Assembly (NCBI GenBank): GCA_902761365.1
Contig: CACWJZ010000009.1
Span: 44,991-108,990, forward strand
Reading direction: 5' to 3'
Length of the DNA: 64,000 bases
Origin: an uncultured Eubacteriales bacterium
Lineage (GTDB): Bacteria; Bacillota; Clostridia; Christensenellales; CAG-138
This document shows, piece by piece, positions 1-64,000 of the stretch (position 1 is the first letter of the stretch; every line of letters begins with the position of its first letter). The notes beneath the pieces are model-generated. The model made no database searches, had not been told where the DNA came from, and saw only the letters and a list, made by a program, of their open reading frames with translations. The translations under genes and the position numbers were made by a program.

Positions 1-2758
1 ACACGATACAGCCGTCCCGCTGCCAGGTCTCATTGGGATGGGAGTAGATGCCCTTATTACCGAACAGATCGTCCGGCGCCATGACGAGATTCACCACCGG
101 CAGATTGTGGCCCTCGTTGACGGTATAGGCCAGGGTCAGCACGTCGCTGAGATGCTTGTCCGCCTCCAGGGCAACGGCCCGCAGGACCGATGTCCTGCTG
201 ATTTGAACGGGGGTCGTGTACACGGCGGACTGGGCGGTGGGCCGGGAGCCGTCCATGGTATAGTAGATGGTCCCCGGTGCGGAGAGGGAGACAAAAAAGC
301 TCTCGGCATCCTCATAGATGCCGGAGCCCCTATCCGCGGTGGGCATAACGGAAAACTGAAGGAGCTCCGTCCCGCCCCGGTTCTCCTTGAAGGGGGTCGG
401 GGTCTCGTACAGCATGATCCGGCCGTCCCGACGGTTGCGGCCGATGCTGCCCTGGGGCGGCACCTTGTAGATGTGCAGATAATCCAGCAGCCGCCCGTCA
501 GCGCCGTAGAGGTACAGCCTGTCCTCCCCGCCGTTCAGCTTGAAGGGACAATGGTAATAGCCCTTGCCGGTCAGGGAAGCGTCCCCGGAGCAGTAGATGA
601 GGAGCGATTCGCCGCTCTTGAGGGTCACGTTGGGCAGGGCATACTTGTTGGGCACGTCCTTCTCATCCGTCAGGCAGAAGCCGCCCAGGCGCAGGGAGGA
701 GGCGGTGCCGTTGCAGATCTCCACCCAGTCGTAATACTCGCCGTTGGTACGGGCCACCGTGCGGTTGGAGGGCATGACCTCGCTGATGTACAGCCCTTCC
801 GGGACCCAATCGGCCAGGGCTTCCCTGTACCCCGCTGCCGTGTTGGCGTGGCCGGGCGTGGGACAGTCGGTCGAGGAGAAGGCGCCGGACGCCTCACGGA
901 AGAAGGAGCGGTCCGTCTCGGAGGCGGCATAGTAAGCCTTATCCACGATCACGCCGCTCAGGGAGGACAAAAACAGGCCGCCGTTCTTGCTGCTGAGGCC
1001 GTAGGGGGCCCAGATCTCGTCCGGGGCGCCCTGGATGTCCTTGCCGCACCAGATGAGCAGATACTCTCCCGGCGCAAGGGTGCGGGCAGGCAGGCGGAAC
1101 CGCGCAAGCTCGCTTTCCTTGTCGGACAGGCAGAACTGGCTGAGGTCGATCCCCTGGGCACTCTCGTTGTACAGCTCCACCCAGTCGGCGAAGCGGCCGT
1201 CCCGGGAGGCGATGGTGCACTCGTTGTCGGGCATGAACTCGCTGATGACCAGCCCCTGCGTCACGTTGGGCTGGGGGATGGTCGCCAGATATGCAGCCAC
1301 TCCGCTTTCATCGTTGGCAAAGCCCGGCGTGGGCTGCTTGGTCACGGTGGGGAGCACGCTGCCGTCGTACACCAGCGACACGTCCGGCTCGGAGGCCACG
1401 GTCACAGCCGCCGCGTACAGGGTCCCGTCGGGGCGGGTCAGAAGCACGGTCTCGCCGCCCTCTGCGGAGAGGCCCAGATGGGCCGCGTTGGCCCCCTTGC
1501 CATCGTTCCCGTCACAGGGCAGGACCAGATAGCCGCCAGCGGGGACCACGGTGCCCTGGGGGAACGTGTACCGCACGGAGGCGGCGGTGCCCGAGAAGCC
1601 GTAGCCGGACAGGTCCACATCCTGAGCGGAATTGTTGAACAGCTCCACCCAGTCGGGCGTGCTGCCGTCGGGGTAGACGATGCTCCGGTTGGCCGTCATG
1701 ATCTCGCTGATCTGCACGGGATTGCCCGCCGTATGCGCCGCCAAGCAGGCCGCATACCCTTCCTTGGTGTTGGCAAAGCCAGGGGTGATGAAAGGCGAGA
1801 CGCGCACGGTCCCGTTCTCATGGACGGTGGACTCGTTCTTGCCGCAGGGCTCGGTGGTGAGAAAATCGGTCAGGGTGCCATCGTTCGTATAGAGGAGCAG
1901 CAGCTCGCCGCCGCTGCGGGAGATGCCGAAATCGGCGTACAGACCGTCCGTCTGGTTCCGGGCGCAATGGATGATATAATAGCCCCCTGGCGCCATGACC
2001 GTGCCCTGGGGCAGCTCCAACTGCCTGCCGTCGATCTCCTGCTGCAGGATGTAGCCCCCTATGTCCACCGGCGCGTCAGAGGTGTTGACCAGCTCCACCA
2101 TATCCGTGATGCGGCCCTGCTCGTCCGCATAAAGGGTGTTGCCGGGAACGACCTCACTGAGGGCAATGGGGCCCGGAACGGCCTGAAGGACCTTCTCTGC
2201 AGGGGCATCGCTCTCCGCTGCAGGGGGCAGGGCGGCGGCCCCGGGAGAGGGCTGATAGCTGATGTGGAATTCCCCCGTCTCGTCCCGCTCGGCAGAGGCG
2301 TTCTCCGGCAGGGCCATGGTCTTGACGGCGTCGATCAGCACGTTCTTGCGGTTGAGCAGCATCAGATCCTCCCCGCCGGTGCGGGAGATGCCGAAGTCCG
2401 CATACTCGCTGCCGCCGGAGCGCATGCAGTAGATGACGTAGTAGCCGTGGCCGGGCAGCACCGTGCCGGTGGGTACGGTGTAGCGGGCCTTGCGATTCTC
2501 GTCCGTCAGCTTGAAACCGCCGATGTCGATGTCGGCTGCGGAGGAATTGTACAGCTCCACCCAGTCCGCACAGACGCCGTTGGCGTTGGGGTACAGGGTG
2601 TTGGAGGCCATGTATTCCTGGATCTGCACGGGGAATTTGGAGGTGCTCTGATTGGTGCTCAGGCCGGAGGACACCTGTTTCGCGAAGAAAAAGACCCCGC
2701 CAAGCGCAGCCATGGACAGCGCCAGCAGCAGGAAAGCAGCTATTTTCTTCTTGTACAT
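1..2758 (-). CDS. CotH-family surface protein with five lamin-tail domains (3' end beyond window)
   Basis: Translation from ATG 2758 gives an N-terminal hydrophobic segment (residues 6-26, AAFLLLALSMAALGGVFFF), so the protein is exported or membrane anchored. Five repeats follow at about residues 41, 196, 346, 501 and 651, each with the lamin-tail pattern (ISEVMPSN, then DWVELYN, then a Gly/Leu-rich strand and YLLIxC). A chitobiase C-terminal-like strand (YYTMDGSRPT, about 826) and the beginning of a CotH kinase-like domain (PVVNLVMAPDDLFGNKGIY, about 883) follow. CotH proteins are known as spore-coat or secreted protein kinases. The lamin-tail domain is a presumed adhesion or binding module. 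GGAGG lies 10 bases before the start. The C-terminus, including most of the kinase part, lies outside the window, so activity cannot be judged. Confidence 0.8.
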   Translation of the reverse strand, partial: MYKKKIAAFLLLALSMAALGGVFFFAKQVSSGLSTNQSTSKFPVQIQEYMASNTLYPNANGVCADWVELYNSSAADIDIGGFKLTDENRKARYTVPTGTVLPGHGYYVIYCMRSGGSEYADFGISRTGGEDLMLLNRKNVLIDAVKTMALPENASAERDETGEFHISYQPSPGAAALPPAAESDAPAEKVLQAVPGPIALSEVVPGNTLYADEQGRITDMVELVNTSDAPVDIGGYILQQEIDGRQLELPQGTVMAPGGYYIIHCARNQTDGLYADFGISRSGGELLLLYTNDGTLTDFLTTEPCGKNESTVHENGTVRVSPFITPGFANTKEGYAACLAAHTAGNPVQISEIMTANRSIVYPDGSTPDWVELFNNSAQDVDLSGYGFSGTAASVRYTFPQGTVVPAGGYLVLPCDGNDGKGANAAHLGLSAEGGETVLLTRPDGTLYAAAVTVASEPDVSLVYDGSVLPTVTKQPTPGFANDESGVAAYLATIPQPNVTQGLVISEFMPDNECTIASRDGRFADWVELYNESAQGIDLSQFCLSDKESELARFRLPARTLAPGEYLLIWCGKDIQGAPDEIWAPYGLSSKNGGLFLSSLSGVIVDKAYYAASETDRSFFREASGAFSSTDCPTPGHANTAAGYREALADWVPEGLYISEVMPSNRTVARTNGEYYDWVEICNGTASSLRLGGFCLTDEKDVPNKYALPNVTLKSGESLLIYCSGDASLTGKGYYHCPFKLNGGEDRLYLYGADGRLLDYLHIYKVPPQGSIGRNRRDGRIMLYETPTPFKENRGGTELLQFSVMPTADRGSGIYEDAESFFVSLSAPGTIYYTMDGSRPTAQSAVYTTPVQISRTSVLRAVALEADKHLSDVLTLAYTVNEGHNLPVVNLVMAPDDLFGNKGIYSHPNETWQRDGCIV

Positions 2759-2912
2759 CGTTTACATTCCTCCGGATAAAAAACCGGCGCAGGACAGCCG
2801 CCCTGCGACCTTCGAGATATAAAGGCGCACCGCCCGTTTCACCAACAGTATGATGATTGTATCATACCCTGGCGCCGTTGTAAAGCCATCCACAAACAGA
2901 GCGCCCTGCCCC

Positions 2913-3161
2913 TCAATACAGGGCTTTGAGCACCAGCACGGTTACACCGGGATTATCGCCCCGCACGATCTGCTTCACCTTCGGATGGTTCCGATACCGA
3001 TAGCCGATCATGGTCTTCAGGCTGTCGCCCCCGTGATACCCGTGGACCAGACGGATCTGGTACGTGCCGGAGTCGGCATGCAGCAGGGCCCGGTCGATCA
3101 CGCGGATCGCCTGCTCCTGCCGCATGCCGTGCAGATCCAGGGTGATGAAGGGATCGGTCAT
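2913..3161 (-). CDS. Small Smr-domain protein
   Basis: This 82-residue protein is essentially one Smr domain, the C-terminal module of MutS2. It shows the LDLHGM motif at residues 8-13 and VHGYHGG at about residues 39-45, in place of the usual HGxGxG signature. Smr domains bind or nick nucleic acid (established for the family). Stand-alone versions are common in Clostridia and their substrate is unknown. It starts four bases after the pullulanase stop, so the two are probably co-transcribed. Nothing else suggests a link to starch metabolism. Confidence 0.75.
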   Translation of the reverse strand: MTDPFITLDLHGMRQEQAIRVIDRALLHADSGTYQIRLVHGYHGGDSLKTMIGYRYRNHPKVKQIVRGDNPGVTVLVLKALY

Positions 3162-3165
3162 GAGG

Positions 3166-5832
3166 TCACTTGCGCTTCAGCAGCACGGCCGTCTTGCCTT
3201 CTACGGTGAGGGTGCCGGCAGCATCGCCGGTGGTGCCCCAGAGGGCCTCCCAGGCGCCCTCAGGCAGGGTGACGGTCATGGGCTTGTCGTCGGGGTTGGC
3301 CACGAGATACCCCACCAGCTGCCCGTCCACGGAATAGCTGGCCGCGATGGCGTTGCCCTCCAGGACCTCGCCCGCCACGGTGCCGGTATAGAGCCAGGGG
3401 TTGGCCTTCCGCAGAGCGATCAGATCCCGATAATAGAGCATCATGGCGTAGGCATCGCTGTCCGGGGTCAGAGCCTCCCAGTCGATGTTGTTCACCTTGT
3501 CGGAGGCGTTGTAGCTGTTCTCGTTGCCGCCCTTGGTGCGCAGCATTTCCTCCCCCGCCAGGAAGAAGGGGGTGCCCTTGCTCAGAAGGACCAGGGAGGC
3601 GCCCAGGCGGTTCATGGCCAGCCGCTGCTCCACGGTGGCCTTGGGGTCGGCGTTCTTCAGGATGTCCCACAGGGTCCGGTTGTCGTGGGAGGACATGTAG
3701 TTGATGATGAGGGCGTCGTCCACCTTCCAGTTGGTGCCCGTGTGCTCCCCGCCGGTGATGCCGAAGAGGATCCGGTTGGCGCTGTCCTTGGCCGCGTTGC
3801 CGCTGATCCAACCCTTGGCCTTGGCATCGAAGACGCTGCCCTTCAGGCCGTCCCGGATGGCGTCGTTGAACACGGCCACGCCGCCGATGGCCCCCTCGGA
3901 GGCCTTGACCTTGTGGATGTTGGCCTGAGTGGCCTGCTTCTTCTCGCTGAGGGGCGAGGTGCCGCCCAGCCAGCCCTCGCCGTACAGGATGGCCTGGGGG
4001 TTGTTCTTATGGACCGCCTTCTCGATGGCCTGCATGGTGTCCACGTCGTGGAGGCCCATGAGGTCGAAGCGGAAGCCGTCGATGTGGTACTCGGTCTGCC
4101 AGTAGGCGACGGAATCCACCATGTACTTGCGGAACATCCGCCGCTCGGAGGCGGTCTCGTTCCCACAGCCGCTGCCGTTGGAGCTGTCGCCGGTGTTGGT
4201 GTAGCGATAGTAGTAGTAGGGCACGATCCGGTTCAGGTTGGAATCCTGGGAGAAGGTGTGGTTGTATACCACGTCCATGACCACGGCGAGGCCGTTTTCA
4301 TGGAGAGCCTGGACCATCTGCTTGAACTCGTTCACCCGCACCTCCCCGTGGTAGGGATCGGTGGAATAGCTGCCCTCGGGGGCGTTGTAGTTCTTGGGAT
4401 CATAGCCCCAGTTGAAGGTGTTGGATTTGGTCTCGTCCACGGTGGCGTAGTCGTAGACCGGCTGCAGGTGCACGTGGGTCACGCCCAGGGCCTTCAGGTA
4501 GTCCACGCCCACCGGCTGCCCCGCGGCGTTGGTGAGGCCCGTCTCCGTGAAGGCCAGATACTTGCCGGGGTATTTGGACGCGGCGATCCGGTTGGAGAAG
4601 TCGCGCACGTGGACCTCCCAGATGATGGCGTCCCGATAGGAGGTGAGGCCGGCATCGAAAGCCTCGTCCCGGAAGCCCGCGGGGTCCGTGGCGGCCAGGT
4701 CGATGACCATGCCCCGATCTCCGTTGATGCCCACGGCTTTCGCATAGGGGTCCACGGCCTCCTGGGTGCCCACCGCCGTGGTGACGGTGTAGGTGTAGTA
4801 GGTGCCGTGGCCGCAGGCATAGTCCGCGGTCCAGACGCCCTGAGCCGCCTTGGTCATGTCCACGGTGGCGAATGCCTGGCCGCCGTTGCCCGCTTCGAAC
4901 AGGTTCAGGACCACCTTGCTGGCCGTGGGGGCCCAGACCTTGAAGGTGGTGGCGTCCCCGTGGATGATCGCGCCCAGATCGTCCCCGGCATAGGTATACA
5001 TGGCCTCGAAGGCGGGGCTGTCGAAGATGGCCGTGGGCACCGCTACCTTCTCGCCGTAGCCCTCGATGGACACGGTGCATACCCCCGTGATGTCCAGAGG
5101 CTCCTTGGTGGTGATAACGCCGGAGATCACGTTGTTGTTCAGGGAGGAGAGCTTCTCGATGGCCACAGGCGCATCGTTCACCTTGACCTGGACCTGGTCC
5201 AGGGATGTGAGACGGGCCGCGGGTTCGATGCTGTACTTGATCTGGTTCTCCGCCACGATCCCTGCAAACTTGAAATTCATCTTTTGGGTCAACGTCATGC
5301 CGCCGTCCTCGCTGTAGTAGATGGTCTCCTCGCCGGATTTGAGGAAGATGGACACGTCGCCGCCCTCCATCTTCACGAACCGGTCCCCGTCATAATCCTT
5401 GGTGGCCGTGCCCCAGCTAGTGCCGCCCACGTCGGAGCAGCCGGTGCGCACGATGAAGCCCACCTCCTCCACGTTCTCGGGCACGTTGATGACCACCTTG
5501 GCCCCGTAGGGACAGGGATGCATGGGGTAACTCCGGCCGTCCTTGCCCTTGAACCAGATCCACATGTCGCTGGTGTCAAAGTCGATGGAGCTCCGCGTCC
5601 AGTAGATGCTGAGCTGGTTGCAGCCCGCCTCCCGCTCCAGCTGAAACTCCGCGGACTCCGGCTGCGGTTCCTCGGTGGCCGCCGGCTCAGGCGCCGGTGC
5701 CTCGGTGGGGGCGGCCGGTTCCACAGGCGCCTGGGTGGGCTCAGCCGCGGCGGTTTGTGCCGGGGCCGGGGCGCCGCAGGCCGTCAACAGCAGCAGTGCC
5801 GCCATCAGCAGGGCAAAGACTTGCTTTTTCAT
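3166..5832 (-). CDS. pulA: Type I pullulanase lipoprotein (GH13)
   Basis: This 888-residue secreted starch-debranching enzyme hydrolyses alpha-1,6 bonds of pullulan and glycogen-like glucans (family knowledge). A lipobox (LLLLTACG, Cys about 19) follows a Lys-rich start, and a Pro/Glu/Ala linker separates anchor and enzyme. A pullulanase-associated carbohydrate module lies around residues 72-160 and a CBM48-like module near 290-380 (TTFKVWAPTASKVVLNL). The catalytic (beta/alpha)8 barrel shows the pullulanase signature YDPKNYNAPEGSYS, the nucleophile in GFRFDLMGLHD (about 590), the acid/base in LYGEGW (about 616) and the third acid in NYMSSHDN. All catalytic residues are present. The small Smr gene follows immediately. 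Confidence 0.93.
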   Translation of the reverse strand: MKKQVFALLMAALLLLTACGAPAPAQTAAAEPTQAPVEPAAPTEAPAPEPAATEEPQPESAEFQLEREAGCNQLSIYWTRSSIDFDTSDMWIWFKGKDGRSYPMHPCPYGAKVVINVPENVEEVGFIVRTGCSDVGGTSWGTATKDYDGDRFVKMEGGDVSIFLKSGEETIYYSEDGGMTLTQKMNFKFAGIVAENQIKYSIEPAARLTSLDQVQVKVNDAPVAIEKLSSLNNNVISGVITTKEPLDITGVCTVSIEGYGEKVAVPTAIFDSPAFEAMYTYAGDDLGAIIHGDATTFKVWAPTASKVVLNLFEAGNGGQAFATVDMTKAAQGVWTADYACGHGTYYTYTVTTAVGTQEAVDPYAKAVGINGDRGMVIDLAATDPAGFRDEAFDAGLTSYRDAIIWEVHVRDFSNRIAASKYPGKYLAFTETGLTNAAGQPVGVDYLKALGVTHVHLQPVYDYATVDETKSNTFNWGYDPKNYNAPEGSYSTDPYHGEVRVNEFKQMVQALHENGLAVVMDVVYNHTFSQDSNLNRIVPYYYYRYTNTGDSSNGSGCGNETASERRMFRKYMVDSVAYWQTEYHIDGFRFDLMGLHDVDTMQAIEKAVHKNNPQAILYGEGWLGGTSPLSEKKQATQANIHKVKASEGAIGGVAVFNDAIRDGLKGSVFDAKAKGWISGNAAKDSANRILFGITGGEHTGTNWKVDDALIINYMSSHDNRTLWDILKNADPKATVEQRLAMNRLGASLVLLSKGTPFFLAGEEMLRTKGGNENSYNASDKVNNIDWEALTPDSDAYAMMLYYRDLIALRKANPWLYTGTVAGEVLEGNAIAASYSVDGQLVGYLVANPDDKPMTVTLPEGAWEALWGTTGDAAGTLTVEGKTAVLLKRK

Positions 5833-5904
5833 GGTTCCTCTCCTTATGCTCTTCGGGTCATGCCCGGATCATATATAGAATTGTATCACCGTTCTATGGG
5901 AAAA

Positions 5905-8070
5905 TCAACGTGCTTTCCGCTTTGCCCATACCTCGATGGCGACGGTAGCCCCCAGGGCCAGCAGGAGCGACGCGACGATGGCCGGTCGGGCATAGGAGCG
6001 GCTGAAGTACACGCCGGAGGTCCCCACCTCCGGGACTGCAGACGGGTCGTAGGGGATGCCGGTCTCGGCGCAGAGCTGCTTGATGTTCAGAAAGTGGATG
6101 GTGGGCACGCCTTGGCTCAGATACCGCTCCACGAGGCCGCTTTTGGGGGTGATCCTGGGGTCGGCCTCCGGCAGCAGTCCCTGGCCGAAGCTGACGGCGG
6201 CGTCGGTGTCGCCCATGCCCAGGATGTTGCCGCCCACGTTGACGAAGGCGGCGATGTCCCCCATGCGGGCCATGCGGTCCAGCACGTCCGCCTCGTACCC
6301 CTCCGCATAGACGGTCAGGGGCAGCCCCTCTGCCGCAAGGCGGGTTTGCATGGCGGCCACCTCCCGGATGTCGTCCTCGTCCTCCAGCAGATAAGCCAGC
6401 ATGTTCTCCCCTGCGTCCCCGTCGCCGCCCATGGTGACGATCTCGGGCAGGGTGGACAGCAGCCCCGCCTCATGGGCCGTCAGGATCATCTCCGGCAGCA
6501 CATAGCCCGGCAGGTTGGCCCCGAAGTTGGAGGAACCCACGGACACGCTGTAGGAAATCTCCAGGCCCATGACCTCCGCCGCACACAGAACGCCCAGATC
6601 GATGCCCGGGAAGGAGGCCGAGAAGCAGGCGCCGATCCTGTCCCCGAACCGGACCCCCGCCTCGTGCAGATACCGCACGGCCAGGGCGGCGAAGTCCGAC
6701 AGCTGGGCGGTGCGCTTGGCTTCCTCGCTGCCCAGGGAGGTGGTGATGGGAGAGATCCGGGTGCCCATAAACCCCAGCCCCAAGGTGTCCTCCGGGGCCA
6801 GGTCGTAGCCACGGTGCAGGCGCTCCGTCCGGACCGCATTTGTCACCTGCCGGTGGAGCCGGGCGGCGGCCTCCATCTCGTCCGCATAGGGCAGCCGGAC
6901 CCGGTGGCCGGCCAGGTAGATGCCCAACACGGAGACCGCCAGCAGGGCAGCCACCATGCCGTGAAGCACCAGCCTGCGCCGCTGCACGCTGTTCCTCCTG
7001 CCGCTCAGCAGAAGGATGGCGCTTCCGGCCACGGCCACCAGCGCCCATGCGACGACGGCTGGGATGGATATGTTTTTCCCGTAATACATGGCCGCGGTGC
7101 CGATCTTGGGCGCGGTCTTAGGATCGAAGGGGATGCCGCTCTCCGCACAGAGAGCGCGCACGTTCAATAGATGGATGGCGGGGATGCCCTGCGTCAAATA
7201 CCGCTCCGTGAGGCCGCTGGTGGAGTCGATCTCCAGTCGCTGGGGCGTCAGCAGGCCGCTGCCCAGGGTCAGGATGGCGGTGTTCTCCGCATGGCCCAGG
7301 CCCAGGCTGTTGCCGCCGGCGTTCACGAAGGCCCGAATATTCCCATAGAGCTGCTCATGGAGCTCGATGTCCTGCGCAAAGCTGTCGATGACGGCGGGAG
7401 CCATGCCCGCTTCGATCAGGCGCGCCTTCAACGCCTCCACGGCGGCTATGTCCTCGTCCTCCTCCATCACGTAGGCCATCATGTTGCGGCCCATGTCCCC
7501 GGCGCCGCCCATGGTGACCAGCACGGGCAGGCGGGACAGGAGCCCGGCGTCGAACAGGGTCTTGACCATCTCGGGGAAGCTGTATTCCGGATTGTTGGCC
7601 CCGTACTTGGAGGAGCCCACGGAGGCGGAGTACCGCAGGTCCAGCCCCATCGCCTCTGCCGCACAGAGGACAGCCAGGTTGAGGCCCGGATAGGACCCGG
7701 AAAAGTTGGCGCCCACGGGGTCCCCGGCCTTCAGCCCGGCTTCCGTGAAATAACGGACGCACAGGGCGGCAAAGTCCGGCAGCTGGGCCGTGCGCTTCTC
7801 CTCCAGACCCGCGGCGGTAGTCATAATGGCGGAAAAATCGCAACCCAAAAGCCCGATGCTCAGGGTATCCTCCGCCGCAAGGGCCACACCCCGCCGGGCC
7901 TTCTCTGCCCGGATGAGGGACGCCGCCCGCTCATGGAGCCGGGCCGCCGCTTCCATCCGGTCCGCATAGGGAAGGCGGCGGTGCTGCCCCGTCCAAAGGA
8001 TGGCAGCCCCGCCCAGCAGGAGGGCCAGCGCCAGGCAGGCCCAGGCCATGAGGCGACGCTTCCCGCTCAT
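5905..8070 (-). CDS. pgsW: Poly-gamma-glutamate system protein, two fused PgsW-like units
   Basis: This 721-residue protein consists of two copies of the same roughly 350-residue unit. Shared landmarks in order are RLPYADxMEAAARLH, an APEDTL-like strand, KRTAQLxDFAALxVRY, VGSSxxGAN, VTMGGxGDxGxNM, AFVNxGGNxLGxG, GLxERYLxQGxPxIHxLN and a final LCAExGIPxDP. Each unit has its own N-terminal membrane segment and a hydrophobic segment after it. The family is known only as a partner of pgsBC, often where pgsA is missing. Its biochemistry is not established. The start at 8070 is chosen because it makes a perfect 4-base ATGA overlap with the pgsC stop. The family usually has one unit per protein, so the fusion is unusual. 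Confidence 0.8.
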   Translation of the reverse strand: MSGKRRLMAWACLALALLLGGAAILWTGQHRRLPYADRMEAAARLHERAASLIRAEKARRGVALAAEDTLSIGLLGCDFSAIMTTAAGLEEKRTAQLPDFAALCVRYFTEAGLKAGDPVGANFSGSYPGLNLAVLCAAEAMGLDLRYSASVGSSKYGANNPEYSFPEMVKTLFDAGLLSRLPVLVTMGGAGDMGRNMMAYVMEEDEDIAAVEALKARLIEAGMAPAVIDSFAQDIELHEQLYGNIRAFVNAGGNSLGLGHAENTAILTLGSGLLTPQRLEIDSTSGLTERYLTQGIPAIHLLNVRALCAESGIPFDPKTAPKIGTAAMYYGKNISIPAVVAWALVAVAGSAILLLSGRRNSVQRRRLVLHGMVAALLAVSVLGIYLAGHRVRLPYADEMEAAARLHRQVTNAVRTERLHRGYDLAPEDTLGLGFMGTRISPITTSLGSEEAKRTAQLSDFAALAVRYLHEAGVRFGDRIGACFSASFPGIDLGVLCAAEVMGLEISYSVSVGSSNFGANLPGYVLPEMILTAHEAGLLSTLPEIVTMGGDGDAGENMLAYLLEDEDDIREVAAMQTRLAAEGLPLTVYAEGYEADVLDRMARMGDIAAFVNVGGNILGMGDTDAAVSFGQGLLPEADPRITPKSGLVERYLSQGVPTIHFLNIKQLCAETGIPYDPSAVPEVGTSGVYFSRSYARPAIVASLLLALGATVAIEVWAKRKAR

Positions 8071-8489
8071 AGCATGCCCACCCACAGCAAACACAGGGCG
8101 CAGAGGGCCGTCACCGCCGCCAGGGAGATGCCGGTCTTCACGAACCCCTGCCGCTGCAGATCCCGGACCAGGAGGGCCGGGACCAGGTAGCCGATGACCC
8201 GGATGCCGAAGGGCAATACCCCCAGGCTCCCCACCAGCCAGGTCAAAGCAAAGCTCAGCACCACGTTGACGGCGAAGAGCCGCCGCCCGTACAGGATCAG
8301 ATACCGGTCGAGGAGCTTATCGAGGCCGTATACCCCCAGGACGATCAGCAAGCTGTAGGCGATGCGCCAGGGGTCGTTGAGGCTCAACGCCAGGTAGACG
8401 GGGGCCACCAGGCCGCCGGTGGAGAGGCCCGTGATCTCGGAATAGAGCACGGCGATGAGTACGCCTACGATGACGATCTTGCTATACAT
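8067..8489 (-). CDS. pgsC: Poly-gamma-glutamate synthesis membrane protein PgsC
   Basis: This 140-residue integral membrane protein has the PgsC opening: a hydrophobic helix, then ITGLSTGGLVAPVYLAL, then several helices ending in a conserved LVPALLVRDLQRQG loop. The length matches the Bacillus protein (about 149). In Bacillus, PgsC works with the ligase PgsB at the membrane to polymerise glutamate through gamma-amide bonds (established). It overlaps the pgsB end by eight bases and the pgsW-like start by four, so the three are translationally coupled. No PgsA/CapA gene is seen in the window. Confidence 0.9.
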   Translation of the reverse strand: MYSKIVIVGVLIAVLYSEITGLSTGGLVAPVYLALSLNDPWRIAYSLLIVLGVYGLDKLLDRYLILYGRRLFAVNVVLSFALTWLVGSLGVLPFGIRVIGYLVPALLVRDLQRQGFVKTGISLAAVTALCALCLLWVGML

Positions 8490-9648
8490 GCTCCCGCTCG
8501 CCTCCTATGTTCACCGGCAACTCCTTTAGTTCCCGCTGCGCCCGTTCCACCAGGCGCATGCCCTCGTTCTTGATGTTCCCCACCGCCAGGATCAGGCGGG
8601 GGGCGTCGCAGGTGAAGGGGATGTCCTCCGCCACGCGAAAGCCCCGCACCGGCGCATTCGGCGCCGCCCGGCGGCACAGCCGCGCCAGAGCCCGCTGCTC
8701 GTCCCCCAGGAGCCAGATCTCCTTGGGCTCCATCTCGCGGCACAGCCGCACCATGTCCTGGGCCCGGGCGGGCCGGTCGCCCCGGTTGTTGATGAGGATG
8801 ACCAGCTCCTCTCCCCCCTCGTTTCGGGTGGCTTCGTAGATCATCCTGGTGGAGCTCACGTCGTTGGCGGACAGGGCGTTGACGAAGGTCAGGTTCTCCC
8901 CCCCGTACACGGACAGGGCAAAGGGGTCCCGCACGAAGGCTTTCACCCCCTCGAAGGCGGTGAGCCGGTCCACCCCCAGCCCCGCACACACGTCCAGAGC
9001 CAGGGCCACGTTTTCCGGGAAGTCCAGCTCCCTGGCCCCGGGGATGTGGGCGATGGACGCTGGATCGGAGATGGTCAGGGTGCTGTGAAGGCGCTCGGCC
9101 CGGGCCGCCAGTTGGTCGGGGAAATCCCGCTCCGCCGTGAAGATCAGCCCCTTTTGAGGCAGCATCTCCATGAGACAGTCCAATATCTCCGCCCGGGTGC
9201 CCCCCATCACATCCATGTGATCGAGGCGGGCGTTGGTGATGACCCCCACGTCGCATCGAAGCATATTTCGCCCTGACACCCGCTGATACTCGGGCTGCAG
9301 GGCCATACACTCGATCACCAGGACGTCCGCCTTCTCCTGGGCGGCCTTGTGCAGGTATCTCAGCTGCTCCCGGATGTTGGCGGGGGCGCGGCGCTCAATG
9401 AGCTCCTGCCGGCCGTCGGGGTGGATGGCGATGGGCAGGGTGCCCGTGGTCTTGCACAGGACCCGATGGCCCCCGGCGGTGAGCCCCGCGGCGATCATGC
9501 GGGTCACGGTGGACTTGCCCCGGGTCCCGTTCACATAGATCACGTGCCGCAGCGCCTGCCGATCCCGTTTCGCCTGCAGCGTCTCCCAACCAAGGTGCAA
9601 CAGGAGCAGGGACGAAAAGATGAGGATTAGTATGTCCGTTCTGTCCAT
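8482..9648 (-). CDS. pgsB: Poly-gamma-glutamate synthase ligase PgsB
   Basis: This 388-residue ATP-dependent amide ligase is related to Mur ligases. After one N-terminal membrane helix (residues 5-18) comes the P-loop VNGTRGKSTVTRMI at about residues 39-52. KTTGTLP, VIECMAL and TNARLDHMDVMG follow, as in Bacillus PgsB (393 residues). The enzyme activates glutamate gamma-carboxyls for chain extension. It is the first gene of a coupled pgsB-pgsC-pgsW set. A stem-loop terminator at 9702-9725 separates it from the upstream M14/TRAP cassette, so it may have its own promoter. All expected nucleotide-binding residues are visible. Confidence 0.92.
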   Translation of the reverse strand: MDRTDILILIFSSLLLLHLGWETLQAKRDRQALRHVIYVNGTRGKSTVTRMIAAGLTAGGHRVLCKTTGTLPIAIHPDGRQELIERRAPANIREQLRYLHKAAQEKADVLVIECMALQPEYQRVSGRNMLRCDVGVITNARLDHMDVMGGTRAEILDCLMEMLPQKGLIFTAERDFPDQLAARAERLHSTLTISDPASIAHIPGARELDFPENVALALDVCAGLGVDRLTAFEGVKAFVRDPFALSVYGGENLTFVNALSANDVSSTRMIYEATRNEGGEELVILINNRGDRPARAQDMVRLCREMEPKEIWLLGDEQRALARLCRRAAPNAPVRGFRVAEDIPFTCDAPRLILAVGNIKNEGMRLVERAQRELKELPVNIGGEREHV

Positions 9649-9701
9649 GATCCCATTGTAAGCTTTGCGCCCGCCCCTGTCCAGTTTTTTGTTACGGAAA
9701 A

Positions 9702-9725
9702 GGACGGCGGATCGCTCCGCCGTCC
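9702..9725 (-). terminator. Terminator after the M14 enzyme gene
   Basis: A perfect 10-base stem (GGACGGCGGA / TCCGCCGTCC) with a 4-base loop is followed on the minus strand by TTTTCCG. It lies 22 bases after the M14 stop and before pgsB. Confidence 0.75.
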
Positions 9726-9747
9726 CCGTGTTTTTGGGAAGGACCGC

Positions 9748-10884
9748 TTATTTCAGGTAGAGACCCAGGTCGTCCGTATTCACCATTTCCTCATAGTCGG
9801 GCCAATTTTCGACCTGGATGGCACGCCCATCGTCGTCCAGGGTGTTGTTATAGGACGCGATGAGCTCATCAATGGTGGTGATATGACGGGCCACCCGCAA
9901 GGACAGGGGGAAGTTGCCGGAGCTGTAATCCACATACAACAGACCCAACTCATAGCCCTTCACGTAGCAGGGGTCCTCGCCGGTGAGGACCAGCTTCTCG
10001 TCGGTATAGCCGCGGAACCGGCCCTGGGAGGGGTTGCCCACCTCCAACAGCAGGGCGTAGGTATCGGTGAAGTCGCCCAGCTCTCGGTGGGTGAGGCCAT
10101 GGAGCTTCACAGGGGAAGGCTCGAGGCGCATGCCGATCTCTCTGTCCTCCAGCTCCACCTTAGCGCCCACCGCCACATCCATGGCCCGCTCATGGGCCAC
10201 GATAGCGTTGTTCACCGCGTATTCGGGGCTGGACTCATGGAGGTCGATCTCCATGTCGATCTTCTCGGTGTTGATCATTTTGGTCACCGCGTAGGCCACC
10301 TGTTCGGACAGGGTGCCATACTTGATGCCGGGATAGCACCGGTTCAGGTTCCGGGTCTCGGAGCCGGACAGGCTCTGACCGGAGGTGTGGGTGTAGATGT
10401 CCGGATCGGGCCACTGATCGATGGGATTGGTGGCGCGGGAACCGTAATGGAACACCCGCTGTTCACCGGACGGGGTGGTGAAGTGCATGTACTGGGGGGA
10501 GCCCTCCAGCGGATCGTTGTGGGTGAGGCCCGAGGCGTTGATGCTGGGGATGATGTACAACGTCCCCTTGGTCACCTTCAGCTGTTCCAGCATGATGATG
10601 GCCGCCATATGGCCCGCCGGCTCGTTGCCGTGGGTGCCGCCCAGCACCAGGGCGCTGCCGCCGTCTTCTTCGCCTTTGATGACGTACACCTTCGTGTCGC
10701 CGACGGTGCCCTTCAGGTTTTTGTTGTACCGGGAGAGCTTGAATACCTCGGTGACGTTGGTACCCTCGGTGACGATGTCCTCCACGAAATGACGCTTCTG
10801 ATAGAAGCTGTTGCCGGCGATCGCCGCAAAGGCGATGGCGATGGCCAGGATGATACAGGTGCTGAGAATGCCTTTTTTCTTCAT
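9748..10884 (-). CDS. Membrane-anchored M14 / aspartoacylase-like metallohydrolase
   Basis: This 378-residue protein starts at ATG 10884 behind AAGGGGGAG. It has an N-terminal signal anchor (ILSTCIILAIAIAFAAIAG) and faces the outside. The zinc site of the AstE/AspA and M14 carboxypeptidase fold is visible: GGTHGNEPAGH (His and Glu ligands, about residues 77-87), a second His in EIDLHESSPEYA and a candidate catalytic Glu in LLLEVGNPSQG. Family members remove acyl groups or terminal amino acids from small acylated or gamma-linked peptides. The neighbours suggest a glutamyl substrate, which is inference. It closes the DUF6305/permease/51-residue cassette and is followed by a terminator. Confidence 0.78.
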   Translation of the reverse strand: MKKKGILSTCIILAIAIAFAAIAGNSFYQKRHFVEDIVTEGTNVTEVFKLSRYNKNLKGTVGDTKVYVIKGEEDGGSALVLGGTHGNEPAGHMAAIIMLEQLKVTKGTLYIIPSINASGLTHNDPLEGSPQYMHFTTPSGEQRVFHYGSRATNPIDQWPDPDIYTHTSGQSLSGSETRNLNRCYPGIKYGTLSEQVAYAVTKMINTEKIDMEIDLHESSPEYAVNNAIVAHERAMDVAVGAKVELEDREIGMRLEPSPVKLHGLTHRELGDFTDTYALLLEVGNPSQGRFRGYTDEKLVLTGEDPCYVKGYELGLLYVDYSSGNFPLSLRVARHITTIDELIASYNNTLDDDGRAIQVENWPDYEEMVNTDDLGLYLK

Positions 10885-10898
10885 CGCTTTACTCCCCC

Positions 10899-11054
10899 TT
10901 ATTTGATCATGAAGATCCGAAGGATCAAGCAGACCAGGATCATCGCGCAACTGATCTTATCCACCACCTTGGTTTCCTTGAAGAGCATATTGTAGAGGAC
11001 GCTGGCAAAGACCATCACGGCGATGGCAAGATAGATGATCGTAGTGAATGACAT
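10899..11054 (-). CDS. 51-residue membrane peptide between the permease and the M14 gene
   Basis: A 51-codon frame begins with ATG 11054 behind a near-perfect AAGGAGG site, 14 bases after the permease stop. It ends 14 bases before the M14 start. It encodes two hydrophobic segments (about residues 5-22 and 33-49) around a polar FKETKVVDK loop. Spacing and the ribosome site argue that it is a real gene. Its place beside a DctM-like permease suggests it could stand in for the small TRAP subunit DctQ, which normally has four helices and about 160 residues. That role is inference. No homologue is recognised. Confidence 0.65.
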   Translation of the reverse strand: MSFTTIIYLAIAVMVFASVLYNMLFKETKVVDKISCAMILVCLILRIFMIK

Positions 11055-11068
11055 ATGCTGCTTCCTCC

Positions 11069-12355
11069 TTAGAACAGGCCGGCGATGAGCTTGGACTTCG
11101 CCAGGAAGAACGCAGCCCAGACCAGCAGGATCACGATGGGGATAATGCACTTCTTCAGGATCAGCGTATACTTCTTGACGCCGGTGACCTGAGCGGCAAA
11201 GAGACCAGCAAGCGCCGTGGGCGGCATCATGTCACCCACAGAGGCGATGAGGCTGATGGCAGCCAAAACCACCACGGAGTTCCCGCCCAGGAAGGAGGCG
11301 TAGATATACGCGAAGGGCACGCCCAGCACGGAGCAGGCACCGAAGGACGACACCGCGCCGAACAGGGGGATGCTGGTGCAGGCCACGATGAGCCAGAGCA
11401 CAGAGGGCAGGCCCAGGCAGGTCATGACGATGAGGCCCCGGACGCCGGTGGCGGTCATGACCTCGATGAACATGCCCACGCCCATGAGGATGGCCATGAC
11501 GGGCGTCGCCGTGCGGATGGCCTCCGGGACGGTCTTGAGTACGTTGATCTTCTTGCCGGTGAACAGGCCCACCGCCGCGGACAGCAGGAAGATGACCGGC
11601 ATGCCCAAATCCTCCGTGAGCTTCAGGACCTTAAAGAAGATCATGAGGACGACCAGGGCGATGAAGGGCAGGTAGATCTTGAAGCCATACTGCTTGCGGA
11701 TCTCGTCCTGCTTAGCAAGGGCGGGCTTGAGCTTTTCGTAGTCCAGGTTCTTCACCTTCCGAAGGCCCAGCAGCAGTACGACGACGATGGCCAGGGGGAA
11801 GGTCAACAGAAGCAGGGGGCCGGTGAAGCCCACGTAGGGCACGTCGATACCGGCGCAGATGATGAGAGCTGCGGTGTTCACAGGGGGGGCGATCATGCCG
11901 AGCAAGCCGCCCATGGCGATGATGGAGCCAGCGGTCACCGCGTCACAGCCCATGAGCATGAGCACGGGGGCCATGATGGAACCGGAGGACAGAACGGCCG
12001 CCGTAGACGAACCGGTGATCATGCCCGGGAACATGATGATGAACATGATGAGGATCAGCAGCACGGCCGGGACCTTGTGGAACTTCTCGATGATGAGGCT
12101 GGACAAGGCGTCCAGGCCGCCGGAGTCTTCGATGACCTTCATGAAGACCATGGCGCTGGCGATGGTGAGGATGGTGTCCACATAGCCGAACTCACCCTCC
12201 ACCATCATGCGAATGGTCTCCGTGCCGAGGCCACCCTCGATAGCGCCGACCACAGCCGCCGCCATCATGGACACGCCAACAGGCCACTTCAACGCGAAGC
12301 ATCCCACCATGAACACGCCCAGCATGAGTACGAATGTAATCACATACGGTGTCAT
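11069..12355 (-). CDS. TRAP-type large permease (DctM-like)
   Basis: This 428-residue protein has about 11-12 hydrophobic helices. It carries DctM-like landmarks: FPGMITGSSTAAVLSSGSIM near residues 109-128, GLLGMIAPPVNTAAL near 150, and a second inverted half with FGACSVLGVPFAYIYASFLG and SVGDMMPPTALAG. TRAP large subunits move organic acids using an ion gradient together with DctP and DctQ (established). No normal DctP or DctQ is beside it. A DUF6305 lipoprotein and a 51-residue two-helix peptide occupy those positions. The substrate is unknown. Glutamate or gamma-glutamyl compounds are a guess from context. AAAAGGAG precedes the ATG. Confidence 0.82.
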   Translation of the reverse strand: MTPYVITFVLMLGVFMVGCFALKWPVGVSMMAAAVVGAIEGGLGTETIRMMVEGEFGYVDTILTIASAMVFMKVIEDSGGLDALSSLIIEKFHKVPAVLLILIMFIIMFPGMITGSSTAAVLSSGSIMAPVLMLMGCDAVTAGSIIAMGGLLGMIAPPVNTAALIICAGIDVPYVGFTGPLLLLTFPLAIVVVLLLGLRKVKNLDYEKLKPALAKQDEIRKQYGFKIYLPFIALVVLMIFFKVLKLTEDLGMPVIFLLSAAVGLFTGKKINVLKTVPEAIRTATPVMAILMGVGMFIEVMTATGVRGLIVMTCLGLPSVLWLIVACTSIPLFGAVSSFGACSVLGVPFAYIYASFLGGNSVVVLAAISLIASVGDMMPPTALAGLFAAQVTGVKKYTLILKKCIIPIVILLVWAAFFLAKSKLIAGLF

Positions 12356-12408
12356 GTTTCTTCTCCTTTTACCCCTGACGCAGGGAATGACCCTGCTTCA
12401 GGTGGTTT

Positions 12409-13338
12409 TTACAAACCGAACAGGGTCTTGAGCACATCCCGGGCCCCGCTGGACTTGGCCACATAGGCCGTGGGCGTGCTGTTGCCTGCCAGGATGTCGT
12501 GCATCAGGTTGTCCGTATCGCCGCTCTCCACGATGATGGCGATATCCGCCGCCGCAAAAGCAGGCTTGATAAAGGAATCGGACAGGGTGCCGCGCCGGTC
12601 AGCGCCGCCAACGTGCATGGCGATGACGGTGATGCCCAGCTCCTTGGCTTTAGCGATGAGCGCGTCCGCACGGGCGAGCTCCTGATCCGCGTCGATACCG
12701 GCCGCGCCCAGGCCCTTGTTGGAACCGCCGACAGCCAGGATGATGGTCTTATACTTGCTGGTCAGCTCCTCAGCCTTGATGGTGTTGTTCTGGTACACGT
12801 CCAGCTTGATCTTCTTGCAGTGGGTGGCGACGATGTCCACGTCCGCGCTCTGGCCCACGCTGGTGAGGATCGCGGGAAGCTGGCAGCTGCCGGGGGTGAC
12901 GGCAGGCAGGTCGCCGGTGGCGGCAGGGGCGGCCTCGGCGGGAGCAGCCTCGGCAGGGGCAGCCTCAGCGGGGGCGGCTTCAGCGGGAGCGGCTTCAGCG
13001 GGGGCGGCTTCAGCGGGAGCGGCCTCAGCGGGAGCGGCCTCAGCAGGGGCAGTCTCAGCGGGAGCGGCCTCTACGGGGGCAGTCTGGGCTTGCGCAGCGG
13101 GGATGTACGTTACAGGAACGCCCTTTTCCTCCAACTCCTTCACCTGCTCCTCCAGCACGGCGATCCGCGTGGAGAGAGCCAACTTGTCCTCCATGTCCTT
13201 CTGCTTCTGTTCGAGAACAGCGACCTTGGTGGCAAGGGCGGCCAAATCGTCAGCATCGGCGGCTTCGTATTTCTGACTGCAGGCAGCCAGAGCCGTCAGC
13301 ATGATGAGGGCCAGCACGAGAGAAAGAATCTTCTTCAT
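12409..13338 (-). CDS. DUF6305-type lipoprotein with Ala/Pro/Glu repeat linker
   Basis: This 309-residue lipoprotein has a signal peptide and lipobox LTALAACSQ (Cys near 20). A coiled-coil heptad stretch follows (LATKVAVLEQKQKDMEDKL, about 33-75), then an EAAPA repeat linker (about 88-138). The C-terminal alpha/beta domain shows LTSVGQSADVDIV, AVGGSNKGLGAAGID, MHVGGADRRGTLSD and IIVESGDTD. These match the DUF6305 pattern as I remember it. The function of that domain is unknown. It sits directly before the TRAP-like permease and may serve as its external binding component. The start 13338 is preferred to 13344 because it leaves nine bases after GGAG rather than three. Confidence 0.75.
   Translation of the reverse strand: MKKILSLVLALIMLTALAACSQKYEAADADDLAALATKVAVLEQKQKDMEDKLALSTRIAVLEEQVKELEEKGVPVTYIPAAQAQTAPVEAAPAETAPAEAAPAEAAPAEAAPAEAAPAEAAPAEAAPAEAAPAEAAPAATGDLPAVTPGSCQLPAILTSVGQSADVDIVATHCKKIKLDVYQNNTIKAEELTSKYKTIILAVGGSNKGLGAAGIDADQELARADALIAKAKELGITVIAMHVGGADRRGTLSDSFIKPAFAAADIAIIVESGDTDNLMHDILAGNSTPTAYVAKSSGARDVLKTLFGL
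12922..13080 (-). repeat. 15-base coding repeat (Ala-Glu-Ala-Ala-Pro)
   Basis: About ten imperfect copies of a 15-base unit encode AEAAP/AETAP within the lipoprotein. It is probably an extended wall-spanning linker, and copy number may vary between strains. Confidence 0.85.
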
Positions 13339-13363
13339 TTCCATACTCTCCTTCTTTGGAATG

Positions 13364-13389
13364 GGCCGCCCACCCCAGGGTGGGCGGCC
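13364..13389 (-). terminator. Stem-loop between ggt and the DUF6305 gene
   Basis: A perfect 12-base inverted repeat (GGCCGCCCACCC / GGGTGGGCGGCC) has only two bases between the arms. No T-run follows on the minus strand, so it may be a processing or attenuation site rather than a full terminator. Confidence 0.55.
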
Positions 13390-13413
13390 GTGTGTCAGTC
13401 GGTCAGGTTTAGC

Positions 13414-15258
13414 TTAGAAGGCGAAAGCCTTGTTGTCACGGCGAGGATCGGCGCCGCCATGGAGCGTGCCGTCCGCGGCGTACAGGACGCCCTGGGTGGA
13501 GCCGGCGCTCATATCCCACTCGCCCCAGGCGCTGGAGCTGAACTTGTGGCCCATGGCCGCCAGCGCGTCGATGGTCTCCTGGGGAATGCGGGCCTCATAC
13601 TGCAGGCCGGAGCCCTTCTCGGAGAAGCGGGGCGCCTCGATGGCTTCCTGCATATCCATGCCGAAGAGCACGGTGTTCAGGATGACCTGGGCAACGGCCA
13701 CGATGATGGTGGTGCCGCCGGGGGAGCCGACCGCCACGAAGGGGCTGCCATCCTCGTTGAGGACGATGGTGGGGCTCATGGAGCTCAGGGGGTACTTGCC
13801 CGGCGCGATGCAGTTGGGGCTGAAGGGGTTGGGCGAGAAGTCGTCCATCTCGTCGTTCAGCATGAAGCCGTAGCCCTGAGGCGCGATCTTGGCACCGAAG
13901 TAGTAGTTGATGGTGAAGGTGACGGCCACCACGTTGCCTTCCTTGTCGGCCACGGTGAAGTGGGTGGTGTCCACGTGCTCGAACTGGAAGGGATCGTGGG
14001 AACCGAGATCCTGGGCCTCGTCGTCCTTGATGAGGGAGGCCAGGTACTTGGCATACTCCTTGCTCATGAGGGCCTGGACGGTGGCATCGGGCGTGTCGGC
14101 GCCGACGTACTTGGAGCGGTCGGCATAGACCATCTTCATGGCCTCGGCGAGGACATGGATGTACATGGGGCTGTTGTGGCCGTACGCCTTCAGCTTGTCG
14201 GTGCCGTAGGCTTCCAGGATGTTGAGGAGCTGGATGATGCAGAGGCCGCCGGAGGAGGGCAGGGGCACGGAGACCACGGTCTTGCCCATGAAGGTGCCCT
14301 TCACGGGCTCCTTCTCCTGGGCACGGTACAGCTCGAAGTCCTTGGGCTGGAAGACGCCGCCGTACTTGTTGGCCACCTTGATCATGGCATCCTGCAGCTC
14401 GCCCTTGTAGAAGCCGTCAGCGCCCTGCTCCTGGATGAGCTTGAGGGCCTTGGCCTGCTGCTTGTTATAGAACTTGTCGCCGGTGGCATAGGTGAAGCGA
14501 CCCAGCTCATCGGCCGCCTCTTCGGGCAGCAGATAGATGTCGCCGAACTCGGGGTAGGCCAGCATGTTGGCATAGTTGCTGTCCAGATGCTTGGCGGTGG
14601 TGGGCCCAATGTAGAAGCCGTTCTCGCACAGGTCGATGGCGGGCTGGATGGCATCCGCAAGAGGCAGCGTGCCGTACTTCTCCACGGCATAGGCCATGCC
14701 GGCCACGGTGCCGGGGACGCCCACGGAACGGCCGCCGGTGGTGCTGGCGCCGCCGACCACGGAGAAGCTCTTCTTGGCCTCGTCGTAGACCACGGGCCAG
14801 TAGTTCTCCTTGGCGAGTGCGGGCGCGGTCTCACGGAAGTTGATGAACTTCACGTTGCCGTCCTTGTCGCGCAGGGTCATGAAGCCGCCGCCGCCGATGC
14901 CGGAGGCCTGGGGCTCGGTGACGGAGATAGCGAAGGCAACCGCCGCCGCCGCGTCAACCGCGTTGCCGCCCTTCTTCAGGACCTCGAGGCCGGCCTTGGC
15001 CGCCCAGGGGGTACCGGCAGAGACCACGGCATTGGCGCCGTTGGCACCACGGCCTTCCCGGATCATGTTGCCTTCTTCGTCGCACAGCTTCCAGCCGGTC
15101 TCCTCATCGGTGAACACACCCGTTTCCCACTTGAACTCGGGCGTAGCCTCGCCCTCGGCCATGGTGATACGGGGCAGCAGGGAGGCCGCCGCCACGGTGG
15201 CGCCGGCTGCCGCAGTTCCCTTCAGGAACGAACGACGGGAGATTTCCTTCTTGCTCAT
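13414..15258 (-). CDS. ggt: Tat-exported gamma-glutamyltransferase
   Basis: This 614-residue enzyme cleaves gamma-glutamyl bonds and transfers the glutamyl group to water or an acceptor. The N-terminus has a textbook twin-arginine signal (SRRSFLKG, residues 8-15, then an Ala-rich hydrophobic stretch), so it should be exported folded. Visible family residues are GGGGFM, the substrate Arg in INFRETAPA, the N-terminal nucleophile Thr in DTTHFTVADKEGN (about 432), PLSSMSPTIV and GSPGGTTII. The proenzyme self-cleaves before that Thr (family knowledge). ATG 15258 lies seven bases from GGAGG. The tatA/tatC genes lie immediately upstream, an unusually tight link of exporter and cargo. Confidence 0.93.
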   Translation of the reverse strand: MSKKEISRRSFLKGTAAAGATVAAASLLPRITMAEGEATPEFKWETGVFTDEETGWKLCDEEGNMIREGRGANGANAVVSAGTPWAAKAGLEVLKKGGNAVDAAAAVAFAISVTEPQASGIGGGGFMTLRDKDGNVKFINFRETAPALAKENYWPVVYDEAKKSFSVVGGASTTGGRSVGVPGTVAGMAYAVEKYGTLPLADAIQPAIDLCENGFYIGPTTAKHLDSNYANMLAYPEFGDIYLLPEEAADELGRFTYATGDKFYNKQQAKALKLIQEQGADGFYKGELQDAMIKVANKYGGVFQPKDFELYRAQEKEPVKGTFMGKTVVSVPLPSSGGLCIIQLLNILEAYGTDKLKAYGHNSPMYIHVLAEAMKMVYADRSKYVGADTPDATVQALMSKEYAKYLASLIKDDEAQDLGSHDPFQFEHVDTTHFTVADKEGNVVAVTFTINYYFGAKIAPQGYGFMLNDEMDDFSPNPFSPNCIAPGKYPLSSMSPTIVLNEDGSPFVAVGSPGGTTIIVAVAQVILNTVLFGMDMQEAIEAPRFSEKGSGLQYEARIPQETIDALAAMGHKFSSSAWGEWDMSAGSTQGVLYAADGTLHGGADPRRDNKAFAF

Positions 15259-15369
15259 AGAGTATCCTCCTTTGTATTTATAACCTCTCGATAGAACATA
15301 CGCCGCAAGGCAGCCATGGCCCGGCAAGAGATTATATTTCGTTATGGATGGGGCGCCTGCCTCGGGTTG

Positions 15370-16182
15370 CTATTCTTCCTCTGCCCCCTCCTGGGCCGCC
15401 TTCCGGCGGCGCTGGAAGAGGATGGAAAGGCCGATACTCAGCTCATAGAGCAGCACCATGGGTACCGCCACCATGACCTGAGAGACGATGTCCGGCGGCG
15501 TGATGATGGCCGCCACCACGAAGATCGCGATGATGGCGCCGCCCCGGATCTTGCGCATGACCTTCGGGGTCAAAATGCCCAGGCGGCTCAGGATCACGCT
15601 GAGCAGAGGCATCTCGAAGATGAACCCGAAGATGGTGAAGATCAGCAGCAGGAAGCTGATATAGTTCGCGATGCTGATCGACGCCACATAGTCCGTGCCC
15701 TGCCCCTGTTTGATGAGAAACTGGAGCATGAAGGGCAGCACGATCTTGTAGGCGAAGAACACGCCGACGGCGAAAAAGCCAACGCCGAAGATGAGGCCGA
15801 AGCGGATGCCCGTCTTCTCCTTCGTGGTGAGGCCCGGCTTCATGAAGGCAAAGACCTCATAGAGCAGGAGGGGGATGCACAGCACGAAGCTGGCCGTCAG
15901 GGCCGCCTTGAACTGCTGCAGCAGCAGCTCCGAGGGGGAGATGTAGATGAACTGGTATCCATACGCCGCCCCCATGTCGGTGAGAAAGCCCACCAAAACC
16001 TGGGCCCGGGCGATGAGCACCACGTTGAAGAGTACGAAAGCCCCCAGCACCACGGCGAGACGGTTGCGCATCTCCCGAAAATGCTCCGTCAGGGGCATGG
16101 ACCCGCCCTGCTCCGCGAGCTCCTTTTCCCGGCGCTCTTCCTCCGTCAGGACCTTCTCAGCTTTCCTGGGTCTTGTCGCCAT
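15370..16182 (-). CDS. tatC: Twin-arginine translocase subunit TatC
   Basis: This 270-residue protein has six predicted membrane helices. It contains the TatC signature MPLTEHFREMRNRL near residues 34-47 and the FEMPLLSVILSRLGI stretch in the fifth helix region. TatC binds the twin-arginine signal peptide and starts pore assembly with TatA (established). The start overlaps the end of tatA by 26 bases. The charged N-terminal extension before the Tat signature is longer than in many homologues. The next gene downstream encodes a protein with a clear Tat signal. Confidence 0.93.
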   Translation of the reverse strand: MATRPRKAEKVLTEEERREKELAEQGGSMPLTEHFREMRNRLAVVLGAFVLFNVVLIARAQVLVGFLTDMGAAYGYQFIYISPSELLLQQFKAALTASFVLCIPLLLYEVFAFMKPGLTTKEKTGIRFGLIFGVGFFAVGVFFAYKIVLPFMLQFLIKQGQGTDYVASISIANYISFLLLIFTIFGFIFEMPLLSVILSRLGILTPKVMRKIRGGAIIAIFVVAAIITPPDIVSQVMVAVPMVLLYELSIGLSILFQRRRKAAQEGAEEE

Positions 16183-16321
16183 CTTCTTCGTTGTTCATGC
16201 CTTCTTTGAATTTCTTGGAGGCTTTGCCGAAGAGCTTGGCCAGCTTGGGGATCTGGGTGGGGCCCACGATCAACAGCACGATGACCAGGATGATGATGAG
16301 TTCATTGGTTCCAAGTCTCAT
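16157..16321 (-). CDS. tatA: TatA-type translocase subunit (54 residues)
   Basis: A 54-residue frame starts at ATG 16321. It has a short N-terminal membrane helix (ELIIILVIVLLIVGPTQIP), the hinge and an amphipathic helix (KLAKLFGKASKKFKEG). This is the minimal TatA layout, including the FG motif. It overlaps tatC by 26 bases and follows the longer TatA/B-like gene by 41 bases. TatA oligomers form the transient protein-conducting channel (established). Confidence 0.88.
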   Translation of the reverse strand: MRLGTNELIIILVIVLLIVGPTQIPKLAKLFGKASKKFKEGMNNEEDGDKTQES

Positions 16322-16362
16322 AGTGTTTCTCCTTTGATGATATACTGCAATGATAGGATCGA

Positions 16363-16818
16363 TCAGTTCTGTTCAGATTCCGGTGCGGCGGGCGCTTCCT
16401 GAGGGGCTTCCGGCGCGGCAGCGGGGGCTGCCTCCGGCGCTTCCTTCACCGGCTCCGCCTCGGTCACGGCTTCCGCCGCCGGTGAGGCGGGGGCTGCCTC
16501 TGCGGCCTTGGTCTCCGCCTTGGGCGCCTTGACCGGGTTGTTGAGACCGGCCACGTCCTTCTTGATGTCGGACACGCTCTTGTTGATCTCATTCTTCATC
16601 TCCTCCAGGGGCTCCATGGCCTCCCGAAGGGGCGCCGACGCCTCGTTGAGGGGGTCCACCACGTTCTCCTTGAGCTCCTTGGTCACGTCGCTGGTGGCGC
16701 TGCGAAAGGCCTTGAGGCCCTCCCCTATCTTCTTGGCGAAGGAGGGGATCTTGTCCGGTCCGATGATGAACAGGATCACCACAAAGATGATGAGGATCTC
16801 TCCGAATCCCAGCTTCAA
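16363..16818 (-). CDS. TatA/TatB-like protein with long Ala/Glu/Pro tail, TTG start
   Basis: This 151-residue protein starts at TTG 16818, eight bases after GGAGG; no ATG fits. Residues 1-22 form the Tat helix (GEILIIFVVILFIIGPDKIP), followed by SFAKKIGEGLKAF and a long amphipathic and charged region. The last 60 residues are Ala/Pro/Glu rich. The GPDKIP hinge and long tail resemble TatB. Most Gram-positive systems use a bifunctional TatA, so having a short and a long paralogue together is notable. It precedes tatA and tatC in one run. Confidence 0.8.
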   Translation of the reverse strand: MKLGFGEILIIFVVILFIIGPDKIPSFAKKIGEGLKAFRSATSDVTKELKENVVDPLNEASAPLREAMEPLEEMKNEINKSVSDIKKDVAGLNNPVKAPKAETKAAEAAPASPAAEAVTEAEPVKEAPEAAPAAAPEAPQEAPAAPESEQN

Positions 16819-16830
16819 ATCCGCTTCCTC

Positions 16831-17976
16831 CTACACAACCTTTTTTCCGCCCAGGAACACATGCTCGATCTCATAGCCGTGCATGTCCCGGATCACCAGG
16901 TCCGCCCGCTTGCCGACCTCGATGCTGCCCACCTCGTCGAAGATGCCCAGGAGCTTGGCCGGGGTCTCCGTGGCGGCCCGATAGGCAAGGGGGATGGGGA
17001 TGCCGCCCATGTTGATGACCAGCCGGCAGACCATGTCCATGCCGGCCACGCTGCCTGCGTCCGCCCCGTTTTCAAAGATCGCCTTGGTCAGGCTCTTCTC
17101 CACCCGATGGTTCTCGATCTCATAGGTGCCATTGGGCAGGCCCTTGAACGCCGTCTGGGCGCTGATGAGGCAGGCCCGGCGCAGGTTCCCCCTAAACAGC
17201 ATCCGGAGGGCAGCCGGATGGATGGAGAACTCGTCGGTATAGTTCACAAAGAGGGCCTCCGCCACGTCCATGGCGGCGCCGATGACCCCCGGCTCCTGGG
17301 GCGAGAAGACGCCCGTGTTGTGGAAGGGGTCCGTGAGCCCCCGGGCCCCGTAGGCGTAAGCCATGCGGGCCGTGTCGAAATCCGCCTTGGTGTTCCCCAG
17401 GGACACCAGGCACGCCCGGGAGACCTCGTGGATGAAGTCGTTGACGTTCGCCAGCTCCGGGGACACCGTGAGCAGCTTCACCCGGTCCCCGCAGAGCCCG
17501 TTGAGCCGGTCGAACAGGGCCTTGTCCGGCGCCTGCACATAGGCGGCCTCCTGAGAGCCCGATGCGTCCGCCGCGATAAAGGGCCCCCGCATATGGACGC
17601 CCAGCATCCGGGACGTGCCCTCGGCAGGATCGTCCATCCACTGGCCCAGGGCCCGGTAGGTGTCCTCCAAAACGTCCTCCGGGAAGGCGTTCACCGCGGC
17701 CAGAAACCCGGTGACCCCCTCCTTCAGCAGGGATTTGGAGATGATCTCGAAGCCCTCCCGATCCCCGTCGGAAAAGTCGCGGCCCAGGGCCCCGTGGACC
17801 TCCAGGTCGATCATGCCCGGGGTGATGACGCTGCCGAAAACGTCCAGCACCTCCTCCCCCTCCCGGGGAACGGAGGCATCGTAGGGCATGATCTCGGCGA
17901 TCCTGTCCCCTTCGATGCGGATGTCCCGATAGGTGAATTCGTCGTTCAGCAGCGGCTTTCCATGTCGTATGAGCAT
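16831..17976 (-). CDS. NagA-like amidohydrolase fold protein lacking catalytic residues
   Basis: This 381-residue protein follows N-acetylglucosamine-6-phosphate deacetylase along its length: MLIRHGKPL at the start, VITPGMIDLEVHGALGRDF, GLPNGTYEIE, GSVAGMDM and the C-terminal LGIFDEVGSIEVGKRADLV. The active-site positions are changed. The metal Glu of LEGPF is Arg (VHMRGPF), the His of SIGHT is Asn (SLGNTKA), HLFNAM is DPFHNTG, and the catalytic Asp of VTDA is replaced (ISAQTA). It is probably a non-catalytic homologue. ATG 17976 is chosen for its GGGAG site; 18054 would add 26 residues without family support. The tat genes follow after 12 bases. Confidence 0.75.
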   Translation of the reverse strand: MLIRHGKPLLNDEFTYRDIRIEGDRIAEIMPYDASVPREGEEVLDVFGSVITPGMIDLEVHGALGRDFSDGDREGFEIISKSLLKEGVTGFLAAVNAFPEDVLEDTYRALGQWMDDPAEGTSRMLGVHMRGPFIAADASGSQEAAYVQAPDKALFDRLNGLCGDRVKLLTVSPELANVNDFIHEVSRACLVSLGNTKADFDTARMAYAYGARGLTDPFHNTGVFSPQEPGVIGAAMDVAEALFVNYTDEFSIHPAALRMLFRGNLRRACLISAQTAFKGLPNGTYEIENHRVEKSLTKAIFENGADAGSVAGMDMVCRLVINMGGIPIPLAYRAATETPAKLLGIFDEVGSIEVGKRADLVIRDMHGYEIEHVFLGGKKVV

Positions 17977-18151
17977 GTCACAACTCCCATTGCACGCATA
18001 TACCGCCCCTTTCCCCATCCAAAGGGCAATGGAAAAAGGTGCGTCATATTCCATTTACATTTTGGGGGACCGGCACCCGTTTGTCAAGTGTTTTTTGCTT
18101 GGGAAATCGTGCAATATGTCGCACGCCCCCAAGACCATGCATTTTCCCCGC

Positions 18152-18604
18152 TCAGGCCATGAGCGCGCTCTCGGTGACGCCCTTCTCGGCGGCCTTCGCA
18201 TACCAGCTCTGGGCGTCCTCCGGGTCCTTCTCCACGCCGATGCCCTTCTCGCTGCAAACCCCGCGGACGAACAGCGCCTCCCCGTCGCCCAGGTCGATGG
18301 CCTTCGTGAGCAGCTCCACGGCCTTTTTGCCGTTGACCTTCACCCCGTCGCCGAACATGTACATGGCGGCCAGGGCGGTCATGGCCGGGGCGTAGTCCTG
18401 GGCCGCGGCCTTCTCCAGCCAGTTGAGGGCATTCTCCAGATCCTTGGGGAACACCTCCCCCAGCAGGTGGTACCGGCCCAGGGTGGCCTGCCCCTGGGCA
18501 TAGCCTGCAAAGGCCGAGGCCATGAGGGACAGCCCGAGACCCTGCTTGTCGTTCTTTTCCAGATAGTCCAGATAATCCTTATAGTGCTCTTCGCCGGATT
18601 TCAT
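18152..18604 (-). CDS. Sel1-repeat (TPR-like) protein
   Basis: This 150-residue protein contains helical Sel1-like repeats, seen as ALNWLEKAAAQDYAPAMTAL, KAVELLTKAIDLGDGEALF and DAQSWYAKAAEKGVTESA. Such repeats form protein-binding solenoids. It has no signal peptide, so it is cytoplasmic. GGAGG lies eight bases before the ATG. It stands between the second gamma-glutamyltransferase and the NagA-like gene. The partner is unknown. Confidence 0.75.
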   Translation of the reverse strand: MKSGEEHYKDYLDYLEKNDKQGLGLSLMASAFAGYAQGQATLGRYHLLGEVFPKDLENALNWLEKAAAQDYAPAMTALAAMYMFGDGVKVNGKKAVELLTKAIDLGDGEALFVRGVCSEKGIGVEKDPEDAQSWYAKAAEKGVTESALMA

Positions 18605-18640
18605 CGGTTTTTCCTCCTATATATGTTCAAATGATGGGGT

Positions 18641-20350
18641 TCAGTATGCTGCCGCCTTGCCGTCCCGCCGGGGATCGGCCGCGCCGCGAAGGGTCCCGTC
18701 ATCCAAGCGCTGCACCGCCTGAACGCAGGGGAAGGTGAACCAGACCTCGCTGGCGTTCACCTTGTGGCCCATGGCTCTGAGGGTTTCCAGGACCGTCTCG
18801 TCCACCCGCCGTTCGATGATGAGGGTCCCAAAATCGTCGTGCATGCGGACGGCGTCGATGGCGGCCTGCACGTCCATGCCGTGGTCGATGATTTTGGTGA
18901 TCACCTGCAGCACGCCGCTGATGATCCGCGTGGCCCCGGGCGCGCCCAGGGCCAGAACGGGCTGGCCGTCCTTCAGCACCAGGGTGGGGCTCATGGAGCT
19001 CAGGGGACGCTTGTTCCCCGCCACCACGTTGGGGCTCAGCGGATCGGTGGAGAAGTCGAACAGGGTGTCGTTCAGCAGGATGCCCGTGCCCTCCGCCACC
19101 AGGCCCGAAGCGAAGGTGGCGTCCACGGTCTTGGTCACGGCCACCATGTTCCCGGCCGCGTCCAGGATGGCGTAGCTGGTGGTGGAGTCGGATTCAAAGG
19201 GCCAGGGGTCGGCGGCCTCGTAGGTCTGGGATCTGTTCAGGTCGATCCGCGCCGCCTGGGCTTTGGCGTAGGCTTTGTTTGTGAGGCCCGCCACCGGCAC
19301 ATCCACATACTCCGGGTCGCCCATGTACCGGGCCCGGTCCGCATAGCAAAGCTTCATGGCCTCGGAGAGCAGGTGGAAGTAAGCTGGGCTTTCCGGGTCC
19401 AGGGCGCCCACGTCGAAGTGCTCCAGGATGTTCAGCATCTCCACGATGATGGTGCCGCCGGAGCTGGGCAGGTTGGAGCTGTAGATGTCATACCTCCGGT
19501 AGGTGCCGTGGACGGGCTCCGTCACGTTGATCGTATAGTTGGCGAAATCCTCCAGGGTGAGGCAGCCCCCGTCCGCCTGGACCGCGGAAACGATCTTTTC
19601 CGCGATCTCGCCCCGGTAGAAGGCGCTCTCCCCCTGGTCGGCGATGAGCCGCAGGGTGCGGGCCAGGTCCGGATTGCGGATGACGTCCCCCGCCTCAAAG
19701 GGCACCCAATCCTCGTCGAGATAGATGGCCGCCGTGCTGTCGTGCTGCAGGATGGCCCGATAGGCGTCCTTGATGTCCCGGCTGGTGATGTGGGACACGA
19801 CGAAGCCCTCCTCCGCCATCTGGATGGCCGGTGCCATGACCGCCTCCCGGTCCATGGTGCCGTAGGTCTCCAGGGCATACAGCAGCCCCTTCACGTCTCC
19901 AGGCACGGCCACGGCCTTGCCGCCGATCTTGTTCTCCTGGTTCAACACGGAGCCGTCGGGGTTCACTTCCCACATGTCCAGGGAGGCCGCAGCCCCGGAG
20001 CGGTCCCGAAAGTCGAGGAAGAAGGTCTCCCCTGTGGCGAGGCGCAGCGTCATGAACCCGCCGCCACCGATGCCGGAGGACTGCTGCTCGCACACGCCCA
20101 AGGCAAAGCCCACGGCCACCGCCGCGTCCACGGCGTTGCCGCCCTGCTTCAGGATCTCCAGGCCGATCTCGGTGCACTCCGCCCGGCCCGTGGCGATGAC
20201 GCCGTTTTGGCCCGTGGCGTCCCGGCCGCCCAAGATGACGTCCTCCCCGCCGACGGCCGCCGAAAGGGGAACGCAGGTACAGAAAAGCGCCAGGACCAAC
20301 AGGCAGAGGCTCACTCGTTTGCGGATGGAAGCGGGGGCGTGATTCAGCAT
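18641..20350 (-). CDS. ggt: Gamma-glutamyltransferase, Sec-type signal
   Basis: This 569-residue second gamma-glutamyltransferase has an ordinary signal peptide (VSLCLLVLALFCTCVPLSAAV) instead of a Tat signal. It shows GGGGFMTLR, the substrate Arg in LDFRDRSG, the nucleophile Thr in DSTTSYAILDAAGN (about 390), PLSSMSPTLVL and GAPGATRII. The third residue of the TTH motif is Ser instead of His, and GSPGG is GAPGA, so its acceptor preference may differ from the Tat paralogue at 13414-15258. GGGAG precedes ATG 20350. It follows the ABC operon after a terminator-like hairpin. Confidence 0.92.
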   Translation of the reverse strand: MLNHAPASIRKRVSLCLLVLALFCTCVPLSAAVGGEDVILGGRDATGQNGVIATGRAECTEIGLEILKQGGNAVDAAVAVGFALGVCEQQSSGIGGGGFMTLRLATGETFFLDFRDRSGAAASLDMWEVNPDGSVLNQENKIGGKAVAVPGDVKGLLYALETYGTMDREAVMAPAIQMAEEGFVVSHITSRDIKDAYRAILQHDSTAAIYLDEDWVPFEAGDVIRNPDLARTLRLIADQGESAFYRGEIAEKIVSAVQADGGCLTLEDFANYTINVTEPVHGTYRRYDIYSSNLPSSGGTIIVEMLNILEHFDVGALDPESPAYFHLLSEAMKLCYADRARYMGDPEYVDVPVAGLTNKAYAKAQAARIDLNRSQTYEAADPWPFESDSTTSYAILDAAGNMVAVTKTVDATFASGLVAEGTGILLNDTLFDFSTDPLSPNVVAGNKRPLSSMSPTLVLKDGQPVLALGAPGATRIISGVLQVITKIIDHGMDVQAAIDAVRMHDDFGTLIIERRVDETVLETLRAMGHKVNASEVWFTFPCVQAVQRLDDGTLRGAADPRRDGKAAAY

Positions 20351-20430
20351 AGGCGTCTCCCGGAGGTGTTTGTTGTCAGTATACCGTCATTCCCATAAAA
20401 AAGCAAACGGAAATCTTTTGCATGCAAAAC

Positions 20431-20456
20431 GGCGGGCCGCCTTTCGGAAGCCCGCC
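20431..20456 (-). terminator. Hairpin after the ABC operon
   Basis: GGCGGGC and GCCCGCC pair around a 12-base loop and are followed on the minus strand by GTTTTGC. A second weaker hairpin (GGCGC / GCGCC arms) lies near 20493-20512, closer to the last gene of the operon. Confidence 0.5.
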
Positions 20457-20528
20457 GCTAATGGTCTGTCACCCATATCGACAATCTGAGGCGCCCGGCC
20501 ATGCCGAGCGCCTTTGTTTGGTTGCTGA

Positions 20529-21020
20529 TCAGCCCTGGGGCGTTGAATCCATGTCGGTGCTGATGCCGAATTCGTCCTCGGTGGGAAGGGCCTCCTCGGG
20601 TTCGGGTTCCTGCTCAGCTGCAGAGATGAACTCCGACAGATACGCCTCCTGAGGCAGGCCCGCCAGATACGCCGGCAGGTTGATGATGATGCCGTCCATG
20701 GAATAGGGGAGCTTGAGCTGGATCTCTCGAGTCTCCTCCGCCCCCTTCTTCTCCTTGGTGACGATCAGGGTGATCTTGAAGTTCTGGCCGATGTTGGTGG
20801 CCATGCCGCGCTCCCGCTTGTTGAGTTTGGTCAGGGTCTTGCCGTTCTGCACGACCTCGATCTTGTGCATGGCGCTGTAAGTCTGGCCGTTGTACTCCAG
20901 GGTCTTGTTGTCAAGATACACGGTATGGCCCCGGCCCACGATGAACATGAGCCCGGCGATGAGCACCAGCAGCAGCACGGCACCGGTGCAAAAGAGGATC
21001 CTGCGTGTCTTGTTGCTCAT
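20529..21020 (-). CDS. DUF6672-like membrane-anchored protein of the ABC operon
   Basis: This 163-residue protein has one N-terminal membrane anchor (ILFCTGAVLLLVLIAGLMFIV) and an external domain starting GRGHTVYLDNKTLEYNGQTY. The domain ends in an acidic tail. I associate this pattern, from memory, with DUF6672 proteins that travel with sugar-type ABC importers. Function is unknown. The start overlaps the preceding permease stop by ATGA, showing coupling to the transporter. Confidence 0.6.
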   Translation of the reverse strand: MSNKTRRILFCTGAVLLLVLIAGLMFIVGRGHTVYLDNKTLEYNGQTYSAMHKIEVVQNGKTLTKLNKRERGMATNIGQNFKITLIVTKEKKGAEETREIQLKLPYSMDGIIINLPAYLAGLPQEAYLSEFISAAEQEPEPEEALPTEDEFGISTDMDSTPQG

Positions 21021-22135
21021 TTGGCTCCCTCCTCCATCTGCTCCCGCTGGAGCTGCAGTCCCATTTGGCTCTTCTGCCGACGCTTCTTGGTCTCATACAT
21101 GATGAGCGACAGGGTGATGACGCCGTAGGAAACGAAGACCCGGAAGTATTCACCGATCATGGAGTCGCCCGTGATCTGGGCGCCCGCCTTGGGGGCCACG
21201 ATGAACATGGTGTGGAAGAGGATCACGCCCAGGAACACGTTGCCGATGGAGGCCCGGTCAACCGAAGCGCCGCCCACCAGCAGCGCCGCGATGCAGAACA
21301 TGCCGATCTGGGAGTGGGAGCTGTAGGTGGCGATGTTGCCCATGTTCTGCAGATACAGGATCATGCCGAACCCGGCCAGCACCGTGGAGATGACGATGGA
21401 GATGATGCGGGTGCGCTCCACGTTGATGCCCGCGTCCCGAGCCACGTTCATATCCTGGCCCACGGCCCGCATATCCTGGCCCAGCTTGGTCCGGCGGAAC
21501 CAGACGATGAACAGGCAGAGCACGCCGATGATCAGGAAGGTGAGCACCGGGATCTTGACGCCGTTGGTCCGAATGGCCAGGAGGTTATCGATGCACTGGC
21601 GCATGTTCAGCAATGACACCGTGTTGCGGATGCCGTAGCCTCGGGGCAGCTTCACGGAGAAGTGGCTGATGGGTATGATAGAGCCCATCATATACAGCAC
21701 GATCAGCTGATAGATGCCGTTCATAAAGAAGCTGATGATGTAGCTGGTGATCATCTCCCGGCCCTTGGCCATGTTCAGGATCTTGCCGCAGAAGGTGCCC
21801 AGCAGGACCGAGATGGGGATCGACAGGATCATAGCCAGGATCACGCCGGGGATGCCCCAGATCTGCCAGTCGGACACGAAGATCAGCGCGATCTCCCCCG
21901 CCATGGCGCCCAGCGTCATGCCGAAGTTCAGGCCCATGCCGGACATGATGGGGATGAGCAGGGCCAAAATCAGGAAGATGTTCCGCCCCATACGGGTGAT
22001 GATCTCGTTGAGCAGATAGCTGAACGAGAAGCCGGAGAGGGGGATGCAAAACGCGCAGATCAGCACGAACATGATGGGGACGGTGTTGTCCCGCACGAAG
22101 GAGAGAAGCTTCGCGCCAAAGCTCTTGTTTTTCAT
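21017..22135 (-). CDS. ABC transporter permease (RbsC-like), second
   Basis: This 372-residue inner-membrane permease of the BPD_transp_2 class has about nine helices. It contains GMGLNFGMTLGAMAGEIALIF and the coupling region RRTKLGQDMRAVGQDMNVARDAGINVERTRII, which contacts the ATPase. Members import sugars, nucleosides or lipoprotein-delivered ligands. It overlaps the first permease by ATGA and shares its layout, so the two form a heterodimer. The substrate is unknown. Confidence 0.88.
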   Translation of the reverse strand: MKNKSFGAKLLSFVRDNTVPIMFVLICAFCIPLSGFSFSYLLNEIITRMGRNIFLILALLIPIMSGMGLNFGMTLGAMAGEIALIFVSDWQIWGIPGVILAMILSIPISVLLGTFCGKILNMAKGREMITSYIISFFMNGIYQLIVLYMMGSIIPISHFSVKLPRGYGIRNTVSLLNMRQCIDNLLAIRTNGVKIPVLTFLIIGVLCLFIVWFRRTKLGQDMRAVGQDMNVARDAGINVERTRIISIVISTVLAGFGMILYLQNMGNIATYSSHSQIGMFCIAALLVGGASVDRASIGNVFLGVILFHTMFIVAPKAGAQITGDSMIGEYFRVFVSYGVITLSLIMYETKKRRQKSQMGLQLQREQMEEGAK

Positions 22136-23208
22136 TTGCTCGCCTCCGTTCTTCTGGTCAACGCGTAAAGGATCATGCCCTGGGAGGCGACGACCCGGAT
22201 GACCTCGCTCATATCCATATGGATCATGTTGTTCATGACCGTGGGGGTCATGGTGACGATGCCCTGGAACAGGAAGGTGCCGATGATGACGTTGGCGATG
22301 GACGCCTTGTTGACGGACGCGCCGCCGATCAGAATGGCGGACACGGCCGGCAGCGCCATGTAGAAGGGCGCCATATACAGCTGGATGAAGCCGAATCCCT
22401 GTTCATACACCAGGATGCCGATGGCGGCCAGCCAAGTGGAGAGCACCACGGAGAGGAGCCGCATCCTGTCCACGTTCACGCCGGCGGCCCGGGCGAAGGT
22501 GGGATTGGAGCCCACGGCGGTCATGGCCGTGCCGGTCTTGGTGTGGAGGAACGCCCACATGGCAAAGGCCAGCAGGGCAAAGAACAGCAGCGTCCCCGTG
22601 GGGATGGACAGGGAGCCGATGTTGATCTGCAGGAAGTTGGCCAGCACCTTGTCGTAGAAGCCCTCCAGGGAGATGGTGGTACGAAGGCCCTTGCCTGCGA
22701 AGCCCCAGACCATGGTCGGGCTGTGGTAGGGCAGCAGCAGCCACATCATGCACATGAAAGATACCGAGGAGAAGCCCACGTAGGTGGCGATCATCATCTC
22801 GCCGCCCTTGATCTTGTTGAGCAGCCATCCATAGCCCATGCCCAGGATGATGGCGATGGGCGTGGCGATCAGGATGGCCATCAAAAAGCTCAGGCCACCG
22901 GTGAAGCCGAACTCGATGGACAGCGTGGCGCCCAGCAGGCCCGAGATGATGCCGAGCGGCAGGCCGAAGTTCAACCCGCAGCCGGAGTGGATCATGGGCA
23001 CCATGGCGAGGACCATGATGGCGTTCCAGCTGAAGCGGTTGATGGTGTTGCTGATCTGCATCCAGAAGCCGGCGCCTACGAAGGGCGCGGCGATGTACAG
23101 CATCAGCAGGAAGGCCGCGATGATCAGCCGCGGCAGGCCGAAGCTGTTCACGAAGCTTCTGAGCCGATCGCGCAGCGTGAGATCAGTTTTATACAATGGT
23201 TCGTTCAT
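22132..23208 (-). CDS. ABC transporter permease (RbsC-like), first
   Basis: This 358-residue permease of the same class has SGCGLNFGLPLGIISGLLGA near residue 75 and the coupling loop HTKTGTAMTAVGSNPTFARAAGVNVDRMRLL. It starts 10 bases after the ATPase stop and overlaps the second permease by four bases. Two different permeases in tandem fit a heterodimeric channel. No residue reveals the substrate. Confidence 0.88.
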   Translation of the reverse strand: MNEPLYKTDLTLRDRLRSFVNSFGLPRLIIAAFLLMLYIAAPFVGAGFWMQISNTINRFSWNAIMVLAMVPMIHSGCGLNFGLPLGIISGLLGATLSIEFGFTGGLSFLMAILIATPIAIILGMGYGWLLNKIKGGEMMIATYVGFSSVSFMCMMWLLLPYHSPTMVWGFAGKGLRTTISLEGFYDKVLANFLQINIGSLSIPTGTLLFFALLAFAMWAFLHTKTGTAMTAVGSNPTFARAAGVNVDRMRLLSVVLSTWLAAIGILVYEQGFGFIQLYMAPFYMALPAVSAILIGGASVNKASIANVIIGTFLFQGIVTMTPTVMNNMIHMDMSEVIRVVASQGMILYALTRRTEASK

Positions 23209-23218
23209 GCTGTCCTCC

Positions 23219-24808
23219 TCACTTCACCATGCTGACCATCAGCATGCCAAACTCCTCTGACGGGTCGGTGGCGGGACGGATGCCGGCGATCTTGCCGCCG
23301 GAGACGATGGCGATACGGTCACAGACTTGCCTGAGCTCCTCCAGCTCCGAAGAGATCATAACGACGGTGACGCCGCTCTCCCGATTGAACCGGCGCAGCG
23401 CCTCCAGCACCAGGGCCTTTGCGCCCACGTCGATGCCGCGGGTGGGCTCGGAGACGAAGAGGAACTTCGGCTCCAGGGCGAACGCCTTAGCAAGGCAGAT
23501 CTTCTGCTGGTTGCCGCCGGACAGCTCCTTCGCCTTCTGCTTGGAGCTGGTGCACTTGATGGCCAGCTCGTCGATATACCGCTCGGTGATCTCCCGGATC
23601 GCCTTTTCGTCGCGCCACTTGATGAGGCCGCCCAGATAGTTTTTCAGGAACTTGTCCTGGACCTGCATGGCCGGGAAGGCCACGTTCCATTCCAGGGTCT
23701 CGTCCAGCAGCAGGCCCACGCCGCGCCGATCCTCCGACACGAAGGCCAGCGATGCATCCAGGCACTTGCGGGGGCTGTTCAAGGGGATGGGCTTTCCATC
23801 CAGCTCCACGGTGCCGCCCGCTTCGTAGAGGCCCATGATCCCGTTGGGGATGCCCAGCTTCCCCTGGCCGGCGAGGCCGCCGATGCCCAGGATCTCGCCC
23901 TCCTTCACGTCCAGGCTCACGTCCCGGACGATCTCGCCGGGCATATCGACCCACAGACGACGGATGGACATGATCGTCTTGCCGTCCGACTTATCCCGCA
24001 CGCCTGCGCTGGCGGCCGTATCGATGTTCCGGCCGACCATCCATTTGGAGATCTCGCTGACGTTGGTCTCCTTGGCGGGAATATCCTTGACCACAAAGCC
24101 GTCGCGCATGACGACGACCTTGTCACAGACCGACAGGATCTCATGGAGCCGGTGGGTGATGAAGATCACGGCGATGCCGTTTTTCGACATGGAGCGGATG
24201 GACTCGAGAAGCGCTTCCGCCTCCTTCTCCGTCAAAACGGCGGTGGGCTCGTCCAGGATCAGGAGTTTGAGCTGATCCTTGCTGAGCTCTCGGGCGATCT
24301 CCGTGAACTGCTTGTGGCCCACAGGCATCTCATTGATGACCATGCTCTTGTCTACCTGGAACCCCATCTTTTCGATGGCGGTCTCCGCCCTGCCGGTCAT
24401 CTGGTTATAATCCAGTGTATCGAGCCGGTCTCCAAAGACCTCGGAGACCACATTCCGCTTCTTCGGCTCCCGATTCAGGAGAATGTTCTCCGTGGCCGTG
24501 AAGCCGGGGATCAGGGAAAACTCCTGATGCACCATGCCGATGCCCGCGGCCAGGGCGTCGAAGGGCGTTTCGAAATGGACCGGCTGTCCGTTGAGCAGGA
24601 TCTCTCCCTCGTAGCCGCCGGTCTCCCGGATGACATCCATACCGAAAAGGATCTTCATCAGCGTGCTCTTGCCGGCGCCGTTCTCGCCGCAGAGCCCCAG
24701 TACCTCACCCTCACCCAGCGTGATGTTGATGTCGGTCAGGACCTGGTTGCCGAAGAAGTCCTTCTTGATGTTGCGCATTTCCAACAGGGGCGTGTTCTTT
24801 TTTTCCAT
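23219..24808 (-). CDS. ABC transporter ATPase with two nucleotide-binding domains
   Basis: This 529-residue RbsA/MglA-type duplicated ATPase drives the two permeases. Domain 1 has Walker A GENGAGKST (about 40) and Walker B LLILDEPTAVL, but its signature is altered (MPVGHKQFTEIA instead of LSGGQ). Domain 2 has the degenerate Walker A GGLAGQGKLG typical of this class and a full LSGGNQQK signature. The expected LFVSEPTRGIDVG follows. One consensus site is thus assembled in trans, as in relatives. It is the second gene after the binding protein. Confidence 0.92.
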   Translation of the reverse strand: MEKKNTPLLEMRNIKKDFFGNQVLTDINITLGEGEVLGLCGENGAGKSTLMKILFGMDVIRETGGYEGEILLNGQPVHFETPFDALAAGIGMVHQEFSLIPGFTATENILLNREPKKRNVVSEVFGDRLDTLDYNQMTGRAETAIEKMGFQVDKSMVINEMPVGHKQFTEIARELSKDQLKLLILDEPTAVLTEKEAEALLESIRSMSKNGIAVIFITHRLHEILSVCDKVVVMRDGFVVKDIPAKETNVSEISKWMVGRNIDTAASAGVRDKSDGKTIMSIRRLWVDMPGEIVRDVSLDVKEGEILGIGGLAGQGKLGIPNGIMGLYEAGGTVELDGKPIPLNSPRKCLDASLAFVSEDRRGVGLLLDETLEWNVAFPAMQVQDKFLKNYLGGLIKWRDEKAIREITERYIDELAIKCTSSKQKAKELSGGNQQKICLAKAFALEPKFLFVSEPTRGIDVGAKALVLEALRRFNRESGVTVVMISSELEELRQVCDRIAIVSGGKIAGIRPATDPSEEFGMLMVSMVK

Positions 24809-24834
24809 TTTTTACAGGCCCTCTTTCTTAAAAG

Positions 24835-24859
24835 GGGGGGAGGATTGGGCCCTCCCCCC
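24835..24859 (-). promoter_or_regulatory. Stem-loop between binding-protein and ATPase genes
   Basis: A perfect 9-base G/C stem (GGGGGGAGG / CCTCCCCCC) is followed by TTTTAAG on the minus strand. It lies 24 bases after the binding-protein stop. Partial termination or 3'-end stabilisation there would give more binding protein than transporter, a common arrangement (inference). Confidence 0.6.
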
Positions 24860-24882
24860 ATGTCGCTCAGTTGCGGTTCAGC

Positions 24883-26076
24883 TTATTTGATGGTGAAGTA
24901 CTTCTCAGGCACCTCGATCTCGGTGGCGCCCATGTAGTGGCCGGGATTGCCCATGATGTAGGTATCCTGGTACACAAGGAAGGTGTTGTCGGCCTTGACG
25001 CCGGTCTCCGCATTGGTGTAGTTGGAGCCGTTCCAGGCAGCACCGGGGGAGAAGACTTCGTACGCCTTGGCGATGTCGTCCATGTCGAGCAGCTCGCTCT
25101 CGCCCTTGATGACGTTCACAGCATGCTGGGCAAGACCGGCGGACACGGTGTAGCCATAGGAGTAGGCCCAGGTGCCGAAGCGGCCAGCGCCACCCTTCTC
25201 GCAGACGGCCTGCTCGACCTTGGCCAGGATCTTGGCGTAGTCACCAGCCTCAGCGGTCAGATCGATGCCCAGGGCACCGGGGTAACCCATGGTGGGAGAG
25301 GGCAGATCAGCCTCGACGAAGCAGCCGCCGTAGGCGAGGAGCTGCTTGAGCAAGGGCTCGGTGTGTGCGTCGTTGGTGCAGAAGTAGGCAGCGTTCTTGC
25401 CATACTGCTCGACCCACTGGGGCACATGCTCGAGGATGTAAGCCTGGGCACCGGCCACGCCCACGTCGGTGGTGGGATCGGGCGCGGTCTCCAGGACGAA
25501 GGTCATGCCAAACTCTTCGCAGGCAGCCTTCATGATGGCCACGCGGCGGCTCATGGTCTCATAGGACATGTGCCGGGGGAAGGAGATATGGACGAAGGTG
25601 TCGCAGCCCATCTCGTGAGCGGTCCGAATCATTAGGTAGCCGCGGGCGACGAAGTCGTTGTTGCAGACCAGGTCAGCGGCGCTGCCGATCTCGGGCAGGT
25701 CCTCGTGGGACTCACCGGCGATGCAGAGGATGTCAGGACGACGCTCCTTGATCTGACGGAAGGCCTCGGTGGTGCCGGGCACGGCCTGGTTGACGATGAT
25801 GGCCTTCATCAGAGGATCGTCGGACATGTTGACGATGGTCTGGATGGTGGTCTCCAGCTCCTCAGTGAAGTTGTCGGGATAGATGGCCAGCTTGACCACA
25901 TCCTCGCCGTACATGGCCTGGAAGGCCTCGGCGCCACGACGATCATCCTCGCTCTGGGAGACGGAGCCGGTGATGATGCCGATGTGGAACTCATCGTCAG
26001 CAGCAGCGGGCTTCGCGATGGCGACCAGGGTGAACAGCATGGTCAGCGCAAGCATCAGGGACAGTGCTTTCTTCAT
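24883..26076 (-). CDS. DUF3798-type substrate-binding protein
   Basis: This 397-residue exported protein has a signal peptide (LSLMLALTMLFTLVAIAKPAAA) and a periplasmic-binding-protein type 1 fold. It shows FHIGIITGSVSQSEDDRRGAE at the mature start, then PDNFTEELETTIQTIV, IIVNQAVPGT and HISFPRHMSYETM. I associate this pattern with the DUF3798 family. No Cys lipobox is seen, so it may be tethered by uncleaved signal or be free. The ligand is unknown. ATG 26076 is preceded by GGAGG 11 bases upstream. Larger open frames extending further upstream run through the promoter and were not used. Confidence 0.85.
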   Translation of the reverse strand: MKKALSLMLALTMLFTLVAIAKPAAADDEFHIGIITGSVSQSEDDRRGAEAFQAMYGEDVVKLAIYPDNFTEELETTIQTIVNMSDDPLMKAIIVNQAVPGTTEAFRQIKERRPDILCIAGESHEDLPEIGSAADLVCNNDFVARGYLMIRTAHEMGCDTFVHISFPRHMSYETMSRRVAIMKAACEEFGMTFVLETAPDPTTDVGVAGAQAYILEHVPQWVEQYGKNAAYFCTNDAHTEPLLKQLLAYGGCFVEADLPSPTMGYPGALGIDLTAEAGDYAKILAKVEQAVCEKGGAGRFGTWAYSYGYTVSAGLAQHAVNVIKGESELLDMDDIAKAYEVFSPGAAWNGSNYTNAETGVKADNTFLVYQDTYIMGNPGHYMGATEIEVPEKYFTIK

Positions 26077-26231
26077 GGTTTTGATTTCCTCCTGTTTTTT
26101 ATTCTCGGGTGGTCCGGCGTTTTTTTCCCATAGAAAGGAACGTTTTCTTTTGTGAAACAAAAGAAACGAGGCGTACGCCTCGTGCGGCCGTTTTACCCGT
26201 CTGCTGGGTAAAAGCGCAGGACGTCCTGAAC
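26077..26231 (-). promoter_or_regulatory. Structured 5' leader of the ABC operon with three hairpins
   Basis: In transcript order there are three stems: TTTTACCC / GGGTAAAA (26191-26213), the palindrome CGAGGCGTACGCCTCG (26168-26183) and GTTTCTTTTGT / ACAAAAGAAAAC (about 26143-26168). No known riboswitch consensus was recognised. It could be a sensing leader or an inserted repeat. Confidence 0.5.
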
Positions 26232-26238
26232 ACATATT

Positions 26239-26267
26239 AGTATAGACAGTTGACAGCGCCTTGTCAA
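26239..26267 (-). promoter_or_regulatory. Sigma-A promoter of the ABC operon with overlapping palindrome
   Basis: A consensus TTGACA (26262-26267) and TATACT (26239-26244) are separated by 17 bases. A palindrome TTGACA-6-TGTCAA (26250-26267) covers the -35 box and is a candidate operator. Confidence 0.8.
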
Positions 26268-26358
26268 TCAATTGTTCACATTCCCCTGCCGTCGCCTGTT
26301 CTGCATAGCTTCTCTGTATTCGAGGCACAGTAAGAAAAAAACGGAAAGGAAACGCAAG

Positions 26359-27384
26359 ATGAAGCAAATCGGCAGCGCCACGCTGCTCTTTGAGTACCGG
26401 CCCTATGTGCTCTCCGCCGCCAGCGTGGCGGGGAAAGCGGAGGAACAGGGCCCCTACGGCCATGTCTTCGACGAGATCATGGAGGACGACCGGCTGGGCG
26501 AAAAGACCTTCGAACAGGGGGAGCGGCGGATGCTCCTCAAGGCCCTCTACCGGGCCACGACCCGGGTGAGCCTGCCCATGGAGGCGGCGGGCTGTCTGCT
26601 GGCCGGGGACCTGCTCAACCAGATCGTCACCGCCAGTTACGCCGCGCGGGAGCTGGCCATCCCCTACCTGGGCCTCTACGGCGCCTGCTCCACCATGACG
26701 GAAGCGCTGCTCCTGGGCGCCACCCTGGTGGACGGCGGCTATCGGGACCGGGCCCTCTGCGCCGCCTGCTCCCATTTCTCCACCGCCGAGCGACAGTACC
26801 GCTTCCCCCTGGAGATGGGCACCACCGCCCCGCCCCACGCCCAGCGGACCGTCACCGGTGCCGGCGCCGTGCTCCTGGGCGCCTCTCCCCTGCCCCACAC
26901 CGGCTTTCACCACGTCCGCCTGGAGGCGGCCACCCTGGGCCGCGTCCGGGACCTGGGGATCACCGACGCCAACAACATGGGCGCGGCCATGGCCCCTGCC
27001 GCCTATGACACCATTGCGCGGCATTTGGGCGACAGGGGGATGGGCGTTGCGGAGTTCGACTGGATCGTGACGGGGGATCTGGGGGACTTTGGGAGCCGGA
27101 TGCTGCAGGAGCTGGCGGCGGAGGGCAAGATGGAGCTGGGGGAGCGGCACATGGACTGCGGCAGCATGATCTTCAGCCCCGAGCAGGGGTATCACTGCGG
27201 CGGGTCGGGGTGCGGCTGCAGCGCGGTGATGCTGGCCGGGCACGTGCTGCCGGAGCTGGAGCGCGGCGCGGTGAAGCGGGTGCTGTTTCTGTCCACCGGC
27301 GCCCTCATGAGCCCCCTGTCCGCCTGTCAGGGGGAGAGCATCCCGGGCATCGCCCACGCGATCTCTTTGATTTTTGAGGAGTAA
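26359..27384 (+). CDS. spoVAD: Stage V sporulation protein AD
   Basis: This 341-residue protein matches SpoVAD in length (338 in Bacillus) and pattern. It shows SAASVAGKAEEQGPYGHVFD at the start, the thiolase-like LGLYGACSTMTEALLLG region, GITDANNMGAAMAPAA and a C-terminal STGALMSPLSACQGESIPGI. SpoVAD is part of the channel that loads dipicolinic acid into the forespore (established). ATG 26359 follows AAAGGA by eight bases. spoVAE begins five bases after the stop. The usual spoVAC gene is absent from the upstream side. Confidence 0.93.
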   Translation: MKQIGSATLLFEYRPYVLSAASVAGKAEEQGPYGHVFDEIMEDDRLGEKTFEQGERRMLLKALYRATTRVSLPMEAAGCLLAGDLLNQIVTASYAARELAIPYLGLYGACSTMTEALLLGATLVDGGYRDRALCAACSHFSTAERQYRFPLEMGTTAPPHAQRTVTGAGAVLLGASPLPHTGFHHVRLEAATLGRVRDLGITDANNMGAAMAPAAYDTIARHLGDRGMGVAEFDWIVTGDLGDFGSRMLQELAAEGKMELGERHMDCGSMIFSPEQGYHCGGSGCGCSAVMLAGHVLPELERGAVKRVLFLSTGALMSPLSACQGESIPGIAHAISLIFEE

Positions 27385-27388
27385 GAAA

Positions 27389-27754
27389 ATGGATTGGAGT
27401 ATGTATGCAAAAGTGTATTTGGTGGGCGGGCTGCTCTGTACCTTCGGGCAGCTGGGTCTGTCCCTGACCCGGCTGACCACCGCCCGCATCCTGGTGATCT
27501 ACGTGACTGCCGGGGTCATTTTGGGGGGCCTGGGCGTGTACGAGCCCTTGGTGGACTGGGCCGGCGCCGGGGCCACGGTGCCATTGACCGGCTTTGGCTA
27601 CGCCCTCAGTCAAGGCGCAAAAAAGGCCGTGGCGGAGCAGGGGCTCCTGGGAGCTTTCACCGGCGGCATCACCGCCACCGCGGGCGGCATAGCAGCCGCC
27701 ATCCTCTTTGGCTACCTCTTCGCCCTGCTGGCCCGCCCGAAGACAAAGATGTAG
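27389..27754 (+). CDS. spoVAE: Stage V sporulation protein AE
   Basis: This 121-residue membrane protein is of normal SpoVAE size. It has YLVGGLLCTFGQL, a second helix with ILVIYVTAGVILGGLGVYEPL, the TGFGYALSQGAKKAV motif and a final Ala/Gly-rich helix. It belongs to the dipicolinic-acid channel with SpoVAC and SpoVAD. ATG 27389 is chosen because GAGGA lies eight bases upstream. Expression should be forespore specific, but no sigma-G motif could be assigned with confidence. Confidence 0.92.
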   Translation: MDWSMYAKVYLVGGLLCTFGQLGLSLTRLTTARILVIYVTAGVILGGLGVYEPLVDWAGAGATVPLTGFGYALSQGAKKAVAEQGLLGAFTGGITATAGGIAAAILFGYLFALLARPKTKM

Positions 27755-27760
27755 CATGAC

Positions 27761-27792
27761 AAAAGCGGCCCAGCGAAAGCTGAGCCGCTTTT
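27761..27792. terminator. Bidirectional terminator between spoVAE and the cyclophilin gene
   Basis: AAAAGCGGC and GCCGCTTTT form a stem with A and T runs at the two ends, between two convergent genes. Confidence 0.85.
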
Positions 27793-27805
27793 GGGTTCGT
27801 TTATC

Positions 27806-28483
27806 TTATTTTCCGGGGAGCTTGTTGGGCTCGCCGTATTCCACGCCCCAGGTCTCCACCCGGACGGTCTCCATGATCTGATCCTTATAGGGCTTGTCCT
27901 TGCTGTCGGTGGTGGTGGCAGCGATCTTGTCCACCACGTCCATGCCGGAGGTCACCCGGCCGAAGGCCGCGTACTGGCCGTCCAGGAAGGTGGAATCCGC
28001 ATGGCAGATGAAGAACTGGCTGCCGGCGCTGTCGTAGGGCTGGGCCCGGGCCATGGAGAGGACGCCCCGCACGTGGGAGATGTCGTTCTTCACGCCGTTG
28101 GCCGCAAATTCGCCCTTGATGCTGTAGCCGGGACCGCCGGTGCCCCTGCCGTCCGGGTCGCCGCCCTGGATCATAAAGCCGGAAATGACCCGGTGGAAGA
28201 TGAGGCCGTCATAGAAGCCGCTGTTGGCCAGGGAGATGAAGTTCTTCACGCTCTCGGGCGCCACCTCGGGGTACAGCTCCAGTTCGATCACGCCGCCGTC
28301 CTGCATGGTGATGGTGGCGATGGGATGGGTCTTGTCCACGTTCGTTTCCTCCTTCGTTTCGTTCTTCTGCTGGGCAGCGAGCAGCGCTTCCGCGGCCTTG
28401 TCCGCCCTGGAGACCTCCTCCGTGGCGCAGGCCAGGGACAGGAGCAACAGCGCCACCAGCAACAGCACGATAGTCTTTTTCAC
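27806..28483 (-). CDS. Cyclophilin-type peptidyl-prolyl isomerase lipoprotein
   Basis: This 225-residue exported protein-folding enzyme has a signal peptide and lipobox LLLSLACA (Cys about 19), then a charged linker. The cyclophilin core shows FHRVISGFMIQGGDP with the catalytic Arg, SMARAQPYDSAGSQFFI and FLDGQYAAFGRV. These residues define the active site of the family. It acts on the outer face of the membrane on secreted proteins. The terminator with spoVAE closes its 3' end. The LysR gene lies 34 bases upstream on the same strand. Confidence 0.92.
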   Translation of the reverse strand: MKKTIVLLLVALLLLSLACATEEVSRADKAAEALLAAQQKNETKEETNVDKTHPIATITMQDGGVIELELYPEVAPESVKNFISLANSGFYDGLIFHRVISGFMIQGGDPDGRGTGGPGYSIKGEFAANGVKNDISHVRGVLSMARAQPYDSAGSQFFICHADSTFLDGQYAAFGRVTSGMDVVDKIAATTTDSKDKPYKDQIMETVRVETWGVEYGEPNKLPGK

Positions 28484-28517
28484 GATACCTTTTTCTCCTT
28501 ATTTGCAATAAAATAGG

Positions 28518-29453
28518 TTACTGCTTCCCCTTCTCTTCCGGGGCGGGCAGCACACCGGAAACGTCCAGCTGCAGCGCCTCCGCCAGCAGGGCGATGAAGT
28601 TATTGACCACCTGGGAACGGTAGTTGCCCTGCTGCGTCAGCAGGCAGTACCGAGCGGACAGGGACGCCCCGTCGCTGATCTGCTTGGCCGCCAGCCCCTC
28701 GTTCTCCAGGGCCGGGACGGCTTTCTCGGACACCAGCCCAACGGCGAGGCCCGCTTTGGCCATCTTGGCCGACATATTGGGACTGCTGCTCAGGGCTTTG
28801 AGGTAGAGGGTGGCGTTCTTGGCCTTGAAGGCAGACAGGACCGGCCCATGATACAGCTCCTCCATGGCGATAGGCACGCCGGAAAGCTGCTTGATGGTGA
28901 CGGTGTCCTTCTTCCCCTCGTCCAAAAGACCGGCGCCAGGCTTGTAGATGGCCACCGTGGGCGCCGTCTGGATGCACAGCAGGTTCACGTTCTCGGGGAG
29001 GACGCCCACCGTCTTCAAAACGGCCACCTCGATAATGCCGTTCTGCAGCATCTTGCACAGGTCCGTCGGGCTGGCCTCCAGGTATTTGATCTCGGTCTGA
29101 GGGTACTTCTGGGCAAAGGCCAACACCGCGTCGGCAACGATGCCTCCCGCCACCGAGGGCGTCACGCCGAAGCGCAGCATGCCCTTCTGGCCGGAGAAGC
29201 CGCTGGCGATCTCATTCTTGGCCGCCTGCTCGATCTCACACATGCGCTTGGCCTGCTGATAGAGGATCATACCGGCGTCGGTGAGCTCCAGTCGCCTGGC
29301 ACCCCGGAAGAAGAGCCGGGTGCCATACTTCTGCTCCATGGCCTTGATCTGGTTGCTCAAAGCCGGCTGGGCGATGTGGAGCTTCCGGGAGGCCGCCGTC
29401 AGGCTCCCTTCCTCCACGATGGTGACATAGTTAAAATAATACTGTAGATTCAT
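28518..29453 (-). CDS. LysR-family transcriptional regulator
   Basis: This 311-residue regulator has the LysR helix-turn-helix at residues 1-60 (EEGSLTAASRKLHIAQPALSNQI) and a C-terminal effector-binding domain with two alpha/beta lobes. The target is unknown. LysR genes usually control a divergent neighbour, but here the upstream gene is the leucine-rich-repeat gene on the same strand behind a terminator. It may act on the cyclophilin gene or at a distance. Confidence 0.9.
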   Translation of the reverse strand: MNLQYYFNYVTIVEEGSLTAASRKLHIAQPALSNQIKAMEQKYGTRLFFRGARRLELTDAGMILYQQAKRMCEIEQAAKNEIASGFSGQKGMLRFGVTPSVAGGIVADAVLAFAQKYPQTEIKYLEASPTDLCKMLQNGIIEVAVLKTVGVLPENVNLLCIQTAPTVAIYKPGAGLLDEGKKDTVTIKQLSGVPIAMEELYHGPVLSAFKAKNATLYLKALSSSPNMSAKMAKAGLAVGLVSEKAVPALENEGLAAKQISDGASLSARYCLLTQQGNYRSQVVNNFIALLAEALQLDVSGVLPAPEEKGKQ

Positions 29454-29549
29454 GCTCCGTTTCCTCCAAATTGTCGCTCCTCGCTAGTATAGCAAAAATA
29501 CATACGGAGTTCAAGCCATTTAATTGCTCATATCGCACATTTTAAGAAC

Positions 29550-29571
29550 GGGACGGGCGCAAGCCCGTCCC
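29550..29571 (-). terminator. Terminator after the leucine-rich-repeat gene
   Basis: A perfect 9-base stem (GGGACGGGC / GCCCGTCCC) with a 4-base loop is followed by GTTCTTAAAA on the minus strand. Its arms are identical to one of the palindromes near 59444-59464. Confidence 0.65.
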
Positions 29572-29597
29572 TTTGGTCGTTTACCATCGTCGTATCT

Positions 29598-31769
29598 TCA
29601 CTTCAGCTTCAGTGTAGCGGCCCTGGAAAAACTGGCGCCGTCGGCGTTCCGGGCCTCGCAGCGGTACTGATACCCGTTGTTGGCCGCCGTCACCGTGACG
29701 CTGTACGTGGCGGAGGTCGCCCCGTCGATCTTCTCCCAGGTCCCCTCCTTGGAGGTGCACACATACCACTGGTAGGTCACGCCCTCCCCTTTCACCTTAA
29801 CCTTCAGCATCACGACGGTCCCCGATTTCACCTTGGCGCTCTTGGGATGAGTGCTGAACTTCGGCAGCGACAGCTTCACACTCACCTTGACGATCTTGCT
29901 CATGACGCTGCCGTCCTCGTTCTTCACCTCGCACCGATACAGCCAGTCGTTGTCTGTCTTGGCCGCCACAAAAGAATAGGTGTCCGAGGTGGCGTCGGGG
30001 ATCTTCTGCCAATCGTCGATCCCGGGGGCGCACTTGTACCACTGATACTGCAGGTGCGGGCCCGTGGCCTTCACGGTGAACTTCACCGTCGCTCCGCTCT
30101 TAACCTTGGCCGTCTTGGGCTGGGTCTTGATCTTCGGCTTCACCGGCGTCACCGTCATGGTGGCCGCCTTGGAGAAGACTTCCTTCCCCTCGTTTGTCAC
30201 GCCGCAGCGATACTGGGAGCCGCTGTTGCCCGTTACGCCCACCACGGTCAGGCTGGCCTCGGTGGCGCCCCCTATGGGCTTCCAGTCATCGGTTTCAGAA
30301 TATCTGCTGTACCACTGATAGGTGACGCCCTTCTGCTTCACCTTCACCTTGAAGGTGGCCTTGTTCCCCGCCTTCACCGTGACGCTCTTGGGCTGGGTCT
30401 TGAAGGTGACATAGATGGCATCCGGATCCACCGTCCCGTTCTGGAAGCGGAGGGTCACCTCCAAATCCCCCCGACCCGTAGCATATCGATAGGTGCAGCG
30501 GTCATACGCCTTCGGCATGGTGATGACGCCGGTGGCGCTGTCGTAGGTGACGCCGTCGCCAGTGACGGTGACCTTGGTCTTGTCGGCCACCCGGGCGCCG
30601 AAATCATAGGTATACGCGCCGTCCTTCTTGGTCAGGGTCTGGTTGGGGATCTCCTGGGTGCCAAGGTCGAAGTAAGTCGATTGTATCTGGGTGTTCTTGC
30701 TCAGATCCAGGCTGGCCAGCCGATTGCCGCCGCACCAGAACCGCTCCAGGGCCGCATTCTGGCTCAAATCCAGGGCGCTCAGCTGATTGTTCTTGCAGGA
30801 AAGGCTTTTGAGGATGGCATTCTGGCTGACGTCCAGTGCGGTGAGCTGGTTATTGCCGCAGTTGAACCATACCAGCTGCGCGTTCTTGCTCACGTCCAGG
30901 GCGCTCAGCCGGTTGTCCTCGCAATTCAGCGTGCTCAGATTCGGGCACTTGCTCACGTCCAGAGCGGTGAGCTGGTTGCGCTGGCACTGAATTCTCTGTA
31001 ACAAGGGGTTGTGGCTCAGATCCAAAGCGGTGAGCTGGTTATTATAGCATTCCAGCTCCGTCAGCTGAGGGAAATTGCTCAGATCCAGCTTGGTCAGGTC
31101 AAGATGGTAACAGCCCAAATGCTGCAGGGCGGTGAGCTTGCTGATGTCCACCGGGGCGGAGAAGGGATTGCTGGAGATGTCCAGCTTCGTGAGCCCCATA
31201 TTGTGGCTGAGATCCAGGGCCGTCAGCTTGTTCATCTGGCAAAACAGCACCTGCAGGGCCGCGTTCTTGCTCACATCCAGAGACGTCAGCTCATTCCGGT
31301 AGCAATTCAAATACTCCAAACCGCTGAGGCTGCTGACGTCCAGCTTCTCGATTTTGTTGGAACCGCAGTCCAGATGCTTCAGCGCCGTGTTCTTGCTCAC
31401 GTCCAGGGCGGGGATCTTGTTGGAGTAGCAGTTCAGATATTCCAGCGCCGTATTCTTGCTTACGTCCAGGGCGGTGAGCTTGTTGTAGTAACAGTACAGC
31501 TCCTTCAGAGCCGGGAAATGCTCGATGCCCGTCAAGTCCTCAATGTTTTTGGAGCTCACGCCCACGGCGGTAACGGCGTCCACCTCGTCCTTGGTCATGT
31601 AGTCCTTGCCGCCGGCCAGGTTGTCCCTGACCCACTGGCGGAAATTCTCGTCCGGAAAGTTGGTCCCATCGATCTCCAGATACCTTTCCCCCGTGGCCAA
31701 AGACGTCATAGGGAACAGGGACACGCAAAACAGCAGGCACAGCAACAGAGACAGTATACGTTTTTTCAT
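29598..31769 (-). CDS. Secreted leucine-rich-repeat and Ig-like domain protein
   Basis: This 723-residue exported protein has a signal peptide at 1-26 (ILSLLLCLLFCVSLFPMTSLA). About 15 short leucine-rich repeats of 20-22 residues follow, of the form LTALDVSKNxxLxxLxCxxN (about residues 75-370). A linker strand and three Ig-like domains follow, each starting with a KTQPKSxKVKxG strand and carrying TYQWY and YRCxVxN core motifs (about 450-723). It has no LPXTG motif or transmembrane tail, so it is released or held non-covalently. Such proteins are usually adhesins or binding proteins. The neighbouring Ig gene at 32541-34148 shares the same Ig type. Confidence 0.82.
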   Translation of the reverse strand: MKKRILSLLLCLLFCVSLFPMTSLATGERYLEIDGTNFPDENFRQWVRDNLAGGKDYMTKDEVDAVTAVGVSSKNIEDLTGIEHFPALKELYCYYNKLTALDVSKNTALEYLNCYSNKIPALDVSKNTALKHLDCGSNKIEKLDVSSLSGLEYLNCYRNELTSLDVSKNAALQVLFCQMNKLTALDLSHNMGLTKLDISSNPFSAPVDISKLTALQHLGCYHLDLTKLDLSNFPQLTELECYNNQLTALDLSHNPLLQRIQCQRNQLTALDVSKCPNLSTLNCEDNRLSALDVSKNAQLVWFNCGNNQLTALDVSQNAILKSLSCKNNQLSALDLSQNAALERFWCGGNRLASLDLSKNTQIQSTYFDLGTQEIPNQTLTKKDGAYTYDFGARVADKTKVTVTGDGVTYDSATGVITMPKAYDRCTYRYATGRGDLEVTLRFQNGTVDPDAIYVTFKTQPKSVTVKAGNKATFKVKVKQKGVTYQWYSRYSETDDWKPIGGATEASLTVVGVTGNSGSQYRCGVTNEGKEVFSKAATMTVTPVKPKIKTQPKTAKVKSGATVKFTVKATGPHLQYQWYKCAPGIDDWQKIPDATSDTYSFVAAKTDNDWLYRCEVKNEDGSVMSKIVKVSVKLSLPKFSTHPKSAKVKSGTVVMLKVKVKGEGVTYQWYVCTSKEGTWEKIDGATSATYSVTVTAANNGYQYRCEARNADGASFSRAATLKLK

Positions 31770-31865
31770 GCTTCTTTTTCCCCCTTTTTGTCCTTTTCAG
31801 TTGGTTCTGCGCGAATAGAATACCGCAACCGGGGCTGCGCCGAAAAACGCAGGCTCCGTTACCGC

Positions 31866-31965
31866 CACATAAATTGCTTTGCACATCACAGAGAATGTCT
31901 AAATGAAGGAAAGGTTTTACCGAGGAAAAACGCGTTCTCTGTGGTTGCCGTATTCGATTTATGTG
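31866..31965. repeat. 100-base nested inverted repeat, MITE-like
   Basis: The outer arms CACATAAAT (31866-31874) and ATTTATGTG (31957-31965) enclose inner arms CACAGAGAA (31887-31895) and TTCTCTGTG (31935-31943), all perfect. It is AT-rich and lies in the long gap 31770-32540. It could be a miniature transposable element or a structured RNA. Confidence 0.55.
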
Positions 31966-32109
31966 ATGCTTGTTATTATATCAGCAACCATGATAAATAG
32001 CAAGGAACACAATGAAAAACGTGCTCCCTGCCGAGTTGCTAAACTAACCGATGTCATTTTGTTTTGATAGGTCATTCCGGATTTATAAGAGGATCCCAAT
32101 CAGACATAG

Positions 32110-32310
32110 TCATTGTTTTATTGCATCATTTTCTTCCGAAGCAGCCTCTGCTATTGCATGTTTGCTTGTAAAATACGCAAATGTATTAAATCCGGTTTGA
32201 TGTATTGCAAGAGAATGTATGTAATACTGATCCGCATCTAAAACATATGCATTCGGCGAGCAGATTCTTCGTTGGTTCCATGAGGCGGATTGCAGGCTGA
32301 CCGGGAACCT
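32110..32310 (-). pseudogene. Possible remnant of an AT-rich gene (66 codons, no start)
   Basis: An open stretch of 66 codons ends at the TGA at 32110-32112. It has protein-like composition (for example LDADQYYIHSLAIHQ and FNTFAYFTSKHAIAEAASEE). There is no plausible start codon or ribosome site. It lies in the AT-rich gap, whose base use differs from the surroundings, which fits a decayed acquired gene. The rest of 31970-32490 shows nothing else I can name. It may be chance. Confidence 0.25.
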
Positions 32311-32491
32311 TCAGTCAGGATCCGCCGAAGCCAAATCAGCGGAGAAGATGCCGCCCAATATGTATGGTTTGGACGCGGATCAGTATAAGCTATAGTGTCG
32401 GATTGAAAAGGTAGAGAGTATCATGTGACTTAGAGCAGTCTTGCCGGTCACATAGGTCTCTATGAACAATACCTTCGCCATACTGCAAAAC

Positions 32492-32517
32492 CGAGCCGCC
32501 GGTTTCCCGACGGCTCG
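32492..32517 (-). terminator. Terminator after the Ig-like protein gene
   Basis: A CGAGCCG / CGGCTCG stem is followed by GTTTTGC on the minus strand, 24 bases after the stop. Confidence 0.6.
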
Positions 32518-32540
32518 CAGTAGTTCTATGTATGGGTGCT

Positions 32541-34148
32541 TTACTTCTTGAGCAGGGTGGCAACTTTGGAGTAGGCCTGGCCGTCGGCGTTCTTCGCCAG
32601 GCAACGGAACTGCCAGCCGATCATTTCCGCCGTGACCTTGACCTCGTATTTATCCTTGGTGGCGCCCTCCAGCAGGATCCACTCACCGATCTCGGAGGTC
32701 CGATAGTACCACTGGTAGGTCACGTTCTTGCCGCTGGCCTTCACCTTGAACTTGGCCTTGCCGCCGATCTTCACCTTGGCGTCCTTGGGCTGGGTCTTGA
32801 TGGTGGGCGGCTGGGGCGTCACCGTCAGGGTCACGACGGCGGAATCCACCTCGCCGTCGGCGTTCTGAATGTGGCAGTAATACTGGCTGCCGTCGTTGGC
32901 CTTGGATGCCACCACATTCAGATCCTTCTTGTTTCCGCCTGCAACCGGCTGCCACTCGCTCTCCGCGTTGGCGCGGGTGAACCACTGATACGTGATGTTC
33001 TTCCCGGACGCCTTTACGGTCAGGTTCTTGGGCTGGGTCTTGATGGTGGGCGCCTGGGTCTTCACCGTCAGACTGACCGCGATGGTATACACCTCGCCAC
33101 CCGCCGCGTTCCGCACCCGGCAGCGGTACTGGGTGCCGGTGTTCGCCTTGGTCCCCACCACATTCAGCGTGGCCTTGGTCTCGCCGGCCATAGTCGTCCA
33201 GTCCGTAGCGCCCAGGGCCATGCTGAACCACTGGTAGGTCACGTCCTTCTCCTTGGTCTTCACGGCGAACTTGGCCTTGGACCCGCTCTTCACCTTGGCG
33301 CTCTTGGGTTGAGTCTTGATGGTGGGCGGCACCGGCAGCTTCTCCGTGGTCTTGTGCTCCCGGCTCAACTCCGCGTGGCAGCGGATGCAGTAGACCACCT
33401 CATCGTAGCTGCCTTCGGTGGTCGTGGTGGCGGGCACCTCGTTCTCCTTCACCGGCTCCCCGGGCGCATGACCCAAAGCCGGAACGGTCTTCGTGACCCG
33501 GCTCAGCTCCTCGTGGCAGACCGCGCAATAGGTCACCTCGTCGTAGCTGCCCGCGTCAGTGCAGGTGGGTGCCACCTCGTTCTCCTTCACCGGCTCCCCA
33601 GGCACGTGCTCCGCCTGGATGGTCGCCCCCAGCAGGACGCGGCCGTGGATGTCGGCGGACAGGACGCCGGTGACCGTCAGCACCTGGTCCTCCAGATACT
33701 TGTCCAAATCCAGCTGCAGGTTCGCCGCCGCCAGGGCCTTCTTGGTGGCCTTCACCCGCACCAGCCGGGCCATGAGGCCGTCGTTCAGCTGGTCGATGGT
33801 GGCCGTCGTGGGCTCCACCGTCATCTCGGTGTCCTTGACCTCCACGATCATGGCGTCCACGATCTCCGGGATATGGTACCCGCTCCGGTTCATGGTCATG
33901 GCCTCGCCGGTCACGGTGACCCGTTTGCCCACCTGTACCGCGTCCAGATCCGCCTGGGCATTGGAGCTATCCAGCAGGGCCACCAGCCCCCGGTCCCCGC
34001 CCTGCAGATACGCTTCCTTGCCGCTACGGTAGGTGACGATGCCGGTGAAGGAATCATGCCCCGATGTGGCCCCCGTCCCGGCAGCAAAGGCCGGGCACAG
34101 GCACAGCAGCAGGGCCAGGGTGAGCAGGATGAAAGCGGTCTTTTTCAT
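32541..34148 (-). CDS. Secreted protein with OB-like, Cys-pair and three Ig-like domains
   Basis: This 535-residue exported protein starts at ATG 34148 (signal AFILLTLALLLCLCPAFAA). Residues about 30-185 resemble two OB-fold-like strands (SFTGIVTYRSGKEAYLQGG, VGKRVTVTGEA). Two tandem copies of a PGEPVKENEV module follow, each with a CAVCHEELSR or CIRCHAELSR Cys pair. Three Ig-like domains (about 275-535) resemble those of the protein at 29598-31769, with PPTIKTQPKxxKVK and VTYQWx. The middle Ig domain lacks part of its second strand. There is no sorting signal. It is probably a surface or matrix protein, with no enzymatic motif. Confidence 0.78.
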   Translation of the reverse strand: MKKTAFILLTLALLLCLCPAFAAGTGATSGHDSFTGIVTYRSGKEAYLQGGDRGLVALLDSSNAQADLDAVQVGKRVTVTGEAMTMNRSGYHIPEIVDAMIVEVKDTEMTVEPTTATIDQLNDGLMARLVRVKATKKALAAANLQLDLDKYLEDQVLTVTGVLSADIHGRVLLGATIQAEHVPGEPVKENEVAPTCTDAGSYDEVTYCAVCHEELSRVTKTVPALGHAPGEPVKENEVPATTTTEGSYDEVVYCIRCHAELSREHKTTEKLPVPPTIKTQPKSAKVKSGSKAKFAVKTKEKDVTYQWFSMALGATDWTTMAGETKATLNVVGTKANTGTQYRCRVRNAAGGEVYTIAVSLTVKTQAPTIKTQPKNLTVKASGKNITYQWFTRANAESEWQPVAGGNKKDLNVVASKANDGSQYYCHIQNADGEVDSAVVTLTVTPQPPTIKTQPKDAKVKIGGKAKFKVKASGKNVTYQWYYRTSEIGEWILLEGATKDKYEVKVTAEMIGWQFRCLAKNADGQAYSKVATLLKK

Positions 34149-34202
34149 GGTGACAACCTCCTGATGATACAATGGCCAAAACAGCTATAAATCGACGAAT
34201 CA

Positions 34203-34231
34203 AGTATACTGCGCATAGCCAGGAATTGCAA
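34203..34231 (-). promoter_or_regulatory. Promoter of the Ig-like protein gene
   Basis: TTGCAA (34226-34231), 17 bases, TATACT (34203-34208) on the minus strand. Confidence 0.6.
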
Positions 34232-34256
34232 GGCGAACGGGGGCCGGGATTCCTGC

Positions 34257-34286
34257 TTGCCAGGGGCGGGGGCGGCGTAGTATACT
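34257..34286 (+). promoter_or_regulatory. Promoter of the lgt-MFS-GH2 operon
   Basis: TTGCCA (34257-34262), 18 bases, TATACT (34281-34286), 27 bases before the lgt start. Confidence 0.6.
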
Positions 34287-34312
34287 GGGGATGATAGAAG
34301 GGGAAATAGCGC

Positions 34313-35050
34313 ATGGAACGGGTGTTTGCCTACATTTTGTCATATGGCGGCATGGCCACGGTGGGGCTGCTGGCGGCGGCAGGCTGCGCGGCGGTCGTGG
34401 GCGTCCGGGAGAAGCTGGACTGGCCCGTGCTGTTCCCCATCCTCTCCTTGAGCTTGCTGCCCCTCTATTTGGGCGCCAAGCTCTTTGGGGTCCTGTCCTA
34501 TGGGCTGTATCTGAGAGAACCGGGGGTGCCCTGGGACTGGGGGCGGCTGTGGGCGGACAGCGGCATCGTGTTCTACGGCGGGATGCTGTTCTTCCTGCTG
34601 GCGGTGGATCTGGGCATCCGCCGGTTCGTGCTCTACAAGCGGGCGTCCAGCTGGGGGCTCACGGCCCTCATCATCCCCCTCTTCCACGGGTTCGCCCGGA
34701 TCGGCTGCTACTTCGGCCGCTGTTGCTACGGGATCGTCGCGGACGGGGCCTTTTGCAGCCACTTCTTCGAGCACCGGCTGCCGGTGCAGCTGATCGAAGC
34801 CGGGTTCAACTTCCTGTTGTTCGTGGGGCTGCTGCTCCTCTTCTACTACCGGAAGCGGACCCGTGGGAAGCTGGTGCGAGTGTACCTATGGGCCTACGCC
34901 ACCTTCCGATTCCTCATCGAATACTTCAGGGACGACGCCGTGCGCGGCGGCTTCGGGCCCCTGTCCTTCTCCCAATGGGTGAGCCTCGGCATCCTCATGG
35001 GGCTGATCGTCCGCGCGTGCATCCTGCGGTATAGGAGGAAAGCTGCATGA
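34313..35050 (+). CDS. lgt: Prolipoprotein diacylglyceryl transferase-like protein
   Basis: This 245-residue membrane protein has about seven helices. It shows the Lgt signature HGFARIGCYFGRCCYG near residue 125 and a C-terminal YATFRFLIEYFRDD motif with the essential arginine region. Lgt adds diacylglycerol to the lipobox Cys of prelipoproteins (established). The window encodes several such proteins. The N-terminal part is less typical, so a divergent paralogue is possible. The stop overlaps the next gene by ATGA. Confidence 0.85.
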   Translation: MERVFAYILSYGGMATVGLLAAAGCAAVVGVREKLDWPVLFPILSLSLLPLYLGAKLFGVLSYGLYLREPGVPWDWGRLWADSGIVFYGGMLFFLLAVDLGIRRFVLYKRASSWGLTALIIPLFHGFARIGCYFGRCCYGIVADGAFCSHFFEHRLPVQLIEAGFNFLLFVGLLLLFYYRKRTRGKLVRVYLWAYATFRFLIEYFRDDAVRGGFGPLSFSQWVSLGILMGLIVRACILRYRRKAA

Positions 35051-36318
35051 AAAAACGTACCTGGGCCGCCCTCATCTTAGTGGGCCTGGTGGGGCAGTTC
35101 GCCTGGACCATCGAGAACATGTACTTCAACGTGTTCCTGTACAACGCCATCGCCCCGGACCCCACGGCCATCGCCTGGATGGTGGCCCTGAGCGCCATCG
35201 CCGCCACGCTGACCACGCTCCTCATGGGCGCCCTCTCGGACCGGGTGGGCAAGCGCAAGGCCTTCATCTGCTTGGGCTACATCCTCTGGGGCGTGTCCGT
35301 CATGGCCTTCGCGCTGCTGGCCCGCCCCGCGCGGCTGGCCGGGTTCCGGGCGGCCTACGCCCAGGGCGTCCTGACCGGGCCCATCCTGGTGGTCATCCTG
35401 GACTGCGTCATGACCTTCTTCGGGTCCACAGCCAACGACGCCGCCTTCAACGCCTACGTGACCGACGTAACCACCACCGAGAACCGGGGCCGGGCGGAGA
35501 GCGTCCTCGCTATCCTGCCCCTCATCTCCATGCTGGTGATCTTCGGCGTGTTCGACAGCTGGACCCAGCGGGGGGACTGGTTTGCCTTCTTCCTGTTCTT
35601 CGGCGTGCTCATGAGCGTGACGGGCGTGGCGGCCCTGTTCCTGGTGAAGGACAGCGAAGCCCTGCAGCCCCGGCGGGACAGCTATTTTCAGAATCTTCTC
35701 TACGGCTTCACGCCCCGGGTGATTAAAACGCTGCCGGAGCTCTACCTATCCCTCCTGGCCTTCACCCTCTTCTCCATCGGCGTGCAGGTGTTCTTCCCCT
35801 ATCTGATCGTCTACTTCCAGCACTATCTGAAGATGGACAACTACGCCATCGTTCTCGGCGTGGTGCTGCTGTTCGCGTCGGTGGTCAGCGTCCTCACCGG
35901 CCGGTTCCTGGATAAATACGGCAAACTGAACTTCGTCCTGCCTGCGGCGGGGGTCATGATCGGCGGGCTGTTGGGGCTCTATTTCGTCCGGTCCATGGCC
36001 GGGGTCATGGTGACCGGCGCCGTCATGATGTCCGGGTACATGCTGGTGACCGCCGCCCTGTCCGCCCTCATCCGGGACTACACCCCCAAGGACAAGGCGG
36101 GCCACTTCCAGGGGGTGCGGATGGTGTTCGCCGTGTGCCTGCCCATGATCGTGGGGCCCTTCATCGGCTCGGCGGTGATCCGCAAGAGCGGCGCCGTCTA
36201 TGAAGACCTGGGCGTGGTGAAGAGCGTGCCCACCCCCGCCATCTTCCTGGCGGCGGCGGTGTGCGTGCTGCTGCTCATCCTGCCCGTGCTGCGGCTCTAC
36301 AGGAGGAAACGGACATGA
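35047..36318 (+). CDS. Major facilitator superfamily transporter (GPH-like)
   Basis: This 423-residue permease has 12 predicted helices. It carries the MFS loop motif MGALSDRVGKRKAF near residue 60 and FLDKYGKLNF in the second half. Asn/Asp residues in the first helix and the overall pattern resemble glycoside-cation symporters. It overlaps lgt by four bases and the GH2 gene by four bases. Import of the oligosaccharide cleaved by the next enzyme is the likely role (inference from coupling). Confidence 0.85.
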   Translation: MKKRTWAALILVGLVGQFAWTIENMYFNVFLYNAIAPDPTAIAWMVALSAIAATLTTLLMGALSDRVGKRKAFICLGYILWGVSVMAFALLARPARLAGFRAAYAQGVLTGPILVVILDCVMTFFGSTANDAAFNAYVTDVTTTENRGRAESVLAILPLISMLVIFGVFDSWTQRGDWFAFFLFFGVLMSVTGVAALFLVKDSEALQPRRDSYFQNLLYGFTPRVIKTLPELYLSLLAFTLFSIGVQVFFPYLIVYFQHYLKMDNYAIVLGVVLLFASVVSVLTGRFLDKYGKLNFVLPAAGVMIGGLLGLYFVRSMAGVMVTGAVMMSGYMLVTAALSALIRDYTPKDKAGHFQGVRMVFAVCLPMIVGPFIGSAVIRKSGAVYEDLGVVKSVPTPAIFLAAAVCVLLLILPVLRLYRRKRT

Positions 36319-38033
36319 GGACCATTTGGGGCGAACAGCTCAGGGACAACAGCATCCTGCCGGAATACCCCCGGCCCCAGCTGAAGCGGAACAGCTTTTT
36401 GAACCTGAACGGGCCCTGGCAATTCTATATGGGCCCTGCCGACGAAAAGCCGGACCGGCTCCCGGAGACCATCCTGGTCCCCTTCTCCCCGGAGAGCGAG
36501 CTTAGCGGCATCCTGCGGAAGAAGCGGAGCGGGGACATCCTCTGCTACCGCAGGAGCTTCACCCTGCCAGAGGGATTTTTGCGGGGGCGGCTGCTGCTGC
36601 ACTTCGGGGCGGTAGACCTGGTGGCCACCGTGTTCGTCAACGGCCGGGAGTGCGGCACCCATCGGGGCGGCTACTGGCCCTTCAGCTATGACATCACCGA
36701 CCTCATCCGGGAGAAGAACGTGATCGAGGTAAATGTGGAGGACGACGGGGCGGAAGCGAACCTGGACGCCCGGGGCAAGCAGAGCGACACCCCCGGCGGC
36801 ATCTGGTACACGGCCCAGAGCGGCATCTGGCAGACCGTGTGGCTGGAGAGCGTGCCGGAGCAGTACATCTCGGGCCTGAGGGTCACGCCCCTCTTCGACA
36901 AGGAGGCGGCCCTGATCGAGGTGCAGACCAACGTCCCCGGCAAGTGCCTCATCCACCTGGACGGCATGATCTACGCCGCGGCGGCGGGGACGGCCGTCCA
37001 CGTGCCCGTGGAGAACATGCGGCCCTGGTCCCCGGCGGACCCCTATCTCTATCGCTTCTCCGTCACCTTCGGCGAGGACCGGGTGGAGAGCTATTTCGGC
37101 ATGCGCAAGTGCTCCATGGAGAAGGATGAACGGGGCGTGCCCAAGCTGTTCCTCAACAACAGGCCCCTGTTCCACAACGGCCTTTTGGACCAGGGCTACT
37201 GGCCCGACGGGCTCTACACCGCCCCGGCGGAGGCTGCCATGGTCTGCGACATCCAGACCATGAAGGCCCTGGGGTTCAATATGCTCAGGAAGCACATCAA
37301 GATCGAGCCCCTCAGATGGTACTACCTCTGCGACACCATGGGCATGCTTGTCTGGCAGGACATGGTCTCGGGCGGCGGCCCCTACAAGGCCGGCGTGGTG
37401 ACCGTGCCCGTGGCGGGCATCCTCCCCCATCGGATCGACAACGGCTACAAGGCCTTCGGCCGCAAATCCGAAGGGAGCCGGCTCCGGTACTACGAGGAGC
37501 TGGAGGAGACGGTGAAGCTCCTCTACAACTGCCCGTCCATCGTCATGTGGGTGCCCTTCAACGAGGGCTGGGGCCAGTTCGACGCCCTGGAAGCGGTGGA
37601 GCGCATCCGGGCCCTGGACAGCACCCGGACCATCGACCATGCCTCCGGCTGGCACGACCAGGGGGGCGGCGACGTGTTCAGCCGCCACGTGTACTTCCGC
37701 AAGTTCCGCTACAAGCGGGACAGAGGGGGCCGGGCGGCGGTGCTCAGCGAGTTCGGCGGCTACGCCTGCGGCATCGAGGGGCATCGGTGGTCCAAGAAGG
37801 ATTTCGGATACAAGATGTTTTCCGGGGAGAAGGAGCTGACGGCGGGGATCGTGAAGCTCTACGACCGGGAGATCCGGCCCGCCAAGGCCCGGGGCCTCTC
37901 CGCCGCGGTCTACACCCAGGTCAGCGACGTGGAGGAGGAGATCAACGGCCTCCTCACCTACGACCGGCAGGAGCTGAAGGTGGAGCCGGACGCCATCATC
38001 GCCATGAACAAACGGCTGATGCTGGAGGACTAA
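36315..38033 (+). CDS. Glycoside hydrolase family 2 enzyme, cytoplasmic
   Basis: This 572-residue enzyme lacks a signal peptide. A sugar-binding jelly-roll domain (about 30-185, FSYDITDLIREKNVIEVNV) is followed by an Ig-like strand region and the barrel. The acid/base Glu lies in VPFNEGWGQFD (about 417) and the nucleophile Glu in VLSEFGGYACG (about 480). GH2 members are beta-galactosidases, glucuronidases, mannosidases or alpha-arabinosidases. The exact specificity cannot be read here. ATG 36315 makes a 4-base overlap with the transporter stop. A strong terminator follows. Confidence 0.87.
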   Translation: MRTIWGEQLRDNSILPEYPRPQLKRNSFLNLNGPWQFYMGPADEKPDRLPETILVPFSPESELSGILRKKRSGDILCYRRSFTLPEGFLRGRLLLHFGAVDLVATVFVNGRECGTHRGGYWPFSYDITDLIREKNVIEVNVEDDGAEANLDARGKQSDTPGGIWYTAQSGIWQTVWLESVPEQYISGLRVTPLFDKEAALIEVQTNVPGKCLIHLDGMIYAAAAGTAVHVPVENMRPWSPADPYLYRFSVTFGEDRVESYFGMRKCSMEKDERGVPKLFLNNRPLFHNGLLDQGYWPDGLYTAPAEAAMVCDIQTMKALGFNMLRKHIKIEPLRWYYLCDTMGMLVWQDMVSGGGPYKAGVVTVPVAGILPHRIDNGYKAFGRKSEGSRLRYYEELEETVKLLYNCPSIVMWVPFNEGWGQFDALEAVERIRALDSTRTIDHASGWHDQGGGDVFSRHVYFRKFRYKRDRGGRAAVLSEFGGYACGIEGHRWSKKDFGYKMFSGEKELTAGIVKLYDREIRPAKARGLSAAVYTQVSDVEEEINGLLTYDRQELKVEPDAIIAMNKRLMLED

Positions 38034-38050
38034 AAAACGCAGCATATAAA

Positions 38051-38082
38051 ACGGGAAGTATCGCATAGGCGATACTTCCCGT
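38051..38082. terminator. Bidirectional terminator between GH2 and kbl
   Basis: A perfect 14-base stem (ACGGGAAGTATCGC and its complement, loop ATAG) has a T-rich tract on the minus side and TTTT further on the plus side. Confidence 0.85.
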
Positions 38083-38141
38083 TGGTGCTCTTTTGAGCCC
38101 TTTTCTTACCGGGAAAAGGGCCGATTGTTTTCAATGATTCC

Positions 38142-39305
38142 TTATAACCCCATCTCCTGCTTCACTTCGCCGAAGCACTTGACGGCGAAGTCGAGATCGG
38201 CCTTGGTGTGGCCGGCGGAGATCTGGGTGCGGATGCGGGCCTTGCCCATGGGCACCACGGGGTAGCAGAAGCCGGTCACGTAGACGCCCTTGTCCAGCAT
38301 CCGGCGGGCGAACTCCTGGGCCACCTTGGCGTCGTAGAGCATGATGGGCACGATGGGGTGCTCGCCGGGGAGCAGATCGAAGCCCAGCTTGGAGAGCTGC
38401 GCGCGGAAGTAGTTGGCGTTCTCGTGGACCCGGTCGCGAAGCTCCGTGGAGGCTTCCAGCATGTCCAGGGTCTTGATGCTGGCGGCGCAGATGGCGGGCG
38501 CGAGGGCGTTGGAGAACAGATAGGGGCGGGACTTCTGCCGGAGCAGGTCCACGATCTCCTTGCGGGCCGCGGTGTAGCCGCCGGAGGCGCCGCCCAGGGC
38601 CTTGCCGAAGGTGCCGGTGACGATGTCCACCCGGCCCATGACGCCGCAGTATTCGCTGGTGCCCCGGCCGTGCTCGCCCATGAAGCCCACGGCGTGGGAA
38701 TCGTCCACCATGACCAAAGCGTCATACTGCTCCGCGAGGTCGCAGATGCCCTTCAGGTTGGCGATGTAGCCGTCCATGGAGAACACGCCGTCGGTGGCGA
38801 TGAGCTTGATCCGGCAGTCCTTGGCCTCCTCCAGCTTGGCGTGGAGGTCGTCCATGTTGTTGTTCTTGTAGCGGAAGCGCTTGGCCTTGCAGAGGCGGAT
38901 GCCGTCGATGATGGAGGCGTGGTTCAGCTCGTCGGAGATGATGGCGTCCTCGGGCCCCAGAATGGTCTCGAAGAGGCCGCCGTTGGCGTCGAAGCAGGAG
39001 GAGTAAAGGATGGCGTCCTCCTGGCCAACGAACCGGGCGATACGCCCTTCCAGCTGCTTGTGGATGTCCTGGGTGCCGCAGATGAAGCGGACGGAGGAAA
39101 GGCCGAAGCCCCACTCGTCATAGGAGGCCTTGGCGGCGGCGATGAGCTCCGGGTTGTCGGAGAGGCCCAGATAGTTGTTGGCGCACATGTTCACCACGCC
39201 CTTAGCGAGGGTGGTGTCGATGCGGGAGCGCTGGGGGGTGACGATGATCCGCGCTTCCCGAATGGCGGAAAGCTCGTTCTGATAGAATTCGTATGCCTTC
39301 TTCAT
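38142..39305 (-). CDS. kbl: Glycine C-acetyltransferase (2-amino-3-ketobutyrate CoA ligase)
   Basis: This 387-residue PLP enzyme splits 2-amino-3-ketobutyrate into glycine and acetyl-CoA. It shows [12 protein letters not shown] at the start, [42 protein letters not shown] and the PLP lysine in [13 protein letters not shown]. The length equals the usual Kbl. GGAGG lies seven bases before the ATG. It follows tdh after 18 bases in the same transcript, forming the two-step threonine degradation pathway. Confidence 0.95.
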
Positions 39306-39323
39306 GTATAGCCTCCTATATGC

Positions 39324-40364
39324 TTATTTAGTCCAATCTAAGACGACCTTGCCGGAGTTGCCGGAATGCATGGCCGCGAAGCCCTTTTCAAAGTCGGTGT
39401 AATGGAACCGGTGGGTGATGACCGGCGTGAGGTCGAGGCCGCCCTGGACCATGTAGCTCATCTGATGCCAGTTGTCCATCTTCCGGCCGTAGATGCCCTG
39501 GAGCGTAAGGCCCTTGCCGATGATCAGGTTCATATCGAGATTGATGGGGCCGTTGCCCAGGCCCAGCAGGGAGATCTTGCCGCCGTTGCGCATGACGGAC
39601 AGCATCTGCTTGAGGGCCGCGCCGCTGCCGGACATCTCCAGGCCCACGTCAAAGCCCTCCACCAGGCCCTGCTCATGCATGATCTCGGTCAGGTCCCTCT
39701 TGCCGATGTTCACGGCCGCGTCCGCGCCCATCTTCCGGGCGAGATCCAGCCGATACTCGTTCATGTCCGTGATGACCACCCGGCGGGCGCCCGCGTACTT
39801 GCAGATGCCCACGGCGATGACGCCGATGGGGCCCGCGCCGGTGATGAGCACGTCCTCCCCCACCAGGTTGAACATGAGGGCCGTATGGGTGGCGTTGCCG
39901 AAGGCGTCGAAGAAGGAGACCACGTCCTCGTCCAGCTTGGGGTCGATGATGATCACGTTGCTGGCGGGGATGCAGACATACTCCGCGAAGGCGCCGTCCC
40001 GATCCACGCCCACGCTGTGGGTATTCTTGCACCACTGGATGTTGCCGGTGTGGCAGTTGCGGCAGTGGCCGCAGGTGATGTGGCCCTCGCCGCTGACCCG
40101 CATGCCCACCTCAAGGCCGGTGACGCCGGCGCCCAGCTCCGCGATCTCGCCCACGTACTCGTGGCCGATGACCATGGGGGGCTTCACATGCTCGGCGGAC
40201 CAGGGGGTCCAGTCAAAGATATGCACGTCGGTGCCGCAGATGGCGGTCTTGTGGATCTTGATGAGCACCTCACCGGGGCCGGGCACGGGCACGGGCACCT
40301 GCCGAAGCTCCAAACCGACGCCCGCGATGGGCTTTACGATGGCATCCATCATCTTTTGGGTCAT
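39324..40364 (-). CDS. tdh: L-threonine 3-dehydrogenase
   Basis: This 346-residue zinc-dependent medium-chain dehydrogenase oxidises threonine with NAD to 2-amino-3-ketobutyrate. The catalytic zinc site is in KTAICGTDVHIFDW, with VIGHEYVGEI following. The structural zinc cysteines are CGHCRNCHTGNIQWC, and the NAD fold is GAGPIGVIAVGICKY. ATG 40364 is preferred to the upstream GTG at 40388, which adds a basic tail not typical of the family. The promoter at 40404-40432 fits this start. The product is channelled to Kbl, encoded next. Confidence 0.95.
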   Translation of the reverse strand: MTQKMMDAIVKPIAGVGLELRQVPVPVPGPGEVLIKIHKTAICGTDVHIFDWTPWSAEHVKPPMVIGHEYVGEIAELGAGVTGLEVGMRVSGEGHITCGHCRNCHTGNIQWCKNTHSVGVDRDGAFAEYVCIPASNVIIIDPKLDEDVVSFFDAFGNATHTALMFNLVGEDVLITGAGPIGVIAVGICKYAGARRVVITDMNEYRLDLARKMGADAAVNIGKRDLTEIMHEQGLVEGFDVGLEMSGSGAALKQMLSVMRNGGKISLLGLGNGPINLDMNLIIGKGLTLQGIYGRKMDNWHQMSYMVQGGLDLTPVITHRFHYTDFEKGFAAMHSGNSGKVVLDWTK

Positions 40365-40403
40365 ACTAAATCGAAGCCTTCCTTTCACATGTTGTATGCG
40401 CTC

Positions 40404-40432
40404 AGTATATCACTGTTGGAAACGGACAACAA
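40404..40432 (-). promoter_or_regulatory. Promoter of the tdh-kbl operon
   Basis: TTGTTG (40427-40432), 17 bases, TATACT (40404-40409) on the minus strand. Confidence 0.6.
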
Positions 40433-40460
40433 TGCCCCCGCCCGGGGCGGAGGCAGTATA

Positions 40461-41804
40461 TTATTTCTTTTCCTTGTGGAGGGACCGATGCTTCCGGGGC
40501 ACGAAGGCGCCCACCAGGGCCCCCGCCGCCGCCGCGATCAGGGAGGGGATCAGCCACCCCAGACCCACGGAGGCCAGAGGGAGCCGCGCTATGAGCAGGC
40601 GCAGGGCCGGGATATAGCCGCCGATCTCCGTCAGCACCGTGACGATAAAGGCGCAGAGGGCGCCGTAGGGGGCGCTGTAGGTCTCCTGGTTGATGCGCTT
40701 GGGCAGGAAGGAGAGGATCACCAGCATGATGAACACGGGAAAGATCACGTTCAGGATGGGCCCGGCGATGTTCAAAATGGCGGTGGTGCCCAGGTTGCTC
40801 ATCACGTAGCTAAAGAGGATCATGCCGATGAGCACCGGCCGATAGGGGAGCTTGCCGTGGGTCAGCTCGGCGATGTTCTGAGAGCAGGAGGAGGCAAGGC
40901 CGATAGAGGTGGTGAGGCAGGCCGCCGTGACGATGAAGCCCAGCAGCAACGTCCCCGCGGGCCCCACCAGCCGCCGGACGATGAGCACCAGCAGCCCCGC
41001 CCGGTCGTTGAGGGCGTTGGCCGCCAGGCCACGCTCGCCGGAGATGGAGGCGCCCAGGAACGTGAGGCCGCCGTAGACCACGAACAGGGCGAAGGCCGCG
41101 ACCAGGCCCGCCAGGGCCACCAGCCGGAACTGCTTCTTGGGGCTGGTGATGCCCGCCTGCTTCACGGAGGTCAGGGTGACCACGGCAAAGAGCAGGGCGC
41201 CCAGCATGTCCATGGTCTGATACCCGGATTCAAGGCCCAGCTTCACGGCGCCCATGGTGGAGGAACCGGGGGCCACCTTCCCCAGGGGATGCAGGACACC
41301 CAAAGCGATGAGCACCAGCAGAGCCACGAACATGGCGGGCGAAAGGATCTTGCCGATGATGTCCACCACCTTGCCGGGACGCAGGCACAGAACCAGCACC
41401 AAGGCAAAGTAGATGCCTCCGGCCACCCAGGAGGCCCAGCCGGGGATGGAGGTGCCCAGCAGAGGCTTCACGGCAATGTCGAAGGTGGTGGCGGCGGTGC
41501 GGGGGATGGCGATGAAGGGGCCGATGCACAGGGTGTTGAAGAGGATCAGCAAGAAGGACGTGGCCTTGTCGAGCTGCAGGGAGATGCTGTTCTGGAAGCC
41601 CTCCTGGCAGCGGAAGAAAGCGAGCAAAGCCAGAATGGCGAGGCCCGCATCCGCCAGGATGAAGGCCAGGAAGCTGATGAGCCAGTTGGTGCCGGTGACG
41701 ATGCCCAGCGCCGGGGGAAAGATGAGATTGCCTGCGCCGAAGAACATGGCGAACAGGGCAAAACCGAGGACGAAGACCTTGCCGAAGGAGAGCTTGTCGT
41801 TCAT
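40461..41804 (-). CDS. brnQ: Branched-chain amino acid transporter BrnQ
   Basis: This 447-residue LIVCS-family carrier has 12 helices. Typical motifs are FAMFFGAGNLIFPPALG at the start, ADAGLAILAL, IGPFIAIPRTAATTFD and the STMGAVKLGLESGYQTMD stretch. It imports leucine, isoleucine and valine with a cation (family knowledge). GGGAGG precedes ATG 41804. A divergent XRE regulator gene faces it across 190 bases. The two promoters are back to back, suggesting local control. Confidence 0.92.
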   Translation of the reverse strand: MNDKLSFGKVFVLGFALFAMFFGAGNLIFPPALGIVTGTNWLISFLAFILADAGLAILALLAFFRCQEGFQNSISLQLDKATSFLLILFNTLCIGPFIAIPRTAATTFDIAVKPLLGTSIPGWASWVAGGIYFALVLVLCLRPGKVVDIIGKILSPAMFVALLVLIALGVLHPLGKVAPGSSTMGAVKLGLESGYQTMDMLGALLFAVVTLTSVKQAGITSPKKQFRLVALAGLVAAFALFVVYGGLTFLGASISGERGLAANALNDRAGLLVLIVRRLVGPAGTLLLGFIVTAACLTTSIGLASSCSQNIAELTHGKLPYRPVLIGMILFSYVMSNLGTTAILNIAGPILNVIFPVFIMLVILSFLPKRINQETYSAPYGALCAFIVTVLTEIGGYIPALRLLIARLPLASVGLGWLIPSLIAAAAGALVGAFVPRKHRSLHKEKK

Positions 41805-41842
41805 GGGCCACCTCCCGATGTGTGTCCTATATGTGCATTTTC

Positions 41843-41872
41843 AGTATACCCGGAAAGGGGCCCCGGGCGCAA
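41843..41872 (-). promoter_or_regulatory. Likely brnQ promoter
   Basis: TTGCGC (41867-41872), 18 bases, TATACT (41843-41848). Confidence 0.45.
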
Positions 41873-41917
41873 ACGGCCGGAAACGTATCAAAAAGAGATT
41901 TTATACCGATTTGTCTC

Positions 41918-41946
41918 TTTACAATACCATTTTAAGGGGATATACT
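41918..41946 (+). promoter_or_regulatory. Promoter of the XRE regulator gene
   Basis: TTTACA (41918-41923), 17 bases, TATACT (41941-41946), 48 bases before the start. Confidence 0.65.
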
Positions 41947-41994
41947 GGAGGCAGACGACAGGTTTTGCGGTTTGGGAAAGAAAGGGGTATTTAC

Positions 41995-42699
41995 ATGAGC
42001 GAATTGAGCAGGCGCATGGGGGAAAACATCCGTGTCTACCGCCGGGCCAACCGGATGACCCTTTCGGAGCTGGCGGAGAAGATCAACAAGAGCAAGGCCA
42101 CCGTGGGCAAGTACGAGCAGGGAGCCATCGCCCTCGATATGGACACCCTCTACGAGATCGCGGCGGCTTTGAAGGTGAGCCCCTTCCAGCTCATGGTGTC
42201 CCTGGTGCCGGAGAAGAAGGAGCAGGGTGAGCCCCGGCTTTTGGGCGAGCGCCGGTATCTGTACCTCTACGACGGCCGGGCAAGCCGCATCCTGCGAAGC
42301 CTCCTCGTTTCCGGCAAGGAGGGCGAAGACGACACCGTCACCCTGTTCTACGACATCCCCTCCTTTGCGGAGCCTCAGCGGTGCCGGGCCCTCTACTATG
42401 GCCATCGGCAGAAGCACGATTTCGTGACTAACTATATCCTGGAGAACCAGTCCAACGGGGTGGAGCACGCCTTCCTCTGCGTCATGCGCTCCCTGGATCG
42501 GCCCAGCGAAAGCACGGGGCTCATCTCCGGCATCTCCTCCCGGATGCTGCTGCCGGTCTCGGCCAAGTGCATACTCTCGGAGGACGTGCTCCCCGAGAAC
42601 GAGGAGCTGACGGAATCCCTGCTGCTCACCAAGGAGGACATTCGCCTGACCCGCCGCTGCAACATGTTCATCGTGGAGCAGATCAGCTGGATCGGATGA
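41995..42699 (+). CDS. XRE-family regulator with a sensor-like C-terminal domain
   Basis: This 234-residue regulator has a classical helix-turn-helix at residues 11-63 (NRMTLSELAEKINKSKATVGKYEQG). A roughly 160-residue C-terminal domain follows that I do not recognise, with strands such as RRYLYLYDGRASRILRSLLV and VEHAFLCVMRSLDR. The C-terminal part may bind a ligand. It is divergent from brnQ, so control of amino-acid uptake is likely (inference). AAGGGG lies before ATG 41995. Confidence 0.85.
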   Translation: MSELSRRMGENIRVYRRANRMTLSELAEKINKSKATVGKYEQGAIALDMDTLYEIAAALKVSPFQLMVSLVPEKKEQGEPRLLGERRYLYLYDGRASRILRSLLVSGKEGEDDTVTLFYDIPSFAEPQRCRALYYGHRQKHDFVTNYILENQSNGVEHAFLCVMRSLDRPSESTGLISGISSRMLLPVSAKCILSEDVLPENEELTESLLLTKEDIRLTRRCNMFIVEQISWIG

Positions 42700-42721
42700 C
42701 CTTTTTTGAGAGGCACGAGAG

Positions 42722-43192
42722 ATGAAATACTTTACTTCCCGGATATGGAGCGGCCTGAACGCCATAGACCCACAGGCAAGAAAGTCCGCATTTGAACGGG
42801 CGGACCAGGCATGGGATCAGTATTACGCGTATTTGGACAGCATTCGTCCAAGACTTTCTGCCAGAAGATGGCGGACGATCCTGCAATGCCATGGATTGCA
42901 CGACTGTGTGATCGAATCAGTCTCTGTCAGCTATAGGTCACGCGGAAGGCGAACCGTCGCAGACGTCAGGTTCGTTTTGGAAAACAGGACCGTGCTCTTT
43001 AAGGACGTGACCCGCTTCTCCTTTCAAATCAACAATCAGACCGCTTTCCCCTGCGGCAGCTATGGCTGGGACTATTGTGAGTTTGAACTGTTGGACACAG
43101 GCAGAATGACTATTTCGATCCTGGGGGACGTCACCAACCAAATCGATTTGGAGTTCGAAAGCATCGAGTTCAGTAGAAGGTCCAAAGACTGA
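42722..43192 (+). CDS. Hypothetical protein, DUF4085-like start
   Basis: This 156-residue soluble protein begins MKYFTSRIW and has QYYAYLDSIRP and LHDCVIESVSV motifs. They remind me of DUF4085 proteins, an uncharacterised family. The second half is beta-rich (VADVRFVLENRTVLF, FELLDTGRMTISIL). Codon use is less GC-biased than that of neighbours, a weak hint of recent acquisition. It starts 22 bases after the XRE stop and may be co-transcribed. Confidence 0.6.
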   Translation: MKYFTSRIWSGLNAIDPQARKSAFERADQAWDQYYAYLDSIRPRLSARRWRTILQCHGLHDCVIESVSVSYRSRGRRTVADVRFVLENRTVLFKDVTRFSFQINNQTAFPCGSYGWDYCEFELLDTGRMTISILGDVTNQIDLEFESIEFSRRSKD

Positions 43193-43265
43193 CCGCAGGC
43201 GGTTTCATGACCGCCTTTCTTCTTTTTTCACCCTTCCTGCATAGACTGTGCCGGAGGGTCTTTGT

Positions 43266-43916
43266 ATGCACAGACGAAAACGGAAGATTTTGACCTGCCT
43301 GCTGCTGGTCCTGCTGGCGGCGGCAGGCATGCTCTGGTACGTGAACGCCAGCTTGCGGCCAGTGCTGGAAGGGCTGGCCTCCGCCCGGGTGGAGAGCGCG
43401 GCGGCCCGGGCCATGAACGAAGCCATCCTGGAGGTGCTGGGCAGCGCGTCCACGGGGGAGCTGCTGACCGCCCGGGAGTCCAACGAGGGGCACATCTCCC
43501 TGCTCACGGCGGACGCGGGAAAGCTGAACCTGCTGGCGGCGGACTGCGCGGCGGCGGCCCAAAAGAGGATCATGGACCTGGGCGAACAGGGGGTGTCCGT
43601 GGCTCTGGGCACCTTGAGCGGCGTGCCCCTGCTGGCGGGCCTCGGCCCCCGGCTCAGCTTCCGGTTCACGCCGGTGGGCATGGTCCAGTCCGCCTTTCAC
43701 AGCGAGTTCCGCTCGGCGGGCATCAACCAGACCCTGCATCGGATCACCCTGGAGCTCACGGGCACCGTCCGCATCGTGCTGCCGGGCCGATCCTGTTCCG
43801 TTTCGATCTTCACCCAGGCCCCCGTGGCGGAGAACGTCATCGTGGGGGACGTGCCCGACGCCTACACCAACGTGGCCAACGAGGACGACCTTCTGAACCT
43901 GATCCCGGGGCAATGA
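43266..43916 (+). CDS. yunB: Sporulation protein YunB
   Basis: This 216-residue protein has an N-terminal membrane anchor (ILTCLLLVLLAAAGMLWYV). It shows the YunB pattern VESAAARAMNEAILEVL, GVSVALGTLSGVPLLAGLGP and the C-terminal APVAENVIVGDVPDAY. YunB is a mother-cell sporulation protein of unknown exact function. ATG 43266 is eight bases after GGAGG. The convergent radA gene ends 40 bases away. Confidence 0.88.
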   Translation: MHRRKRKILTCLLLVLLAAAGMLWYVNASLRPVLEGLASARVESAAARAMNEAILEVLGSASTGELLTARESNEGHISLLTADAGKLNLLAADCAAAAQKRIMDLGEQGVSVALGTLSGVPLLAGLGPRLSFRFTPVGMVQSAFHSEFRSAGINQTLHRITLELTGTVRIVLPGRSCSVSIFTQAPVAENVIVGDVPDAYTNVANEDDLLNLIPGQ

Positions 43917-43956
43917 AAGAGCGGGGGCGCGTTGCCTCCGCTTGATTGTTCTGCCG

Positions 43957-45291
43957 CTATTCCGCCGGATACGCCACCAGGGAAACGGCCTCCAGCACGT
44001 TGCGGATGGGGATGAGCTGCAGGCCGGGCAGGTCCGTCTTGATCCCCTGGGGCACGATCACGCTGGTGTAGCCCAGGCGCAGGCACTCCTTCAGCCGGGC
44101 GTTCATCTGGCCCACGGGCCGCACGTCGCCGGTGAGCCCCACCTCGCCGATGGCCGCCGTGTGGGGCGGCACGGGCTTGTCATAGCAGGCGGACGCTACG
44201 CACAGCACCGCCGCCAGGTCCGCGCCTCTGTCCTGAAGCCGCAGGCTGCCCGCCACGCTGAGATAGGCGTCCTTGTCGGAGAGCCGCAGGCCCGCCCGCC
44301 GCTCCAGCACGGCCAGAAGCATGTTGAACCGAGGCACGTCCATGCCCACGGCGGTCCGCCGGGGAGCGCCGTAGACCGAGGGGCACAGCAGGGCTTGGAC
44401 CTCGGCGAGCAGGGGCCGTGACCCCTCCAACACGCAGCCCACCGCACAGCCGGGGGCCGTCCGGGCCGCGGAGAGAAAGAGGCCGCTGGGGTCCGGCACG
44501 GGCTCCATGCCCCTGTCCGTCATCTCGAACACCCCCAGCTCGTTGGTGGAGCCGAACCGGTTCTTTTCCGAGCGCAGGAGCCTGAGCCCCTCCTGCCGGT
44601 CGCCCTCGAAGTAGAGCACCGTGTCCACGATATGCTCCAGCACCTTGGGCCCGGCCAAAGCCCCCTCCTTGGTCACGTGGCCCACCAGGAATACCGGCGT
44701 GCCGCTTTCCTTGGCGAAGCGGGTGAACTTGGCCGCCGAGGCCCGGATCTGGGTGACGCTACCCGGAGACGACGGCGCGTCCTCCGTGAACATGGTCTGG
44801 ATGGAGTCCACGATAAGGAAGGAGACCTTGCGGCCCTCGGCCTCCGCGAGGATGGATTCCACGGAATTCTCACACAGCAGCAGCACCTCGCCGCCCAGGC
44901 CCAGCCGATCCGCCCGAAGGCGGATCTGGTGGCGGCTCTCCTCCCCGGAGGCGTAGAGCACGGGGCCCACCTGGGCAAGATGGTCGGCGCACTGCAACAG
45001 GAGCGTGGACTTGCCGATGCCGGGGCTGCCGCCGATGAGCACGGTCATGCCCGAGGTGAGGCCGCCGCCCAAAACCCGGTCGAGCTCGCCGATGCCCGTG
45101 GAGGTGCGCTTTCCCGCCAGGGCGGACACCTCCTTCAAAGGCACGGCCTTGCTGGGGGCGGCGGGGGCCTTCAGGCTCACCCGTTCCTCCTCCACGATGG
45201 TGTTCCAGCTGCCGCACTGAGGGCACCGGCCCATCCAGCGGGGGGTCTCGTAGCCGCATTCCCCGCAGACGAAAACGCTCTTTTGCTTCAT
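43957..45291 (-). CDS. radA: DNA repair protein RadA
   Basis: This 444-residue RecA-like ATPase promotes branch migration during recombination. An N-terminal zinc finger (CGECGYETPRWMGRCPQC) is followed by Walker A GGSPGIGKSTLLLQ near residue 88, Walker B VSFLIVDSIQTM and the RadA-specific KNRFGSTNELGVFEM motif. A C-terminal Lon-like domain (GLTGDVRPVGQMNARLKE) completes it. Length and order match known RadA. The start at 45291 overlaps the upstream gene by four bases. Confidence 0.95.
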   Translation of the reverse strand: MKQKSVFVCGECGYETPRWMGRCPQCGSWNTIVEEERVSLKAPAAPSKAVPLKEVSALAGKRTSTGIGELDRVLGGGLTSGMTVLIGGSPGIGKSTLLLQCADHLAQVGPVLYASGEESRHQIRLRADRLGLGGEVLLLCENSVESILAEAEGRKVSFLIVDSIQTMFTEDAPSSPGSVTQIRASAAKFTRFAKESGTPVFLVGHVTKEGALAGPKVLEHIVDTVLYFEGDRQEGLRLLRSEKNRFGSTNELGVFEMTDRGMEPVPDPSGLFLSAARTAPGCAVGCVLEGSRPLLAEVQALLCPSVYGAPRRTAVGMDVPRFNMLLAVLERRAGLRLSDKDAYLSVAGSLRLQDRGADLAAVLCVASACYDKPVPPHTAAIGEVGLTGDVRPVGQMNARLKECLRLGYTSVIVPQGIKTDLPGLQLIPIRNVLEAVSLVAYPAE

Positions 45292-46511
45292 GGCTCCTCC
45301 CCTTCGGTCCGCTCCGATGAAAAATCGTTGAGATGCATGTATTCGATGATGTCCCGATCCCGCCAGGTCACGTCCATCCAGATAGCAAAGTCGCCCCCGC
45401 CCCCCAGGAACATGGCGCTTTCGCTGGGCCGGGTCAGGCAGAAGGTGGCCCGGTCGTCCACAAAGTAGACGTAGGTCCTGTCCAGCTCCCCATAGACGAT
45501 GGCTCCGTCGGCCAGGGCAAAGTCCGCCACCCCGTGGGCCACGGTGACGGGCTGCCCGCCCTCGGCCACATAGACAAGGGTGCTGTCCTCCCCGTGGTAG
45601 CCGTCCAGGAAGGCCACGATCCGCCCGTCGGTCTTGGGGTCGTGGACGGTGATGCCGAAGTGGTCCTCCCGGCTTTCGCCGGTCTTCAGATCCAGGGTCT
45701 TCAAGGTCCCGGAACCGGAGACGTAGACCAGCTTCCCGCCGCCCACCGAGACGGCCGAGACGCCCGCTTCCGCGCTCTCGAACACCTCCAACGTCACGCT
45801 CTCGCCGGTCCTGAGATCGCAGCCGAAGAGCTTGTCCCGGTTGGTGCCCGTGCGCTCCACCCAGAAGACCGTGTCCTCCCACAGGGCCAGCACGGGCATG
45901 CCCATGTGGACGGTCTTGAGGATGCGGTTCTCCCCCGTCGCCCGATCGTAGGCCCGGATCTGCCCGCCGCCGTTGGCCGTGGCGTCCAGGTACACGATCC
46001 AGCGCTTGTTCATCCGAGGATGGCGAATGGATTTATAGGAAAGGTCCAACCGCTGGTAGGTGGCGTGGCGGGTCTCGGTATCGTAGAGGATGGCGCGGGT
46101 GAAGGCGGCGGTGCCGTCGGCGGTGAAGTTGCCCACCACAAAGAGGATGGTGCTGCCGCAGACGGAGAAATCCCCGGCGTACTGGTATTCGGGGATCAGT
46201 ATCTCATGCTGGACCCGGGAGAGGTCCACCCCGTAGATGGTCCTGTCCGTCCCGGGCAGGGGCGTGGGGCTGGGCCGGGGCGTGGGCTCCGGGGTCGGCA
46301 GCGGGGTCGGCGTGCTGAACCCCAAGCAGCTCAGGTCCAACGGCTGGTCCGAGGCGTCCCGCAGCACGGGCAGCGCAAAGCGCACCGCGGCATAGAGGCC
46401 GCACCCCAGCAGCAGGAGCGTCAAAAACGCCTGCAGCAGGGGCCACAGCCGCGTACCGATCAGGGGCAGAGGCCGCCGCCGTTTCTTCGGTTGTTCTTCC
46501 CGTTTGTCCAT
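45288..46511 (-). CDS. Membrane-anchored beta-propeller-like protein
   Basis: This 407-residue protein has one N-terminal membrane helix (LWPLLQAFLTLLLLGCGLYAAV) after a basic KKRRRP stretch. A Thr/Pro-rich spacer follows, then repeated four-stranded units such as IRAYDRATGENRIL, LFGCDLRTGESVTLEVF and LKTLDLKTGESRED. These suggest an external beta-propeller. No catalytic motif is seen. It is coupled to radA by an ATGA overlap, though the functions look unrelated. ATG 46511 is preferred to 46547. Confidence 0.65.
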   Translation of the reverse strand: MDKREEQPKKRRRPLPLIGTRLWPLLQAFLTLLLLGCGLYAAVRFALPVLRDASDQPLDLSCLGFSTPTPLPTPEPTPRPSPTPLPGTDRTIYGVDLSRVQHEILIPEYQYAGDFSVCGSTILFVVGNFTADGTAAFTRAILYDTETRHATYQRLDLSYKSIRHPRMNKRWIVYLDATANGGGQIRAYDRATGENRILKTVHMGMPVLALWEDTVFWVERTGTNRDKLFGCDLRTGESVTLEVFESAEAGVSAVSVGGGKLVYVSGSGTLKTLDLKTGESREDHFGITVHDPKTDGRIVAFLDGYHGEDSTLVYVAEGGQPVTVAHGVADFALADGAIVYGELDRTYVYFVDDRATFCLTRPSESAMFLGGGGDFAIWMDVTWRDRDIIEYMHLNDFSSERTEGEEP

Positions 46512-46721
46512 ATGGGATATTGTACCCTTTTCTGTCGTGCAAGTCAAACATAAGGCTTGGGTTTATACCGGCTCCGTTCAGAGATCCTTCCACTCGGTCG
46601 TTCATGTTTCTGCATAGGCCGCCCTTTTGCGTGTTCGCTCTCTCGGTCAGGATGACAAAGAGCGCGGTTCCGGCCCCTGTCGAATCTTTTGGAAATTGCA
46701 GGAATATATGCAGATTTGCTG

Positions 46722-46750
46722 TTGCCACCTGAGCAAGACCGTGGTATACT
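46722..46750 (+). promoter_or_regulatory. Promoter of prs
   Basis: TTGCCA (46722-46727), 17 bases, TATACT (46745-46750), 43 bases before the start. The segment 46548-46721 shows no gene. Confidence 0.65.
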
Positions 46751-46793
46751 GTCCGTGTTTCCGAAACATTTTCATATTTTGAGGGAGGGATCT

Positions 46794-47813
46794 ATGTTCA
46801 GCGGATCAGGCATCATCCGAATTTACGCCGGCCAGTCCGGCCGTCCCTTTGCCAAGCGCATGTGCGCGTACCTGGGGGCCCAGCTGGGCGACTCCGAAAC
46901 CATCATGTTCTCCGAAGGCAACATGTTCGTACGCGTCAACGAATCCATCCGGGATAAGGACGTGTTCCTGGTCCAGCCCATCGCCCGTCACCCCAACGAC
47001 GAGCTCACGGAGCTCCTCTTCTGGATCGATGCCTTCAAGCGCTCCTCTGCCAACTCCGTCACCGCCATCATCCCCTACTTCTCCTACGCCAAGGGCGACA
47101 AGATGGACGAGCCCCGGGTGTCCATCCGGGCCCGGGTCTGCGCAGATTGCATCGAAGCCGTGGGCGTGGATCGGGTCATCTTCATGGACCTGCACGCCGC
47201 CCAGATCCAGGGCTTCTTCAAGAAGCCGGTGGACCATCTGCGCGCCGAGCCCCTGCTTACCGAGTATGTGAAGCGCACGGGCATCGTGGATGAAAATTTG
47301 GTGGTGGTCTCCCCCGACGCCGGCTCCGCCAAGCGGGCCAGGGACTTTGCCAAGCAGATCGGCTGCCCCGTGGCCATTGGCGACAAGACCCGCACCGACC
47401 ACAGCGAGAACGCCAAGGTCCTGGAGGTCATCGGCGAAGTGGAAGGCAAGAACTGCCTGGTGGTGGACGACTTCTCCATCTCCGGCGGCACCATGGTGGA
47501 CATCGCCCGAGGCCTCAAGGAGCGGGGCGCCAAGCGCATCTTCGGGGCCCTGTCCCATAACTGCATGAACGAGAAGGCCCTGAACCGGTTCGACGACAGC
47601 CCCTACGAGTTCGTGGTCACCACCGACACGGTGGAGTGCCCCGAGGCCCGCAGGCACCCCAAGATCAAGATCATCTCCGCCGCGCCCATGTTCGCCCAGG
47701 CCGTGAAGCTCATCCACGACAAGGCCCCCATGAGCACTCTCTTCGACCAGCGCATCAGCAAGCGCATGCTGGACATGAGCTTCGCCGAGCAGCTCACGCT
47801 GCTGGGGGAGTAA
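46794..47813 (+). CDS. prs: Ribose-phosphate pyrophosphokinase
   Basis: This 339-residue enzyme makes PRPP from ribose 5-phosphate and ATP for nucleotide, histidine and tryptophan synthesis. It shows VFLVQPIARHPNDELTELLF, YFSYAKGDKMDEPRVSIRAR, MDLHAAQIQGFF, VVSPDAGSAKRARDFA and the PRPP loop LVVDDFSISGGTMVDIA. The loop differs from the common VVDDMIDTGGT form and the protein is about 20 residues longer than Bacillus Prs, so allosteric behaviour may differ. GGAGGG precedes the ATG. Confidence 0.92.
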   Translation: MFSGSGIIRIYAGQSGRPFAKRMCAYLGAQLGDSETIMFSEGNMFVRVNESIRDKDVFLVQPIARHPNDELTELLFWIDAFKRSSANSVTAIIPYFSYAKGDKMDEPRVSIRARVCADCIEAVGVDRVIFMDLHAAQIQGFFKKPVDHLRAEPLLTEYVKRTGIVDENLVVVSPDAGSAKRARDFAKQIGCPVAIGDKTRTDHSENAKVLEVIGEVEGKNCLVVDDFSISGGTMVDIARGLKERGAKRIFGALSHNCMNEKALNRFDDSPYEFVVTTDTVECPEARRHPKIKIISAAPMFAQAVKLIHDKAPMSTLFDQRISKRMLDMSFAEQLTLLGE

Positions 47814-47836
47814 AACAGCCATCCGTATACATGCGA

Positions 47837-47860
47837 AGAGGCCGCTGCCGAGCGGCCTCT
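47837..47860. terminator. Terminator between prs and the XRE regulator gene
   Basis: A perfect 10-base stem (AGAGGCCGCT / AGCGGCCTCT) has a 4-base loop and is followed by TTTTT on the plus strand. Confidence 0.85.
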
Positions 47861-47875
47861 TTTTCATCTCGTCTT

Positions 47876-48676
47876 CTATTGATATATCCCCATGATCGCG
47901 TCCGCTTCCCAAAGGCGCTCCATGGTTTCGGCGATGTCCTGATAGATGGGGCAGCTCTTGAAGAAGGTGAGCATCGCTCGGGCCTGCCGGTCGATCTCGG
48001 CCTTGGCTCCGTCCTCCTTCGCCTCCGCCTTGCGCATGGCCAGCATGCAGATGAGCTTGTCGATGCAAAGGTCCTCCGCCTTTTGGACGTTCTCCAGGCG
48101 CTCCGGCCCGGCCTTGATGGCCGCCGCGATCTCGTAGAAAAAGAAATGCAGGGCCGGGATCTTCGTGAGATAATACTCCGCCATGGCCTGCTCCCCCAGG
48201 GTGTGGTAGGTCTCCGCCAGCACCCGCAGCACGTCGATGCGCAGCTCGTCGTCCCTCGTGCAGGTCAGGATGCGCTCTCCGATCTCGATGATCTCCGCGC
48301 TGCGGGACCCATCGCCGTTCTGCTCCTGCATATCCTCCAGGATGCAGGTGAGCAGCAGGTCGTTGTTGGGGTATTTCTCCAACGCCTTGCGCAGGAACGC
48401 CTCCCCCTTGGCCGGGTCACGGCCGCACTGCTTTCCGCACTCAGCCACCAGGGCCGTCACCGCCGCGTCCACCTGGCTTTGGTCGAAATCCAACAGGTGA
48501 TCCAGAGAGGTCCCGAAGAAGATGGCCAGTTTGGGCAGCATGTCGATATCCGGGCTGCAGGCGCCCGTCTCCCATTTGCTGACCGCTTGAGAAGAGATAT
48601 GCAGGTATTCCGCCAGCTCCTCCTGGGTCACCCGTTTCTCCTTCCGCAGCAGCCGTATCTTGGCTCCGATATTCAT
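47876..48676 (-). CDS. XRE-family regulator with helical (TPR-like) C-terminal region
   Basis: This 266-residue protein has an N-terminal helix-turn-helix (KRVTQEELAEYLHISSQAVSKWETG, about 13-37). A helical region follows with TPR-like periodicity (EAFLRKALEKYPNNDLLL, VLRVLAETYHTLGEQAMAEYYL). This layout is widespread in Clostridia and may sense peptides or protein partners. ATG 48676 follows AAGGAG. A palindrome in its own leader at 48703-48716 suggests autoregulation. Confidence 0.85.
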   Translation of the reverse strand: MNIGAKIRLLRKEKRVTQEELAEYLHISSQAVSKWETGACSPDIDMLPKLAIFFGTSLDHLLDFDQSQVDAAVTALVAECGKQCGRDPAKGEAFLRKALEKYPNNDLLLTCILEDMQEQNGDGSRSAEIIEIGERILTCTRDDELRIDVLRVLAETYHTLGEQAMAEYYLTKIPALHFFFYEIAAAIKAGPERLENVQKAEDLCIDKLICMLAMRKAEAKEDGAKAEIDRQARAMLTFFKSCPIYQDIAETMERLWEADAIMGIYQ

Positions 48677-48702
48677 GCTTTTTCTCCTTACGTCTTTGTT
48701 CT

Positions 48703-48726
48703 TCGAACCGGTTCGATCCGAGTATA
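48703..48726 (-). promoter_or_regulatory. Palindromic operator next to a -10 box
   Basis: The 14-base perfect palindrome TCGAACCGGTTCGA (48703-48716) lies just downstream of TATACT (48721-48726) on the minus strand, 26 bases before the XRE start. No convincing -35 box is visible. Confidence 0.55.
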
Positions 48727-48897
48727 CCCGATCCTGAACAAAAACACCATAGGCAACTGTTTGGAAATATATCAATCAATAGTTGAATTGTACGCTCATC
48801 GTATTCCTGCATAGGATTGTTTTTATGCACAGAAATGAATGAATTTACATTGGGGTTTTTGGTTGAATTTCAGAGAAAAAGTTGCTATAGTTTATGT

Positions 48898-49833
48898 ATG
48901 AAAAGGATTTGGGCCATTTTAATAGGGGTACTGCTGCTGGCGGGCTGCACCAAGGAGGGCGCCGCACCTCAGGTGGTGCCTGAGCCGACGACTGCTGTCA
49001 CGGCGGAGCCAGCGACGGCTGTGCCCACGGTCCTGGTAAAGCAGCATATCATCATCGACGCTGCGCCGAAAGCCACGTCCATGCCCAAGGAGAGTCCCAC
49101 CCCCACTCGGTCGCCCAGCCTCACGCCCTCCCCGGAGCCCACGGCCACGCCGGAGCCCACGCCTGAACCTGGGCCCCTCGCAGGGATCATCATCGGCCTG
49201 GACCCGGGGCATCAGCTGATCTATGACCCCGCGCCGGAGCCTGTGGCGCCGGGCGCCCGGGAGACCAAGCAGAAGGTGGCCGGGGGCTGCAAGGGCATCC
49301 GAAGCGGCGTGTATGAATATGAGGTGAACCTGAACGTGGGTCTGCTGCTGCGGGACCTGCTCAAGGAGGCCGGGGCCACGGTAGTCATGACCCACGAGGT
49401 GCTGGACGTGAACATCTCCAACGCCCAGCGGGCTCAGATGTTCAACGAGGCCAAGGTGGATCTGGGCATCCGGCTCCACTGCAACAAGGGCAACGACTAC
49501 AAGCTGGTGGGCGCCTTCATGATCGTGCCCACCCAGAACCGGACCCAATTCTACGACGAGAACGTCCGGGCGGCCAAGACCATCCTGGCGGCCTACTGCG
49601 AGGAGACGGGCCTGACCACCCGCTTCGATGAGGGCATGACCTACCGAAGCGACCAGGCAGGCTTCAACTGGTGCGAGCGGCCCGTCCTCACCATCGAGAT
49701 GGGGCACCTGACCAACCCAGGAGAGGACGCCCTTTTGAGCAGCCCCGCCTTCCAGGCCAGGATGGCCCAGGGGCTCTTCAACGGGATATTGCGGTATTTT
49801 CGACCGGATCTGGCCGAAGCCGCCAACGAATAA
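48898..49833 (+). CDS. N-acetylmuramoyl-L-alanine amidase lipoprotein
   Basis: This 311-residue cell-wall hydrolase cuts the bond between muramic acid and the stem peptide. A short signal with lipobox LLLAGCTKEG (Cys about 15) is followed by a long Pro/Thr/Glu linker. The Amidase_3 domain (about 98-305) keeps all four key residues: His in LDPGHQ, Glu in YEYEVNLNV, His in IRLHCN and Glu in TIEMGHLTNPGED. No good ribosome site is visible before ATG 48898. A degenerate relative lies at 51164-52120. Confidence 0.88.
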   Translation: MKRIWAILIGVLLLAGCTKEGAAPQVVPEPTTAVTAEPATAVPTVLVKQHIIIDAAPKATSMPKESPTPTRSPSLTPSPEPTATPEPTPEPGPLAGIIIGLDPGHQLIYDPAPEPVAPGARETKQKVAGGCKGIRSGVYEYEVNLNVGLLLRDLLKEAGATVVMTHEVLDVNISNAQRAQMFNEAKVDLGIRLHCNKGNDYKLVGAFMIVPTQNRTQFYDENVRAAKTILAAYCEETGLTTRFDEGMTYRSDQAGFNWCERPVLTIEMGHLTNPGEDALLSSPAFQARMAQGLFNGILRYFRPDLAEAANE

Positions 49834-49855
49834 AATATTAATCGCAAAGGAGCCA

Positions 49856-51085
49856 ATGTCTACCATGGAATCCCCCATCAGCGTTCGTTCCGAGGTCGGA
49901 AAGCTGAAGACCGTGCTGCTGCACCGGCCCGGTGTGGAGCTGGAGAACCTCATGCCCGACTACCTGTCCCATCAGCTCTTCGACGACATCCCCTACCTCA
50001 TCTATGCCCAGCAGGAGCACGATACCTTCGCCTGTATCCTGAGGCAGTGCGGCGTGAACGTGATGTACCTGAAGGACCTGCTGTGCGAGGCAGTGAACCG
50101 GGGCGGTGTCCGGGAGGAGCTGGTCTCGGACTACGTGCGGGAGGCCCACCTCTACGGGTCCTATATGCAGGAGGCGGTGAAGGAGTATCTGCTTGCCCTG
50201 CCCACGGACCGGATGTTCGACGCCATGGCCGGCGGCGTGCGCAAGAGCCAGATCTCCAAGCTTTCCAAGTACCACCTGGTGGACTACGCCCAGGAGGACT
50301 TCCCCTTCTACGCCGAGTCCATGCCCAACCTGTACTTCACTCGGGACCCCTTCGCGTGCCTTGGGAACGGGGTCATCATCTCCCACATGGCCAACGAGAT
50401 CCGGCAGCGGGAGACCCTGTTCGCGGACTACATTTTCCGCTATCATCCCATCTACAAGAACGTGCCCCACTGGTACGAGCGGAGCAAGAGCTGGTCCATC
50501 GAGGGCGGCGACACCCTGGTGTTGAACGAGCGGACCATCGCCGTGGGCATGAGCGAGCGCACCAGCCCCCAGGCCATCGAGGACATGGCCGAGAACGTGC
50601 TGGCCGCCAACATGGGCGTGGAGCAGATTTTGGTCATCGACCTGCCCAAGTTCCGCACCTTCATGCACCTCGACACGGTCATGACCATGGTGGACGTGGA
50701 CAAGTTCGTGGTCCATCCCAACATCCAGCGTTCCATGCGCTCCTTCCTGCTGACCCGGGGCGACGGCAAGCGGAAGCTGACCATCACCGAGACCGGACGG
50801 CCCATCGACGAGGCGCTGCGGGATGTCATGGGCCTCGACGAGATCACCCTCATCCGCTGCGGCGGCGCCAGCACCATCGACGCGGCCCGGGAGCAGTGGA
50901 ACGATGGCGCCAACACTCTGGCGGTGGCCCCCGGCGAGGTCATCACCTACATCCGAAACCACGTGACCAACAGCATCCTCCGGGACCACGGCATCACCGT
51001 CCACGAGATCCCCTCCTCCGAGCTCTCCCGGGGCCGGGGCGGTCCCCGCTGCATGAGCATGCCCCTGGTGCGGGACGGGATCTAA
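49856..51085 (+). CDS. arcA: Arginine deiminase
   Basis: This 409-residue enzyme converts arginine to citrulline and ammonia. It shows the guanidino-group-modifying motifs NLYFTRDPFA, WSIEGGDTLVL, FRTFMHLDTVMTMVD and the catalytic Cys in GGPRCMSMPL at the end. The usual partners arcB and arcC are not in the window. The start is uncertain: AAAGGAG is 3 bases from ATG 49856 and 12 bases from ATG 49865. A terminator follows the gene. Confidence 0.95.
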   Translation: MSTMESPISVRSEVGKLKTVLLHRPGVELENLMPDYLSHQLFDDIPYLIYAQQEHDTFACILRQCGVNVMYLKDLLCEAVNRGGVREELVSDYVREAHLYGSYMQEAVKEYLLALPTDRMFDAMAGGVRKSQISKLSKYHLVDYAQEDFPFYAESMPNLYFTRDPFACLGNGVIISHMANEIRQRETLFADYIFRYHPIYKNVPHWYERSKSWSIEGGDTLVLNERTIAVGMSERTSPQAIEDMAENVLAANMGVEQILVIDLPKFRTFMHLDTVMTMVDVDKFVVHPNIQRSMRSFLLTRGDGKRKLTITETGRPIDEALRDVMGLDEITLIRCGGASTIDAAREQWNDGANTLAVAPGEVITYIRNHVTNSILRDHGITVHEIPSSELSRGRGGPRCMSMPLVRDGI

Positions 51086-51116
51086 GGCGTTCTTCCACAA
51101 CACAAAGCAAACAAAA

Positions 51117-51144
51117 ACAGGGCTTTTCGCAAGCCCTGTTTTTT
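51117..51144. terminator. Terminator between arcA and the amidase-like gene
   Basis: ACAGGGCTT / AAGCCCTGT stem with a 5-base loop, T-run on the plus side and A-rich tract on the other, so it can serve both convergent genes. Confidence 0.85.
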
Positions 51145-51163
51145 AGTGGAAAAAGGTATGTCC

Positions 51164-52120
51164 TTATGGTTCCTCGGACGAGTCCTCGACGGCAGGGGCA
51201 GGCGTGACGATGGGTTCGCCGGTGATCTGGGCCATGAGGCCGTTGAAGATGCCCTCGCAGATCCGGTCCATGAAAACCTCGTCCTGCAGGTTATCCTTGT
51301 CCTTGTCGTTGTCCCAGTTGCCCAGGATCAGCAGCGCGCAGGGGCAGCCGCACCCGGCGGCCACGGAGTCGGACTTGGTCTCTATACCATTCTTCTTGCC
51401 GTTCTGCCGCTTCATGCCCGTGGCCGCCACGTAGGCGTCGATCATGTTCTGGCCGAAGGCCTTGTTGTCCTTGGAGACCTGGACGTAGCAGGCGGAGGTC
51501 TTGGCGTTGATATGGTTGCACATGAGGCGAATCACATAGGTACAGCCGGCCTTCTTGAAGATGGGGCCCCGCTCCTCGTTGGGCAGCGCGCCCTTGGTCT
51601 CCTCGGTCCGGCTCAGGACCACGGTGGCGCCCTGGCTCTCCAGATACCGTTTCAGGCGGTTGGCCAGGGTCAGGTTATAGGCGGCTTCGGAGGAATACTT
51701 GGACGTGGCGTCCCGGGCCGCGTCGATGCCGATGACCTGACCGTAGAGGGCGGCGCTGATGTTCCCCGCGGGGCCGGCGCTCACATAGGCCGTGGGCTCG
51801 GGCGTGGGCGTGGTCGCCACAGGCGTGCCCAGAGCGGGGGTCTCCTTCACCTCCGGCGTAGGCGTGGACGAGGGTGTGGGCGTGGCAGTGGGCAACAGCT
51901 CGTCCTTGGGCTCCCGGGAGGGCTCGATGGTGGGCGTGGTCATGACCTCCTCCTGGACGGCGGTACGCATGGCTTTCACCACGCCGGGGCCGTTCTTGAT
52001 GGCCCAGGAGATGCCCAGGTACAGCCCGGCCAGCACCGCCAGGCACACCAAACAAAACAGGCTGAATCCGATGGGATTGCCGATGCGCAGGAATCTTCTT
52101 CTCTTTTTGATCTGCTTCAT
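51164..52120 (-). CDS. Amidase_3-like protein with lost zinc-site residues
   Basis: This 318-residue protein is anchored by one helix (GFSLFCLVCLAVLAGLYLGI) after a KKRRRF stretch, with a long Pro/Thr linker. The domain from about residue 125 follows the Amidase_3 layout (VIGIDAARDA, EAAYNLTLANRLKRYLESQG, YVIRLMCNHIN, LLILGNWDN). Compared with the active gene at 48898, the first zinc His (PGH) is replaced by AAR, the second (RLHCN) by RLMCN, and the catalytic Glu (IEMG) by ILG. Only the zinc Glu position is kept. A non-catalytic wall-binding or regulatory role is inferred. Confidence 0.72.
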   Translation of the reverse strand: MKQIKKRRRFLRIGNPIGFSLFCLVCLAVLAGLYLGISWAIKNGPGVVKAMRTAVQEEVMTTPTIEPSREPKDELLPTATPTPSSTPTPEVKETPALGTPVATTPTPEPTAYVSAGPAGNISAALYGQVIGIDAARDATSKYSSEAAYNLTLANRLKRYLESQGATVVLSRTEETKGALPNEERGPIFKKAGCTYVIRLMCNHINAKTSACYVQVSKDNKAFGQNMIDAYVAATGMKRQNGKKNGIETKSDSVAAGCGCPCALLILGNWDNDKDKDNLQDEVFMDRICEGIFNGLMAQITGEPIVTPAPAVEDSSEEP

Positions 52121-52246
52121 GGTATATGCCCCTTCAGTATGGGATGTTGTCATTGTATCATCTTGTGCCGGCCCTGTCTGTCGAAAAACAAAAGGTTAAC
52201 AAAAAAGATAAAATAAAAACAAGTTTCCGGGGACAAGGCTCACAAA

Positions 52247-52765
52247 ATGTGGTATCATTTTCCTGATATGGAAGACGATCTCGCCAACCGACCCCCCATC
52301 CGATCCGTCTGCTTCACCGGCCACAGGGAGCTGCCGCCCCGATCGACCGCCGCCTATCGGCAGCTGGTCAGCCGCACGGAGGCGGCTATTCGTCATGCTT
52401 TCGAGCGCGGGGCCCGCAAGTTCTACTGCGGCGGCGCGGAGGGGTTCGACCTGCTGTGCGGCAAGCTGGTGCTGCTGGAACAAGCCCGGCACAGGGACCT
52501 GCACCTGATCCTGCTCCTCCCCTTTACGGGCTTCGGGGAGCGGTTCACCACCCAGGACCGGGCGGAGCTGGCGCGGCAGAAGAAGGCGGCCGAGGAGATA
52601 CTCTACCTCTCCCCCCACTACTGCCCCGGCTGCATGGCCATCCGCAACCGGCAGCTGGTGGCGGACGCGGATCTGTGCATCGCCTACCTCACCCGCACCC
52701 CCAGCGGCACCGCCCAGACCGTCAGCTTCGCCCGGGAGAAGGGGATCGAAGTCATATTCGTATGA
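52247..52765 (+). CDS. YpsA/DUF1273-like SLOG-fold protein
   Basis: This 172-residue protein has IRSVCFTGHRELPPR, KFYCGGAEGFDLLCGKLVL and ADADLCIAYLTRTPSGTAQT. These are the nucleotide-binding landmarks of the YpsA branch of the SLOG superfamily. In Bacillus, YpsA affects cell division (known), with the ligand unresolved. The start may be 52247 or 52268; neither has a strong ribosome site. Confidence 0.82.
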   Translation: MWYHFPDMEDDLANRPPIRSVCFTGHRELPPRSTAAYRQLVSRTEAAIRHAFERGARKFYCGGAEGFDLLCGKLVLLEQARHRDLHLILLLPFTGFGERFTTQDRAELARQKKAAEEILYLSPHYCPGCMAIRNRQLVADADLCIAYLTRTPSGTAQTVSFAREKGIEVIFV

Positions 52766-52816
52766 GATGAGGCCGTTCGCCGCAGCCAACACCGCCCAGG
52801 ATGACAAAGGCAACCA

Positions 52817-52841
52817 ACCACCGGCCAAGCCGGTGGTTTTT
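52817..52841 (+). terminator. Terminator after the YpsA-like gene
   Basis: ACCACCGGC / GCCGGTGGT-type stem with loop CAA and TTTTT after it. Confidence 0.8.
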
Positions 52842-53143
52842 CCTATGCGGTCAAAGCCTTCTGTTCCTCGCGCATGCATCAAACGTGCGAATAAAACCAC
52901 AGGTGTGTCATCCGTTCAAAGGATGCTGATCTGCTGTTGATCTCTCCCTCCGGTTCGCTTCGCTCACCACCCTTGACCTTGGGCTTCGCCCGATCTCGCT
53001 GAAAAGGCCGCCCCGTGGCCTTTTCCGGGCACTCGATCCCTTGCACAAAGGGGCTCCTGAGAGGCACGACCAAAAGCCCCCCTTTCATGAAGGGGGGGAT
53101 ATAAGGGGGGATCGTTCCACGGCCCGCAGGACAATCTCACGCA
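52842..53143. other. Non-coding gap before the RiPP locus
   Basis: No gene was found. The segment holds a hairpin AAAAGGCC / GGCCTTTT near 53000-53022 and a C-run/G-run pair near 53076-53112. No mobile element was recognised. Confidence 0.5.
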
Positions 53144-53171
53144 AAAAAAGCTCCCCAGCGGGAGCTTTTTT
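53144..53171 (-). terminator. Terminator of the RiPP operon
   Basis: AGCTCCC / GGGAGCT stem, 4-base loop, with A and T runs on the two sides, 15 bases after the last gene. Confidence 0.85.
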
Positions 53172-53185
53172 GTGGTTTCAGCGGG

Positions 53186-53446
53186 CTATTCCTCCAGGGC
53201 GCCGATCTCGCGGAGCTGGGCGAAGGCGCTCTTCACGTCCCGGCCGATGATCTCCGGCGGCGCGTCGTAGCGCTCCGCCATGGCGGCGATCAGGTCCGCC
53301 TCTGAGATCTCCTCCTCCAGCAGCGACAGCATGTCCCCCAGGACGCCGTTGCCCCGCACAAGACCGTGGAACGCCGCCGCCCCGGAGGCCACCAGCAGGG
53401 CCTCCCCGTTGTTGTCGAATGGGATAAACTTCTGATCCAGCTTCAT
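53186..53446 (-). CDS. PqqD-like RiPP recognition protein
   Basis: This 86-residue protein has the PqqD winged-helix layout: an N-terminal strand pair (FIPFDNNGEALLVAS), then GNGVLGDMLSLLEEEISEADLIAAMAERY split by a turn, and a final VKSAFAQLREIGALE helix. PqqD domains bind the leader peptide and present it to a radical SAM enzyme (established). It is the last gene of the four-gene run, 20 bases after the radical SAM gene. Separate PqqD and enzyme genes are typical for ranthipeptide, sactipeptide and related pathways. Confidence 0.82.
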   Translation of the reverse strand: MKLDQKFIPFDNNGEALLVASGAAAFHGLVRGNGVLGDMLSLLEEEISEADLIAAMAERYDAPPEIIGRDVKSAFAQLREIGALEE

Positions 53447-53466
53447 TTGCTTCTCCTTTTCTCAGT

Positions 53467-54675
53467 TCAGGGACACTCTTCCTCGGCTTCGTCCCGGGCC
53501 TGGGCCCCGCGCAGCAGCGCTTTCAGCTCTTGGACGGTCCTCATCTCCATCCTGGTCCGGCAGGCGGCCACCTTCACCGGGCAGCAGGCTTTGCAAAAGG
53601 CCATGCAGTCCGGCAGGAAGACGCAGCCCCTGCATTCCGCCGCCAGCGCGGGCTCAGCCTTGGGCAGGACCAGCGCTTCGTCGTAGATGGTGCCGAAGGG
53701 GGCCCCGCCCACGTCGTGCTCGCAGCGATGCAGGCCGCCCTTGGGATCGATGATGACGCTCCGGTCCGAATCCACCATGCAGTAGTGGGTCTTCAGCCGG
53801 GCATAGACCGGCGCGGTGTGCTCCAGGTCCAGGTCCCCGACCCGGGTCATGACCGATTCCGCCGCCCGGTACAGGGCCGCGTTCTCTTCGGCGGTGACGG
53901 ACTGGAAGAGCTGCTCCATGTAGATGCTCACGTTCCGCCGCCCTGCGAACCGGCTGCGGCACTCCGCCAGAGAATCCTGAACCCGGGGCAGGTTCTCCCC
54001 GTCGTAGTTCACCCGAAGGACCACGTTCACCCCGGCGTCGGAAAGGAGCTCCACCGCCGCCATGGCCCCGTCGTAGTTGTAGCGGGTCGGGTCCACATAC
54101 CGCTTGCGGGCCTCGTAGTCCGCCCGGCCCCCGTCCATGGACACCTGCGCCCGCCGCAGATGCCACAGGTCCACGGCCTCCCGGGCCATGTCCGCCGTCA
54201 GCAGGGTGCCGTTGGTGATGATGGCGGAGGTGTACGCCACGCCCTGGGCCTGCAGTCCCCGGCAGATGCGCGCGATGCGATCCGCCCCCAGCAGGGGCTC
54301 GCCCCCGAACCATTCTATCCGCACCGGCCCCTCCCCCTTGGTGCGGCAGATGAAGGCCGCCACGTCGTCCGCCGTCCGGGCCGTCATGGACACGGGGGTC
54401 CAGCCCTCCTCGTAGCAGTAGACGCAGCGGGCGTTGCAGCCCGTGGTGGGCAGGATGGTGTAGCTGGAAAGACCCGGCTTTCGGGGCTCCATGGTCCTAA
54501 GGATGCGGAGGATCAGGTCGTACTGGGCGGCCTCGTCATATCCCCGCTCCACCAGGAAGCGGTACCGCATAAGCTCCCGGACGCAGTCACAGGACAGGTC
54601 CGCCGCCTGCACCGAAGCCCATTCCGCCGGGGAGAGGACGTAGACCTGCCGGGTCAGGGTGTTCTTCAACAGCAC
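53467..54675 (-). CDS. Radical SAM/SPASM peptide-modifying enzyme
   Basis: This 402-residue enzyme binds three iron-sulfur clusters. The radical SAM cluster site is GCNARCVYCYEEGW (about residue 78; CxxxCxxC). IEWFGGEPLLG follows, then a C-terminal SPASM region with many Cys (CEHDVGG, CRGCVFLPDCMAFCKACCP, about 317-385). Relatives form thioether or carbon-carbon crosslinks in ribosomal peptides. The start is GTG 54675, right after the stop of the 39-residue ORF, with GGAGGGG overlapping that stop. Neighbours are a Cys-rich precursor and a PqqD protein, so a peptide-maturase role is well supported. The bond formed is unknown. Confidence 0.88.
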   Translation of the reverse strand: MLLKNTLTRQVYVLSPAEWASVQAADLSCDCVRELMRYRFLVERGYDEAAQYDLILRILRTMEPRKPGLSSYTILPTTGCNARCVYCYEEGWTPVSMTARTADDVAAFICRTKGEGPVRIEWFGGEPLLGADRIARICRGLQAQGVAYTSAIITNGTLLTADMAREAVDLWHLRRAQVSMDGGRADYEARKRYVDPTRYNYDGAMAAVELLSDAGVNVVLRVNYDGENLPRVQDSLAECRSRFAGRRNVSIYMEQLFQSVTAEENAALYRAAESVMTRVGDLDLEHTAPVYARLKTHYCMVDSDRSVIIDPKGGLHRCEHDVGGAPFGTIYDEALVLPKAEPALAAECRGCVFLPDCMAFCKACCPVKVAACRTRMEMRTVQELKALLRGAQARDEAEEECP

Positions 54676-54795
54676 CTACCCCTCCGCCTCATGGACGAAG
54701 ACGAAGCCCGAGAGCCGGCGATCCGCCTCCGGAAAGAGCTTTTTTTGCTCCACGATCTTGATGACCCGGACGTCGCCGGGAGAAAGCTGTCGCAT
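54676..54795 (-). CDS. 39-residue ORF between precursor and radical SAM gene
   Basis: A small frame starts at ATG 54795 with AGGAGG four bases before it and ends one base before the GTG of the radical SAM gene. The product (begins MRQLSPGDVRVIKIVEQ, ends GFVFVHEAEG) has no Cys, no signal and no hydrophobic helix. The good ribosome site and exact junction with the enzyme gene suggest it is translated and coupled. It could be a leader-binding helper or only a translational coupler. No family is recognised. Confidence 0.55.
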   Translation of the reverse strand: MRQLSPGDVRVIKIVEQKKLFPEADRRLSGFVFVHEAEG

Positions 54796-54874
54796 GGCGC
54801 CTCCTGACAAAATCGGCAGGCAGCCAAGGCTGTCTGCCAGTCATCAACAAGTCATTCCTTACCCTTCAAAATAA

Positions 54875-55012
54875 TTAGGGATAATAAACAGGGCATTCAG
54901 TCCATGGATCACACCCGGGGACAATGTATGAATCACACGATGCCGTGATCACATCCTCCGCCTCCAAGGCGACGACCTCCAGCTCCAGGCCCGCATACTT
55001 CTTCTTTTTCAT
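54875..55012 (-). CDS. Candidate RiPP precursor peptide with three cysteines
   Basis: This 45-residue peptide starts at ATG 55012 behind AAGGAGGG, seven bases upstream. The N-terminal half is a charged leader (MKKKKYAGLELEVVALEAED) of the type common to Clostridial radical SAM precursors, ending VITAS. The C-terminal half is a short core with Cys 26, 34 and 40, four aromatic Tyr/Trp residues and Pro near the end (CDSYIVPGCDPWTECPVYYP). It is the first gene of the locus. Maturation would be by the SPASM enzyme with the PqqD protein holding the leader. No protease or exporter gene is adjacent. Confidence 0.75.
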   Translation of the reverse strand: MKKKKYAGLELEVVALEAEDVITASCDSYIVPGCDPWTECPVYYP

Positions 55013-55135
55013 GTTTGTTCCCTCCTTCCCCGTCAAAATAGAAACGCGAAAGGACCGCCCGGCGAAGAAATCATCTCCGCCAAGCGGCCCTTTATCCAAC
55101 CTCTTTCTCTTTCCTCAGAAGGGCAGAATCATCCC

Positions 55136-55170
55136 GCCGTGCCGTGCCGTGCCGTGCCGTGCCGTGCCGT
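55136..55170. repeat. Seven tandem copies of GCCGT
   Basis: A perfect 35-base pentanucleotide repeat lies in the leader of the RiPP operon, 124 bases before the precursor start and three bases downstream of a possible -10 box. Such repeats can change copy number by slippage. Confidence 0.95.
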
Positions 55171-55173
55171 CTA

Positions 55174-55249
55174 AGCGTAGCCCATGCGGAACATGCTGTC
55201 AACCCCCTTTCGTACACAATAGTATAGCATGGTATTTGGCCCCGCGCAA
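55174..55249 (-). promoter_or_regulatory. Two possible promoters of the RiPP operon
   Basis: P1: TTGCGC (55244-55249), 17 bases, TATACT (55221-55226). P2: TTGACA (55197-55202), 17 bases, TACGCT (55174-55179). P2 would start transcription inside the GCCGT repeat. A P1 transcript would carry a 7-codon frame (MFRMGYA, 55171-55194) with an AAGGGGG site, ending at the repeat. Confidence 0.6.
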
Positions 55250-55322
55250 GGAAAAAAACCAGGAAAGCGCCGCCGCCCCGCACGAATCCTCTCTTTGTTG
55301 CCGTGGCAATATAAACAGAAGA

Positions 55323-55346
55323 GCCGGAACGGCGTTTCGTTCCGGC
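55323..55346 (-). terminator. Terminator after the sortase gene
   Basis: Perfect 9-base stem GCCGGAACG / CGTTCCGGC, 6-base loop, then TCTTCTGTTT on the minus strand. It insulates the RiPP promoters. Confidence 0.75.
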
Positions 55347-55354
55347 GCATGCGT

Positions 55355-56290
55355 TCAGTCGTCCACTCGCTTGGCGATGAGCACGAATCGACCTTCCCTG
55401 GTGTAATGATAGCAGGTGGAAAGCACCAGCAGATCATCGCCGAAGGACGTTTCAACACCGGTGTCATACAGGGAAAGCTTCCTTGCCTGCCGCATGAACT
55501 CCTTATAATCCGTCTCGCTATCCAGCGAGGTGTAATTATAATATCGAAAACCATCCCGCTCGTCCCGGTCGAGAACACGGGCCCGTATGGCCATGACCAC
55601 CGCATAGGTCCGCTCCTCGTACAACGTGTCGAAGCGGAATGTGGGATGCGTCTCCCAAAAGGCCTGATCCTCGAAGTTCACCAGATCGAAGAACATGGTC
55701 CCGTCGTTCATCCGGTGTCCGTAGACCATATAGAAGTTGCCATTGGGGTCGCAGTCCGAATCCAGGAACGGCACGCCGGCATAGGAGAATTTCCCGTAGA
55801 AGTCGTGCCCCAGGTACTGCAACGGCTGCTTGGCGTTGTACATCACCGGATAATCGATGTTCGTATCCGGGATCGTTATCCAGCCAAAGAAATCATGGTT
55901 CAGCTCATACAGGGGCAAATACTGCTGCAGGGGCGTCGGTTCGGTGGGCCCCTCCGTCGGCGCTTCCGTCGGCTCCGGGGTGGCCGGTTCCTCCGTCGGC
56001 TTGGCGGGCGGCGTCTTGGGCGCCGGTTCCGGCTCCGTGTCCTCATTGGTCCCGATCACGATGGAGATCGGCGTGGGCTCCGGCGACACCGTGGCGGTGG
56101 GCGTGGCCGTCTTCCGGACGGTCGGATCCGGCTGGGGGGCGCGCAGGGCCGCCAGCTCCGCAAAGGTCTGCGCCTCCTGCTTGGTCTGCCGCATCTCGCG
56201 GGTGAACATGATCGCGGAAAAAATAAAAACGATCGCAAACACGGACGCCACAATCAGGAATAGCTTGTTTCTTTTTTTCTTCGTTTTCAT
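55355..56290 (-). CDS. Class B sortase
   Basis: This 311-residue membrane transpeptidase has an N-terminal helix (LFLIVASVFAIVFIFSAIMF) and a long Pro/Thr/Glu spacer (about 50-120). The sortase fold shows WITIPDTNIDYPVM, the catalytic His in MVYGHRM and the catalytic Cys in LSTCYHYTREGRFVLIAKRV with the essential Arg. It belongs to class B-like sortases, which anchor few substrates. No LPXTG-type substrate was found in the window. The start ATG 56290 is chosen before KTKKKRNK; an upstream GTG at 56347 is possible, and neither has a strong ribosome site. Confidence 0.88.
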   Translation of the reverse strand: MKTKKKRNKLFLIVASVFAIVFIFSAIMFTREMRQTKQEAQTFAELAALRAPQPDPTVRKTATPTATVSPEPTPISIVIGTNEDTEPEPAPKTPPAKPTEEPATPEPTEAPTEGPTEPTPLQQYLPLYELNHDFFGWITIPDTNIDYPVMYNAKQPLQYLGHDFYGKFSYAGVPFLDSDCDPNGNFYMVYGHRMNDGTMFFDLVNFEDQAFWETHPTFRFDTLYEERTYAVVMAIRARVLDRDERDGFRYYNYTSLDSETDYKEFMRQARKLSLYDTGVETSFGDDLLVLSTCYHYTREGRFVLIAKRVDD

Positions 56291-56423
56291 CGTCTTGAGC
56301 AGCAGGTGGCTCCCTTTCCTGTCCGAGTCCTTCCGGCGCTGCCGCACCGGAAGCAGAGTTCAAATCACAAAAGCGGTTTGCTGGGCTTCTGTGCACGCGA
56401 TGCCCATACACCCAGTATGATTG

Positions 56424-56453
56424 ATTATAGCATAGCATGCTGCAAAAAGTCCA
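56424..56453 (-). promoter_or_regulatory. Possible sortase promoter
   Basis: TGGACT (56448-56453), 18 bases, TATAAT (56424-56429) on the minus strand. The -35 match is weak. Confidence 0.4.
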
Positions 56454-56513
56454 GAAGCAGTTATCCCTTGTTTTCCCGCCAGTTCCTGCCTCCTGCCCGC
56501 CGCCAACGAGAAA

Positions 56514-56539
56514 AGCACGGATCTTTCTCGATCCGTGCT
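56514..56539 (-). terminator. Terminator after the L,D-transpeptidase gene
   Basis: Perfect 10-base stem AGCACGGATC / GATCCGTGCT, 6-base loop, TTTTCTCG after it on the minus strand. Confidence 0.8.
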
Positions 56540-56593
56540 TCCCATACGTTGCAACATCTCGATCCGGTAGCGCCCCGGCTTTGTCCGCTCGGA

Positions 56594-57604
56594 TCAGCTT
56601 TTGGGCACCGGCGGCGGGGTGGCGTTGACGAATTCCACCTCCAGAGGCACGTCCTCGATGGTCCAGTTGTCCGTATAGGGGCTGTTCCCCGGGACCAGGC
56701 CCGAGACCACTTTGGGCGGCGGAGCGAGCTTGAGCTGCTCCCGGATGGCCTTGGTCTTGGCGTCGTTCTTGCTGCCCTCCCGGATCTCCACCTCCGTGCC
56801 GTAGGCGCAGTTATACCAGATCCAACGGGCGTCGGGCACGGGCAGCCGGATGCAGCCGTGGCTGTCCTTGGAACCCAGCTTCAGATATTTATCCACATAA
56901 AGGCTGTTCAGGTCCTTTTTGCCTCCCTTGCCGCCCCGATAGACTACGGAGTGGAAATAGGTCCGGGACACGATCAGCGTCCAATACTGAGCCGAATAGT
57001 CGCCCCCGGCGAAAGTGCCGAACCGGAGTCGACACTCCTTCAGCTTGAAGGTGCCGATGCGGGTGTTGCCCAGCTTGGGGCTGCCGGTGGAACAGAGCAT
57101 GTACCGGACGGGGACGGTGTATTCCCCGTTGGCGTCCTTCTTGAAGGCCATGACCACCTGCCAGTAGATGTCCACGATCAGCTTGTAGGTGCCGGGAGCG
57201 GGATAGCCCTTGGGCCAGATGGGCTCGGTCTTGTTCATCTCGTAGTAGGTGTCCTCCAGCCCCCCCACCAGCTCCTCGAAGGTCATGTTCACCGTGGGCG
57301 CATAGTAGGAGAAGGGGATGGGCGACGCCGTGGGCGTGGCCGTGGGGACCGCCGTGGGGCCGGGCGTGGGACTGGGCGGGGGCGTCATGGTAGGGACCGG
57401 CGTCCGGGCCGCCACGACCAGCGCCTGCTGAGCCGGCTCCTGGGTGGGGGCCAAGGTCAGCGGGACCAGGGTGGGTTCCGCCACCACCCGGGTCACCTGC
57501 TCCACCGGCGCATCTATAGCTTGGGCCGTCTGCTTCGAACCGCATCCCCCCGCACAGAGGAGGAGCAGCGCCAGCAGGACGACGCTCCAACGAATCCTGT
57601 TCAC
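56594..57604 (-). CDS. L,D-transpeptidase (YkuD) lipoprotein
   Basis: This 336-residue wall crosslinking enzyme starts at GTG 57604 behind AAAGGA. The signal and lipobox are VVLLALLLLCAGGCGS (Cys near 20), followed by a Thr/Pro spacer rich in TPVPTMTPPPSPTP. The YkuD domain (about 150-280) carries the catalytic motif GSKDSHGCIRLPVPDA with His and Cys. These enzymes make 3-3 crosslinks or attach proteins to peptidoglycan. Two conserved YMLCSTG and FHSVVY strands support the family. It is the third wall enzyme in this part of the window. Confidence 0.88.
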   Translation of the reverse strand: MNRIRWSVVLLALLLLCAGGCGSKQTAQAIDAPVEQVTRVVAEPTLVPLTLAPTQEPAQQALVVAARTPVPTMTPPPSPTPGPTAVPTATPTASPIPFSYYAPTVNMTFEELVGGLEDTYYEMNKTEPIWPKGYPAPGTYKLIVDIYWQVVMAFKKDANGEYTVPVRYMLCSTGSPKLGNTRIGTFKLKECRLRFGTFAGGDYSAQYWTLIVSRTYFHSVVYRGGKGGKKDLNSLYVDKYLKLGSKDSHGCIRLPVPDARWIWYNCAYGTEVEIREGSKNDAKTKAIREQLKLAPPPKVVSGLVPGNSPYTDNWTIEDVPLEVEFVNATPPPVPKS

Positions 57605-57714
57605 CGCGTATCGTGTCCTTTGGTCAAAAATCGTGGGTATTGTACCATGACAGATAATCGCCCACAAGCCAAAATCTGTCAATTTCCTGCAAAATAACTA
57701 TGAACGACGACCGG

Positions 57715-57969
57715 TCAGGCGGTCTTCGTCTGGGCCATGCGGATGGCCTGGGTCAGCTGGTCGGCGCAGGAGGTGCTGCTGCGGCCGCAGGTGTTCCCCT
57801 CCAGGAGGGCGATGACCTTATCCGCGTCCATGCCCTCCACCAGCTTGCCGATGGCTTTGAGGTTGCCGTTGCAGCCGCCGGTGAAGACCACGTTGTGGAG
57901 CTGGTTGTTCTCCAGGTCGAAGTCGATCTCGCTGGAGCAGACGTTCTTGGTTTTGTAGTGATAGTGCAT
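57715..57969 (-). CDS. TSCPD-domain protein (TIGR03905 type)
   Basis: This 84-residue protein is one TSCPD domain: VCSSEIDFDLENNQLHNV, FTGGCNGNLKAIGKLVEGM and LEGNTCGRSSTSCADQLTQAI. The four Cys could bind metal. The domain is found at the end of class II ribonucleotide reductases and as stand-alone proteins of unknown role. It lies two bases after the acyltransferase stop and is probably co-transcribed. Confidence 0.88.
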   Translation of the reverse strand: MHYHYKTKNVCSSEIDFDLENNQLHNVVFTGGCNGNLKAIGKLVEGMDADKVIALLEGNTCGRSSTSCADQLTQAIRMAQTKTA

Positions 57970-57970
57970 G

Positions 57971-59272
57971 CTATTGTGTCCTTTCTTCTGATTCTATATG
58001 GATTTCTGGGGCGGGTTCCGCCGCCTCGTCTGAAGATTCCTCCTCAGGCTCGGATCCCTCGGCCTGCTTTTCCCCCCAGGTCAGGATCCACCGGTGCCAG
58101 GGCTTCTCCCACAGGTAGGTGAGCACCGCCGCCAGCAGGAGCGACAACCCCAAGCCCTCCAGAGTGAGGAAGATCTGCATCTTCGTGTCCGCCGCCGCCA
58201 CGTCCGCCCCGCTCTGAAAGCCCAAACTCATGCGCAGCAGCACCATGAGCCGCTGGTGGTAGAGGTAAAGGTTATAGGAGATGGCGCCCAGGAACCGGAC
58301 CACGGGGTTCGAGAAGAGCCACCGCAGGGGCTTCAACGACAGGGCCGCGCTCAGGAGGAACAGGGTGAAGCAGGCCGACAGGACGATCCGATGCTCCAGC
58401 TGCCAGAGCTGCTTGTCCTCCCGGTACAGCTGGGCGGACACGATCTGGTTGCGGATGAGCACGGCGCCCACCACGGCCAAAACCGTGAAGAACACGCCCC
58501 ACAGCCGCTTGTAAGGGGCCTTCAGGCAATACCAAGTGAAGAGGTACGCAGCCAGCATGCCGTTGGCGAACACGGGCAGGAAGGTGGGCAGCTGGTTCAC
58601 CTGCATGTTGACGGGCTGCTGCTTCAGGGCGTACTGGAAGATGAACCAGCCGCCAAAGCCCGTCAGCGTCCCCCAGAAGAGCAGGGGGCTCTTGCGGAAG
58701 AGCTTCGTCAGCACCGGGAACAGCGCATAGAACCACACCTCCAGGGCCACGGTCCAGAGCACCCCGTTGATGGGGGCGTAGATGTAGGTGTCCGCCCGGA
58801 ACATGTGGGTGAAGGTCAGGTGGGAGACCAGGTCCCGGACCGCATAGGAGACCGTGGGATAGTGGCCCCACCAAAGCTGGAAGCCGAAGGAGATGAGGAC
58901 CGCCAAGAGATAGCTGGGATAGATGCGGGCGAACCGCTTCTTGTAAAAGGTGCAGGCGTCGTCCACCCCCTCGCCGAGAAGCATGGACCGGGCGACGGGC
59001 AGCGTCAAACAGAAGGCGGACAGGAGCACCATCATGTCCACGAAGATGTACCCCACCCAGCGGATATGGCTGGGGGTCAGGTCCGTAATGCCCAAAAAAC
59101 TGAGCCAGGGCGTGGGGTAGGTGGGCATGAACCAGGTCTGCTGCCAGAAATGGAACCACAGCACCATGAGCACGGTGAGGCCGCGGATGCCGTCCACCAC
59201 GTCCACGTGCCGGCAGTCGATGTCCATGTCGAGGCTGAACCAGCTATGCTCTTTTGCCTGGGTCTGCTCCAT
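57971..59272 (-). CDS. Membrane acyltransferase (acyltransferase 3 family)
   Basis: This 433-residue integral membrane protein has about ten helices. The family signature is seen at VVDGIRGLTVLMVLWFHFWQ (His included), KKRFARIYPSYLLAVL and NGVLWTVALEVWFYALFP. OafA-type enzymes acylate polysaccharides, peptidoglycan or antibiotics. The substrate is unknown. The C-terminal tail is acidic. Its TATAAT promoter shares a -35 box with the divergent Crp/Fnr gene. Confidence 0.87.
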   Translation of the reverse strand: MEQTQAKEHSWFSLDMDIDCRHVDVVDGIRGLTVLMVLWFHFWQQTWFMPTYPTPWLSFLGITDLTPSHIRWVGYIFVDMMVLLSAFCLTLPVARSMLLGEGVDDACTFYKKRFARIYPSYLLAVLISFGFQLWWGHYPTVSYAVRDLVSHLTFTHMFRADTYIYAPINGVLWTVALEVWFYALFPVLTKLFRKSPLLFWGTLTGFGGWFIFQYALKQQPVNMQVNQLPTFLPVFANGMLAAYLFTWYCLKAPYKRLWGVFFTVLAVVGAVLIRNQIVSAQLYREDKQLWQLEHRIVLSACFTLFLLSAALSLKPLRWLFSNPVVRFLGAISYNLYLYHQRLMVLLRMSLGFQSGADVAAADTKMQIFLTLEGLGLSLLLAAVLTYLWEKPWHRWILTWGEKQAEGSEPEEESSDEAAEPAPEIHIESEERTQ

Positions 59273-59308
59273 GCCGCTCCTTTCGCATACCCTCCCATAG
59301 TATACCCC

Positions 59309-59360
59309 ATTATAGCAATCTCCGCCGGGGATTGCAAGCCGCGCCGGGATCGTGTATACT
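59309..59360. promoter_or_regulatory. Divergent promoters sharing one palindromic -35 box
   Basis: TTGCAA (59332-59337) is its own reverse complement. It lies 17 bases from TATACT (59355-59360) on the plus strand and 17 bases from TATAAT (59309-59314) on the minus strand. One polymerase position would exclude the other. Confidence 0.7.
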
Positions 59361-59381
59361 GTTGCCGAGGCAACACTATGC

Positions 59382-59523
59382 GGGCGGATCGTGATCCGCC
59401 CTTACGGCAGAAGGACCCCGTCATCTGCCCTAATGGCAACCACGGGACGGGCAAAGCCCGTCCCCTACGGTTTTTGTAACGCAGCTTTCATGTGCCTCTG
59501 TAGGGGCGATTCACGAATCGCCC
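59382..59523. repeat. Three short palindromic repeats
   Basis: Perfect 9-base inverted repeats lie at 59382-59401 (GGGCGGATC arms), 59444-59464 (GGGACGGGC arms) and 59504-59523 (GGGCGATTC arms). Each has a loop of two or three bases, and the first two are followed by a TACGG tag. They form a structured leader for the Crp/Fnr gene. The second has the same arms as the terminator at 29550-29571. Confidence 0.75.
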
Positions 59524-59548
59524 GCCATCCGAAGAAAGGAACGCATGT

Positions 59549-60235
59549 ATGGACACCATCTCCCTCTCCCCCGCCCTGCTGTCGGCGTCGCTGTTTTCCG
59601 GATTGGCCCCCGCAGATGTGGCGGGGTTTTTGAAAAGTGCCCGATGCAGGCTGGACAGCTTCCCCCGGGGGACCATTTTGCTCTCCCAGGGGGACAGCGT
59701 CACCGCGGCGGGCGTGCTCCTCTCCGGCAAGCTCAAAGCCTACCGGCTGAACCGGCAGGGGGAGGAAAACCTGCAGAGCGTCATGGGTCCCGGCAGCATG
59801 TTCGGGGACATGCTCATGGCCACGGACAACGGCAAGAGCCCCGTCACCGTGGAGGCGTTGGAGGAGGGCCGAGTCCTGTTCGTGCCCTTCGAGAGTATCA
59901 TGGCCGCCCCCGGCGACTTCGGCAACCGGCTTCGGATCAACCTCCTCCACGAGCTCTCCGCCCGCTACTGGGCCTTGAACCGGAAGGTCCGCTACCTGTC
60001 CGAGCGCTCCCTCCGGGGCCGGATCGCCCTGTTCCTTCTGGACGCGGCCCGTGACCAGGGCGGCCCCACCTTCACCCTCTCCATGACGAGGGAGGCCATG
60101 GCGTCCCTGTTGGGCGTGAACCGCAGCGCCCTCTCCCGGGAGCTCTCCCGCATGGAAAAAGACGGCCTGCTGGCCGTCTATCGGGGCTCCTTCCGGCTGC
60201 TCAGCCGGGAGGGGCTGGAAAGATGCTTGGGCTGA
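59549..60235 (+). CDS. Crp/Fnr-family transcriptional regulator
   Basis: This 228-residue regulator has a cyclic-nucleotide-type sensor domain (about 15-130, FPRGTILLSQGDSVTAAGVLLSG and GPGSMFGDMLMA). The C-terminal helix-turn-helix is MTREAMASLLGVNRSALSREL. No Fnr-type Cys cluster is present, so it probably senses a small ligand rather than oxygen through iron-sulfur. The target is unknown; the divergent acyltransferase operon shares its -35 box. ATG 59549 is used because it follows AAAGGA; 59545 is out of frame. Confidence 0.9.
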   Translation: MDTISLSPALLSASLFSGLAPADVAGFLKSARCRLDSFPRGTILLSQGDSVTAAGVLLSGKLKAYRLNRQGEENLQSVMGPGSMFGDMLMATDNGKSPVTVEALEEGRVLFVPFESIMAAPGDFGNRLRINLLHELSARYWALNRKVRYLSERSLRGRIALFLLDAARDQGGPTFTLSMTREAMASLLGVNRSALSRELSRMEKDGLLAVYRGSFRLLSREGLERCLG

Positions 60236-60261
60236 GGGGCAGCTTTTTCTGTCGCCAACGC

Positions 60262-60651
60262 TCAGTACTCCGTGATCACATAGTACCAGTTGTCCTTTAG
60301 CTGCTCCACCGTTGCGATGGGGTGGCCGTCTTCATTCGCCCGTATGAGCGCCTCTCCTCCGGTGGAATAGACCAGCTCGATGGACCCGGACAGCGTCCCT
60401 CGAAAGATCCAAAAGGCGACGACCTGGCCCCGGTCGTCATTTTGAAACACATACACCTCCCCGCTTGCGGAGCACAGCTTGTACCCGCGCGGCAGGACCA
60501 CGTTTCCGGATCCGTCCTCGGACTTCAGTTCCCCGCTCCTGACCATATCCACGACGGTCAACCGCTTCGCTTCCAACAAGGCCAGCTCCGTCCTCACCCT
60601 TGCCTTTCTGAAAGAAAAGAATACTACCATAACGATCAGAAGCGCCAGCAC
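60262..60651 (-). CDS. Small membrane-anchored hypothetical protein
   Basis: This 129-residue frame has an N-terminal helix (LALLIVMVVFFSF) and a soluble part (VVLPRGYKLCSASGEVYVF, SIELVYSTGGEALI). The start is uncertain: GTG 60651 is the first usual codon, but the helix seems to begin about ten codons earlier, where no normal start exists. It is the last gene of the five-gene operon. No family is recognised. Confidence 0.55.
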   Translation of the reverse strand: MLALLIVMVVFFSFRKARVRTELALLEAKRLTVVDMVRSGELKSEDGSGNVVLPRGYKLCSASGEVYVFQNDDRGQVVAFWIFRGTLSGSIELVYSTGGEALIRANEDGHPIATVEQLKDNWYYVITEY

Positions 60652-60681
60652 CGCGATGCTGAGAAACTCGATATACGCTCT

Positions 60682-60864
60682 CTACCCTATGATCCTTTTG
60701 ATGCAACCCACCAGCAGCGCGATACAGCAGCCGACCAGGAGAATGAAGAACGGTACGTCGATCAACACCGTCGCGGCTCCAATGAGCTGATCGTTGAACC
60801 AGCCGCAGACAAAGGTCGCTATCAACAGCAGGATCGACAGAAGCAGCAGGCGATACTTTTTCAT
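60682..60864 (-). CDS. Two-helix membrane peptide
   Basis: This 60-residue protein consists of two helices (LLLLSILLLIATFVCGWF and VPFFILLVGCCIALLVGCI) joined by a short polar turn. It starts three bases after the stop of the DUF4173-like gene. No family or motif is recognised. Confidence 0.6.
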   Translation of the reverse strand: MKKYRLLLLSILLLIATFVCGWFNDQLIGAATVLIDVPFFILLVGCCIALLVGCIKRIIG

Positions 60865-60867
60865 GGG

Positions 60868-62727
60868 TCACTTGTCCGTCCGGGCGATGGTATAGCCCTG
60901 CTCGGCGCTGCCGGTGAGGGTGATGTGGACGGTGTCGCCGTAGCGGCAGGTGAGTTGGTTGGTTTCCTTCTCCCGGTCCATTTCGTCCGCGACGAACAGC
61001 TGGAAGCGGACCGTGTCGCCCTCCTCCCTGGCGTTCCAGCCGTTCCATGCCCTTTGTTCTAAATCGAAGAAGGTCTCCTGGCCCCGGGAGAAGGGGCTGC
61101 CGTCGGCGTTGGTGCAGGAACCGGCGCTGTGTTCATATCCCTTTTCCCCATACCAGCAACTCAGGGCGGCGAAGTCGTCCTCTGTTTCAATGCGTACGGA
61201 GACACGGACAGGGTCAAGCCAATACGGCTCTGAGACGGTCCGGGCACGGAGGCCGGGGATGCCGTGGCCCAGAGCGTCGAAGGCGGACTGCCGGCCATGG
61301 CGGCCCAGAAAGTGCTTGATCTCGTCCCCATACTTCGGATCGTTCACCAGCCGCGCCGCGGCGGGGACGGCGGAATCGCCCAGATCCCAGAGCACGGAGG
61401 TGTCCACGGAATCGAGACGCCCCCGCTCATAGGCCCGCACGTTGTAATCCGCGATCAGGGCGTTGGTGTCGCAGAGGCAAAGGAAGCCAAAGAAGATCAG
61501 GAACAGACCCAGCAGCGCCCGGGAGATGTTCAGCCTCCGCCAGTAGGCGCCCACCAGGGCCAGGAGGAAGGCCGCTACCAGCAGGAGCATGGCCCAGCTG
61601 GAGTACACCCGCTTGGGAGTCAGGCCGTAGGTCCGGACGTACAGGATCATCTTGGAGCAGGCTGTGGCCGCCAGGATGAGGCTGCACAGGCACAGGACCG
61701 TCAGCAGCGTCCGCCGGACGCCCTCGCCCCGCTCCCGCCTGGTGAACAGGCTGACGAAGAGATATAGGAGGCCGTTGATGGCGCAGACCGCACAGAGCTG
61801 GAAGAAGCCCTCCCGGGCGTAGTCGGCGTAGGTGTAGCCCTTGGGGAGCACGCCGGTGAAGGCGGAGGTGTAGAGGGGCAGCTGGGAAAAGAAGAACAGG
61901 CCGTAGACCAGCAGCAGGGGGATCAGCATGGCGCAGCTGACCACGAGGGGCAGGAAGCGGCTGCGGATGCAGAAGGCGTTCCAGCCGTCCTTATCCAGTA
62001 CCCGGGCCATGCGGTGCTCCCGGCTGCCGAAGAGGCAGCTCATGAGCAGGGTCGCCATGGCCACGGCCAGCATGAGATACACCAGCCGCCGGAGGATGGC
62101 CTCGGGGATGTCCTCGGAGAAGAGGCTGTCCAGGAGCTTGGAGAAGGCCGCGTCATATTGGAGCAGGTTCACCACCAGCAGCAGGGGCACCAGGGCCAAA
62201 CCCAGGCCCAGCAGGACCATCAACATGGCCTTGAACCAATTCCGCTTACCGCCGGTGAAGGCGGCGGTGAAGAAGGCGCTGAGCTTCGAGAAGGGCATGA
62301 GGACGTTGGCCTTGAAGAACTCCGCCGCGAACATGTCCCCCACCCGCTCCTCGGCGGAGTTGCCCCCGGCGCAGTAGACCCCGTAGCCCCACAGGAGCAC
62401 CGCGAACCACCGGGCGAAGAAGCGGACCGGACCGTTGTCCGTGAGCAGGTGACTGAGGAGGAACAGGAGGCTCACCGCCCACAGGCCCCAGGTGCGCTTC
62501 CCCACCCGGCCGCGAAGATACCACAGGGTCAGGCCGAAGAGGAGGAGGCCGTAGAGAAGGCCCAGCAGCGGCCAGTCGGAGATCTGGAACCGGCACACCA
62601 GGTAGCCCAGCACCAGCAGACTCACCGCCAACACCCGGTCCCGCACCGGTACGGGAGCCGTTTGGGGTATAGAGGTCTCCGGCGCAGCCGTTTGCTGCAC
62701 CGTCAGGTTCGTATGCAATTCTTCCAT
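60868..62727 (-). CDS. DUF4173/DUF4153-like multi-helix membrane protein
   Basis: This 619-residue protein has about 12 helices. It carries the family stretch YADYAREGFFQLCAVCAING and FLLALVGAYWRRLNISRALL, followed by a soluble C-terminal region of about 170 residues. The family has no known biochemical role. It often travels with an XRE protein and DUF2975, as here. ATG 62727 is one base after the XRE stop, so translation is coupled. Confidence 0.8.
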   Translation of the reverse strand: MEELHTNLTVQQTAAPETSIPQTAPVPVRDRVLAVSLLVLGYLVCRFQISDWPLLGLLYGLLLFGLTLWYLRGRVGKRTWGLWAVSLLFLLSHLLTDNGPVRFFARWFAVLLWGYGVYCAGGNSAEERVGDMFAAEFFKANVLMPFSKLSAFFTAAFTGGKRNWFKAMLMVLLGLGLALVPLLLVVNLLQYDAAFSKLLDSLFSEDIPEAILRRLVYLMLAVAMATLLMSCLFGSREHRMARVLDKDGWNAFCIRSRFLPLVVSCAMLIPLLLVYGLFFFSQLPLYTSAFTGVLPKGYTYADYAREGFFQLCAVCAINGLLYLFVSLFTRRERGEGVRRTLLTVLCLCSLILAATACSKMILYVRTYGLTPKRVYSSWAMLLLVAAFLLALVGAYWRRLNISRALLGLFLIFFGFLCLCDTNALIADYNVRAYERGRLDSVDTSVLWDLGDSAVPAAARLVNDPKYGDEIKHFLGRHGRQSAFDALGHGIPGLRARTVSEPYWLDPVRVSVRIETEDDFAALSCWYGEKGYEHSAGSCTNADGSPFSRGQETFFDLEQRAWNGWNAREEGDTVRFQLFVADEMDREKETNQLTCRYGDTVHITLTGSAEQGYTIARTDK

Positions 62728-62728
62728 G

Positions 62729-62935
62729 TCAGTTTTCCTCTCTGTATTCGAGAATGTCCCCGGGGGTGCACTGCAGCTCCCGGCAGATGGCGTCCAGGGT
62801 GGAGAAGCGGACGGCCTTCGCTTTATTGTTCTTCAGGATGGACAGATTGGCGATGGTGATCCCCACCCGGTCACTGAGCTCGTTGAGGCTCATATGGCGG
62901 CGAGCCATCATCACGTCCAGATTCACTTCGATCAT
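62729..62935 (-). CDS. Small XRE-type DNA-binding protein (YozG-like)
   Basis: This 68-residue protein is a helix-turn-helix domain of the YozG type (MARRHMSLNELSDRVGITIANLSIL, then LDAICRELQCTPGDIL). GGGAGGG lies seven bases before ATG 62935. It likely controls its own operon, between DUF2975 and the large membrane protein. Confidence 0.9.
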   Translation of the reverse strand: MIEVNLDVMMARRHMSLNELSDRVGITIANLSILKNNKAKAVRFSTLDAICRELQCTPGDILEYREEN

Positions 62936-62949
62936 GGCGCTGCCCTCCC

Positions 62950-63405
62950 TCAGATGGTGAAGTCGTTCTCGGCCTTCAGGGCCACGGCTTCCTCGATCAC
63001 GTTCTTGACCACCCGCAGGACCAGGCCCAGGAAGCCCGCCACAAAGGCCGCTGCAAAATGGGCCAGCACAAAGACCTTTGTGGTCAGCAGGCACAACACC
63101 GCTTCTATGAAGCAGCACCAGCTGATGACGCGCAGGCAGGAGACAGCCCCGTCCGTGAATACCAGATGCTTGCGGACCAGCAGCAGGAGCTTCACCAGGA
63201 AGCCGTTGGCCACGCCCACGGGGATGAGCAGCAGATAGTACCGGAGGTACATCCATTTTCTGGCGATGCCCAGCTCCAGGGGATCGAAGGATTCATGGGT
63301 CAGCAGGATCGTCAGCAGCACGGCCATGGCGATGAGGCAGAAAAACCCGATCCCGCAGCAGATGAGGGACAATGTCACGGAGGCGTTTTTGCTGATCTTG
63401 GGCAT
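62950..63405 (-). CDS. DUF2975 membrane protein
   Basis: This 151-residue four-helix protein has the DUF2975 pattern (YYLLLIPVGVANGFLVKLLL, VISWCCFIEAVLCLL, VLRVVKNVIEEAVALKAEND). DUF2975 genes commonly precede a YozG-like regulator gene, as here. It may sense membrane or envelope state, but no activity is known. AAAGGAG precedes ATG 63405. It is the first gene of the five-gene operon. Confidence 0.88.
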   Translation of the reverse strand: MPKISKNASVTLSLICCGIGFFCLIAMAVLLTILLTHESFDPLELGIARKWMYLRYYLLLIPVGVANGFLVKLLLLVRKHLVFTDGAVSCLRVISWCCFIEAVLCLLTTKVFVLAHFAAAFVAGFLGLVLRVVKNVIEEAVALKAENDFTI

Positions 63406-63593
63406 ATTGGATCGCTCCTTTTGTCTTTCGTTGGCTATACCATACCACGGGATTCATCGTTTGTCAATCTAAATTTATTGTTTTTCGATAATTCTTTTCC
63501 GTTTTTCAAAACACAACTTCCCTCTTGTATTTGTCGGGAAAGGGTGATACTATATACAAAATCGCGTCAAATGCATATAAAAGGAAGAAATCT

Positions 63594-64000
63594 ATGGAAC
63601 TCATAATGGAAGCTCTGGAAAAGAACGCCAAGTTTTTCCCCAACGAGGTGGCTTTGGTGGAGATCAACCCCGCCGCCCGACCCGCCGCGGAGATGACCTG
63701 GCGCGAGTATACCCTCATCGAGACCAGCGCCGAGGGCCGCTACCGCCGGGACATGACCTGGCGGGAATTCGACACCAAGGCCAACCGGTTTGCCAACCTC
63801 CTCTTGACCCGGAACGTGAAGAAGGGCGACAAGGTGGGGATCCTGCTCATGAACGGCCTTGAATGGCTGCCCATCTACTTCGGCATCTTGAAGACCGGCG
63901 CCCTGGCCGTGCCCATGAACTACCGGTACACCGACGAGGAGATCGCCTACTGCGCGGACCTCGCTGAAGTGAGCGTGCTGGTGTTCGGGCCGGAGTTCAC
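63594..64000 (+). CDS. AMP-forming acyl-CoA synthetase, N-terminal part (cut by window end)
   Basis: The first 135 residues of an acyl-adenylate-forming enzyme are visible, starting at ATG 63594 behind AAGGAAG. They show ANRFANLLLTRNVKKGDKV, GILLMNGLEWLPIYFGILK and GALAVPMNYRYTDEEIAYC, typical of fatty-acid CoA ligases. An MTWRE block occurs twice (about residues 33 and 54) with an insert between. The ATP-binding and catalytic motifs lie outside the window, so the substrate is unknown. Confidence 0.85.
   Translation, partial: MELIMEALEKNAKFFPNEVALVEINPAARPAAEMTWREYTLIETSAEGRYRRDMTWREFDTKANRFANLLLTRNVKKGDKVGILLMNGLEWLPIYFGILKTGALAVPMNYRYTDEEIAYCADLAEVSVLVFGPEF

Follow-up and report, generated by a model that had tools for sequence, protein, structure and literature searches.

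The window, that is, the whole stretch of 64,000 nt analysed here, probably harbors a mobile cassette of an unnamed radical SAM/SPASM RiPP family, and this copy has most likely been recently disabled or mis-assembled. On the minus strand, reading from position 55012 to 53186, a single run of genes encodes a precursor, a radical SAM protein and a PqqD protein. The precursor gene (54875–55012), recognized by its own reading frame and by a leader HMM, specifies 45 aa with cysteines at positions 26, 34, and 40. In the radical SAM enzyme, the N-terminal 39 codons (54679–54795) are separated by an in-frame TAG (54676–54678) from the remaining 402 codons (53467–54675), which start with a GTG right after the TAG, include a CxxxCxxC motif and match Pfam family Radical_SAM (PF04055) with an E-value of 2.6e-16. 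The last gene (53186–53446) encodes a PqqD-family protein of 86 aa, a candidate discrete RRE, whose match to PF05402 (E-value 7.1e-8) scores 33.1 bits, above the gathering score of 23.4. Reading frames and Pfam matches agree with a preliminary description of this DNA, which had placed a three-cysteine precursor, a CxxxCxxC enzyme and a PqqD protein in one run. Its proposal of a RiPP maturation locus is likewise supported, both by the maturase profiles matched by the enzyme (see below) and by the occurrence of a leader-bearing small gene upstream of 27 of the 37 family enzymes surveyed. The direct neighbors of the run are a class B sortase-like gene upstream and a YspA-family gene downstream. 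An Rfam scan of positions 53000–55500 returned three matches, all far under their gathering scores, which we treated as chance.

The precursor and the 39-aa N-terminal piece matched no Pfam or NCBIfam family at an E-value of 1. However, a leader HMM built from the leaders of ten relatives, with the window's own excluded, retrieved the window precursor with an E-value of 1e-11, versus 4.5 for the runner-up among 1210 stop-to-stop peptides of the window; the precursor is therefore not a chance match. The family survey started from 39 rows of enzyme matches, corresponding to 37 distinct enzymes, that of the window included, after removal of two truncated duplicates from contig G051:C4; it omits a weak partial match (L003), the duplicate loci L022, L037, and L053, and four rows of a search of 103 genomes that lacked a locus. 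With a leader model whose 11 seed leaders included that of the window, the 27 enzymes with a leader-type peptide upstream left ten with none detected, whereas a PqqD gene was found beside 28 enzymes and was missing as a neighbor from nine; 22 enzymes had both elements and four had neither. Small precursors with conserved leaders and hypervariable cores thus adjoin the enzymes, and orthologs devoid of an adjoining short gene, which would have spoken against the preliminary description, are not the pattern found.

The number of cysteines in the last 40 residues is zero in 3 of 35 precursors and one to five in the remainder, so that thioether crosslinks cannot be assumed. The sequences of the relatives argue against cysteine thioether crosslinks as a family rule; for the core from the window, with its three cysteines, crosslinking is plausible. 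At an E-value of 1e-60, 25 of the 103 genomes from this bacterial family contain enzymes that belong to the RiPP family or are close to it. The window genome itself contains two further enzyme matches, one on contig C31, with 30% identity and its own precursor, and a partial one on C12; in agreement with this, a precursor profile detected two precursors in the genome at an E-value of 0.01, those of the window and of C31. Beside the second RiPP enzyme of this genome there is a 1625-residue protein with InlB-type B repeats (L035, 7646–12523). Among the relatives, contig G051:C4 (L034) contains four tandem family enzymes interspersed with several similar precursors, no PqqD gene being detected next to these enzymes. 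In locus L021 (2411–5664), a pair of tandem maturases sharing 72% identity is preceded by a single precursor and followed by a single PqqD gene. The source bacterium has relatives from the rumen.

PqqD copies 55–65% identical to that of the window are found directly downstream of the enzyme in three relatives (L021, L024, and L025), and a comparison of the window protein with PDB sequences yielded no match at an E-value of 1. The commonest form of the leader is YxxP/L followed by DVITxS; in the window precursor, the corresponding YAGL (YxxL; 54986–54997, minus strand) is a candidate binding site for the PqqD protein, from the alignment of leaders and its likeness to the motif W/Y/LxxP/L/I. We propose that the PqqD protein would bind the conserved leader (YxxL...DVITAS) and so deliver the hypervariable core for modification by the radical SAM enzyme. 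Leader removal and export would occur in trans, probably by means of a module found elsewhere in the genome.

This candidate module is on contig C4. In genome G010, a sister cassette adjoins genes for an HprK-like protein, a signal-peptidase-like protein and an ABC exporter, and contig C4 of the window genome contains a matching module, with identities of 74, 54, and 86%, respectively; the labels HprK-like and peptidase-like derive from matches below cut-off. Contig C4 keeps the module and the other flank, while the cassette is missing at the junction, which spans about 145 bp vs. 2.1 kb. We infer that the C4 module could serve the peptide from the window. The earlier remark that no protease or exporter lies next to the cassette holds for the direct neighbors seen, but elsewhere in the genome this module is a candidate for both functions.

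The cassette is located, together with the sortase-like gene, within a 3.8-kb insert (52766–56593) and is absent from this site in the seven congeners examined, out of eleven other genomes of the genus that have the flanking gene (56594–57682). By inspection, this flanking gene is L,D-transpeptidase-like, and the YspA-family gene lies on the other side of the insert. In six of the seven congeners the flanking matches are 36–308 bp apart, and the seventh (G003) has about 3.9 kb of other genes at the site, one of them response-regulator-like by eye. The sortase-like gene scores 39.9 bits against Pfam Sortase, above the cut-off, and 135.7 bits against TIGR03064, under its cut-off of 153.75; its GC content is 0.583, vs. 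0.651 for the cassette. From these comparisons the cassette is apparently mobile, and the intergenic site looks like an insertion hotspot. The inserts at window positions 52766–56593 and at positions 2336–6216 of L119 are different, and occupy one intergenic site in different congeners.

The reading frame of the maturase is not continuous in the window. The 39-residue ORF ends at the TAG, which is followed immediately, and in frame, by the GTG listed as the enzyme's start. In contrast, five relatives with 50–57% identity (L004, L005, L015, and two in L021) each carry a single open frame (447–460 codons), none with a stop at that position. The 39-residue ORF can be aligned to the first 39 residues of these relatives and is therefore the N-terminus of the enzyme. 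The enzyme gene of the window shows no second stop and no frameshift. Downstream of the stop, the window retains 124–135 of the 143–160 columns that are invariant in four intact relatives (84–88%), versus 137 of 143–160 (86–96%) for every intact relative when compared in turn with the four others; upstream, the window keeps 11–12 of 13–15 invariant columns (79–86%) vs. 13 for the intact relatives (87–100%). Conservation of the window enzyme is thus at the low end of the intact range or slightly below it, as judged from these alignments, which fits mild decay, and the sequence past the stop looks to be under constraint. The TAG may thus be recent, tolerated, or an error. In a low-confidence structure model of an intact relative (mean pLDDT 52, or 56 for the N-terminal domain alone), three strands lead into helices in this domain, and the break is placed in the turn that joins strand 32–37 to strand 40–45. 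The interruption would then lie inside a predicted RRE-like N-terminal domain; the top three Foldseek matches of this domain were all TbiB1, a lasso leader-binding protein, with non-significant E-values of 0.1–0.2 (best 0.099), and there were none at 0.001.

The reading that we favor is that the TAG, at codon 40, cuts the enzyme and that this copy has been recently disabled or mis-assembled. It overlaps with the possibility that the TAG is a sequencing or assembly error and that the living strain has an uninterrupted enzyme, which we consider possible, if somewhat doubtful. The TAG may be an error because the genome is a draft in 116 contigs and 69% complete, and only a single codon is affected, with no frameshift seen; on the other hand, there is no direct sign of an error.

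The main alternative, although unlikely in our estimation, is a functional split enzyme in which translation would stop at the TAG and restart at the GTG, producing a shortened maturase of 402 residues; the 39-residue piece would be lost or would reassociate, and leader binding would fall to the PqqD protein. Consistent with this, the GTG adjoins the TAG, and its upstream sequence is predicted to pair with the 16S tail with −10.0 kcal/mol, within the range of the precursor (−12.8), the enzyme start (−10.3), and the PqqD gene (−8.9); the apparent constraint after the TAG also agrees with it. Moreover, L018 contains (1339–1521) a second family enzyme with a stop in the N-terminal part, a TAA at codon 61, beyond which 298 codons are open to the end of the stretch. 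However, L018 has no start codon directly after its TAA, the GTG of the window ranks only fourth (tied) by 16S-tail pairing among 33 internal start-like codons, and the split would separate two strands of a predicted sheet. Internal stops are also rare among enzyme matches (1 of 19 rows in one search and 0 of 34 in the search of 103 genomes), being counted only within the matched stretch, and the row of the window itself begins past its TAG.

A small gene in its own right, as in the preliminary description, is a very improbable reading of the 39-residue ORF: it does have a good ribosome-binding site, with the −10.3 kcal/mol given above, but in each of the five close relatives examined its counterpart is the beginning of the enzyme. 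Reading through or recoding of the TAG, for instance as pyrrolysine, is barely conceivable, for although the frame is open on both sides, TAG acts here as an ordinary stop codon: it closes the adjacent PqqD gene just where its relatives end, and likewise 5 of the 35 window ORFs of 200 aa or more that passed a composition filter (a rough filter, which may include wrong-strand ORFs).

Upstream of the precursor, all on the minus strand, we found a promoter-like TTGCGC-N17-TATACT (55221–55249), by inspection, and a TTGACA-N17-TACGCT module (55174–55202) directly before a perfect tandem tract, (ACGGC)7 (55136–55170, detected with TRF), a 20-base stretch of which occurs nowhere else in the draft genome. 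Between this tract and the precursor, folding revealed a 20-bp hairpin (55049–55093) that is a candidate attenuator, lacking a clean T-run; the region 55028–55110 folds at −41.2 kcal/mol (z −5.1), with none of 200 shuffled sequences being as stable. After the PqqD gene there is, by inspection, a terminator-like hairpin with a T-run (53143–53171, minus strand). A simple promoter scan of positions 53050–55360 reported none (0.3 expected), and a terminator scan of the same region reported five terminator-like sites (1.9 expected, SD 1.7), neither hairpin among them; these promoter and hairpin features therefore rest on inspection, folding, and similarity between loci. As to the clear terminators initially described on either side of the run, the scan gave terminator-like sites on the minus strand at 55346–55323 and 53097–53077, but the hairpin after the PqqD gene went unreported by the scan.

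Three loci of the same genus (L009, L010, and L018) have a module similar to TTGACA-N17-TACGCT and then (GGCA)21, (GGCA)10, and (GGCA)3, respectively, with a strong hairpin followed by a T-run (z −4.8 for L010 and −3.6 for L018; the value of 0.5 for L009 is from a stretch that missed its hairpin). A 20-base GGCA tract is present in 2 of 12 genomes of the genus, only at these loci, and a pattern for the promoter module, which demanded one base absent from the version in the window, matched 3 of 103 genomes, at the three known loci. We also considered that the repeat number could set the frame of a leader ORF, since ATG-started ORFs enter the repeat in L009, L010, and L018; the idea was not adopted because the one in the window stops before the repeat.

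Mosaic RiPP operons were seen in three genomes: L018/L033 (G010:C96), L010/L030 (G002:C104), and L029 (G009:C44). The operons L010, from G002, and L018, from G010, are nearly identical except for the number of repeats, the core, the TAA at codon 61, a mid-enzyme block (about 240 bp, 63 mismatches), and dispersed single changes. The block from L018 is close to that of a third species, G009 (0–7 mismatches per 60), but its core is not, and the donor of the core was therefore not found. These comparisons are subject to the assembly of repeats and to contamination of the draft genomes (4% in G010).

Compared with the window locus, the variable control region and the mosaics offer a more unusual and bolder lead. 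It is conceivable, though rather unlikely, that they reflect a phase-variable, reassorting RiPP system, in which a hypermutable tract between promoter and attenuating hairpin would switch the operon, with (ACGGC)7 and (GGCA)3, 10, and 21 as states, and recombination would swap the core together with the mid-enzyme block. The stops in the N-terminal part of the enzyme (TAG in the window, TAA in L018) could then be part of an on/off pattern, or be tolerated, leader binding being taken care of by the PqqD protein. Searching open-licence papers, short of a full survey, we found none naming the family or a repeat-controlled radical SAM RiPP.

The seven best NCBIfam profiles for the window enzyme are peptide maturases, all matched far under their cut-offs, and at least the seven best are also peptide maturases, likewise below cut-off, for two intact relatives. 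Among the best 25 profiles listed for these three enzymes no named family reaches its cut-off, which would leave room for a non-peptide SPASM family; nevertheless, this is a highly unlikely assignment given the peptide maturase profiles and the leader-bearing small genes upstream, and by its best profiles the enzyme does not group with such families, an outcome that would have undermined the preliminary description. A phmmer search of PDB sequences with one intact relative gave nothing at 1e-5, and an alignment profile gave eight matches at 1e-3. The best was an unnamed radical SAM protein (8vpo, 7.6e-8), and the others included viperins, 5wgg/5why (1.2e-5; the title of 5why refers to sactipeptide thioether formation) and SkfB (6efn, 3.5e-5).

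With the window, the unnamed radical SAM/SPASM-PqqD RiPP family, which lacks a named profile among those tested, gains one more member. The broader pattern outweighs this single locus: scattered cassettes, a module without its cassette, repeat tracts before the operon, and natural mosaics, nearly identical except for the core and a block of the enzyme, both of which differ. If the link between core and enzyme block is causal, these mosaics would constitute a natural experiment on which part of the enzyme chooses the core.

Regarding known systems, the best profile matches, covering most of the length of the enzyme, are TIGR04463 (rSAM_vs_C_rich) and TIGR04280 (geopeptide maturase). The window enzyme scores 98.1 and 99.7 bits, respectively, and together with its relatives 98–128 bits, vs. 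cut-offs of 525 and 400, so that they are not members of either. The HprK-like protein of the export module is nearest to ScmC from the SynChlorMet system (7.4e-7 for L101, 1.1e-4 for L024, and 1.6e-5 for L028), but at most with 28.8 bits vs. a cut-off of 125, which is short of membership. In SynChlorMet, too, a PqqD protein accompanies the radical SAM enzymes. The sactipeptide and ranthipeptide maturases (5wgg/5why, SkfB 6efn, PapB) share with the window family the radical SAM domain and further C-terminal SPASM-type cysteines, often cysteines in the core and, going by the low-confidence model, perhaps an RRE-like N-terminal domain; conversely, the window system has a discrete PqqD gene as well and zero to five precursor cysteines in the last 40 residues, and its enzyme is far under the cut-offs of these families. 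The SCIFF-type ranthipeptides, with six cysteines in forty-five residues in the excerpt consulted of PMC7470986, also differ from the window precursor, with three in 45, and from the 35 precursors compared. The layout of the cassette is a known one, since discretely encoded RREs beside radical SAM enzymes are already described in that excerpt. A recognition sequence W/Y/LxxP/L/I is given, in an excerpt of PMC12710340, for RRE groups including PqqD, FusE, and StsC; by manual count it fits 7 of 12 aligned leaders of the family, while five depart from it (e.g., YEGM, FKGF, and YEKA). With their PF05402 domain and YxxP/L leaders, the cassettes appear nonetheless, at the sequence level, alike to those with discrete PqqD-type RREs (PqqD, FusE, StsC) beside radical SAM enzymes.
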